Source: a virus
Strand: one strand, 5' to 3'
DNA: 35,567 nucleotides
Virus record (IMG/VR): IMGVR_UViG_3300009159_000166
Coordinates: 1-35,567 of that record
Part shown: positions 1 to 35,567 of the stretch, in pieces
Position numbering within the stretch: the first letter of the stretch is position 1
How the letters are laid out: the number at the start of each line of letters is the position of its first letter
The notes under the pieces: generated by a model
What the model saw: the letters and a program-made list of their open reading frames with translations, nothing else
Told to the model about the DNA's origin: nothing
Database searches by the model: none
Position numbers and translations under genes: made by a program

Positions 1-123
1 AATCGTTTCCCATTTTAACCCTTTCGGTTGGGTTGTTTGTTAAATAAGATATGTGCTTAAACCAATCACTTTGATTCTTTACCCATAATACCGGTGCATC
101 CTTATCCTTGTTGTATGGCTCAA
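1..123. repeat. Terminal direct repeat, left copy (circular closure)
   Basis: Bases 1-123 are identical to bases 35445-35567. An exact overlap at both ends of a contig with no other boundary feature is the usual sign of a circular or circularly permuted genome assembled into a line. The same open reading frame (a glycosyltransferase) reads through the join in phase, which supports true circular closure. A genuine short terminal repeat of the packaged DNA cannot be excluded. Confidence 0.95.
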
Positions 124-934
124 CATCACTCACCACACATGCAATCCTTTTGCTTGCAGCTTCGAGGATTTTAAGATTAGATTTGCACGCATGCCATTGC
201 GAGTCCTCCAATGGTATCACCATAATGTCGGCATGCTCAAAGTGAGTCATGTAATTATTTGGCAACTCGCTTGCAAGTTTTCTATTAGCTAACTTTCCCC
301 CATTGCTAAACATACTAAACACTTTATCCCAATACTCTTTACTCACCGGATCGGTATCGGTGTAACCACCCAATACCATCTCAATTCCTGGCAATGCGTT
401 AAACCTCTTTATCGGGTTTTTAAGTATTGCAATGTCATTCATGTGTGTTGATCCTCCGGCCCAAAAGATGCGCACCTTATCCGACTCATGTCTCAAGTCG
501 GTATATTGTTGCTCACCTAATGGAATGCAGTTTGGGAATATCTTTACATTCTTATTATACTTACTTACCTTCTCCGCAATGCGCTCATTGGTACATGTTA
601 CCATGTCCGCATTAAAGATATTGTTTATTACCCTTTTCTTTTGTGGCTCATAAAAATGGTGTAAAGGATGGCTATACGGCAACTCCCAATCATCATCGAG
701 ATCAATCACTACTTTAAAGTGTTTTTTTGTCTCATGCCAATCATTGTCAAATTGAGAGAATCGATTATACAATAAAATCTCAAAGTTCCTTTCGTTTAAT
801 ATCTCTTCCGTTGGTGTATTGCAAATATGGTTATATGAATCCGGCATAAATGCCAACGGCAACAATACTCGGTGCCATCCGCATCCGCTTTGCTTTTGTG
901 TAACTCCTAGCACCTGGATAATCTTATCGTTCAT
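1..934 (-). CDS. GT-B glycosyltransferase (GT4-like), 5' part; gene crosses the contig join
   Basis: The ATG lies at 934-932 and the frame is open to base 1. It continues in phase at the other end of the window to a stop at 35361-35359, giving 339 residues on the circular genome. The N-terminal half contains a run of acidic residues (VIDLDDDWELPYSHPLHHF). The C-terminal half has the nucleotide-sugar-binding pattern of GT-B enzymes: FWAGGSTH, then HADIMVIPLEDS and KSNLKILEAASKR with the conserved glutamate. It probably transfers a sugar from a nucleotide donor onto host surface glycan, phage protein or DNA; the acceptor is not visible. The start overlaps the upstream gene's stop by one base (TAATG), so the two are translationally coupled. 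Family assignment is fairly sure, substrate unknown. Confidence 0.85.
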   Translation of the reverse strand, partial: MNDKIIQVLGVTQKQSGCGWHRVLLPLAFMPDSYNHICNTPTEEILNERNFEILLYNRFSQFDNDWHETKKHFKVVIDLDDDWELPYSHPLHHFYEPQKKRVINNIFNADMVTCTNERIAEKVSKYNKNVKIFPNCIPLGEQQYTDLRHESDKVRIFWAGGSTHMNDIAILKNPIKRFNALPGIEMVLGGYTDTDPVSKEYWDKVFSMFSNGGKLANRKLASELPNNYMTHFEHADIMVIPLEDSQWHACKSNLKILEAASKRIACVVSDVEPYNKDKDAPVLWVKNQSDWFKHISYLTNNPTERVKMGND

Positions 935-1170
935 TATTGCTTTATTAAATTAAGTATATCATCAATCTTCATATCACTTACATAACTGTTATTATCAACA
1001 ACAACCTCCGTGTATTCAATACCATTCTTAAACAACTGCGCCATGTAATCAATATAAAATATTACAAAGTATGTCCGCTTCAATTCTGCAAAGTCCGTTT
1101 CAATGCCCATGTCCTTCATCTGCTTGGATACATCATCGTGACATATTATTGGAATCTTTATTGGTAGCAT
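934..1170 (-). CDS. Small hypothetical protein, 78 aa
   Basis: I do not recognise this protein. It is 78 residues, mixed alpha/beta in character, with a hydrophobic central strand (TYFVIFYIDYMAQLF) and an acidic C-terminal part ending in a likely helix. There is no signal peptide or clear motif. It sits one base downstream of the 81-aa gene, and its TAA overlaps the ATG of the glycosyltransferase, so it is part of one compact leftward operon. The tight packing is the main reason to regard it as real. Confidence 0.7.
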   Translation of the reverse strand: MLPIKIPIICHDDVSKQMKDMGIETDFAELKRTYFVIFYIDYMAQLFKNGIEYTEVVVDNNSYVSDMKIDDILNLIKQ

Positions 1171-1171
1171 A

Positions 1172-1417
1172 TTATAATTTTTCTATCTCTTGTTTTACTT
1201 CATCCCAATAGTCTTTCATTCCATATTTTGCACCACTATATTTTTCAATATTTCTTATTGATGCATCGTATATTGAATTGAAACTTTCAATTAATTCATC
1301 TACTGTTATTAATGCACATCTTTTAGCATAAATTATGTATATATCATAATCTAATGCAAAATCTAATTCATTTCTATATTTAATAAATAATTCTTGAGCT
1401 TTTTCTTTTGGTGTCAT
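1172..1417 (-). CDS. Small hypothetical protein, 81 aa
   Basis: An 81-residue, mostly helical protein of unknown function. It begins with an amphipathic, lysine-rich helix and ends with KDYWDEVKQEIEKL, a helical C-terminus I associate with small conserved phage proteins. There is no membrane segment or catalytic motif. It lies one base from the genes on either side, so it is probably co-translated with them in the leftward operon. Confidence 0.75.
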   Translation of the reverse strand: MTPKEKAQELFIKYRNELDFALDYDIYIIYAKRCALITVDELIESFNSIYDASIRNIEKYSGAKYGMKDYWDEVKQEIEKL

Positions 1418-1418
1418 A

Positions 1419-1655
1419 TTACTTTATTTTTTGTCCTAGGAACCCGGCTCCAAATATTATTGCAATAAAGGTACTTACTTCAATCGGTAAAAAAAATAGT
1501 ATCACCGCACACCACACACTTAAGCATGTCGCACAATCAAATGGCTTCATTCTTTTCTCAAATGGGATGCCCCATATCTTTTTTATAATGTAAGGTATTT
1601 TGGCCACATTAACAAAATAATATGCAAACAAAAACGCTGCAAGTACTGTAATCAT
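1419..1655 (-). CDS. Small membrane protein with a CxxC motif, 78 aa
   Basis: Two hydrophobic stretches, roughly residues 2-22 and 46-72, suggest an inner-membrane hairpin. The connecting segment is basic and contains KPFDCATCLSVW, with two cysteines spaced CxxC that could bind metal or form a disulfide. No enzyme family is recognised. The start overlaps the stop of the upstream 23-aa micro-ORF by four bases (ATGA). Possible roles are envelope remodelling or superinfection exclusion, both inferred only from the topology. Confidence 0.7.
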   Translation of the reverse strand: MITVLAAFLFAYYFVNVAKIPYIIKKIWGIPFEKRMKPFDCATCLSVWCAVILFFLPIEVSTFIAIIFGAGFLGQKIK

Positions 1656-1723
1656 CGGTTAATAATTTTAAAGTAAACAATCTTTATTGCCTCCCAAAGT
1701 AATATCACTATTATATATTTCAT
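1652..1723 (-). CDS. Micro-ORF, 23-aa hydrophobic peptide
   Basis: ATG at 1723 and TGA at 1654-1652 give a 23-residue peptide with one hydrophobic stretch (MKYIIVILLWEAIKIVYF) and a short basic tail. It starts one base after the stop of the sigma-like gene, and its TGA overlaps the ATG of the next gene in an ATGA junction. It fills a gap that would otherwise be non-coding. The size and topology suggest a membrane micro-protein, but it could merely be a coupling leader for the next gene. Confidence 0.45.
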   Translation of the reverse strand: MKYIIVILLWEAIKIVYFKIINR

Positions 1724-1724
1724 A

Positions 1725-2267
1725 TTAAAATATTTTATTTAAGCATAATGTTTTTAACTCAAGTTTTGTTTTCCTAATAATATCCTTTACATGTTTCTCC
1801 GGTATGTTGTAATGGTCCGCTACTTTTTTACATGATCTTACTTCGACATATTTATTAAAGAGTATCGCTTCATGAGCTTGCATCTCATCTTCGGCAAACT
1901 TTGCTACCAGGCGAGCATTAGCAACCTTTGCAAATTTAGGATTTAATTCGGGTAATTTTAATTGAGACTTTAAATAGTTAATAGCTTTATCATAATCATT
2001 CTTACGAAACTTTTTATAGAATTGAGATGTTGAGCTGAATGCCATATTAGTAATAATCTTTATTGAGAATCCTATTAAGCCATTAGAAGCCCAAATTTCG
2101 GTTATCTTATCACAATGTATGCTCAACAAGGCCAAAGCTAGTTCCTGTCTCAAATCATCTTGCAAGTCACTTGGCCGTACCGATTTAATCAATTGGTCAA
2201 TTTGTGGATTCAAATAAACATATTCAATAATCTCATTACATGTACTCGGTTTTTTTTTGCTTAACAT
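1725..2267 (-). CDS. Sigma-70-like transcription factor, 180 aa
   Basis: The protein looks like a reduced sigma factor. Residues about 30-85 resemble sigma region 2 (DLQDDLRQELALALLSI, then FSIKIITNMAFSSTSQFYKKFRK). Residues about 135-175 resemble the region 4 helix-turn-helix (EVRSCKKVADHYNIPEKHVKDIIRKTKLELK). At 180 residues it fits small phage or ECF-type factors. It probably redirects host RNA polymerase to phage promoters, or acts as an HTH regulator. It follows the iteron-bearing non-coding stretch, so its own expression may be set there. The region-2 match is by eye and weaker than the region-4 match. Confidence 0.65.
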   Translation of the reverse strand: MLSKKKPSTCNEIIEYVYLNPQIDQLIKSVRPSDLQDDLRQELALALLSIHCDKITEIWASNGLIGFSIKIITNMAFSSTSQFYKKFRKNDYDKAINYLKSQLKLPELNPKFAKVANARLVAKFAEDEMQAHEAILFNKYVEVRSCKKVADHYNIPEKHVKDIIRKTKLELKTLCLNKIF

Positions 2268-2490
2268 ATTGACTATTAATTAGTTGTAAGTGTTTTGTAC
2301 TCGTGTACTCGATTTACCTATAATAAATTGGACTATTATAATAAAAAATAAAAAAAAAGAAGAGGTCAAGGAAATATTTAATAAAAGCGAGTACATCGAG
2401 TACATTTTTTTTAATTAGTTAATTATCAATTAGTTATGTGTATTAAAACATAGCTCAAATAGAGTACAAATCAAGTACAACCGAGTACAT
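2268..2490. other. Non-coding stretch with seven GAGTACA-type iterons; candidate origin or operator
   Basis: This AT-rich gap between the primase and the sigma-like gene holds seven copies of an 8-mer close to CGAGTACA. Two are tandem and inverted (TGTACTCG at 2296-2303 and 2304-2311). Five are direct: 2388-2395, 2397-2404, 2461-2468 (one change), 2472-2479 (one change) and 2482-2489. Spacings are 8 to 11 bp within each group. Three copies of AATTAGTT lie between them (2278, 2413, 2428), with an A-rich tract near 2340-2360. Iterons plus an AT-rich tract beside a primase gene fit a replication origin; an operator for the sigma-like gene is the alternative. Confidence 0.55.
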
Positions 2491-2605
2491 TTTTAGGTTT
2501 TACCTCCAATTTGATGCCTTTCCACACAAATATACCACCTTTTGGATTAGCAATTATCCATTTGTCAAATGCTTTTACCGGATCAAGATAAGATTTTAAA
2601 CTCAT
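2471..2605 (-). CDS. Possible small ORF, 44 aa, overlapping the primase 3' end
   Basis: An ATG at 2605 opens a 44-residue frame that overlaps the last 23 bases of the primase gene. The central part (AFDKWIIANPKGGIFVWKG) looks protein-like, with alternating hydrophobic strands. The C-terminal codons run through three of the GAGTACA iterons, which argues either for dual use of the DNA or against coding. An upstream start at 2653 exists but would overlap the primase more deeply. No function is recognised. Confidence 0.35.
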   Translation of the reverse strand: MSLKSYLDPVKAFDKWIIANPKGGIFVWKGIKLEVKPKNVLGCT

Positions 2606-5057
2606 GTTTGTTATTATTTTGCCTATTTCGGCGGGTTTCCAATTTGATTCCAAAGATATCCGAGGACATATGAAGTCCTTTTTTAAACCTTATTTGTGAG
2701 TAATCCTTTTTATCAAAGTCATTAATATTACAAAATGATATGTATTCCGAGCCAAACTCAAACCATTTGTCACGAACAATATCATCATAATAAGCCAGGA
2801 AGTCCTCACCAAAATTAAGCTTAACATTCTTACGATTGATTGAGTCGCTATTCTCGATAACAGGAATACCGGTCTCAAGATATATTTGAACTGATTCAAT
2901 CATAAAATTATAGAATCGATTCCACTCATCTTGATCCCAATCATTAAACAAAGTATTGCCAAAGAAATCAAGTGGTGAGTTTTTATGGTTAAAGAACGAA
3001 CCAAACTCAATAACTTTTACTCTTCGTTTGCCGTGACCACCACTATAATTGATAGTGTAATTTGTAGTAAATCCAAACTTCGGAGCATTATTGTAATCAA
3101 TATAAAGCTCATCTTTATTTTTCTTTTCAACTGTAACCCCTTCGGTAATCTTTGAATAAAATCCCTCAAAGTCTAAATTCTTACGGCAATCCTCAATGAT
3201 AATTAATTGAGTGGATAACTCAACGCGTTGGAATGCGAATGACTTATCAAGCTTAAAATTCTTACCATCAATTGATACCAGGTTAATTAATTTACCGATG
3301 GCCTTAAAGAAAATACCTTTACCGGCGCCACCGCCTTGTGCCTCATCTTCGGTCTCTTCTGCAAGGATAACGGCATATGATTTGGTCGGATCCTTGTAAG
3401 TATGCAGTAAGTAACCAATTAAACTAATGGCATAAGCTATGCGCTCGGTGTCTCCATTGCAAACCTTATCAATGAATTTAGTGTACTGAACATATTCAAA
3501 GTCGATGTCTTGTTCAATGTCAATATTAAAATCAATTACTTGATCCTTCCAAACATGTACGCCCAAATCACCGTACTTAATTAGTTCCTTTTTATTTTTA
3601 GTGATGCGCACCACTCCATTTTTAAAAGGATAATATGCGGCTGTCTTGGTGTGTTTAAGGAAGTTAAGCTTTATGTTCTGCATGAACTCAAACAATCCTT
3701 TATTAAAATATGCATCTGCTCCCTTATAAATTATCTCGCGGAGTTTGGATGGATTGGTGCCATCAAAGTTGGATGGCAGTTGGTCGATATATGAGTTAAG
3801 AAACTTTTTAATTTGCTCCATGTTTGTTTCCGATACAAATCCATCTTCAACGCGGACCAATTTATAATTAAGCTTATTGTCATAGTAGTAAATGTAAAAC
3901 CCTCCATTGCTTGAAAGGAAGGAAAGGAACTTGGACCGATCAATGGTGACAATACCTTTATCATTTACATTCCAAAATGTAAGGATGCTCTCTCCATTCC
4001 CGCTCTCAATATCTTTGATAAGGTCCTCGGTCTTGGTTACATCCAGGTTATGCTTTTGTGAAAGGTAGGCGGCGATGTTTTTATTATCAAGCCCTTCCTC
4101 TTTTTTCTTAAGGAAATCTCTTTTTATATTTGATGAGATGCGATTCTTTTGTTCACCAAATCCATCTTGAGACAATTGCTTTGCAGCATTAGAGAAGTTT
4201 GAACCATGTTCAAGGATAGTGTAAATAGCAAACGGCTTGTATCCTTTCCCTGTCTCAAACTCGGTTGATGTTGAGAATACTTTAAATAGTCCAAGCCCTT
4301 GATGATAATCTGCGGATATATGAGAATCGGTTTTGCCTGGGCGTTTTAAGTAATCGCGCTCACCTTTACGCTCAATCCAAGTCCAACCGTGCTTTTCAAG
4401 TAATGCAACGACATCACACTTATTATTGTAATCATCCCAAGGTGTGAGTTGAAAGTTAGCGGTATCGGTGATAACTTGTTGGCGCACCTCTTTAACAACC
4501 TCGTTGAATGATCTGCAAATTGATAAGATGGATTCTCTTTGCTCCAATGTTATAACATTTATTACAAAGTCCTTTTCTTTGGTGTACCCTTCCGATGGAG
4601 GAGCAAGCACATATCCTCCCTCGCCGCGTGTCTCAATTAAGACTATCTCTTTGGCGTGTGGTGTCTCTTTTAGTTCCTCTTTTGTTGCATGGCGCATGGC
4701 AAGTTTTTGGTTGCCTTCAATCTCTTCGGAGCGGTAGTACAAATGATACCCACCGGATTTGGTGCGTACGACATATAACAGCTCCATTAAGTCTCCAAGC
4801 TCCAATTTAAGTCGTTCCCATAATGTACCGCTTACATCATACTTTAAGTCAACATCAATTATCTCTAATCCTCCGGAGACTGCGCCACCGATGATGGCAA
4901 TGTTGTTTGACCTAGTGTTAGTAAATTGGGCCTTCATTGTTGCCGCATCCATTATCTTGGATTGGAACTCGGTCCAAGGGAAAATTGCTCTCTTGTTATC
5001 ACCTATTGGGATAACGGAGAAACCTTGATTTGCATAGTAGTTGGCTGCTTTAATCAT
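2583..5057 (-). CDS. Primase-polymerase / SF3 helicase fusion, 824 aa
   Basis: This is the replicative protein. Residues about 1-160 form an archaeo-eukaryotic Prim-Pol domain: EIIDVD with D68 and D70, SGGYHLYYR with H105, and IETRGEGGYVLAPPS near 141-155. A middle region carries primase-C-like helices. The C-terminal part is a D5/SF3-type ATPase: Walker A GGGAGKG at about 575-581, Walker B QLIIIEDC near 617-624 and a sensor-like GFTTNYT. The order and size match the phage primase/helicase proteins with a DUF5906-like ATPase. It should unwind and prime the phage genome. It lies just after a VRR-NUC nuclease gene (4-base overlap) and just before the iteron region, as expected for an origin-proximal gene. 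Confidence 0.93.
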   Translation of the reverse strand: MIKAANYYANQGFSVIPIGDNKRAIFPWTEFQSKIMDAATMKAQFTNTRSNNIAIIGGAVSGGLEIIDVDLKYDVSGTLWERLKLELGDLMELLYVVRTKSGGYHLYYRSEEIEGNQKLAMRHATKEELKETPHAKEIVLIETRGEGGYVLAPPSEGYTKEKDFVINVITLEQRESILSICRSFNEVVKEVRQQVITDTANFQLTPWDDYNNKCDVVALLEKHGWTWIERKGERDYLKRPGKTDSHISADYHQGLGLFKVFSTSTEFETGKGYKPFAIYTILEHGSNFSNAAKQLSQDGFGEQKNRISSNIKRDFLKKKEEGLDNKNIAAYLSQKHNLDVTKTEDLIKDIESGNGESILTFWNVNDKGIVTIDRSKFLSFLSSNGGFYIYYYDNKLNYKLVRVEDGFVSETNMEQIKKFLNSYIDQLPSNFDGTNPSKLREIIYKGADAYFNKGLFEFMQNIKLNFLKHTKTAAYYPFKNGVVRITKNKKELIKYGDLGVHVWKDQVIDFNIDIEQDIDFEYVQYTKFIDKVCNGDTERIAYAISLIGYLLHTYKDPTKSYAVILAEETEDEAQGGGAGKGIFFKAIGKLINLVSIDGKNFKLDKSFAFQRVELSTQLIIIEDCRKNLDFEGFYSKITEGVTVEKKNKDELYIDYNNAPKFGFTTNYTINYSGGHGKRRVKVIEFGSFFNHKNSPLDFFGNTLFNDWDQDEWNRFYNFMIESVQIYLETGIPVIENSDSINRKNVKLNFGEDFLAYYDDIVRDKWFEFGSEYISFCNINDFDKKDYSQIRFKKGLHMSSDIFGIKLETRRNRQNNNKHEFKILS

Positions 5058-5317
5058 TTGGTTATAAATTTAATCTCATCCATTTTGTAAATAGTATAAA
5101 CGCGAAACCCTTGCTCTTCAAGTTGTTTATGTCTATACTTTTGTAATTCCGAAAGCCGGCCCTTCTCGGCCTTGCATTCAATAAAAAAAGTCTTACCATC
5201 TTTGAGGATCATTAGGTCGGGCATGCCATTTTTATTGCATTGTATTATCTTTACGACATACCAACCGATTAACTCAAAGTGCCGGATGACTTTGCTTTGT
5301 AGAATAGATTCTTTCAA
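5054..5317 (-). CDS. VRR-NUC domain nuclease, 87 aa
   Basis: This is a minimal PD-(D/E)xK nuclease of the VRR-NUC type. The catalytic signature is NGMPDLMIL (aspartate), then FFIECKAEKGRLSELQ (ExK), followed by the helix that closes the fold. Stand-alone copies of this length are common in phages beside helicase or primase genes and are thought to act on branched DNA. The start is TTG at 5317, chosen because no ATG precedes the conserved fold; it overlaps the upstream basic protein. The stop overlaps the primase ATG, so the two are probably coupled. Confidence 0.9.
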   Translation of the reverse strand: MKESILQSKVIRHFELIGWYVVKIIQCNKNGMPDLMILKDGKTFFIECKAEKGRLSELQKYRHKQLEEQGFRVYTIYKMDEIKFITK

Positions 5318-5441
5318 TTTCTTTTAATTCTTTTTTAGCTTCGTTTAAAAATTTGCTTTTCACCATTATGGTCAAAGCTTTTTTCTTTTCCTTTTCGGGT
5401 AGTGGCTTACGCCCTCGTGTTTCTTTTTTCATAGTTTTCAT
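5274..5441 (-). CDS. Small basic protein, 55 aa, possible DNA-binding
   Basis: ATG at 5441 (a second at 5432) to TGA at 5276-5274 gives 55 residues. The sequence begins very basic (KKETRGRKPLPEKEKKKA), then a short strand (LTIMVKSKF) and a helix (NEAKKELKEIERIY). That basic arm, strand and helix order recalls ribbon-helix-helix regulators, although the second helix is poorly formed. It overlaps the nuclease gene by 44 bases and the upstream membrane peptide by 35. Being near the start of the leftward operon it could regulate early transcription; this is inference. Confidence 0.5.
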   Translation of the reverse strand: MKTMKKETRGRKPLPEKEKKKALTIMVKSKFLNEAKKELKEIERIYSTKQSHPAL

Positions 5442-5499
5442 CTAGGTTGATTAATATGCATACCAATATAAGGAATGCAATGATAAATAAAATTTTCAT
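5407..5499 (-). CDS. First leftward micro-gene: 30-aa single-TM peptide
   Basis: ATG at 5499 and TAA at 5409-5407 encode a 30-residue peptide with one strongly hydrophobic segment (ILFIIAFLILVCILI) and a charged tail. It would be the first gene of the leftward unit facing the divergent promoter region. Similar one-helix peptides occur on the rightward unit of this phage. It overlaps the next gene by 35 bases, which lowers confidence. Confidence 0.4.
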   Translation of the reverse strand: MKILFIIAFLILVCILINLDENYEKRNTRA

Positions 5500-5755
5500 G
5501 TTATTGATTTTAAGATACCATTTTTAAGGACACTACCGATTTTATCCAATAGTTTTAAATGGTCAAACCTTATAAAAAAAACACCCCCGCTCCCATCCAG
5601 GATAACCCACTACGATTATTAATTATTGTTAATTAGCGGAGGTATTTCGTTTACCTTTCAAAAGTAATTTAAAAAAATTTAATAAAAAAGTTTTTTTATT
5701 CAATTAAAAAAGATTAGTATTGTGATGTCGTTATAAAACAAACGATATTTAAATC
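5500..5755. promoter_or_regulatory. Divergent intergenic control region
   Basis: This 256-bp gap separates the leftward unit (starting 5499) from the rightward unit (starting 5756) and must hold promoters for both. It has several A/T tracts, a small inverted repeat AGGTA...TACCT at 5640-5656, and a C-rich patch near 5581-5600. On the right edge lies a promoter-like block described separately. For the leftward side I see no clear TAnnTTTG box; the nearest is TAAGGTTTG read leftward near 5560-5570, with one extra base. No gene is visible here. Confidence 0.6.
5691..5722 (+). promoter_or_regulatory. Rightward promoter candidate, copy 1
   Basis: TTTTTTTATT at 5691-5700 is followed by an AATTAAAA block and ends in TAGTATTG (5715-5722), one base off the Bacteroidota -7 consensus TAnnTTTG. 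A second copy with 25 of 32 identical positions lies at 10632-10663, where the box is the perfect TAGCTTTG. The first gene of the rightward unit starts 34 bases downstream. The repeat of the whole block in front of two rightward gene sets is the best evidence that it is a promoter. Confidence 0.6.
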
Positions 5756-6343
5756 ATGGCTTTATCAAATTTAGGAGGTACAAATTTAACTTACCTCTCC
5801 GTTTCCGATGGGAACCTAGTACGCCAACACAAAACGGCGAATGATCGCACAACCGAGCGAGTAACAAAAACCGGTAAACTTGTTTTTGAGGAACGCTTCC
5901 GAGACTTAACAGGGTTAATTACAAACATTAACACTCGCGAAAATGATTATGGTAAGCAATGGCAATTGACATTTAAGGATGGCGAAGATACATATATTGT
6001 ATCAATGCCGTACTCAAGTAGATATGCATCAAGCTTTTTAAAAGCTTTGCCAAACATAAACATTGAGCAAGCTTTAAGATTTATGCCGTGGGCAATGAAG
6101 GACAAAAACGATGTAAGCAAAACAGTTACCGGAGTAACAATGTATCAAGATGATACAAAGATTGCACCGGCTTACACAAAGGATGCTCCCAATGGCTTAC
6201 CACAAATGGAGAAGATTAAAGTTAAAGGTAAAGAGCAATGGGATGATTCTGCAATGATGGAGTTCCTTGAACAAACTGCTTTGAAGATTTTTGCCAAGCA
6301 TAATGATAATGATTTAGTATTGGATGAGGAATCGCCTTTTTAG
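5756..6343 (+). CDS. Single-stranded DNA-binding protein-like, 195 aa
   Basis: The first rightward gene. Residues about 40-110 read as beta strands of an OB fold (LVFEERFRDLTGLITNI, then WQLTFKDGEDTYIVSMPY). The protein ends in a flexible acidic tail finishing LDEESPF, the kind of acidic-aromatic tip (compare DDDLPF of bacterial SSB) used to recruit partner proteins. Leading a set of nuclease, exonuclease and helicase genes fits a phage SSB that coats single-stranded DNA in replication and recombination. No strict SSB family motif is visible, so it may belong to a divergent phage SSB family. Confidence 0.7.
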   Translation: MALSNLGGTNLTYLSVSDGNLVRQHKTANDRTTERVTKTGKLVFEERFRDLTGLITNINTRENDYGKQWQLTFKDGEDTYIVSMPYSSRYASSFLKALPNINIEQALRFMPWAMKDKNDVSKTVTGVTMYQDDTKIAPAYTKDAPNGLPQMEKIKVKGKEQWDDSAMMEFLEQTALKIFAKHNDNDLVLDEESPF

Positions 6344-6363
6344 TTGGTTTTGGTTAGCGGTTA

Positions 6364-6390
6364 GCCTTCCGTACAAAAAGGCACTTTTTT
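6364..6390 (+). terminator. Weak intrinsic terminator after the SSB-like gene
   Basis: GCCTT (6364-6368) pairs with AAGGC (6378-6382) across a nine-base loop and is followed by a T6 run at 6385-6390. The stem is only five base pairs, so termination would be partial. That would let the SSB-like gene be expressed above the downstream enzymes. It could be chance. Confidence 0.35.
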
Positions 6391-6408
6391 AAATTTAAAA
6401 TTAAAAAC

Positions 6409-6597
6409 ATGCCGAAAATTAAAATTACCAAAGAGATTAACATCATCGACAATTTTGAGAGATATTTCTTATATGTCGATAATAAGTTTATTACAGGGGC
6501 CGAAACCCTTGAAGAGATTGAGCAAATTGCAACCGCAGTCATTGCCAACAATGGAGACAAAGTAATTACCGAAACCATAAAAGAATACACATGTTAG
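6409..6597 (+). CDS. Small hypothetical protein, 62 aa
   Basis: A 62-residue protein with two beta-rich halves and a central helix (AETLEEIEQIATAVIANN). It has no recognisable motif. The stop overlaps the ATG of the nuclease gene by seven bases, so it is probably coupled to it. Function unknown; the position suggests an accessory to the SSB or nuclease. Confidence 0.65.
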   Translation: MPKIKITKEINIIDNFERYFLYVDNKFITGAETLEEIEQIATAVIANNGDKVITETIKEYTC

Positions 6598-7337
6598 TAA
6601 AAACCAAAACCAATCAATTAACATTTGTCGATGGTAGATTTTACCACGATGAAGATGGGAATTATTTCCCAAGTGCCACCACTTTGCTTGAAGCTTATCC
6701 AAAGCCATTTGCCCTTATCCAATGGATGAAGGAAATGGGATCAAAGGCCGATGAGATAAGAGATAACGCCGGGCGCCGTGGCTCAACAGTACACCAATTG
6801 ACCGAGGATTACGATCACGGGATGGAGTGTACTTTATTAGATGATAACAACCGCCCGAAGTATTCTTTGGAGGAGTGGAATATGTTTGAGCGTTATGTTG
6901 AATTTAGTGTCAACCATAAGCCGGTACATGCAATGATTGAGCAAACCTTTGTAAGCAATCATTTAAAGTTTGCCGGTACACTTGATCGTATTTGTACCAT
7001 TGATGGCAAAACCTATGTTTTAGACATTAAGACAAGCAATGGCATATATAATAGCTATTGGCTACAATTGGCAGCTTACAAGGAATTATATAATCATTCG
7101 GTTAAGCAATCCGATAACATGCCGGACATTGATGGCGTGGCTATTTTATGGCTTAATGCCAAGACTCGGACCTATGGTAAGAATGGAGTCATACAAGGTC
7201 CTGGATGGCAGATGGTGACCAAAGATGACACCTCGGATGATTGGTCATTGTTCCAAGCGGTCCAACAGTTATGGAACGCAGAGCATGAGAATGATAAGCC
7301 CCGAGAATTTAGTTATCAATTATCTCATAAAAAATAG
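6591..7337 (+). CDS. PD-(D/E)xK exonuclease, RecB/Cas4-like, 248 aa
   Basis: Motifs in order: RGSTVHQL with H68, FAGTLDRI with D132, YVLDIKTSN with D145 and K147, and SYWLQLAAYKEL with Q159 and Y163. This His-Asp-DxK-QxxxY order is the active site of RecB-family (PF12705-like) single-domain exonucleases. The length is usual for phage versions. Next to an SSB-like gene and a SF2 helicase it probably resects DNA ends for recombination-dependent replication. There are no iron-sulfur cysteines of the classic Cas4 kind. Confidence 0.88.
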   Translation: MLVKTKTNQLTFVDGRFYHDEDGNYFPSATTLLEAYPKPFALIQWMKEMGSKADEIRDNAGRRGSTVHQLTEDYDHGMECTLLDDNNRPKYSLEEWNMFERYVEFSVNHKPVHAMIEQTFVSNHLKFAGTLDRICTIDGKTYVLDIKTSNGIYNSYWLQLAAYKELYNHSVKQSDNMPDIDGVAILWLNAKTRTYGKNGVIQGPGWQMVTKDDTSDDWSLFQAVQQLWNAEHENDKPREFSYQLSHKK

Positions 7338-7361
7338 TAGTTTTACACTTAAACCCGCATT

Positions 7362-8099
7362 ATGATAACGAGAACCAAAAGGAAGAGATTGTATTTCGAC
7401 ATCGAAACAAGCCCCAACATTGGTTTTTTTTGGCAAAGCGGGTTTAAGTTAAATATAGGACCGCAGAATATTATCACCGAGCGTGCCATTATTTGCATAT
7501 GTTACAAATGGGAGGATGACAAAGAGACTCACGCACTCACCTGGGATGCAAAGCAAAGCGATAAAAAGATGCTTCAAGATTTTATTAAGATTGTAAATCA
7601 AGCGGATGAGTTGGTTGGTCATAATGGCGATAAGTTTGATTTGTCTTGGGTGAGGACAAGATGTTTGTTTTACGGCATCGATATGTTCCCAACTTACCAA
7701 ACCATTGACACCTTAAAAGTCTCAAGGTCAAAATTTAAATTCAATAGCAATAAGCTTAATTACATTGCCGGATATTTAGGCATCGGATCAAAGATTAAAA
7801 CGGATTTTGATTTGTGGAAAAGTATCGTTTTAAAAAAGGATCAAACTGCAATGGATAAGATGGTTAAATATTGCAAGATGGATGTTGTACTACTTGAGAA
7901 GGTCCATAAGAAACTATCAAACCATATCGCACCCAAAACACATTACGGAGTAATATTTGGCCACCACAAAGGCAGTTGCCCGGAGTGTGGTAGCGATGAC
8001 CTGGTAATCAAGGACCGAAGAGCATTAGCAAGCGGAGTTGTTAAATTAATTTTTAGATGTAGAACATGCGGCAAGCATCATAATAAAACGGATAAATAA
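7362..8099 (+). CDS. DnaQ-like 3'-5' exonuclease with C-terminal zinc ribbon, 245 aa
   Basis: An RNase H-fold exonuclease: motif I YFDIETSP (D13, E15), motif II LVGHNGDKFDLSWV (D93), and motif III YCKMDVVLLEKV (Y170, D174), the DEDDy arrangement used in proofreading domains. After residue 205 comes a zinc ribbon with CPEC (C206, C209) and CRTC (C233, C236). It probably trims single-stranded 3' ends or proofreads for a polymerase; no phage family A or B polymerase is present in this window. The stop overlaps the next ATG by one base. Confidence 0.88.
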   Translation: MITRTKRKRLYFDIETSPNIGFFWQSGFKLNIGPQNIITERAIICICYKWEDDKETHALTWDAKQSDKKMLQDFIKIVNQADELVGHNGDKFDLSWVRTRCLFYGIDMFPTYQTIDTLKVSRSKFKFNSNKLNYIAGYLGIGSKIKTDFDLWKSIVLKKDQTAMDKMVKYCKMDVVLLEKVHKKLSNHIAPKTHYGVIFGHHKGSCPECGSDDLVIKDRRALASGVVKLIFRCRTCGKHHNKTDK

Positions 8100-8299
8100 T
8101 GAGTAAACTTTTATACGATGTTATTGATGATTTATTATTTAGAGAGGAGAAAGGCCGAGCGGAATATGGCACCACAATGGATAGAAAGGATTTAAGCGAA
8201 GAGCAATGGTTACAACATGCATACGAGGAAGCATTGGATTTGGCTATTTATCTCAAAAAAATAATTAAGACTCGAAGTGAAAATAAAGATAATTTATAA
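8099..8299 (+). CDS. MazG-like / NTP-pyrophosphohydrolase-related protein, 66 aa
   Basis: A short helical protein with the pattern RxEYG...DRKDLSEEQWLQHAYEEALDLAIYLKK. The EExxD-type helix (EEALDLAIYL) resembles the metal-binding helix of all-alpha NTP pyrophosphohydrolases. Small phage proteins with this WLxHxYEE-LD signature are common. It may sanitise nucleotide pools, but the length is near the minimum for a catalytic unit. It overlaps the exonuclease stop and the next gene. Confidence 0.6.
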   Translation: MSKLLYDVIDDLLFREEKGRAEYGTTMDRKDLSEEQWLQHAYEEALDLAIYLKKIIKTRSENKDNL

Positions 8300-8546
8300 A
8301 AAACTAGGAAGGGAACAAGCTCACGGCATTGCGGAGAGCGATGGGATTATATATTTAGATACCAGGTTGAAAGGCAAAAAGCATCTTGAAATTTGTCTCC
8401 ATGAAATATTGCACATCTTAAATCCAAAAGATAGCGAGGCAGTTATAATAAAAAAATCAATTACTTTAACAAAGCTATTATGGGATGAGGGTTATCGCCG
8501 TATCGATGATACGAACGATACACCATTACAGGATGGCACAAATTAA
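8277..8546 (+). CDS. HExxH metallopeptidase-like protein, 89 aa
   Basis: Residues 38-50 read EICLHEILHILNP, a zinc-binding HExxH motif (H42, E43, H46) placed in a helix after two strands, as in small phage and IrrE-related metallopeptidases. A third ligand is not obvious. The start is GTG at 8277, chosen because no ATG precedes the conserved core; it overlaps the previous gene by 23 bases. The target is unknown. Confidence 0.65.
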   Translation: MKIKIIYKKLGREQAHGIAESDGIIYLDTRLKGKKHLEICLHEILHILNPKDSEAVIIKKSITLTKLLWDEGYRRIDDTNDTPLQDGTN

Positions 8547-8552
8547 TTTAAC

Positions 8553-9368
8553 ATGACACATGGCAGTTTATTTAGCGGCATAGGAGGATTTGACCTTGCG
8601 GCCGAATGGATGGGATGGGATAATGTATTCCATTGCGAATGGAATCCCTTTGGTCAAAAGGTACTTAAACATCATTTTCCAAATTCAATATCATATAATG
8701 ATATCACAAAAACAAATTTCTCTATTCACGAAGGAAGTATTGATATCCTTACAGGAGGATTCCCATGTCAACCATATTCAAATGCCGGAAAGCAACTTGG
8801 CAAATCCGATGAGCGACATCTCTTTCCGGAAATGTTACGCGCAATTAAAGAAATCAAACCGAGATACATTGTGGGCGAGAATGTTCGTGGACTCGTTAGT
8901 TGGGGGGGGGGGTGGTATTCAACGAGGTGTGCGATGATTTGGAAAGGGAAGGGTATGCAGTACAACCGATTCTTATTCCAGCTGCAAGTGTCGGCGCACC
9001 GCACAAAAGAGATAGGATATGGTTTGTTGCTCACTCCAACGACAAAGGAAGATCCGGTGAATTTAGAGAAGTTCAAAAAGAGAATGGAGAAATATCCGAA
9101 CGGAACAACGATGCCAAACTTGGCAACACAAATATTTCAAATGTTACCAACACCATCTGCGAACGAAGACAGTTACAGGCTCAAAGGGGATACTCAAGCG
9201 AGCAAATGTTTGGAGGCAATGGCGAGAACGGGAGGATTAATAAATGGGAAAGCTTCCCAACTGTCTCCCCTATTTGTGGAGGAGATGATGGGCTTCCCAA
9301 AGAATTGGACAACATCACCTTTTCTAAATGGAGAAAAGAATCAATCAAAGCCTACGGAAACGCCATAG
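8553..9368 (+). CDS. dcm: Cytosine-5 DNA methyltransferase, unshifted reading (271 aa)
   Basis: The N-terminal half is a clear m5C methyltransferase: motif I GSLFSGIGGFDLA, motif IV GGFPCQPYSNAG with the catalytic cysteine at about residue 72, and motif VI GENVRGL near 109-115. The frame then enters an 11-G run (8902-8912) at residue 117. As sequenced it continues for about 150 codons as a tail with LLTPTT and MLPTPSA repeats, then QLSPLFVEEMMGFPKNW, and stops with TAG exactly where the other frame encodes the motif X core. This tail looks like authentic family sequence rather than noise, but it lacks motifs VIII and X. Alone it may be inactive or have another role. Confidence 0.8.
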   Translation: MTHGSLFSGIGGFDLAAEWMGWDNVFHCEWNPFGQKVLKHHFPNSISYNDITKTNFSIHEGSIDILTGGFPCQPYSNAGKQLGKSDERHLFPEMLRAIKEIKPRYIVGENVRGLVSWGGGWYSTRCAMIWKGKGMQYNRFLFQLQVSAHRTKEIGYGLLLTPTTKEDPVNLEKFKKRMEKYPNGTTMPNLATQIFQMLPTPSANEDSYRLKGDTQASKCLEAMARTGGLINGKASQLSPLFVEEMMGFPKNWTTSPFLNGEKNQSKPTETP

Positions 9369-9433
9369 TGCCTCAAGTAGCTTATCAAATTTTTAAAGCA
9401 ATATGCAACTCCGAGACTATCAAATCGACATAG
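8553..9433 (+). CDS. dcm: Cytosine-5 DNA methyltransferase, frameshifted full-length reading (293 aa)
   Basis: If the frame slips by -1 at the G tract (or the tract gains one G or loses two), residues 1-120 join a 173-residue second half starting at about 8912. That half has what the unshifted frame lacks: VVFNEVCDDLEREGYAV, the motif VIII-like GAPHKRDRIWFVA, a variable target-recognition stretch, FPTVSPICGGDDGLP, and motif X YGNAIVPQVAYQI. The 293-aa product is a canonical, complete m5C enzyme and would modify phage DNA against host restriction. The end overlaps the helicase start by 31 bases, consistent with natural translation of this frame. Which product is made, and how, is the main open question. 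Confidence 0.75.
8902..8912 (+). repeat. 11-G homopolymer inside the methyltransferase gene
   Basis: Eleven consecutive G in an AT-rich genome, directly after codons for GENVRGLVSW. With 11 G the 271-aa frame is in phase; 12 or 9 G put the 293-aa frame in phase. G runs of this length are classic slipped-strand mutation sites and also allow ribosomal or polymerase slippage. A base-count error in the assembly must be ruled out. Confidence 0.9.
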
Positions 9434-10626
9434 CCAATAGGGGCCTTGAGGTCATTAATGAGTTTGGTTTGGTATATCTTGCCATGCAAGTAAGGACCGG
9501 CAAAACATTAACAAGTTTGCTATTAGCAAACAAATTAAGTGTTGAGCATGTATTATTTGTTACAAAGAAAAAAGCCATCTCGAGCATCCAGGATGATTTT
9601 AAAATGTCCGGTTATGTATATAAATTAGATATTATTAATTTTGAAAGCGTACATAAATGCCAAAATATTTATGATCTTATTATTATTGATGAAGCTCATT
9701 CATTGGGCCAATACCCAATACCAAGTAAAAGGACAAAAGCATTAAAAGAATTATGCAAAGGTAAGCCGGTAATTTATTTAAGTGGCACCCCAACACCGGA
9801 AAGCTTTGCTCAAATATTCCATCAATTTTGGGTATCGGATAAGTCTCCATTTGCAGATCATAAAAACTTTTATTCCTGGCATAAGCATTACGGCATCCCA
9901 AAGAAAAAATTTGTTTTCAATCGTGAGCTTGCTGATTACTCACATGTCAAAACGGAGTTAATTGAATGTGAGATAAATCATTTGTTTTTGACATATACGC
10001 AACAGGAGGCCGGATTTGAATCTTTGGTGCAAGAGGCCATCTTGTATGTGCCAATGAGTGATAAGGTCAAATGGGCCATTGATAAGATTACCAATGACAA
10101 ATTATTTAGGACAAAGGATGGCGAGATAGTGGTGGCAGATACTGCGGTCAAAGAGATGCAAAAGGTCCATCAAATTTGTAGCGGAACGGTTAAAAAGGAT
10201 GATGGCAATGCAATCATATTTGATGATACAAAAGCGAATTTTATTAAGGAAAGGTTTAAGGATCAAAAGATAGCCATCTTTTATAAGTACATAGCCGAGG
10301 GGTTGCTTTTAAAGGCAACTTTTAAAAACTCATATGATGATCCGCAAGAGTTCAATAAGGCCGGCGGCGATGCGGTATTCATAAGCCAGGTGCAAAGCGG
10401 AAGGGAGGGCATAAATTTAAGCACGGCCGATGCGCTTGTCATGTACAATATTGATTTTTCGGCGGTAAGCTATTGGCAATCAAGGGCAAGGATGCAAACC
10501 AAGGACCGGACAATAGCCTCAAAAGTGTTTTGGATATTCACCGTTGGAGGCATTGAGGAGCGTATTTTTAACATGGTCCAAGCTAAAAAAGACTTTACTT
10601 TAAGGCACTTTAAAAAAATATATTAA
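9403..10626 (+). CDS. SF2 DNA helicase (SNF2-like), 407 aa
   Basis: Helicase motifs in order: Q/I region LRDYQIDI, Walker A MQVRTGKTLTS (K34), DEAH box LIIIDEAHS (96-99), motif III LSGTPTPES (127-133), motif V QSGREGINLS and motif VI YWQSRARMQTKDR. The AMQVRTGKT form of motif I is typical of compact phage SNF2-type helicases. It likely remodels recombination or replication intermediates together with the SSB-like protein and the RecB-like and DnaQ-like nucleases encoded upstream. ATG at 9403 overlaps the 3' end of the shifted methyltransferase frame. Confidence 0.92.
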   Translation: MQLRDYQIDIANRGLEVINEFGLVYLAMQVRTGKTLTSLLLANKLSVEHVLFVTKKKAISSIQDDFKMSGYVYKLDIINFESVHKCQNIYDLIIIDEAHSLGQYPIPSKRTKALKELCKGKPVIYLSGTPTPESFAQIFHQFWVSDKSPFADHKNFYSWHKHYGIPKKKFVFNRELADYSHVKTELIECEINHLFLTYTQQEAGFESLVQEAILYVPMSDKVKWAIDKITNDKLFRTKDGEIVVADTAVKEMQKVHQICSGTVKKDDGNAIIFDDTKANFIKERFKDQKIAIFYKYIAEGLLLKATFKNSYDDPQEFNKAGGDAVFISQVQSGREGINLSTADALVMYNIDFSAVSYWQSRARMQTKDRTIASKVFWIFTVGGIEERIFNMVQAKKDFTLRHFKKIY

Positions 10627-10631
10627 AAATA

Positions 10632-10663
10632 TTTTTTTATTAAATTAAAATAACATAGCTTTG
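10632..10663 (+). promoter_or_regulatory. Rightward promoter candidate, copy 2
   Basis: TTTTTTTATT at 10632-10641, an AAATTAAAA block, then TAGCTTTG at 10656-10663, a perfect match to the Bacteroidota -7 element TAnnTTTG. It shares 25 of 32 positions with the block in front of the SSB-like gene. It would drive the cluster of small genes from 10688 to 11565 separately from the long rightward unit. Confidence 0.65.
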
Positions 10664-10687
10664 ATTTCTAAACAAAATCAAATATCT

Positions 10688-10852
10688 ATGAAAAAATTAT
10701 TTAAGATTTACAAAAAAGGCACTACTGACAATTGGCTTACTATTTTAATTCCGATTGAGGAATTTACTTTGGACATATTAAAGTTCAAGATGGAAAAATA
10801 TCTTGCTTTAGGTTATGAAGTAAAACTTATTAATTATAATCAAATCGACTAA
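10688..10852 (+). CDS. Small hypothetical protein, 54 aa
   Basis: ATG at 10688 is the first in-frame ATG after the promoter-like block; the frame also extends back to a TTG inside the -7 box, which cannot be used if that box is the promoter. The protein is 54 residues, basic at the start (KKLFKIYKKG), with a strand and an amphipathic helix. It has no known motif. First of five closely packed small genes. Confidence 0.6.
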   Translation: MKKLFKIYKKGTTDNWLTILIPIEEFTLDILKFKMEKYLALGYEVKLINYNQID

Positions 10853-10853
10853 C

Positions 10854-10940
10854 ATGAATAAGCAACAAAACCACAACTTTCAAGCGGTCGTTATTTTAAT
10901 CACCGCATTTTTAATCACGGCTTTTTTACAAAATATTTAA
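10854..10940 (+). CDS. Micro-ORF, 28-aa single-TM peptide
   Basis: ATG at 10854, one base after the preceding stop, encodes 28 residues: a polar N-terminus (NKQQNHNFQ) and one hydrophobic segment (AVVILITAFLITAFL). It is followed two bases later by another membrane micro-gene. The contiguous packing supports translation. A host-membrane effector is possible; nothing more can be said. Confidence 0.45.
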   Translation: MNKQQNHNFQAVVILITAFLITAFLQNI

Positions 10941-10942
10941 TT

Positions 10943-11071
10943 ATGATTAGAGCAATTTTATCACTATTAAAGTTTTTCTTATTAGCGGTGCCATTAGCGT
11001 GCTTGCTTTATGTAACATTATTTTTCATCTATAAAATCAAAGGAGATGCCAAACCACAAAGAATGGATTGA
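10943..11071 (+). CDS. Small membrane protein, 42 aa
   Basis: Forty-two residues with one long hydrophobic segment (LLKFFLLAVPLACLLYVTLFF) and a basic, positively charged C-terminal tail. It begins two bases after the previous micro-gene and overlaps the next gene by 26 bases. The AGGAG just before the next ATG lies inside this coding sequence. Probably an inner-membrane micro-protein. Confidence 0.5.
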   Translation: MIRAILSLLKFFLLAVPLACLLYVTLFFIYKIKGDAKPQRMD

Positions 11072-11243
11072 GTTAACAATTATTGAGAAGATTGACCTGG
11101 TGGGTAAACTTACCCATTTATTACAAAATGATGAGATGTCATTTCATACATTTAAAAGACATATAAAAAAAGCGGAGTCCTTTGGGATATTCGATGAGAT
11201 TAAAATCAACAAAAATGAACTACATGATAATACCGGGAATTAA
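11046..11243 (+). CDS. Small hypothetical protein, 65 aa
   Basis: ATG at 11046 is preceded closely by AAAGGAG, one of the few Shine-Dalgarno-like sites in the window. The 65-residue product is helical and charged (NHKEWIELTIIEKIDLVGKLTHLLQ), possibly a small winged or HTH-like protein, but no match is certain. It overlaps the membrane micro-gene before it and the DnaA-like gene after it. Confidence 0.6.
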   Translation: MPNHKEWIELTIIEKIDLVGKLTHLLQNDEMSFHTFKRHIKKAESFGIFDEIKINKNELHDNTGN

Positions 11244-11565
11244 GAAAGCAAAGATTGGCTTTAAGACAATGCCAAAAAAGAAAGTATTGCAGTACATTGA
11301 TACGGTTATTGCAAATACTTGCGAGCAATATAATATTACAATGGATGATATTAAGTCCAAAAGTAGGAAATCAGTTGTTACCATACCAAGATTATTAACG
11401 ATGCATATCTTGAGATATAATACTTTGCTCACATTGGATGAGATTGGTATTGCGTTTAATCGTGATCATACAACAGTAATCAATGCGATTAAATCAACAA
11501 ATAATATGCTACAAACTGATTATGATTTTAAGGAAGAGTACCAAAAATTAGTTATGAAACTATAA
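11215..11565 (+). CDS. DnaA domain IV-like DNA-binding protein, about 116 aa
   Basis: From about residue 30 the protein follows the DnaA C-terminal domain: ITMDDIKSKSRKSVVTIPRLL, then a helix LTMHILRYNTLLTLDEIGIAF, and the signature NRDHTTVINAI that corresponds to the DnaA GRDHTTV recognition loop. The ATPase domain is absent. Such stand-alone domains could bind DnaA boxes or phage sites to start replication or block host initiation. ATG at 11215 is chosen; ATG at 11224 is equally possible, and both overlap the previous gene. It closes the rightward unit just before the terminator. Confidence 0.82.
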   Translation: MNYMIIPGIKKAKIGFKTMPKKKVLQYIDTVIANTCEQYNITMDDIKSKSRKSVVTIPRLLTMHILRYNTLLTLDEIGIAFNRDHTTVINAIKSTNNMLQTDYDFKEEYQKLVMKL

Positions 11566-11591
11566 CATATTTCGTTCCCCCATCTACTAAC

Positions 11592-11633
11592 ACGGCTCTC
11601 AAGATTTAATATCTTTGGGGGCCGTTCTTTTTT
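11592..11633 (+). terminator. Strong intrinsic terminator of the rightward unit
   Basis: ACGGCTCTCAAGAT (11592-11605) pairs with ATCTTTGGGGGCCGT (11611-11625), with one bulged base and a few G-T pairs, around a five-base loop. It is followed by a T-rich run to 11633. It sits between the DnaA-like gene and the endolysin stop codon, where the two units converge. The opposite strand has no T run on its downstream side, so it acts rightward. Confidence 0.85.
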
Positions 11634-12102
11634 ACTTATATGTTTGGTAATGAGCTTTACCGTTTACTCTTGTAGCTTTTAAGATTTGTTTTCTTTGCTT
11701 ACCGGTACTTTCATAAGATACATGAACCCAATCCGGATTTGCACTTGTTCCAAACTCCCAAATCAATTGGTCAAATTCTAAATTATCCTTAATGTAATTA
11801 AATACCATTGTGTTGGTAACTCCGTTTGCACTCCCATCCATATCTATATCAATTGCCTCTCCCGTGCTATGTTGAGAGGTGGGTGATGCCCCAGGTGTGC
11901 AAGCATTAAGTTCCTTTGATCTATATCCGGAACTAATATGAATAGGGCAACGGAAATGATTCCTTACCTTTTCAAATACATTTTCAGCTAGCAATTTAAA
12001 GTTTTCAATGTGCGCATCAATTGGCATATTTGATATGCCATGTCGCTTTGCAGTTTCACTTCGAATTACTTCGCTTAAATCTAAATGTTCGGATATTTTC
12101 AT
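11632..12102 (-). CDS. Endolysin, peptidase M15 family, 156 aa
   Basis: The zinc-peptidase signature is SQHSTGEAIDID (H78, D85), with the second histidine motif DWVHVSY (H127) and an earlier SSGYRSKELN. This is the peptidase M15A arrangement of D,D-carboxypeptidases and phage L-Ala-D-Glu or D-Ala endopeptidases. At 156 residues it is a single catalytic domain without a wall-binding module and without signal peptide, so it needs a holin to reach peptidoglycan. It is the last gene of the late unit, behind holin- and spanin-like genes. Confidence 0.92.
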   Translation of the reverse strand: MKISEHLDLSEVIRSETAKRHGISNMPIDAHIENFKLLAENVFEKVRNHFRCPIHISSGYRSKELNACTPGASPTSQHSTGEAIDIDMDGSANGVTNTMVFNYIKDNLEFDQLIWEFGTSANPDWVHVSYESTGKQRKQILKATRVNGKAHYQTYK

Positions 12103-12103
12103 A

Positions 12104-12316
12104 TTAATCTTTTTTAAATATTTTCTCTGCGGTTGTTAATCCTAGGCAACCAAATGCCAATGTTGCAACTGCGTACACTAATGCCTCACTAGGTGCTTTA
12201 CTTAACTCACTAAATGAATTGTGATACATTGTAATGCATAACGCTACAACGCACAATAAACCACATAAACGCTTCATAGATAACCTTCCGTTATCTTCGG
12301 TAAAAAATTGCTTCAT
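12104..12316 (-). CDS. Holin-like protein, 70 aa
   Basis: Two hydrophobic segments at roughly residues 15-31 and 45-63 are separated by a short polar loop (NSFSELSKAPSEA). The C-terminus is basic. Size, topology and position one base before the endolysin gene fit a class II-type holin. A second small membrane protein at 13438-13608 competes for this role, and one may be an antiholin. Confidence 0.65.
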   Translation of the reverse strand: MKQFFTEDNGRLSMKRLCGLLCVVALCITMYHNSFSELSKAPSEALVYAVATLAFGCLGLTTAEKIFKKD

Positions 12317-12317
12317 C

Positions 12318-12641
12318 TTAATTAGTTGTATCGGTTTTTACTTTACCCCAAAAATTCTTTTTTTCTTTTATTAGGACTGTATCATGGATAAAAATAGTGT
12401 CAATTCTTATTTGTACAATTCCGTTTTTAAGTTCACTAATTTCGCTTCTCATTTGGGTAATGGTTGCAACTGCATTTGTAACTAATTGCTTTTCTTTTTT
12501 AGTTGCCTTTGCGAGAACTGTTGCAGATTTTGCATTGGTTGCATCCACTTGCTTCATTAACTCTTCAAACTCAATATCCTTGTCAACCTTTTGAGCTTGC
12601 ACCCCGCAACCAAATAAGAATAAAATAAATAAATATTTCAT
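12318..12641 (-). CDS. Secreted or lipoprotein coiled-coil protein, outer-spanin candidate, 107 aa
   Basis: The N-terminus is a signal peptide (MKYLFILFLFGCGVQAQ). LFGC could serve as a lipobox, or VQA-Q as a type I cleavage site. The mature part is helical (residues 20-80) and ends IDTIFIHDTVLIKEKKNF. A short exported helical protein paired with a membrane-anchored coiled-coil protein, with the genes touching, fits a two-component spanin that fuses the membranes at lysis. The assignment is inferred from topology. Confidence 0.5.
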   Translation of the reverse strand: MKYLFILFLFGCGVQAQKVDKDIEFEELMKQVDATNAKSATVLAKATKKEKQLVTNAVATITQMRSEISELKNGIVQIRIDTIFIHDTVLIKEKKNFWGKVKTDTTN

Positions 12642-12907
12642 TAGTTTATTTTTTGAATTTTACCTAATTGCTCCAAAGTAGAAAGTTTGGTACTTGCGGC
12701 CGCCAAGCTTGAATCACATCTGCGTAATGCATTTGTAACCACATCAAGTCTTGTCTCTAATTTCTCAATCTTTACATCTTGGTTTTTAGCTTGGCCCTGG
12801 AAGGTTGATCGGACATCAATGTATAAATAGCCAATAGCTATTAAAACCACAAACAATGTTCCAACAACAGGGTTGGAGGCAAACTCTTTAAATTTAATCG
12901 GTATCAT
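12641..12907 (-). CDS. Membrane-anchored coiled-coil protein, inner-spanin candidate, 88 aa
   Basis: One transmembrane segment near residues 13-30 (PVVGTLFVVLIAIGYLYI) is followed by a predicted coiled coil with heptad-like spacing (KIEKLETRLDVVTNALRR, then LAAASTKLSTLEQL). This N-in, C-out type topology matches an inner-membrane spanin. Its stop overlaps the start of the signal-peptide gene, as with many i-spanin/o-spanin pairs. Confidence 0.5.
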   Translation of the reverse strand: MIPIKFKEFASNPVVGTLFVVLIAIGYLYIDVRSTFQGQAKNQDVKIEKLETRLDVVTNALRRCDSSLAAASTKLSTLEQLGKIQKIN

Positions 12908-12910
12908 ATT

Positions 12911-13438
12911 TTAAAACAATTTTTTATAAAATCCTACTGAATAACCTTGAGTGCCATAATTAAGCAACATAAGCCCCTTATTTGGCACTTTTAACCCTAT
13001 TCCTATACTAGCACCTAAAACATTATTAAAGTTCCTTAATTCGCCTCCAATCAATAATTCCGTTTTTGGCTTAATAGTCTTTGTTATATATATAGTTTTT
13101 TCTCGTAGTGTTGCTTTAAATCCCCTTCCTATTATCTTATTTTTTGTAATTGTGTCATGGATATAGAATGTATTTGAATCCATGCGTATTGTATCATTAT
13201 ACTCTTTTATCTGCGAATAGTCGTTAATTATACGAATTGTATCGTATATTGGGATATAAATTGAATCTTGTAAAATTACTTTATAAGGTATTGAATCGCC
13301 TTTTTTATATTTAGTAAATGTCTTAATATTAAAAATTGTATCAGTTTTTAATACTATTTCATTTTTAGTATAAGTAGGCTTTGTCATTAATAAAAAAATG
13401 ACTACCGCTATTAAAATAATTACTATAAGATTCCTCAT
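12911..13438 (-). CDS. Membrane-anchored periplasmic protein of lysis cassette, 175 aa
   Basis: A single N-terminal transmembrane segment (LIVIILIAVVIFLLM) is followed by repeated short beta motifs with DTI and DSI steps (KTDTIFNIK, YDTIRI, NDTIRM, HDTITK). A C-terminal part has the look of outer-membrane beta strands (GASIGIGLKVPNKGLMLLNYG). The start overlaps the holin-like gene's stop (TAATG). It could bridge the envelope as a unimolecular spanin, but I do not recognise the family. Confidence 0.6.
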   Translation of the reverse strand: MRNLIVIILIAVVIFLLMTKPTYTKNEIVLKTDTIFNIKTFTKYKKGDSIPYKVILQDSIYIPIYDTIRIINDYSQIKEYNDTIRMDSNTFYIHDTITKNKIIGRGFKATLREKTIYITKTIKPKTELLIGGELRNFNNVLGASIGIGLKVPNKGLMLLNYGTQGYSVGFYKKLF

Positions 13439-13608
13439 TATAACTTACGGATTTGCTTAATGTAATATACGATTGCTAAAATACCCGATAAAATAGCAAC
13501 CAAGCCCGCTACCATTGTGACCAATGGTTGCACTTGAGTGATTGTGATACTTGCTGCGGTTATCGAAACCGTTGTGTTAATAAGCGCTTGGCTGCTATCT
13601 TGTGTCAT
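13438..13608 (-). CDS. Small membrane protein, holin/antiholin candidate, 56 aa
   Basis: ATG at 13608 and TAA at 13440-13438 encode 56 residues: a polar, threonine-rich N-terminus (TQDSSQALINTTVSITAAS) and one strong hydrophobic segment (VTMVAGLVAILSGILAIVYYI), ending KQIRKL. The 1-base overlap with the following gene and the three-base gap to the preceding one support coding. A one-helix protein in a lysis cassette with a two-helix partner suggests a holin/antiholin pair. Confidence 0.6.
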   Translation of the reverse strand: MTQDSSQALINTTVSITAASITITQVQPLVTMVAGLVAILSGILAIVYYIKQIRKL

Positions 13609-13611
13609 TGC

Positions 13612-13998
13612 TTAAAGTTCCTCTTCATCTTGTTTAATAAATTCGATACCATTGGTCCAATCTTCAAGGAAAATAAAGTTTTCAAGCCCTTGAGGATTAA
13701 CGATGTTAATCTTCTCAAATGCGAACTCCTCATCATTTAGGGCTTTAATGTCACTCGTAAGCTTTTTAATGCCTTCCTTTGTAAATTGGTAATCACCCTT
13801 TTCGGTTACATTTAAAATCCCTTTGTCATTAGCGCTTGCATTATCAAGTCGTAATTCATCCTTTTTGGATTGGTACGCTTCATAAATAGGCTTAACCTTT
13901 TCAAAGATTTTAAATAGCTTTTTTTGCACTTTTGTTTCCTGGTTACCTATAATCGCTTCCATTTGTGCGACTAGGTTTAATAAATTTGAATACTTCAT
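13612..13998 (-). CDS. Hypothetical late protein, 128 aa
   Basis: A soluble, highly charged helical protein (ETKVQKKLFKIFEKVKPIYEAYQSKKDEL). The middle (KGILNVTEKGDYQFTKEGIKKL) and the acidic C-terminus are notable. It resembles a family often found between tail-fibre and lysis genes in Bacteroidota phages, but no function is established to my knowledge. It may be a fibre or tail assembly helper. Confidence 0.65.
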   Translation of the reverse strand: MKYSNLLNLVAQMEAIIGNQETKVQKKLFKIFEKVKPIYEAYQSKKDELRLDNASANDKGILNVTEKGDYQFTKEGIKKLTSDIKALNDEEFAFEKINIVNPQGLENFIFLEDWTNGIEFIKQDEEEL

Positions 13999-14030
13999 AA
14001 AATTATAATTTGTACAAATATATTAATATT

Positions 14031-14501
14031 TTAACAATAGGTTAAATTTAAATATGTAACTGCCCCGGATGTATTAATACTTATTTCAGCATAAGGACAA
14101 TAATCCAATAAACTATCGGTGTACCTTGTAACTCCTAATCCGTTATATAATGTTGTTTGTGCTGAATCGGAGTAAGCCAAAGTTAATGTTGAATTTAAAT
14201 AAACATTTGCAACAAATACCGGAACCGGTACAATAGTATATAAATTAATATTAAAACCAATATCACTTTTTACTAGGATTTGAGAACTTGTTTTAGAAGT
14301 ATTTTTTAAATAATTCCCTGGGCCTCCATAATTATAATTAGCTAAAAAATAAGCCTTTGTAATTAATTGAAGTGAATTAGCGGGTAAGGTACACCCATCA
14401 CACCAAGGGTAATTCCCATTAGTGTATGTGTTCCAAAGGTCATTCATTGCCGTTCTAGTTATGCCTTGATTTAAAGCCGTACCATCCCAAGTTGTAGCCA
14501 T
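14031..14501 (-). CDS. Putative virion-associated protein after the tail fibre, 156 aa
   Basis: The protein is beta-rich, with many Asn, Thr, Tyr and Gly residues like fibre or receptor-binding domains, and four cysteines near the N- and C-termini (CDGC and a terminal Cys). It starts one base after the fibre gene's stop. It could be a fibre tip, adhesin or fibre chaperone. I recognise no specific family. Confidence 0.6.
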   Translation of the reverse strand: MATTWDGTALNQGITRTAMNDLWNTYTNGNYPWCDGCTLPANSLQLITKAYFLANYNYGGPGNYLKNTSKTSSQILVKSDIGFNINLYTIVPVPVFVANVYLNSTLTLAYSDSAQTTLYNGLGVTRYTDSLLDYCPYAEISINTSGAVTYLNLTYC

Positions 14502-14502
14502 A

Positions 14503-17500
14503 TTATTTTGCTTTTAATTCTTTAATCTCTTGCTCCAAAGCGTACACTTTTGCAACTAATACCTCACGATAAGATAGGCTTAACATATCATCACTACCTT
14601 TTGAAACCGCACTATCTAATATCCCAACAAAATCTTGAGCATAATAACCTAATTCAACCTTTCCGTTTTTAGTGTAAAGTTTTGGAGTAATGGATGCAAT
14701 GCCTTTTGTTTGGTAGTTATCTTGAATAAGTGTTTTTAATCTACTATCGCTGCTCTCAAAAAAGCCCGTTGCAGTACACGATGAACTAAAGGTAGCTGCT
14801 CCTGCACTTGAAACACTGAAATTAGTTGAAGAAATATTTATAGAAGCTAATGCAGTATTAGCATCATTAACAGATGCTAAATATAATCCACCATAATTTT
14901 GTAATACAAAATTTACATTTGTTCCACATTTTACAACAAATTTTTCTAATGGATTACTCGTTCCTATACCTACATTGCCTCCACTTGTAATAGTCATTCT
15001 AACCAATTGGTTAGTCCCTAGTTGTAATGGTGTAGCGTTGTTTGAATATAATACTGTTGCATAGGCTGAACTCCCACCTAATATTGCACCACCTGCTGCT
15101 TTTTCAATACCAAATATTGCTGCTGCACCATCATTTGCAATGTATGAATATCTTGCTCCTGTCCCTGTTCCTGTTGCTAATAAGAAAGCATTATCACCAC
15201 TTCCACTAATTGATGATGCAATACTACTAGAGAATGTAGCTGCCCCACTAACCAATAATGTACTTGTAAACCTTCCTGTACCATTAACATCTAGCTTGTA
15301 TAAAGATGGGTTAGTAGTGTAACCAACTGAAACATTAGTTGCATCATCTTGAATAATACTATTCCCTATTGTACTTGTACCTGTAAGTTTAGGTAAGTAG
15401 TTGGTAGTACCTGTTCCTGTTACAGGATTAGTTAATAGCCCTTGATATTGTGGGATATTTAAAGTGTTTGAACTAAAGGTCGCTGCACCACTTGTTCCTG
15501 TGGTGGTTAAAGTGATTGCATTTTGCTTATTGTTAAATGTTGTCCAATCCGTACTTGAAAGCAAACCTCTTGCCGTTGCGGATGCGGATGGTATATTAAA
15601 AGTATGCGTTGCCGTTGTACTTGAAATATTAAAATCCGTTCCACTCATCCCCGTTGAAAAGTTTTGAGTTGCTGCGGTTAATCCATTTAATGTTGAAATC
15701 CTATTTGAATAAGCAGTATCCCATTGCGTTTGACTTGCATTAGTTGGGATTGAGTATCCCGCCGTAAAACTAAATACTCCCGTTGTGTTGGTATATGTTA
15801 ACCCTGTTGCGCTTGAACTTAAAGCAAGTAAAGAAATATAAGCAGTTGGATTAGATGCTAAATAATAAGTACTATTATCATAACTTATTGTTGATCCGCT
15901 AATCTTTACAAAGCCCGTACCACTTAAAGCCGCTTGCTTAAGATTAAAAGTGTTCCAATCGGTACTACTTAAAGCACCGGTTGCGCTTGTTGATGCAAGA
16001 GCCAGGCTTAAAGTTTGAGTACTTAAACTCAACCCATTTGCCGTGCCAATGGTCACCGCTGCATGTCTTGACGCCGTATTGGCAGCCACATCCGTGTTTG
16101 CACTTACTCTTCCTTCCGTATAATATAATCTTGAACCTTCGGTGATGTCGGATGTTGTCAAACTTACCGCACCGGTATATCCATTTACTGAACTTACGGC
16201 ATCGGTGTTATCTACTTTGTTCCAAGTGGTGCCATTAAAGATGGCCCAATCACCCACTTTCCAATCGGTGATGCCATCAAGGTTTGTTGATCCCGCAACA
16301 CTTACGATGTAATAATATCCTTTTGTTCCTGTTCCACTTGTAAGCGTTGGGCTATTTGTTGATGCGTTCCAAACGCTTTGATATATTGCCCCACCTAATA
16401 CTCCGTTAATTTGGTTTTGAACTTTACCAAATGCAACTAATATTGAATCGGTCGCGGTTATTGATCCGCCGGTAATGTTTACACCGGTTAAAAGTTTACC
16501 CGTTACGGCCGGTGTACTTAATGTTACCGCTGCCGATCCTGGGCCGCTCGCAGTTGCCTCACCACTTAATGCGGTGATGTAGCTTCCGGATGCTTGCTTA
16601 TTATTGAATGTGTTCCAATCCGTGCTTGATAAATAACCATTTCCACTCACACCCGCTTGGCTTATTGTAAATCCTCCGGTTGTATTGTTATAAGACAATG
16701 GAGCCGTTGCACTTAATCCTGTTAATGCAATGTAAGCGTTTGGATTAGATGCTAAATAATAACTTGAGTTATCATAGCTTATTGTCGTTCCGCTAATCTT
16801 AACAAAGCCGGTGCCATTTAAAGCCGCTTGCTTACCATTAAAAGTGGTCCAATCAGTACTTGATAAATATCCATTTACCGATGTAGTTGCTTGTGCAATG
16901 CTAAATGCTCCGGTTGTATTGTTATAACTTAATGGAGACACTCCGCTTAAGCTTGTTAATGAAATTGGTGTATATCCCAATACTGTTGCAATGCTTTTAT
17001 TTTTCCATAAGCTTGTAGCACTCTCATAAAATAAACCTTCGTTATTTGCAACGCTTGAGATAAGTACATTATGTAACTCTTGTAATTCAAATCCATTTTG
17101 TATCTTAACATAAATCTCTCCATTGTTTGAATTGACTCTTGTAACTACTCCAATATAAACTAAATGCGCCGGAGCAACGGGCTTATTTGTTAATCCATAT
17201 ATTAAATTACCACTCACCCCAAGCCACACCGGATCACCCGCAACCGCCGTTGATGTATTCAATCCTCCTAATAATCCTTCCGTAATAATTTGTCCTATGC
17301 CATTAATTGCAAAGTTTTGAGATGCTAATCCCAATGTCTTGCTTGATGTTCCTTCCGTTGCATTTGATGCCAATGAAGCCAATTGATTTGTCCCATTGGC
17401 CCCACTTATGTAAACCGCTTGCCCTTTATTTATTGCAACCTCCGCTTTGACTGTATCTCTTAATTGCTCGGTCCAATCTGCGTAATTATCCATCCATGCA

Positions 17501-18645
17501 GTATCATAATTCGTTGCACTATTTTTTGTAAGTAATTGCCCCGCAGTACCTCCCGATGGCACTAATTGAGTGCTTAATGGGATTGTGTACCCCGTATCTA
17601 ATCCAAGTGCTAATGTACCCACAGTTACTATTGGCGAGCCACTTATTGTAAGTCCGGCCGGAACTGTTGCCGCAACACTTGTAACCGTTCCGCTTGCTGC
17701 AAGATCGGTCCATGATGCCGTAATTGTTCCCGCATCTTGTTGCGTTAATGTTAGTGTTTTGGTAGTTGTACCACTTACACTTGCACTAACTATTGAATCG
17801 TTATAAGCCGTATTAAATTTAACCCAATCCGTGCTACTTAAAGCGCCGGTTGTTGATGCCGATGCTAATGCCAGACTTAACACTTGAGATGCCAAGCTTA
17901 ACCCATTAGCAGTACCAATTGTTACCGCTGAATGTCTTGCAGCCGTATTTGCTGCCACATCTACATTATTTGAAACTCTTGTCTCGGTATAATATAATCT
18001 TGTACCTTCCGCAATGTCGGTTGTAGTCAATACTACCGTTCCAACATATCCGTTAACACTTGTTACCAAATTGGTATCAATGTCGGTCCATGATGCGGTG
18101 ATGGTGCCTCCATCTTGTTGGTTTAAAGTTAATGTCTTTGTAGTTGTACCGCTTACGCTTGCACTTACGATTGAGTCATTATAGGCCGCATCCCAGGTTG
18201 TTTGCTTTGCAGTTGTTGGCAAAGAATAACCGGAAGCAAAATTAACTGCTAGCGTTCCGGCAACTGTAATTGGATTGCCACTTACTTGAAGGCCAACCGG
18301 TACGGTCATGTTAACACTTGTTACCGTTCCCGTTCCCGTTACGGCCTTGTTAATCCATTTAGTGCCATCATATGTAAGGACATCGCCGTTGGTACTGCTT
18401 ACTAATGTTACATCACCAAGTTCGCCAAGGTCATAATCACCATCAACCGCAATTATATTCCCGGTCCTTCCGAATACTGAATATACGGTTGTTGGCAATG
18501 GATAACCTCCATTAACTGTTGATACTTCAACAATATTCTCGGTTACATTTACAATAACATCGCCACTCTCTACATTGATACTAATTTTTTCATCATTAAC
18601 TACTATGTTTATTTGCTCTTCGCTTGGTGTTATTATTGTACTCAT
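14503..18645 (-). CDS. Tail fibre with C-terminal S74 chaperone domain, 1380 aa
   Basis: A very long, Ser/Thr/Gly/Asn-rich, repetitive protein. The N-terminus (about 1-100) contains VFGRTGNIIAVDGDY, a common attachment-region motif in Bacteroidota phage fibres. The shaft repeats blocks with LYYTE.RV, AVTIGTANGLSL, GALSSTDW and TFNNKQ. The last ~85 residues (SDSRLKTLIQ, LYTKNGKVELGYYAQDF, DDMLSLSYREVLVAKVYALEQEI) form an intramolecular chaperone/peptidase S74 domain, which trimerises the fibre and then cleaves itself off. It should bind the host receptor. The next smaller genes probably complete the adsorption apparatus. Confidence 0.9.
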   Translation of the reverse strand: MSTIITPSEEQINIVVNDEKISINVESGDVIVNVTENIVEVSTVNGGYPLPTTVYSVFGRTGNIIAVDGDYDLGELGDVTLVSSTNGDVLTYDGTKWINKAVTGTGTVTSVNMTVPVGLQVSGNPITVAGTLAVNFASGYSLPTTAKQTTWDAAYNDSIVSASVSGTTTKTLTLNQQDGGTITASWTDIDTNLVTSVNGYVGTVVLTTTDIAEGTRLYYTETRVSNNVDVAANTAARHSAVTIGTANGLSLASQVLSLALASASTTGALSSTDWVKFNTAYNDSIVSASVSGTTTKTLTLTQQDAGTITASWTDLAASGTVTSVAATVPAGLTISGSPIVTVGTLALGLDTGYTIPLSTQLVPSGGTAGQLLTKNSATNYDTAWMDNYADWTEQLRDTVKAEVAINKGQAVYISGANGTNQLASLASNATEGTSSKTLGLASQNFAINGIGQIITEGLLGGLNTSTAVAGDPVWLGVSGNLIYGLTNKPVAPAHLVYIGVVTRVNSNNGEIYVKIQNGFELQELHNVLISSVANNEGLFYESATSLWKNKSIATVLGYTPISLTSLSGVSPLSYNNTTGAFSIAQATTSVNGYLSSTDWTTFNGKQAALNGTGFVKISGTTISYDNSSYYLASNPNAYIALTGLSATAPLSYNNTTGGFTISQAGVSGNGYLSSTDWNTFNNKQASGSYITALSGEATASGPGSAAVTLSTPAVTGKLLTGVNITGGSITATDSILVAFGKVQNQINGVLGGAIYQSVWNASTNSPTLTSGTGTKGYYYIVSVAGSTNLDGITDWKVGDWAIFNGTTWNKVDNTDAVSSVNGYTGAVSLTTSDITEGSRLYYTEGRVSANTDVAANTASRHAAVTIGTANGLSLSTQTLSLALASTSATGALSSTDWNTFNLKQAALSGTGFVKISGSTISYDNSTYYLASNPTAYISLLALSSSATGLTYTNTTGVFSFTAGYSIPTNASQTQWDTAYSNRISTLNGLTAATQNFSTGMSGTDFNISSTTATHTFNIPSASATARGLLSSTDWTTFNNKQNAITLTTTGTSGAATFSSNTLNIPQYQGLLTNPVTGTGTTNYLPKLTGTSTIGNSIIQDDATNVSVGYTTNPSLYKLDVNGTGRFTSTLLVSGAATFSSSIASSISGSGDNAFLLATGTGTGARYSYIANDGAAAIFGIEKAAGGAILGGSSAYATVLYSNNATPLQLGTNQLVRMTITSGGNVGIGTSNPLEKFVVKCGTNVNFVLQNYGGLYLASVNDANTALASINISSTNFSVSSAGAATFSSSCTATGFFESSDSRLKTLIQDNYQTKGIASITPKLYTKNGKVELGYYAQDFVGILDSAVSKGSDDMLSLSYREVLVAKVYALEQEIKELKAK
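15955..16196 (-). repeat. Tail-fibre coding repeat, copy B
   Basis: Approximate limits. This segment encodes VNGYTGAVSLTTSD followed by RLYYTEGRVSANTDVAANTA and GTANGLSLSTQTLSLALAS, ending GALSSTDW. It is a diverged duplicate of the block at about 17820-18062. Repeats of this kind lengthen the fibre shaft and allow recombination. Confidence 0.75.
17820..18062 (-). repeat. Tail-fibre coding repeat, copy A
   Basis: Approximate limits. This encodes VNGYVGTVVLTTTD, RLYYTETRVSNNVDVAANTA, GTANGLSLASQVLSLALAS and GALSSTDW, matching copy B at about 15955-16196 with substitutions. Each side also carries copies of VSASVSGTTTKTLTL, which occurs twice within 400 bp here. Confidence 0.75.
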
Positions 18646-18649
18646 TTTG

Positions 18650-19015
18650 TTATACTCTTGTTATGTCCTCCTGTACTAAAAAAGTTCCCCAAATATATGT
18701 TTTGACAAGGCCACTTGGAAAGGTGACATTCATGTCATAAACATAACTTCCGGCGGCAATGTTCACTATCTTATTTAATGTGATTTCGTTTTTACCGGCG
18801 CCACCAATTGTGATGCTTGTACCGGTTACAAGGCTCAACACCACATCCGTTGATGTAGGCTTGGTCCTAACTTGTATCAAGATAGTTGATCCGCTTAAAT
18901 CAACCGCCACATCATTTGCCGTGATGGCGAATGTTTGCGCCCATGAATCATTGCGCCATAATTGAACATTGTATTGTGCGGGCCTTAAATCACCCGTTGA
19001 ACTATTGCAACTCAT
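18650..19015 (-). CDS. Baseplate/fibre-anchor-like protein, 121 aa
   Basis: A beta-rich protein: VQLWRNDSWAQTFAI, VDLSGSTILIQVRTKP, SLVTGTSITIGGAGKNEITL, GSYVYDMNVTFPSG, IWGTFLVQEDITR. This strand pattern resembles the N-terminal domains of baseplate upper proteins (BppU-like) that attach fibres. It immediately precedes the long fibre gene (four-base gap), which supports a fibre-adaptor role. Identification is by pattern only. Confidence 0.6.
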   Translation of the reverse strand: MSCNSSTGDLRPAQYNVQLWRNDSWAQTFAITANDVAVDLSGSTILIQVRTKPTSTDVVLSLVTGTSITIGGAGKNEITLNKIVNIAAGSYVYDMNVTFPSGLVKTYIWGTFLVQEDITRV

Positions 19016-19027
19016 ATTTATAATTTT

Positions 19028-19462
19028 TTAATTTAATGGCATATCGCAAGCATCAAACTCCGATACTGTTGTCATGTTAAAAGTTATCTCAATACCACTC
19101 AAGTAATCTTCAAACTTATCCAAAATAAAGTTGTAACTAATATTAGGATCAAGGATGTAATTATTTGCTCCGTTTCTCATTTTGCTAATTATGTCCGCTC
19201 CGATTTGCAATTGATCGGATGCAACATCCGGCTCAAACTCGGCCTCCATGCCCGCCTTATCTAAAAACCAAAGCGTTACATTATAGACTTGTTCACGCCC
19301 AACATTCAATGATCCGCTATTAATTGCAAAGCAAGCAATGGGATAAATTGGTTGGTCATTTACAAACAACCACTCTTTTGGTGTCGCATACTTTACGCTT
19401 TTTATTTGCGCATGCGATTGGAGGAGTGTCCTTATTGTGCTTAATACCTGGTTGTAAGTCAT
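19028..19462 (-). CDS. Tail-completion/terminator-like protein, 144 aa
   Basis: The order helix (LSTIRTLLQSHAQIKSV), strand IYPIACFAI, then YNVTLWFLDKAGM and a helix with SDQLQIGADII resembles tail-terminator and neck proteins of siphophages. The two-layer alpha/beta design and placement after the connector protein gene support it. No strict motif is visible. ATG at 19462. Confidence 0.55.
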   Translation of the reverse strand: MTYNQVLSTIRTLLQSHAQIKSVKYATPKEWLFVNDQPIYPIACFAINSGSLNVGREQVYNVTLWFLDKAGMEAEFEPDVASDQLQIGADIISKMRNGANNYILDPNISYNFILDKFEDYLSGIEITFNMTTVSEFDACDMPLN

Positions 19463-19497
19463 TGAATTTTTGTTTTACTTTGTCTAAAAACTCCCTT

Positions 19498-20070
19498 TTA
19501 TAACTGCGTATTTTCATGAGGTAAATCTAGGTTACTAACTCTTCGTGTTGCTCCTCTTCTGCCTAAAAATATTGGCGAAGTATATGCTTTAATTTGTGGC
19601 GCTATGATATCAAACCCGCTACCATAATTTAAGTATTGTTCAAACAACTCGGAGTTTTCACGAAGATAATCAATTAATCTTGTCTTGTAAAACTCACCAT
19701 TGCTCATGTAGGACCTTTGTAATAATTCCAATTGGCCTTTGCTTGGTGAGTTGCTTTCCTCCGCAGTTTTTTGCATCAATCCTTTGCTAAAAAATTGGAA
19801 CGATGTTGCCATAACCATCTCTGCAAGTGTAAACCATAAAAGACAATCCGTTACATAATTGTTAAGCAAAGATTTCTCATCCGTGCTTAAATCGTTATTC
19901 TCAACCCCATCTTGTAACCTACGAAATAAAGATGTACCAAGTGCCGGCAATAAAAATTTATCTTGAGCCAACTTGATAACCGGTAAAATTTGCTTACCAT
20001 CGATGCCCTGGCTTATTGCCGTTCTACTTTTGATAAGCTCCTCATTAATAAAAAGTATATTTAAACTCAT
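19498..20070 (-). CDS. Head-tail connector-like protein, 190 aa
   Basis: A mainly helical protein (FINEELIKSRTAISQGIDGK, then LLNNYVTDCLLWFTLAEMV) with a disordered, basic C-terminus. The DUF6712-like composition and the position four bases after the portal gene match a head completion or adaptor (gp6-type) protein in Bacteroidota phages. It would dock below the portal ring. Confidence 0.6.
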   Translation of the reverse strand: MSLNILFINEELIKSRTAISQGIDGKQILPVIKLAQDKFLLPALGTSLFRRLQDGVENNDLSTDEKSLLNNYVTDCLLWFTLAEMVMATSFQFFSKGLMQKTAEESNSPSKGQLELLQRSYMSNGEFYKTRLIDYLRENSELFEQYLNYGSGFDIIAPQIKAYTSPIFLGRRGATRRVSNLDLPHENTQL

Positions 20071-20074
20071 AAAA

Positions 20075-22066
20075 TTATTTTTTTCTAGTTACAATTTTTA
20101 CTTGCCAACGATGTCTGCAATAAGGGCGGTGAACTCCATTTGGTTGCGTGAACCAACCGCCTCTCCTATCAAATACTGAATAGCCTAAACGCTCGGAGAT
20201 GTTCTCAATATCGGAACGGCTCCAAAGCTTTGTCTCTGCTAATTGTAATAAGCGCGCACAAAATGGTCGGTTTTTGTCATCCCTTGGACCGGCATATGTG
20301 TAACGCAAAAGCACCTCGGTTGTGGTTGCTTTATCACCTCCCGCAATTTTGCGAAGTGGCTTTGTTAAGACACTCTCTTGAGGTTTATACTTTGGGTTTA
20401 AGATGCTTAAATCTCTCCCGATTATTTTTAAATATCCTTCCGTTTTTAAAGATTCAATTGTAAGATTAACCTCGGCAACGCTTTTATTTAAGATGGTGCC
20501 AATGTTCTCCGGAGTGATAAGCTTATTTTTGCTTATCAAATCAAGGACATTTGCTTTGATCGTGTCAATCTCGGCATCCGCAAATTGCTCAAAGTTTTTT
20601 GCTTCATGAGTCTCAATTACTTCAAACTCATTGCAATCATCACCGCATGAGCTAAATTCACTCAATAACAAATCATCTTGCATATCAGCAAAAGCCTCTT
20701 CTGTTTTAGGATCATCATCAACACCCAGGAATGTATTTACATCATCATCGCTAAATCCGAATCCACTCTTTAACATCAATGCAGCTTGTTGCTTGTTAAT
20801 CTTACCGCTTCCGAATTGGCGAACGATACGCATAACATTTTGATATTGCCTTCCGCTTAAATTCTTAATGCTATCATTTGCAGCCGCTATTGGCTCACTA
20901 CCCGTTGGAGGCAATCCTCCGCCTTGTGGTGCCAAGTTATCCGGTGCAAGGCCTAACTTCTCACGGATTTCATTGCGTGTCATATTGGCGCTCATAATGG
21001 CCTCGCTAAATTCAAAGCTTAATGGCTCAACCGGAACAATCTCAAACTCACCAACGATGCCGGCCAATTTCATTAACTTATTAAAAGTTACTTCGTGTTG
21101 TTGTTGGCGCTCGTTAACATATGTGTTTTGGAATATTTGATATGCATCACGGATTTCGCTACGGCCACCCAATTGCCCTTCGGTTTTGATACCAAATAAC
21201 ATCGGGCTTGTAACTTGATGACAAGAGAAAATCTCTTGTTGGATTAGATTGTTAACATTAGTGAAATCCTCTTTTGTTAAATTGGTTTGTCCTAAATCAA
21301 CAATCTCGACTGAATTTTCCTTTGATGGGTTAAATGCTATTACCACGCGATCACCTTCCGGATTAGCGAACTTATTCTTTAAATCTCTCTCAACTTCCTC
21401 TTGCTCCTCCTCACCTGGTAAGCCATTATTGAAATTAATCAATTTGGTGGCCACAAAGTTTTTCTTTGCATTGCCTAATATATGTCGGCTTACTTGGATA
21501 TCACTCTCGATGTAGTTAAGACCTTGGAAATATGAAGGAAGAGGATAAATATCACTCTTTGGATTGTACTGCTTTACAAATAAAATTTGCGCGCCATTTG
21601 GCTCATTTGGATTGAATGCTTTGTACTCTCTTGCAGTCTCTCTAAATTCACTCTTGCTCCAATCATCTTTAACATAAAAGCATTTCAAATCTTTTGAAAC
21701 CCTTACTTTTTGGAACTCAATGTGATATACTCCGGCGATTTGCTTTAACGCATTGTAAACAATTTGCAAATAAAAACCACCATGAAGCTCATCATCTAAA
21801 ATTGAGCGCTTTAAAATTTGATTCCAAGTTTCACCCTCAACATTGGCAACTTTCGGAACATCCGCGAAACCTTTGCCATAAATATAATTCACCTTACCTT
21901 TTACAATTGCACCATGCTTTGGGCTTTCGCCAAATAACTCAATCAAGTAATTTGAATAGTTATTTTTAGCACCAAACTCAACATAGTTTTTACCTTTTTT
22001 CTCTTCAAATTTAGGTTGTTGCGCTTGGTCAAATTCGACCTTTACTAAATGATATTTATTGCTCAC
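20075..22066 (-). CDS. Portal protein with C-terminal MuF-like extension, 663 aa
   Basis: The body is a siphovirus portal: FGESPKHGAIVKGKVNYIYGKGF, then long alpha/beta wing and stem regions with VTSPMLFGIKTEGQLGGRSEIRDAYQIFQ, typical of portal clip and stem segments. After about residue 420 comes an acidic linker, a winged-helix-like stretch (LISKNKLITPENIGTIL), and a cysteine-containing C-terminus PFCARL...RGGW...HRPYCRHRW, like MuF/head morphogenesis tails. The start is GTG at 22066, just overlapping the previous gene by 11 bases; an ATG at 22165 would overlap by 110. It forms the dodecameric DNA channel of the capsid. Confidence 0.85.
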   Translation of the reverse strand: MSNKYHLVKVEFDQAQQPKFEEKKGKNYVEFGAKNNYSNYLIELFGESPKHGAIVKGKVNYIYGKGFADVPKVANVEGETWNQILKRSILDDELHGGFYLQIVYNALKQIAGVYHIEFQKVRVSKDLKCFYVKDDWSKSEFRETAREYKAFNPNEPNGAQILFVKQYNPKSDIYPLPSYFQGLNYIESDIQVSRHILGNAKKNFVATKLINFNNGLPGEEEQEEVERDLKNKFANPEGDRVVIAFNPSKENSVEIVDLGQTNLTKEDFTNVNNLIQQEIFSCHQVTSPMLFGIKTEGQLGGRSEIRDAYQIFQNTYVNERQQQHEVTFNKLMKLAGIVGEFEIVPVEPLSFEFSEAIMSANMTRNEIREKLGLAPDNLAPQGGGLPPTGSEPIAAANDSIKNLSGRQYQNVMRIVRQFGSGKINKQQAALMLKSGFGFSDDDVNTFLGVDDDPKTEEAFADMQDDLLLSEFSSCGDDCNEFEVIETHEAKNFEQFADAEIDTIKANVLDLISKNKLITPENIGTILNKSVAEVNLTIESLKTEGYLKIIGRDLSILNPKYKPQESVLTKPLRKIAGGDKATTTEVLLRYTYAGPRDDKNRPFCARLLQLAETKLWSRSDIENISERLGYSVFDRRGGWFTQPNGVHRPYCRHRWQVKIVTRKK

Positions 22067-22430
22067 AATTATATGTTTTAAATTCGTTACATTGATCCGT
22101 ATATTCAGTTGGCGCACATTCAGCGACATCATGCAAATACATAAAGCCCTCCTCAACAATTGCACCGCTCAATAATGGATCAAGATTTGTTGAGCTTGCT
22201 TGTTGTCTTATAATATATCGCCAGGTGCCGGCTTCATAATTCTTAAAAACCTTATCCAAGATAAGCATTTTTTGGTATCTATTATAATCAACAATGCCCG
22301 TACCTACAAATTTAACTATTTTATCCGTAGCACTTGTAAAAATAAATAAATATTTAGGGCTTGCGATGGTTGTTAACTCATCGGCCGTAAATATTATGTA
22401 ATTATTTTGCCCTTTATATATGTGCAACAT
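22056..22430 (-). CDS. Hypothetical structural protein, 124 aa
   Basis: A beta-rich protein beginning MLHIYKGQNNYIIFTADELTT, with KYLFIFTSATDKIVKFV and GTWRYIIRQQAS, and four cysteines in the acidic C-terminus. This pattern belongs to a family I associate with Bacteroidota phage structural clusters, function unproven. It lies between a terminator and the portal gene, so it may be transcribed together with the portal. Head or tail decoration is possible. Confidence 0.6.
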   Translation of the reverse strand: MLHIYKGQNNYIIFTADELTTIASPKYLFIFTSATDKIVKFVGTGIVDYNRYQKMLILDKVFKNYEAGTWRYIIRQQASSTNLDPLLSGAIVEEGFMYLHDVAECAPTEYTDQCNEFKTYNCEQ

Positions 22431-22439
22431 CTTGTTAAA

Positions 22440-22475
22440 TTTAAAAAGCCCTACCTACTCACAGGTAGGTAGGGC
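22440..22475 (-). terminator. Intrinsic terminator on the late strand after the tail-tube-like gene
   Basis: GCCCTACCTAC (22448-22458) and its exact complement GTAGGTAGGGC (22465-22475) form an 11-bp perfect stem with a six-base loop. Read leftward it is followed by TTTTT. It lies between the tail-tube-like gene and the 124-aa gene, so it would cut transcription after the highly expressed capsid and tube genes. Confidence 0.85.
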
Positions 22476-22503
22476 ATAAATAAAATACTGCTTTTTAGAT
22501 AGA

Positions 22504-23022
22504 TTATCCCGCAGTCTCAAGCGCCGCTCCTACTGTTGCGCTAACTTGTAAAAAATCATCAACCTCTATTCCACTTAATGTGATATTGTAACCATTACGA
22601 TCACCCGCAGCCGTACCACTTCCGCTTTCAGTTGTTGCAAGATATAAACCTTTACCCTTACCGTACATACGATAATTGCCATCCATATCCAATGTAACAA
22701 CCATTAACTTATTTTTAGCAAGTGTACGAACTATGTTCGCAGTTGTTGAGTCTCTCTTATTTAATGGGAATACTACTTGATGAGTATAAAATACTGAACC
22801 ATTCTCTTCCGATGCAGTTGCATTAGATGATGTGTTTGCGGTTGCTCTTGGCACCTCAAATTTGTAAAATCTTTTGCCCGCTACTTTTGTGATCCCGGTA
22901 ACTAAACCGCTCACTTCCGTTACACCCGAAATGTTGCCAAATTCTGCTAAATATACTGCGGATAAACCGCCGATATTTTCGCGACAATCAATCGTGTAAC
23001 CGCTTGTTATTGCACATGCCAT
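22504..23022 (-). CDS. Putative major tail (tube) protein, 172 aa
   Basis: A beta-rich protein starting MACAITSGYTIDCRENIGGL, with FYKFEVPRATANTSS, YTHQVVFPLNKRDS and GIEVDDFLQVSATV, suggestive of the tube-protein fold. It lies next to the major capsid gene and is flanked by terminators on both sides, an arrangement used for abundant structural proteins. The alternative is a capsid decoration protein. Confidence 0.6.
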   Translation of the reverse strand: MACAITSGYTIDCRENIGGLSAVYLAEFGNISGVTEVSGLVTGITKVAGKRFYKFEVPRATANTSSNATASEENGSVFYTHQVVFPLNKRDSTTANIVRTLAKNKLMVVTLDMDGNYRMYGKGKGLYLATTESGSGTAAGDRNGYNITLSGIEVDDFLQVSATVGAALETAG

Positions 23023-23029
23023 GATAAAA

Positions 23030-23063
23030 AAGTTTAAAAAAAAGGCGGCTATTTCACCGCCTT
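23030..23063 (-). terminator. Terminator after the major capsid gene
   Basis: AAGGCGG (23042-23048) pairs with CCGCCTT (23057-23063) around an eight-base loop. On the leftward strand it is followed by a run of T (A-rich 23030-23043 on the + strand). It sits between the capsid and the tail-tube-like gene and probably allows partial read-through, giving graded expression. Confidence 0.8.
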
Positions 23064-23081
23064 TTCTTGATTATAATTTAA

Positions 23082-24041
23082 TTAGATAGTTGATTTGAAC
23101 TTAACACATAAAGTTGTGTAAGCCACGCCAATACCCAATTTGAAAGCTACTCTATAACGAACCTCGTTAGTATCTTGAGAATACCAAATCTTGTAGTTTT
23201 CCTCTTCCGCTTCTAAATCAAACGCCATTGCGATGTTTGATAAAGTTGTAGCGTATATGTCACCGGTACCGTTCAAACCATTAACCGCAACTAATTCAAC
23301 ATTAGTACCTGGGATAACGAAAGTTTGATTTGCATCTCCATCAACTTTGTAGTTGTAAAGGTTTAATGCTTGGTAAGCTAATACCGCTAAACGGTAAGCA
23401 TCATTACCAACGAATACTTTTAAATCATCTTGATCGATAATTTCAACAGGGATTGCTTTGTAAACTGCATTTAATGAAGCAACGATATTTGTTGCGCTTA
23501 AAGCAGAGATTGGACCACCACTTACATAACCACTTACATTCGCATTAACAGGAGAACCCGCATCAATGATTTTGATTAAGCCATCGAAACGCTTTAAGTT
23601 TTCAACCGCTGAATCAGTATCACCTTGCCACAAACCAACTTCTAATTGCTTTGCAATCATCTTGTTTTTTTGCTCGGTAAACTTTGTTTGAAATTCTGCC
23701 CATCCGAAATCTTCGTAAGTTGATCCCGCTTTCAAAGCCTCTTGAGAGAAGTAAGCTTCAAAATCTTTTGGACAAATTGTCTCTTCCATTTTGATTTTAC
23801 CAACTGTTACAGTTGCTTGGCTCAAAGTTGTTGTACCGGATGGATTCCAACCGCATGCATCAACTTGGAAGTTTGCATTTGTAGCAAGTTTTGGAACCGC
23901 TACGCTTGATTTTGTTTTAGGTAATAAGATACCACCGCTCTTGATTAAAGATTGCGTTTTTGCTGCGAATACAGCCTCGGTTAATAAAGGTGCAATCTCT
24001 TGTTTAGTATATGCACTTATGCCGCTGAATGATAATGCCAT
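23082..24041 (-). CDS. Major capsid protein, HK97-fold-like, 319 aa
   Basis: A 319-residue protein with a long opening segment (TKQEIAPLLTEAVFAAKTQSLIKSG) and a beta-hinge region, then helices with FTEQKNKMIAKQLEVGLWQGD typical of the HK97-fold spine. Later comes VEIIDQDDLKVFVGNDAYRLAVLA and a C-terminal P-domain-like stretch. No long scaffold-like N-terminal delta domain is seen; a separate scaffold gene is upstream. Its place between scaffold and tube genes, with a terminator behind it, fits the most abundant virion protein. Confidence 0.85.
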   Translation of the reverse strand: MALSFSGISAYTKQEIAPLLTEAVFAAKTQSLIKSGGILLPKTKSSVAVPKLATNANFQVDACGWNPSGTTTLSQATVTVGKIKMEETICPKDFEAYFSQEALKAGSTYEDFGWAEFQTKFTEQKNKMIAKQLEVGLWQGDTDSAVENLKRFDGLIKIIDAGSPVNANVSGYVSGGPISALSATNIVASLNAVYKAIPVEIIDQDDLKVFVGNDAYRLAVLAYQALNLYNYKVDGDANQTFVIPGTNVELVAVNGLNGTGDIYATTLSNIAMAFDLEAEEENYKIWYSQDTNEVRYRVAFKLGIGVAYTTLCVKFKSTI

Positions 24042-24060
24042 TTTTTTATAATTTTAATTT

Positions 24061-24651
24061 TTAAGAACAAATTGATTTTGAGAAATTTTCAAACTCCGCT
24101 CTTGCATCTTTTTTAACTTCGCTGAAAGCGTTGCTATTTTTAACACTTGAGTCTGCTTGAGATTGAGGAGCTTCAACTAACATCTTACTAATTTGCATTA
24201 ATCCTTCGATTACTTTATTAGCTTGAGTCAATTTAACTTCATATGCTGCAAACTTATCTTCATAAGCTGCGAACTTTTCATTTGTTGCACTCTCGAATGC
24301 AGCAAATTTAGCGCTCATGTCCTCTTGGCCGATTGGCTCTTCCGGGATTGCGGGATTCGCAACCTCTTCGGTAGCCGGCTTGATTTCCATGATCACACCA
24401 TTGTCACCAAGGACAATTGTTGTACCATCTTCAAGCATATGCTCTCCAACAGGAGCTGCAACACCTTCAATGGTTACTATTCCACCAACCATTAACTCGG
24501 TAACTTCAACGATAGTGCCATCTTTTAACTTGGCCTCCATCATTTTACTTTCCGTTGCTTTTGGCTCACCACTTACAGGTGGCATTTGATCTCCAACTAA
24601 TTCTGCAAAGAACATTGAGACCTTGTTTAAAATACTTTGTGCGTTTTCCAT
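24061..24651 (-). CDS. Scaffold-like protein, 196 aa
   Basis: Highly charged, low in aromatic residues, with a beta-rich middle (GTIVEVTELMVGGIVTIEG) and a helical, repetitive coiled-coil part (FAAFESATNEKFAAYEDKF). Such a mix, placed directly between the prohead protease and the major capsid gene, is characteristic of scaffolding proteins that the protease later removes. Function is inferred from context and composition. Confidence 0.7.
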   Translation of the reverse strand: MENAQSILNKVSMFFAELVGDQMPPVSGEPKATESKMMEAKLKDGTIVEVTELMVGGIVTIEGVAAPVGEHMLEDGTTIVLGDNGVIMEIKPATEEVANPAIPEEPIGQEDMSAKFAAFESATNEKFAAYEDKFAAYEVKLTQANKVIEGLMQISKMLVEAPQSQADSSVKNSNAFSEVKKDARAEFENFSKSICS

Positions 24652-24664
24652 ACTCTTATATATA

Positions 24665-25696
24665 TTATTTTAATGAATTAGGTACTTTTAATAAATCTGC
24701 TAGCTCGGAGAGTTTTTGCTCGGCATAGCTTTTCTTACGATCAATTGGTAAAACATAGTCAAAGAAACCCTCAACCGAAAATCCTTTTACCTTATCTTCC
24801 TTAATCAACTGCCAGGCAATCGGATTCTCAACATAGAATGAACCGAACCATGAGCCATCCTTTGCATCTTCAAATCCCGCCATCGGTAAAATGCCTCTTG
24901 ATTTATCAACGATAAAGCTTTCAAACATCACCAAACCATCAAGCTTCATATTTGAGTCATGCATCAAATTGACATTTTGTTGGTAGCCTTTTTTAGCAAA
25001 TTTGATGGCAATCTCTTTAATTGTCTCCGCTGAAAATTTCACATAGTGTTCGCCAAACTTGGAATTGTTACGATAAATTAATGCATCTGCAAGCATCAAT
25101 GGGCCACTAATAATGTGCTTATCTTCGCTTTGAATAGCAAATGATTGAAAATTAAACTTTGCACCAATTGTTCCAAGCTGCGCAATTACATCGCTATTGT
25201 TATCATAATGCTTATCAATTGATAATTCTTTAATCTTCTCAATCTTTGCTTTATTTGATCCTGTTGCGTAAACTCTACTTTCGGGTATTCCTAGGTCCTT
25301 TGCAGTTGCAAGCATCCCATTGACATCATTACGAGCGGAGATAATATAAACAGTATTTCCGTTATCAATAGCATCTTTTGCAAGTCCTTTGCCACGATCC
25401 GTGCTTAATGTATCATCATAATCAAATGAAATCTTTTGGCCCGCAAAATGTTGCTCCCAAAGTGAATTGCATATCGCTACGGCTTGCTCATTATCTTTGC
25501 CCTCATTTATTACATAAGATATGCAACGAGGTAAGAACGAATCCTTTTGTTCACCTTTGGATGGATTAATAAACTCTTGGCCAAATGCCACAAAGTCCTT
25601 TTGAATTGCCGGCTTATCAACAAGTGCTATGAATGATACCTCGGCATCATCCTCCAAATCCTCTTGTATTTTAAGCTCATATATAGGTAAAGTCAT
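24665..25696 (-). CDS. Prohead protease (XkdF-like) with an inserted HAD-like domain, 343 aa
   Basis: Residues 1-40 (ELKIQEDLEDDAEVSFIALVDKPAI) and about 195-312 (SGPLMLADALIYR; NLMHDS with H246; GSWFGSFYV; KGFSVEGFF with S307) match the XkdF-type prohead serine protease. Between them is a different domain. Residues 53-84 hold RCISYVINEGKDNEQAVAIC...W, a small cysteine-containing motif seen in other phage head proteins. Residues 88-175 look like a HAD phosphatase: DYDDT (D92, D94), VYIISARN (S120), a lysine-rich helix and DKHYDNNSD. The protease matures the capsid; the role of the HAD part is unknown. No frameshift is visible. Confidence 0.85.
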   Translation of the reverse strand: MTLPIYELKIQEDLEDDAEVSFIALVDKPAIQKDFVAFGQEFINPSKGEQKDSFLPRCISYVINEGKDNEQAVAICNSLWEQHFAGQKISFDYDDTLSTDRGKGLAKDAIDNGNTVYIISARNDVNGMLATAKDLGIPESRVYATGSNKAKIEKIKELSIDKHYDNNSDVIAQLGTIGAKFNFQSFAIQSEDKHIISGPLMLADALIYRNNSKFGEHYVKFSAETIKEIAIKFAKKGYQQNVNLMHDSNMKLDGLVMFESFIVDKSRGILPMAGFEDAKDGSWFGSFYVENPIAWQLIKEDKVKGFSVEGFFDYVLPIDRKKSYAEQKLSELADLLKVPNSLK

Positions 25697-25730
25697 ATAA
25701 ATAAATATAAAAAATTACAATATTGTACTT

Positions 25731-27200
25731 TTAGTTAATTCGGGCCGCTCGGTTAAGTCTTTGGATTCTCTCTTGGTTGCCGGTCACATCCGACTCAACA
25801 ACAAATGCTCTCGCCGCAACATTACCAATTTGGTTAACTTGGGCTTGATTTAAAGTTGTTGTTGATACTTGAGGCATCAATGGGGCCGCCATTGATGGAA
25901 TTGATGGCATACTACCTCCGCCGCCTCCTGGCACTTGGACCGCGGTTATTGTCCTAACTGTTTTTAATCCTGTTGCAATAATAGCCGCAACACTTGCAAT
26001 CTTTTGGATTGTACCAAATGGCTCCGGCAATACTGACTTTGCTCTTATTACTTCCGATGCTCCGACATATGTATTGATTAAAGCCGATGCCACTCCTAAT
26101 GCTTTACCCGCCATTGTTTGCTCACCAACTATTGCACCCAATGCAGATGTTGCATTTGCAATGGCCATGGCCGAGCCAACTCTTGTCGCAGTCTCTTCCT
26201 CAACAAGTTTTTTTGTTTTTTCTGCATTCTCTTCATCGACTTTCATTAAGTCTCTTGCAAGTTGCACCTCAAATTCGTTGCTAGCTTTCATACTAGCGGC
26301 ATTTCTTTCCTCCTCTTTTAACCTTTCCTCTTCCCTTTTTTTCCTTTCCTCTTCCTTTTTTGCAGCCGCTTCCTCTTCTCTTGCATTTGCATCCTGTTGC
26401 CTTTTTATCTCAAAATCTTGATATGCTCTTGCAGCCTCTTCGGCTTTTTCAAGTCTTGCTTTCTCTTCGGCCGCTGCCTTTTCACGCGCTGCTTTTCTTT
26501 TATCAAGTTCGGCTTGCTCAATAGCCGTTACCTCTTTTGTCCCGCTTATAAATCTTGCATTTGCTGAATCATATCTTTTGCCAAACTCGGTTACTGATTT
26601 TTTTGCATCATCCCAGGCTCCGCTAAAATCACCACTTATAAACTTTTTAACCGCTGATCCAACCATCCCAAGTCCTTGTAAGAATGATGTCATTGCCGAA
26701 TAAGCAGTGCCAATTGCTTTTGTTACATAAGGCATGGCACTTGTTGCAAGCTCAACAAATGAGTCAATCAATGGCTCAACCGCTGCTAATATGCCACCAA
26801 AAATCTTTTGAAATCCAATCAATAAAGGTTGCAATTTTTTCATTGATCCTTCGGTTTGGCTAAATGCCGCAACAAGCCCACCAATAAGCGATACAATTAA
26901 CCCAATGCCGGTTGCCTTCAAGGCACCGCCAAATGATTGAGTTGCAACCTTTGCTTTATTCAATGCGGCTCCAAGCATCCCCAATGGTCCACCCGCACTC
27001 TCTAATGAATCAATCCAATCGCTTGAGGCATTCTTTGATGATTTAATCTTATCCTCAAGATCATCGATTTGATTGTAAAGCTTTTTAAACTCTTCCGATC
27101 CCGCCGCAGTTTCTTTTAATTGCTTTTTTAATGCTTTTAAATCCGATATCGAATTGGCGGTTTTAATCTCAATCTCGGCCGCTACCACTTTTTTTGCCAT
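25731..27200 (-). CDS. Tape measure protein, 489 aa
   Basis: Typical tape-measure features: an N-terminal coiled coil (SISDLKALKKQLKETAAGSEEF), hydrophobic membrane-like stretches (IGLIVSLIGGLVAAF and LGAIVGEQTMAGKALGVASALI), and a long, highly charged helix at about 230-310 (KAAREKAAAEEKARLEKAEE). The C-terminus is proline/glycine-rich. At 489 residues it predicts a rather short tail, using the rule that about 0.15 nm of tail corresponds to one residue. A lysozyme domain is not present. Confidence 0.85.
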   Translation of the reverse strand: MAKKVVAAEIEIKTANSISDLKALKKQLKETAAGSEEFKKLYNQIDDLEDKIKSSKNASSDWIDSLESAGGPLGMLGAALNKAKVATQSFGGALKATGIGLIVSLIGGLVAAFSQTEGSMKKLQPLLIGFQKIFGGILAAVEPLIDSFVELATSAMPYVTKAIGTAYSAMTSFLQGLGMVGSAVKKFISGDFSGAWDDAKKSVTEFGKRYDSANARFISGTKEVTAIEQAELDKRKAAREKAAAEEKARLEKAEEAARAYQDFEIKRQQDANAREEEAAAKKEEERKKREEERLKEEERNAASMKASNEFEVQLARDLMKVDEENAEKTKKLVEEETATRVGSAMAIANATSALGAIVGEQTMAGKALGVASALINTYVGASEVIRAKSVLPEPFGTIQKIASVAAIIATGLKTVRTITAVQVPGGGGGSMPSIPSMAAPLMPQVSTTTLNQAQVNQIGNVAARAFVVESDVTGNQERIQRLNRAARIN

Positions 27201-27201
27201 C

Positions 27202-29235
27202 TTAATATGTTTTGTTTATTACCCTCAAGAGTTCAACTTTTGTTAAGTCGTTTGTTTCCGGTGAGTAATCTATGATTTTACTGATTCTATACACCCCGCC
27301 ATCTATAAATATAAATTTAGCGAAGTCAAGGTTATACATGTCGATGGATGTTAAATTAAACATGCCACTCAATAGCCTACTATCTTTGTTTGTTATCTCG
27401 GCTAAATAAGGTGAGTAATATGTATTAAACAAGTTATTTGATAAATTGCCACTTGCCAACTCAAAGTATAATTGTTGAGGTGCGCCAAAAGCAATGTCAC
27501 TACTTGGAGCATCCGGATCATCTAAATGTCCTCCATAAAGATAAGATGTCTTGCTTGCCAATACAGTTGCACCATTTAATATATTCCAGGATGTTAAGCC
27601 GGTAAGCTTTTTGATTTGCATGATTCTTATTATGTGGTCCATGCTATCCTCTTTTGTATTCTCGTTTGATTTTTTATAAATAGCCGGATAAACCTTATCA
27701 GTTCCCGTAGCTCCATATAGCACCGAGCTTGAAAAGATTACTTCAACCGATTGACTATCTTTTGCAAATTCCAAACCATTATCAAAAATCCTATCACCAT
27801 ATCCCTCATTATATTTTTTACGATAATCCTCATTATAAAAATCACTGTCTTGTCTATATTTTAAATTGTAATACCTAGCATTGATTTCGCTCATTGGCTT
27901 AATCTTAATCGGTTGGCTCCTGTCTAATTTGTTACTCCAATCAATTACATCACCACTCCAAAAGTCAACATAAGGCTCAATATTTAATCGGTAAGGTATA
28001 AACTTATCCTCCGTTACCAAAAGATTAAACATCTTTAATATACTTGTAAAAAAGTCCTTTTGAAATATTCCCTTTGGGATTGTGTCGTTTATTGTTATAG
28101 TCTCATTATAAGTAACCGGAACAATTTCGGGAGTAGTTGTATTAAAATTAAAACCCGAAGATGTTAAGCTATTAAACTCATATGGTTGACTACCTAATGA
28201 CCATGTTATATGTACTTGGAAATAATCATTTACATTGATTGTATAATTTGTTAGGTTAAAATTGACATTAAAAAAATTGCCACTAAAACCCGCGCCCATA
28301 TTATATGATGCAATTGAGGTGCCGTTTTTCTTTAAGTCCATAGTTGCGTTTTGACCAATTGCCCACTCCGCGTTAACATTAAAATCAATGTTTACAATCT
28401 TTGTCGTTCCTGTATATGTGAACTTCGTGTTTGATTCCGTTAAAGTAAAGTTACCAAGTGTTATCGTTCCAAATTGTAAATACAACTCAACCGCCGTTCC
28501 GCTATATGTTTGATCTAATGGGTAAGCTTTTAACTGCGCACTGTTTGAACTTGATAAAGCTTTTTGATTATGTGGTATCACTAATTGTTTAAAAAAGGCA
28601 GTATTAAAGAACGCACTTGAATAAGTGTAACCGGCATTAGTGATAATCTTATCTAAATATTCACGCACAAATAATGCGGGCCTTAATGCGCTAAATTGGA
28701 AATTAACTTTATCAGTACTCACATTGCCATAATCAATCAATGGATAACAATATCCGCTTGCGCCCAATGTGTCCCAACTATTTGAGATATTTGTAACATT
28801 ATATGTGTGATTGTAAGCGCTAAAATTAAGGTCATCAAGTCTTAAGTTACCTAGTTTATTAACAAAGCCACCAAGCTCACCAAAGATTGAGCATTCGTAC
28901 TCTATTGCATCGCCATCCTTAACTATCTCAAGCAATCGCAATACTCCCTTCATTATCTGCAATCCGTTTACTTCAATCCTCGCTTCCGCATTTCGAGCGG
29001 CATTGAAATTATAAAGCACATTATCTCCGAGATCATTGCTAAAATTAGAATTATTAAAATCGAAGATATTACCAAACAACTCATTATTATTCGCGGTACC
29101 AGGTAAAACAATTGTTTTTGTAAACGAAGTGCTTTTGGAATCCAAGTTTTGAAGGTCATCGATTGCATAAGTTATTTGATTTGATAAGCCTTGAGATAAA
29201 TCAAGCTCGTAGCCTTCTATAAAAATTTTAGTCAT
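27202..29235 (-). CDS. Large tail protein (baseplate hub-like), 677 aa
   Basis: The N-terminus, EGYELDLSQGLSNQITYAI followed by a DSKSTSFTKTIVLPGTANN pattern, is a signature of a large conserved tail protein in Bacteroidota siphophages. The body is beta-rich, with a strong Asn/Thr content like baseplate or tail-tip proteins. It lies between the tape measure and a smaller tail protein, the usual place for distal tail and hub proteins. The exact role is inferred. Confidence 0.7.
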   Translation of the reverse strand: MTKIFIEGYELDLSQGLSNQITYAIDDLQNLDSKSTSFTKTIVLPGTANNNELFGNIFDFNNSNFSNDLGDNVLYNFNAARNAEARIEVNGLQIMKGVLRLLEIVKDGDAIEYECSIFGELGGFVNKLGNLRLDDLNFSAYNHTYNVTNISNSWDTLGASGYCYPLIDYGNVSTDKVNFQFSALRPALFVREYLDKIITNAGYTYSSAFFNTAFFKQLVIPHNQKALSSSNSAQLKAYPLDQTYSGTAVELYLQFGTITLGNFTLTESNTKFTYTGTTKIVNIDFNVNAEWAIGQNATMDLKKNGTSIASYNMGAGFSGNFFNVNFNLTNYTINVNDYFQVHITWSLGSQPYEFNSLTSSGFNFNTTTPEIVPVTYNETITINDTIPKGIFQKDFFTSILKMFNLLVTEDKFIPYRLNIEPYVDFWSGDVIDWSNKLDRSQPIKIKPMSEINARYYNLKYRQDSDFYNEDYRKKYNEGYGDRIFDNGLEFAKDSQSVEVIFSSSVLYGATGTDKVYPAIYKKSNENTKEDSMDHIIRIMQIKKLTGLTSWNILNGATVLASKTSYLYGGHLDDPDAPSSDIAFGAPQQLYFELASGNLSNNLFNTYYSPYLAEITNKDSRLLSGMFNLTSIDMYNLDFAKFIFIDGGVYRISKIIDYSPETNDLTKVELLRVINKTY

Positions 29236-29236
29236 A

Positions 29237-30370
29237 TTATCTTAATTGTGAATATCTTGTTTGATTCAAATCAATATCAACTTCAAATACTCTTAATCTA
29301 TTATTTACATATTTGCTATACTCATAATTGCTATTCTTTAAGCTTACAGGATAAAAATATCCATCTTGCTCAAAGTATATTTGAGGGCTATCAATTAACT
29401 CATTAAGCCAATTATAGTCCTCATCCGTTGGCGGTTCCATTGTAAGCTTATACGCATGATCACTTTTATTCAAGTAATTAATCTTACTGCTTACATATTT
29501 GTTATTGGCATCATAGTAACTCACCGAGCTTGCGCCTAATGAGTAATCACGCTTTTCAAAGCCCTTCCTTGATACATCCATTGTAAGCCTTGAAACCAAA
29601 CCAAATCTTGCCGTGTCAAACACCCCCAGGTGATTCATAAAGTGCAAGTTGTAGCATGTGTACTTTGGATTACACTCCATCGTAACGGTTATTACACTCG
29701 TTCCAATTGTGACCGTGTAATATTTGCAAGCACTTGTTATAATAGTCGTTGGATTATTTAAAGCCGGTGCGCCTATGTTTAATTGACCAAATGCCTTTGA
29801 TGATCCAAAGCTAAATGCCGTTGTTGCTATTAATGTATTGGTGCCATCAAATGTCGATACAGTTATACCGCTGACATCCTTGCACCCCATATAAATATTA
29901 TCGGTAAGTGATGCCGTTATTTTATTAGGTCTATTGGTAAATGCTTTGCCATTGTAAATTGAGATATCGCTCACCTTTCTTTTAAATAATGGCGCGGTCC
30001 AATTATATGCGGTCACCGTTCCACTTGCCAAGTTTAATGTAGTTGCCCCCGATACTTCCTCACCTATTTGATAAGTGTAATTTTGCGCTACTTGTCCGCT
30101 TACATTAGGCTCACACATCAATACACTATTGCTAGGTGTCAACCATTCGTATGTCATAGTATTGCGGACAATTGGCCCCGCATCAAAATACCCTCGGCCA
30201 TTGGATGGCTCCGGATATAGTTTAACCCTTACTTGTTGCACCCCTTCGACAAGGATATCCATCACATACTTAAAAGTAGTTTGTCCGCTTGCGCTACTAT
30301 TGAACACATGCCACAATGTATCTTGCACGCTTGGTGATCCACTTGGATATCCTAAATTACTTATTGCCAT
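29237..30370 (-). CDS. Tail protein, distal-tail-like, 377 aa
   Basis: Starts MAISNLGYPSGSPSVQDTLWHVFNS, then beta-rich segments (FKYVMDILVEGVQQVRVKLYP, GYFDAGPIVRNTM) and a conserved end YFYPVSLKNSNYEYSKYVNN. The domain resembles distal-tail or minor tail proteins. It overlaps the next upstream gene by 14 bases and precedes the large tail protein by two, so all three are probably coupled. Confidence 0.65.
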   Translation of the reverse strand: MAISNLGYPSGSPSVQDTLWHVFNSSASGQTTFKYVMDILVEGVQQVRVKLYPEPSNGRGYFDAGPIVRNTMTYEWLTPSNSVLMCEPNVSGQVAQNYTYQIGEEVSGATTLNLASGTVTAYNWTAPLFKRKVSDISIYNGKAFTNRPNKITASLTDNIYMGCKDVSGITVSTFDGTNTLIATTAFSFGSSKAFGQLNIGAPALNNPTTIITSACKYYTVTIGTSVITVTMECNPKYTCYNLHFMNHLGVFDTARFGLVSRLTMDVSRKGFEKRDYSLGASSVSYYDANNKYVSSKINYLNKSDHAYKLTMEPPTDEDYNWLNELIDSPQIYFEQDGYFYPVSLKNSNYEYSKYVNNRLRVFEVDIDLNQTRYSQLR

Positions 30371-31013
30371 CTCTTAACTTTATATTTTCAAATGTTATAA
30401 TAATACCACTCTCAACCGCCTCAAACATCTTAACCTCAAAATCCTCGAATGTCTTATTGAAAGCATCCGTGAAATAATTGGTTGACTTGATTCCAAATCT
30501 CTTAATCAAATATCCAAGTGTTGCAACCTGGGTGTCAATCAATGTCTTTTTACCGGCAAACCTCAATCCTTTCTTTTCTCCTCCTTTGCCTAATGCTTTG
30601 TCATTCATTACGCTTGTAATCTTTGCCTTACCACTTTGAATGTACTTTTTTAAAGAGTCCTTCATTGATTGTGGCACTCCGTAATTTCGATACCTATATG
30701 GTGACTTCGGCGCATTGGTTGTTGACTTAACACCCTTTACACCTTCATTTGGGAAATCATAATAATCAATCATCTTTAACCTAAACACTATTGATCCGTT
30801 GCCTTCGACAATTTCCGGAACCATACTATTAATCAAATCCCCCGAACTCACTACCTTTTTGTTATTAGCATAATAGCTAATATTTTTTAGGAACTCCGCT
30901 GCATATTGTTCAAGTACACTATTGACAACCGTAAACTCCGTTATATTATCCCCTCCGAAATCAAACCCACTAGCGAGTGCCTCATTTTGTGCTTTCCTTA
31001 TATTGATACTCAT
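30357..31013 (-). CDS. Structural protein, neck/tail-completion-like, 218 aa
   Basis: Contains IEVNSVLEQYAAEFLKNIS-like helices at the start, then SSGDLINSMVPEI and DYYDFPNEGVKG followed by SPYRYRNYGVP, a pattern like HK97 gp10-type head-tail joining or tail-completion proteins (SGxLxxSI and a following conserved loop). The C-terminus is helical. It overlaps the 3' end of the frameshifted reading of the previous gene by 32 bases. Function inferred by position. Confidence 0.55.
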   Translation of the reverse strand: MSINIRKAQNEALASGFDFGGDNITEFTVVNSVLEQYAAEFLKNISYYANNKKVVSSGDLINSMVPEIVEGNGSIVFRLKMIDYYDFPNEGVKGVKSTTNAPKSPYRYRNYGVPQSMKDSLKKYIQSGKAKITSVMNDKALGKGGEKKGLRFAGKKTLIDTQVATLGYLIKRFGIKSTNYFTDAFNKTFEDFEVKMFEAVESGIIITFENIKLRDGNK

Positions 31014-31748
31014 CTAGTTGCTTTTTACTTTTTAAATACGACAAATCATTTAAGAACTGAATCACCGGTAAATCATAAACCGCATCAAGTGGAATGCCTT
31101 CAAGCTCGCTTACCTCTTTTGCGTTGTATATCCATCCGAAACGACTTGAGAAATCTTCCTCAATTGTTGGAGTCGCTTTTTGTTCCCCTTCCTCAAATTC
31201 ATTTGCGCTACCAAATAATCCATTGTATTGATTGTTGAATGCTGCGATAATAGATAAAAAAAAACCATTGCATGGTAACCATGTCTATAATCGGCTTTTT
31301 TCATATCATCCGCATACTCCTCATGCTTCAATACATTAAACTCATCCTTTACATATCTCATCTTCAACCAACTCCAATGCATCGGAGTACAAATGCTTGC
31401 CAGGATATTATGCATGTTCATAATAGGATCATCCTTGCTAAATGTCAAAACCTCAATATATCTTCCTGTATTAAAAGGATTCTTAATATCAAAGTTTAAG
31501 TGATACACTTTTGTACCACATGCAATCATTTGCCTTGGCGGTCTATTCATCTCATCTTCAACCTTCAAATCAAATGTCCGCTTTAAGTCCTCACATATCT
31601 TACCAAACTTTTTTAATGGCATACTCTCAACATATTCAACCGACTTACCTAATAAGATTTGGACCAAGTTGCTAGCTTTGTCTATTTCATCCATCTCCAT
31701 TGTAGCAATGGAGTGAAGCTTTTGGAATTTGTCTATTGTTAGTTTCAT
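30982..31748 (-). CDS. Frameshifted long product (-1 at T9), 255 aa; tail-assembly-chaperone-like candidate
   Basis: At the T9 run (A9 at 31256-31264 on the + strand) a -1 slip continues the frame as FLSIIAAFNNQYNG, an acidic linker (EFEEGEQKATPTIEEDF), and then SRFGWIYNAKEVSELEGIPL and YDLPVIQFLNDLSYLKSKK, stopping at 30984-30982. That tail looks like coherent phage protein and fills the gap before the next gene with a short overlap. The -1 slippery U-run and length are like the tail chaperone gpG/gpGT frameshift, but the location next to TerL rather than before the tape measure is unusual. An indel error at T9 is the alternative. Confidence 0.65.
31110..31748 (-). CDS. Unshifted product of the frameshift gene, 212 aa
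   Basis: Mostly helical N-terminal half (FQKLHSIATMEMDEIDKAS), conserved-looking KVYHLNFDIKNPFNTGRYIEV in the middle, then HAMVFF at about residue 160-165, where the mRNA has nine consecutive U. Without shifting, the protein goes on for some 45 residues as a basic tail and stops. It lies 19 bases after TerL. If this is a gpG/gpGT-like tail assembly chaperone pair, this is the short form. Confidence 0.6.
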   Translation of the reverse strand: MKLTIDKFQKLHSIATMEMDEIDKASNLVQILLGKSVEYVESMPLKKFGKICEDLKRTFDLKVEDEMNRPPRQMIACGTKVYHLNFDIKNPFNTGRYIEVLTFSKDDPIMNMHNILASICTPMHWSWLKMRYVKDEFNVLKHEEYADDMKKADYRHGYHAMVFFYLLSQHSTINTMDYLVAQMNLRKGNKKRLQQLRKISQVVSDGYTTQKR

Positions 31749-31767
31749 TCTATTATAAATATACTTT

Positions 31768-32934
31768 TTATATTACATGGTACTTACCAACCAATTTGTA
31801 GTCATTACGGCATTTGTTTGCAAGTGCCAGGGCAATCACGCAATCATCATGAAACCCTTGAGGCGCTGAATACCTCACACCGGTTGGAGTGAATTTGTAC
31901 TCAAACACTTCAAGCTCATGCTTGATAAAGCCATCGGGATATGATATTGATTTGGTTTGGATGGCATTGCTTAACCCCTCCAATAATTGTTGCTTGCTTA
32001 CACTCGTAAACTTAAAGCCATGCATTTGGCTAAACTTTTTTTGTAGGTCCTCAACAATAGCATCGCCAACTCCTGTACTATCAATTACTATTGGGATATT
32101 AGATGGCAATCTTAAGATAGTCTCTTTTGTCTGCATCCAATCTTTTTGGAACCGATCAAAGTGAACGACATTGCCTAGCTTATCCATCCCGATGATAACA
32201 GTCCAATCCACCGATTTAGCAAGGTCAATTCCGTAATAAGCAGCCACACCGGTTGAGGTTTTAGTACATGCATAAATAAAGTCGGAGCCAAATGGATTGG
32301 CTGCATTCTCCATTGGATCGGCCATGTACTCTTGTTTGAATACAACCGCCGGAAGCTGCGCCTTTGCTGAGTCAATCTCGGATGCATCCATGAAAGGATT
32401 ATCATAAGTAGTAAATTTGAAGCTTTGCCAATCCGGCTCACCGCCCCTCATAAATAAACTATAAAAGTAATTTTTGCCTCTTGGTGTGCTTAAAAATATT
32501 GCCTTACCCTTATAATCAGTTAGCGTTGGCCTTATGCTATTATTCCATCCTTCCTCAAGATTGGCGATATATGATGCCTCATCAATGATAACCAGGTGAT
32601 ACTTTGTTCCTCTCATTGCATCAAGCCTTTCACCGGTAAAAAATCTTATTGATCCTCCGGTAATGAAATCCATTAATAGGTCGGTCTCATTCTTTTTATA
32701 AACTTTATCCGGTAATATCTTGCATATCTCTTTAAAAAACATCTTACCCAACTGATAAGTCGGGGTAATATAAGCAACATGTTGCCGCTTTAATGCTGAC
32801 TCAATTGCTATGGTTTGAGAGATTACCGACTTGCCAAACCTTCGGCCGGCCATCATTACTTTAAACCTGGCACCCGATTGAATGACCTCTAATTGTTTGA
32901 GATGTGGCTTTGGGAGTTTAATCTCAAGATTCAT
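31768..32934 (-). CDS. terL: Terminase large subunit, 388 aa
   Basis: ATPase: Walker A MMAGRRFGKS (27-36), Walker B LVIIDEAS (114-121) and coupling motif AIFLSTPRG (145-153). Nuclease: YGIDLAKSVDWTV (D237), IVIDSTGVGD (D285) and GFHDDCVIALALA, the three acidic positions of the RNase H-like nuclease. The length is slightly under the usual 400-500. It packages DNA into the prohead and cuts the concatemer. It overlaps the TerS-like gene by 11 bases. Confidence 0.95.
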   Translation of the reverse strand: MNLEIKLPKPHLKQLEVIQSGARFKVMMAGRRFGKSVISQTIAIESALKRQHVAYITPTYQLGKMFFKEICKILPDKVYKKNETDLLMDFITGGSIRFFTGERLDAMRGTKYHLVIIDEASYIANLEEGWNNSIRPTLTDYKGKAIFLSTPRGKNYFYSLFMRGGEPDWQSFKFTTYDNPFMDASEIDSAKAQLPAVVFKQEYMADPMENAANPFGSDFIYACTKTSTGVAAYYGIDLAKSVDWTVIIGMDKLGNVVHFDRFQKDWMQTKETILRLPSNIPIVIDSTGVGDAIVEDLQKKFSQMHGFKFTSVSKQQLLEGLSNAIQTKSISYPDGFIKHELEVFEYKFTPTGVRYSAPQGFHDDCVIALALANKCRNDYKLVGKYHVI

Positions 32935-33349
32935 ACTTGATTGTAATGGTGTCGATGTTTGTATTTTCAGTCATTGCCTTATCAGTCATGCCGAGGGCAT
33001 TCTTTGCATAAAATATCGCCTTGCCTTCGTTCGCTACTATATCAACTGCCAATGATTTAAACATTGCAACGATATGCGTAACCAATTCATAATAAGGATG
33101 TGTCGGGTCCTGTCTAATGGTCCAAAGTTGCATCCTATGGTAAAACTCTTTATTGTGTCTGCGCAACCAATGATCTAGGAAATAATCTATTGTTGGCACA
33201 TAACGATCCCTAATCTCAACTATCTTACCGCTACCGGTTGCCACCTCTTTTTTACCTCCCATACAATCATCACAATATGCATAAGCCAAATTAAGCATTT
33301 CATCTTTATCGATATCCTTAAACTTCCTTGTTGTGTGTTCTCTTACCAT
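32924..33349 (-). CDS. Terminase small subunit-like, 141 aa
   Basis: A helical protein (DYFLDHWLRRHNKEFYHRMQ, then FYAKNALGMTDKAMTEN) with basic N-terminus. It lies directly before TerL with an 11-base overlap. The C-terminal stretch GKAIFYAKNALGMTDK resembles the C-terminal region of small terminase subunits in Bacteroidota phages. It would recognise the packaging site. A helix-turn-helix is plausible in the N-terminal half but not sharp. Confidence 0.65.
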   Translation of the reverse strand: MVREHTTRKFKDIDKDEMLNLAYAYCDDCMGGKKEVATGSGKIVEIRDRYVPTIDYFLDHWLRRHNKEFYHRMQLWTIRQDPTHPYYELVTHIVAMFKSLAVDIVANEGKAIFYAKNALGMTDKAMTENTNIDTITIKYES

Positions 33350-33938
33350 GTTTTATGTTTTTAGTTCCGTTCCTATATGAGTTTATGTCATGCTCATGCG
33401 CGGCCCAATTCTTATTAATAATCTCGGCCTTATCCCATCCGTACTCATCCCCTGTTGCGTGAGTTCCTATATGCTCGGCCATGCAGTCCATCACATAGTA
33501 AGTATTAAAATTAGCTATATGGGATCGCTCGCAGTAATCCAAATCAATTGGCCCATAAGGGAACATCGCCTCATTAAAGTAACCAATTGCATTAACAAGC
33601 TTAATGTCAACCAACCAATTGGATATGATATGCTCACTCCTAATTCCTTTTTTTACTTCTCCCAGGCTTGAGGCCACTATTCCGGCAAATGGGTAAGTTT
33701 GAATGGCTTCAAGTTTCTTTGCCAACCAATTGTCCGGCTCAATGATATCATTGGCAAGGTAACCAATATAGTCGTAGTTGTCAATTATAGCGATATCTAG
33801 GCCATCATTTAGCGCGTTGGCAATACCTTCTCTATTTACCTCAAGGTACTTGTAATCGCATCCCGCACGCTTTAAATTGGATTCAATGACATCCTTTGGC
33901 CTATTGCCATAAGTTAAGCCGCATATTAGTATTTTCAT
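33318..33938 (-). CDS. GT-A-like glycosyltransferase (GT2-related), 206 aa
   Basis: The opening MKILICGLTYGNRP and the following strands, then YIGYLANDIIEPDNWL in place of a DxD-like motif, and later FPYGPIDLDYCERSH, match phage GT2-type glycosyltransferases with a short GT-A fold. At about 206 residues it is a minimal domain. Gene overlap with TerS is 32 bases. Together with the GT-B gene and the LpxA-like gene it suggests a glycan-modifying set; possible targets are host O-antigen, phage DNA or capsid. Confidence 0.7.
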   Translation of the reverse strand: MKILICGLTYGNRPKDVIESNLKRAGCDYKYLEVNREGIANALNDGLDIAIIDNYDYIGYLANDIIEPDNWLAKKLEAIQTYPFAGIVASSLGEVKKGIRSEHIISNWLVDIKLVNAIGYFNEAMFPYGPIDLDYCERSHIANFNTYYVMDCMAEHIGTHATGDEYGWDKAEIINKNWAAHEHDINSYRNGTKNIKHGKRTHNKEV

Positions 33939-33975
33939 ACAACAACATTTTATTATTTTTATCCGCAGTTATCTG

Positions 33976-33983
33976 CAAATATA
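33976..33983 (-). promoter_or_regulatory. Possible -7 promoter box for the late unit
   Basis: Read leftward this is TATATTTG, a full match to the Bacteroidota -7 consensus TAnnTTTG, about 38 bases before the start of the GT-A-like gene. No convincing -33 TTTG element is found at the usual distance, so this is a weak call. If used, the late genes begin here, at the left edge of the hairpin region. Confidence 0.35.
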
Positions 33984-34141
33984 CGCAATTGCATCTATAT
34001 GTCTCCGACATCAATGTCGGGAACATCCATCATAAGTGGTCATTAATGACACTAATGGTGGCATTATGTGTCATATAATGCACTTTATAATGTGCATTTA
34101 TCAATCAAGCTTGAGCCGATTATCAATCATTACCGGCTCAT

Positions 34142-34170
34142 TGAGTAAAATTACTCACTCTATTGAGTAA
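34142..34170. repeat. Three mutually exclusive TGAGTAA/TTACTCA arms
   Basis: TGAGTAA (34142-34148), TTACTCA (34151-34157) and TGAGTAA (34164-34170). The middle arm can pair with the left (loop AA) or with the right (loop CTCTAT), so two alternative hairpins exist. This is the minimal layout of an RNA switch or of overlapping operator half-sites. Confidence 0.75.
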
Positions 34171-34172
34171 AG

Positions 34173-34211
34173 CTATTGTTTTACTTTACCACCCTTAAAG
34201 TAAAGTAATGG
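34173..34211 (+). repeat. 16-bp hairpin with three G-U pairs in + strand RNA
   Basis: CTATTGTTTTACTTTA (34173-34188) pairs with TAAAGTAAAGTAATGG (34196-34211) around CCACCCT. Thirteen Watson-Crick pairs and three G-U pairs occur if the + strand is transcribed; in the - strand RNA the same three positions would be A-C mismatches. Confidence 0.7.
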
Positions 34212-34339
34212 GTTTACTATTTTCAATCGTTGCATTTTATACAATAGTTCATTTGGTGATTATGTTCTCCGTATTCATATAAATTTAGGGATTCCAACTA
34301 TCCGAAAAAATCGGACTGTTCCAAATTGGAACAAACCCC

Positions 34340-34392
34340 TGTTCACTTATTTTATCAGTTCACGATTCGTGAACAACCAAAATAAATGAACA
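34340..34392. repeat. Nested double inverted repeat
   Basis: The outer arms TGTTCACTTATTTT (34340-34353) and AAAATAAATGAACA (34379-34392) pair at 13 of 14 positions. They enclose GTTCACG (34358-34364) and CGTGAAC (34368-34374), a perfect 7-bp stem with a three-base loop. The only outer mismatch (C/A) becomes a G-U pair in leftward RNA. Confidence 0.75.
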
Positions 34393-34565
34393 TTATCAAA
34401 ACTTGCATAGTTTACATTTTTTGATAATAGGGTAGTATTATTACTACTTTGCGCCCATTTATATTCATTTGCACCCATTTGTAACAAATTTTACTTTATA
34501 TATGTTACAACATATAACCGAATTGCCCCCCACTTTGTCACATATTTATATAAATTGGTGACACT

Positions 34566-34599
34566 AATTCGGATATTGTCCGAGTTTCACTTCCGAATT
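34566..34599. repeat. 8-bp inverted repeat with an upstream competing arm
   Basis: AATTCGGA (34566-34573) pairs with TCCGAATT (34592-34599). The same AATTCGG can instead pair with CCGAATT at 34518-34524, which encloses further inverted repeats (TGTCAC 34536-34541 with GTGACA 34558-34563, and the 12-bp palindrome at 34544-34555). Confidence 0.7.
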
Positions 34600-34651
34600 T
34601 GTCAAGTTTTTAGCATCAAAAACTAGACATATATTTCCAATTTATTAACTA

Positions 34652-34681
34652 TTGCATGAATATTTTGTAAAATTCATGCAA
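34652..34681. repeat. 10-bp perfect inverted repeat
   Basis: TTGCATGAAT (34652-34661) and ATTCATGCAA (34672-34681) form a perfect 10-bp stem with a ten-base loop that itself contains ATTTT/AAAAT complementarity. It lies just downstream of the LpxA-like gene, without a following T run in either direction, so it is not a standard terminator. Confidence 0.75.
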
Positions 34682-34696
34682 ATAATAACTATATTT

Positions 34697-35188
34697 CTAT
34701 TTATAAATAGCATTATCTCCTATCTCTTTTGCCGGATTGCCGGCATACTTTTTAAAAGCTTCCGTGATTAGTTTCTTTGTTACCACCGCACCCATCCCAA
34801 TCATGCATCCGATGGCAATGTCTTGCTTTTGATGGATTACTGCATTAAGTCCAAGATTACATTTGTACCTTACAATGGTATGTCCTCCAACCTTTACACC
34901 ACATGAGATGGTTACCTTGCTATGAATAAAGCAATCATGACCGACATGGCTATGCTTGAGCATCCACACATCATCACCAATAAATGTCGGTTGATCTCCT
35001 GTGCTTGCATCAATAGTAACATGTCCGGTTAATACTACATTGTCACCAATGGAGACACTACCAGGCTCCCGATTCCAAAACTCTTTATGCTCGGCCGTGT
35101 AACCGATAATACAATAAGGACCAATATAACAGTTCTCGCCTATGCTTACATTAGGCCCGATCAACGCCGTTGGATGGATGTAACTCAT
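34697..35188 (-). CDS. LpxA-like left-handed beta-helix acyl/acetyltransferase, 163 aa
   Basis: Hexapeptide repeats run through the whole protein (IGPNVSIGENCYIGPYCIIG; VSIGDNVVLTGHVTI; FIGDDVW; VKVGGHTIV; IAIGCMIGMGAVVTK). A catalytic-histidine-like motif KHSHVGHDCFI resembles the HIAHDC region of LpxA. Such enzymes acylate or acetylate nucleotide sugars. With two glycosyltransferase genes nearby it could supply or modify a surface sugar. Its stop codon lies in a perfect 14-bp palindrome that begins the hairpin region. Enzyme family sure, substrate unknown. Confidence 0.85.
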   Translation of the reverse strand: MSYIHPTALIGPNVSIGENCYIGPYCIIGYTAEHKEFWNREPGSVSIGDNVVLTGHVTIDASTGDQPTFIGDDVWMLKHSHVGHDCFIHSKVTISCGVKVGGHTIVRYKCNLGLNAVIHQKQDIAIGCMIGMGAVVTKKLITEAFKKYAGNPAKEIGDNAIYK

Positions 35189-35381
35189 CTTTAAATTGTT
35201 TATATGTTAACACTAAAAATTCACATACGCATGCATCACACCTACGATTGTAATCGTAGTGTGGTATCTTTAACTTAATCACGCTCAATAACTCATCCTG
35301 TACATCTGCGTGAAAGTTTACTACTTCGCCACTCCGGATAAATAGATCATAATGGTGCTTATGCCTCAATAAGATTTCCAA
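35151..35381 (-). CDS. Small hypothetical protein, about 76 aa
   Basis: The coding-like part is HYDLFIRSGEVVNFHADVQ, then KIPHYDYNRRCDACVCEFLVL, with CDxCVxEFL as a distinctive cysteine motif. An ATG at 35441 would overlap the glycosyltransferase by 83 bases, so a TTG start at 35381 (as given, preceded by GTAGAGAAG) or at 35369 is more likely. The 3' end overlaps the LpxA-like gene by 38 bases. I associate this motif with small unknown phage proteins; no function is known to me. Confidence 0.65.
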   Translation of the reverse strand: MEILLRHKHHYDLFIRSGEVVNFHADVQDELLSVIKLKIPHYDYNRRCDACVCEFLVLTYKQFKDELHPSNGVDRA

Positions 35382-35567
35382 ATGCTTCTCTACGCTCGGC
35401 ACCAATTTTTTGATAGTTGTACTTTTCTTTTGCCCACTCATATAAATCGTTTCCCATTTTAACCCTTTCGGTTGGGTTGTTTGTTAAATAAGATATGTGC
35501 TTAAACCAATCACTTTGATTCTTTACCCATAATACCGGTGCATCCTTATCCTTGTTGTATGGCTCAA
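35359..35567 (-). CDS. GT-B glycosyltransferase, 3' part; continues from base 1
   Basis: This is the C-terminal portion of the same glycosyltransferase gene whose start is at 934. It reads VEPYNKDKDAPVLWV...SDWFKHISYL...ERVKMGNDLYEWAKE and stops at 35361-35359. Bases 35445-35567 duplicate 1-123, so the coding sequence in this part is counted twice in the linear window. The final helix is basic and typical for the end of a GT-B protein. Confidence 0.85.
   Translation of the reverse strand, partial: EPYNKDKDAPVLWVKNQSDWFKHISYLTNNPTERVKMGNDLYEWAKEKYNYQKIGAERREAFGNLIEA
35445..35567. repeat. Terminal direct repeat, right copy (circular closure)
   Basis: Exact copy of bases 1-123. Removing one copy gives a circular genome of 35,444 bp with an intact glycosyltransferase gene across the join. 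Confidence 0.95.

Follow-up and report, generated by a model that had tools for sequence, protein, structure and literature searches.

A putative gene nested in the +1 frame of phage C5 methyltransferase genes, and a G tract where the frames part in a freshwater clade

A phage gene for a C5 cytosine methyltransferase (MTase) appeared to share most of its length with a second gene in the +1 frame, whose predicted product we designated U-T. In a clade of freshwater phages, the two frames fork at a run of 9–12 G. The best reading of the data, at a probability of about 0.7, is that U-T is nested in the MTase gene and that the G run at the fork acts as a hypermutable on/off switch.

The DNA analysed (the window, 35,567 bases) is an IMG/VR virus contig. 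It encodes primase, exonuclease, helicase, portal, terminase and endolysin, and is therefore from a tailed phage. The features described here are all on the plus strand. The only run of at least eight G or C in the window is a G11 tract at positions 8902–8912, which encodes glycine in every frame.

Upstream of the tract lies the N half of the MTase (8553–8900), which matched PF00145 over residues 2–116 (2.2e-33). It contains motifs I, IV (with the catalytic PCQ) and VI, seen in the sequence as FSGIGG, PCQ and ENV, and its identity across the relatives was 79–100%. The C-terminal part with motifs VIII and X, designated tail C, occupies 8912–9433 with its stop (173 codons, reaching 9430), and overlaps at its end a downstream helicase-like gene (9403–10626; PHROG 62, 1.4e-51). 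Searched separately, tail C also matched PF00145 (2.2e-12), and its identity across the relatives was 33–99%. Because PF00145 matched both halves, N and C are parts of one C5 cytosine MTase. In the window, tail C is read in frame −1 of the N half. In relatives with the tract in frame, such as L006 (PF00145, 1.1e-49), motifs VIII and X follow in the frame of the N half, and this close relative also matched M.HhaI structures at about 1e-21.

The frame that continues from the N half in the window enters a different tail, designated T (8913–9368 with its stop). T contains 151 codons (8913–9365) and is open together with C for about 453 bp. Its TAG stop (9366–9368) falls within the GNAIVP codons of motif X. 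As assembled, the contig thus reads as a fusion of N and T of 271 amino acids (8553–9368). Both proteins would be intact with a tract differing by one base; G11 leaves no in-frame MTase and breaks U-T. A tract one base longer would give a product of 293 amino acids with motifs I to X. A sequence-only reading of this locus had described the G11 tract, the two co-open tails, the −1 tail as the standard MTase ending and the stop inside motif X, and all of these were borne out, as were its coordinates. It had also taken T for an alternative MTase ending, and this was not upheld.

In most relatives, the N half reads on into C, and T sits in the +1 frame. Followed upstream, this +1 frame stays open across the latter part of the N half as far as a conserved ATG. 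This suggested that T is the C-terminal part of a separate nested protein. The N-terminal part, designated U, starts in the window at the ATG at 8698, and in the G11 state its frame is closed just after the tract (8698–8937). In nearly all close relatives, U-T starts about 145 nt into the MTase gene and ends 18–33 codons before the MTase stop. Its length in this set is roughly 175–400 codons, and the U-T proteins of 55 relatives were 41–77% identical to the first of them.

The openness of the second frame was compared with expectation by shuffling synonymous codons of the MTase. For the window gene, about 3.6 stops were expected in T and none was seen (P = 0.006). Among 52 distinct genes, 2–7 stops were expected per gene and none occurred before the T stop, in a set that may carry a search bias from the N-T query with which these first relatives were found. 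A second search, which overlaps the first in contigs, was therefore made with an in-frame MTase only. All 47 distinct genes from this search had a clean U-T frame from an ATG at +142/+145, and in 46 of them it ended 18–33 codons before the MTase stop. The exception was L266, in which T stops early. For comparison, the +2 frame of these genes contained a median of 25 stops. One of the two observations that the sequence-only reading had named as refuting it, an unshifted tail that lacks conservation or is full of stops, was thus not made.

The same was seen within the window. With the tract disregarded, the +1 frame of the MTase is 260 codons long; the mean of the null was 88, and none of 300 shuffles gave a frame as long. 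The +1 frames of 24 other tested genes on the contig were ordinary, and the MTase alone had an abnormally long one.

Synonymous conservation varied along the gene with the position of U-T. The conservation ratio of synonymous codons in the MTase rose from 1.31 ahead of U to 1.46 within U and 1.74 within T, and fell to 1.23 past T. In a column test of synonymous constraint, T differed from the non-overlapping parts at P = 7e-6, and U at P = 0.005. The ratio of third to first codon position changes fell from 3.17 ahead of U to 2.19 within U and 0.99 within T, and was 1.68 past T.

The U-T start was also conserved beyond what the MTase demands. Among 52 genes, the ATG fell in an MTase codon AAT in 45, CAT in 3 and GAT in 1 (49 in all), and the synonymous AAC, CAC and GAC were never found there, while AAC and AAT were used equally overall (599:588). 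In the other three genes, the ATG was one codon upstream.

One might suppose that the +1 frame is a chance reading frame, whose similarity among phages mirrors only the conservation of the MTase. In its favour, no function or fold is on record for U-T, and any overlapping frame necessarily uses the DNA of the MTase. The shuffles, the regional synonymous constraint, the codon-position pattern, the conserved start codon and the ordinary +1 frames of the 24 control genes all contradict this supposition, and we rejected it as scarcely tenable. Although the sequences counted are phylogenetically non-independent, all tests agreed in direction. The comparisons indicate that selection acts at the protein level on two frames of the same DNA, as the sequence-only reading had proposed.

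Some relatives departed from the common form. L031 (from position 1656), on the same contig as L266, was the only close relative with an early T stop (after 82 codons); similarity to T continued past the stop. The tails of eight others (L003, L027, L032, L044, L058, L062, L069 and L071) were far longer than that of the window, and segments of them matched the T query twice. This suggested that the variable middle of the dual-coding region grows in both frames at once.

Searched separately, T matched PHROG 1008 (2.9e-12), and so did all 55 aligned U-T proteins. This family is labelled 'DNA methyltransferase', yet neither T nor U-T contained an MTase motif (VIII and X were looked for in T), and T had no Pfam family above the cutoff. 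U-T gave no usable match in Pfam, NCBIfam, PADLOC or PDB. AlphaFold models of U-T from 55 and 99 sequences were of low confidence (pLDDT 48.7 and 59.4) and gave no hint of function; a viral fold search with U-T returned best matches of only TM 0.23 or less.

These results bear on the idea that the tract selects between two functional MTases, N-C and N-T, differing in specificity or activity. N-T is open and was present at 10 of 48 tract junctions. Against it, T lacks motifs VIII and X and any Pfam match, its usual partner is U rather than N, and N is kept with C in all the tract-less relatives. We consider two alternative enzymes very improbable, and rejected T as a second MTase C-terminus. 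Of the suggestion that tract length is a chooser, one part stood: the length decides which halves are fused. A choice between two enzymes was not supported.

U-T may be translated independently from the conserved internal ATG. Shine-Dalgarno-like motifs preceded several U-T starts in hosts that use them, an observation made with no null comparison. A scan for an internal promoter of the sigma-70 type found no more than chance.

Slippage of transcription or translation on the G tract might instead allow a single DNA state to yield both the MTase and the fusions. A long homopolymer placed exactly at the fork of two long open frames fits such a process. On the other hand, most relatives hold both frames without a tract, and U-T has its own start, so that slippage is not needed to make U-T. 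We regard it as quite unlikely.

The sole functional clue was that U-T was not found without an MTase. On this ground, U-T might assist or modulate the MTase or host restriction, a working guess that we offer with low confidence.

When GTDB genomes were scanned with the alignment of U-T, 80 loci were obtained, all with U-T in the +1 frame of an MTase. The search itself partly accounts for the openness of the frame in these loci, but not for its constant +1 position. The loci were mainly in Bacteroidota, and also in metagenome-assembled genomes labelled Bacillota, Phycisphaerales, Burkholderiaceae and others.

Of 249 Bacillota genomes sampled, 4 contained PHROG 1008, and of 249 Pseudomonadota genomes, 15 did. 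Apart from two weak matches, all were in the +1 frame of an MTase. The two, L244 and L245, were examined as candidates for PHROG 1008 away from an MTase, and neither showed the pair. At L244 (2e-4), an MTase was present and the U-T profile did not match. At L245 (E 4e-4), which has four internal TGA codons, neither profile matched, and it was taken as a chance match.

Two further loci resembled N-T fusions and were rejected. In L152, the frame was disrupted near an A9 run. In L153 (2110–2620), an assembly gap of N lay in the MTase gene, with sequence repeated on both sides. Separately, in a Hoylesella shahii contig (L214, 3150–3380), the MTase frame stopped at the motif X region and the remainder of motif X was in another frame.

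The pair was also present in cultured coliphages, including Kagunaviruses, and 224 annotated phage records matched the coliphage form alone. Laboratory phages of E. coli K-12 with the pair include BASEL Bas70, Bas72, Bas73 and Bas74. In cultured Kagunaviruses, the nested ORF was sometimes annotated as 'Mte8-like', mostly not at all. In most pairs of Kagunavirus MTase genes, the first and third codon positions differed about equally often, as expected for dual coding. The Mte8-like ORF (K1ind2 ADA82427.1; K1G ADA82276.1) resembles U-T in its nested position within a phage C5 MTase gene, its +1 frame and its motif order. Unlike the window, it has no G tract at the fork, and it starts earlier in the MTase gene. 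The papers searched did not describe it as a conserved overlap.

The gene annotated as 'DNA methyltransferase' in Klebsiella phage VLCpiM12a (ON602758.1, UVX31561.1; L346, 350–1225) is the U-T frame. The real MTase frame of this phage, one base upstream, is unannotated. This suggested that the label of PHROG 1008 was probably inherited from the overlapping MTase.

At the fork, the junctions of the relatives contained either short G runs (2–6) or 9–12 G, and none had 7 or 8. The long tract was seen in the freshwater phage clade, and most relatives kept both frames without it. No tract was found at the fork of the prophage loci checked.

The state of the tract was classified at 48 tract junctions, all with lengths taken from metagenome assemblies, where homopolymers can be miscounted. 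N-C and U-T were both in frame in 35 (73%), N-T was formed in 10 (the window included), and U-C with N closed in three. After removal of near-identical copies, counted by hand, 31 of 41 were in frame (P = 4e-8 against one third). From this excess, selection appears to keep the two-protein state of the tract. Phages 95–97% identical to each other differed in tract state, again in metagenome assemblies only. Three off-frame sequences recurred as identical copies in two records each, which may be re-assemblies. For this contig, the G11 of the window could be an assembly error.

In the preferred reading, two intact proteins would normally be encoded, the MTase (N and C) beginning at its own start codon and U-T at the internal one. 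The crossing point of the frames would have become a run of 9–12 G in the freshwater clade, a slip-prone homopolymer at the position that decides the frame, as in a contingency locus. A tract that keeps the frame would leave both proteins intact, and a change of one or two bases would exchange the tails or close a frame. The off states would be N-T with U closed, as in the window, or U-C with N closed. We infer that tract length changes reversibly within populations and that the off states switch the MTase and U-T off together.

The strongest competitor accepts dual coding and sees the G tract as a mere by-product: glycine favoured at the fork in both frames would force G after G, and the G11 of the window would be a deleterious slip, a minority variant or an assembly error, with no adaptive switch. 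The tract encodes glycine in every frame, and its commonest form (10 G plus AT) is one Asn-to-Gly codon change from the tract-less form TGG AAC GGG GGA T, which suggested that the tract may have arisen with no selection for switching. In-frame tracts were also far commoner than one in three, and the lengths come solely from metagenome assemblies. The jump in length from at most 6 to 9–12, the different states of nearly identical phages and the recurrence of off-frame sequences, possible re-assemblies as noted, argue against a by-product. We put this explanation somewhat short of an even chance.

A further variant of the switch would make N-T and U-C functional fusions, so that the tract has three states and a single slip silences the MTase and its partner together and makes a third protein. 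We consider it unlikely; if true, phage populations would gain ready variants against host restriction.

Parts of this picture have precedents. In Helicobacter canadensis, variation in the length of poly-G tracts alters the C-terminus of proteins, i.e. C-terminal phase variation (PMC2823697). As in the window, an intragenic poly-G tract sets the C-terminus by its length. Those tracts lie near the 3' end and mostly change only a few residues (PMC2823697), whereas here the long tails of two overlapping genes are involved. Lambda Rz1 inside Rz is a fully nested phage gene (named in PMC9409062), and the two pairs are alike in that one gene lies wholly within another on the same strand. In contrast to Rz, what encloses U-T is a DNA methyltransferase gene, and the two occur together in phages and prophages from several bacterial phyla.

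Gene overlap, contingency loci based on homopolymers and C-terminal phase variation are already known, and so is the nested ORF, which some Kagunavirus records annotate and on which PHROG 1008 is based. Two features appear to be new: that the dual-coding pair is conserved, and that a tract lies at its fork. The open-licence literature searched contained no account of the conserved overlap, of a gene nested in an MTase across phyla, or of a poly-G fork acting on both genes.

The nested frame covers most of a textbook enzyme gene, and few of its copies are annotated, the rest being missed or labelled as methyltransferase. The annotation of hundreds of phage genomes would change. The finding draws attention to an uncharacterised companion protein of a DNA methyltransferase, and since the pair is carried by cultured E. 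coli phages, its expression and function are directly testable. At the G-tract fork, a single contingency tract would affect two overlapping genes simultaneously, a rare arrangement.
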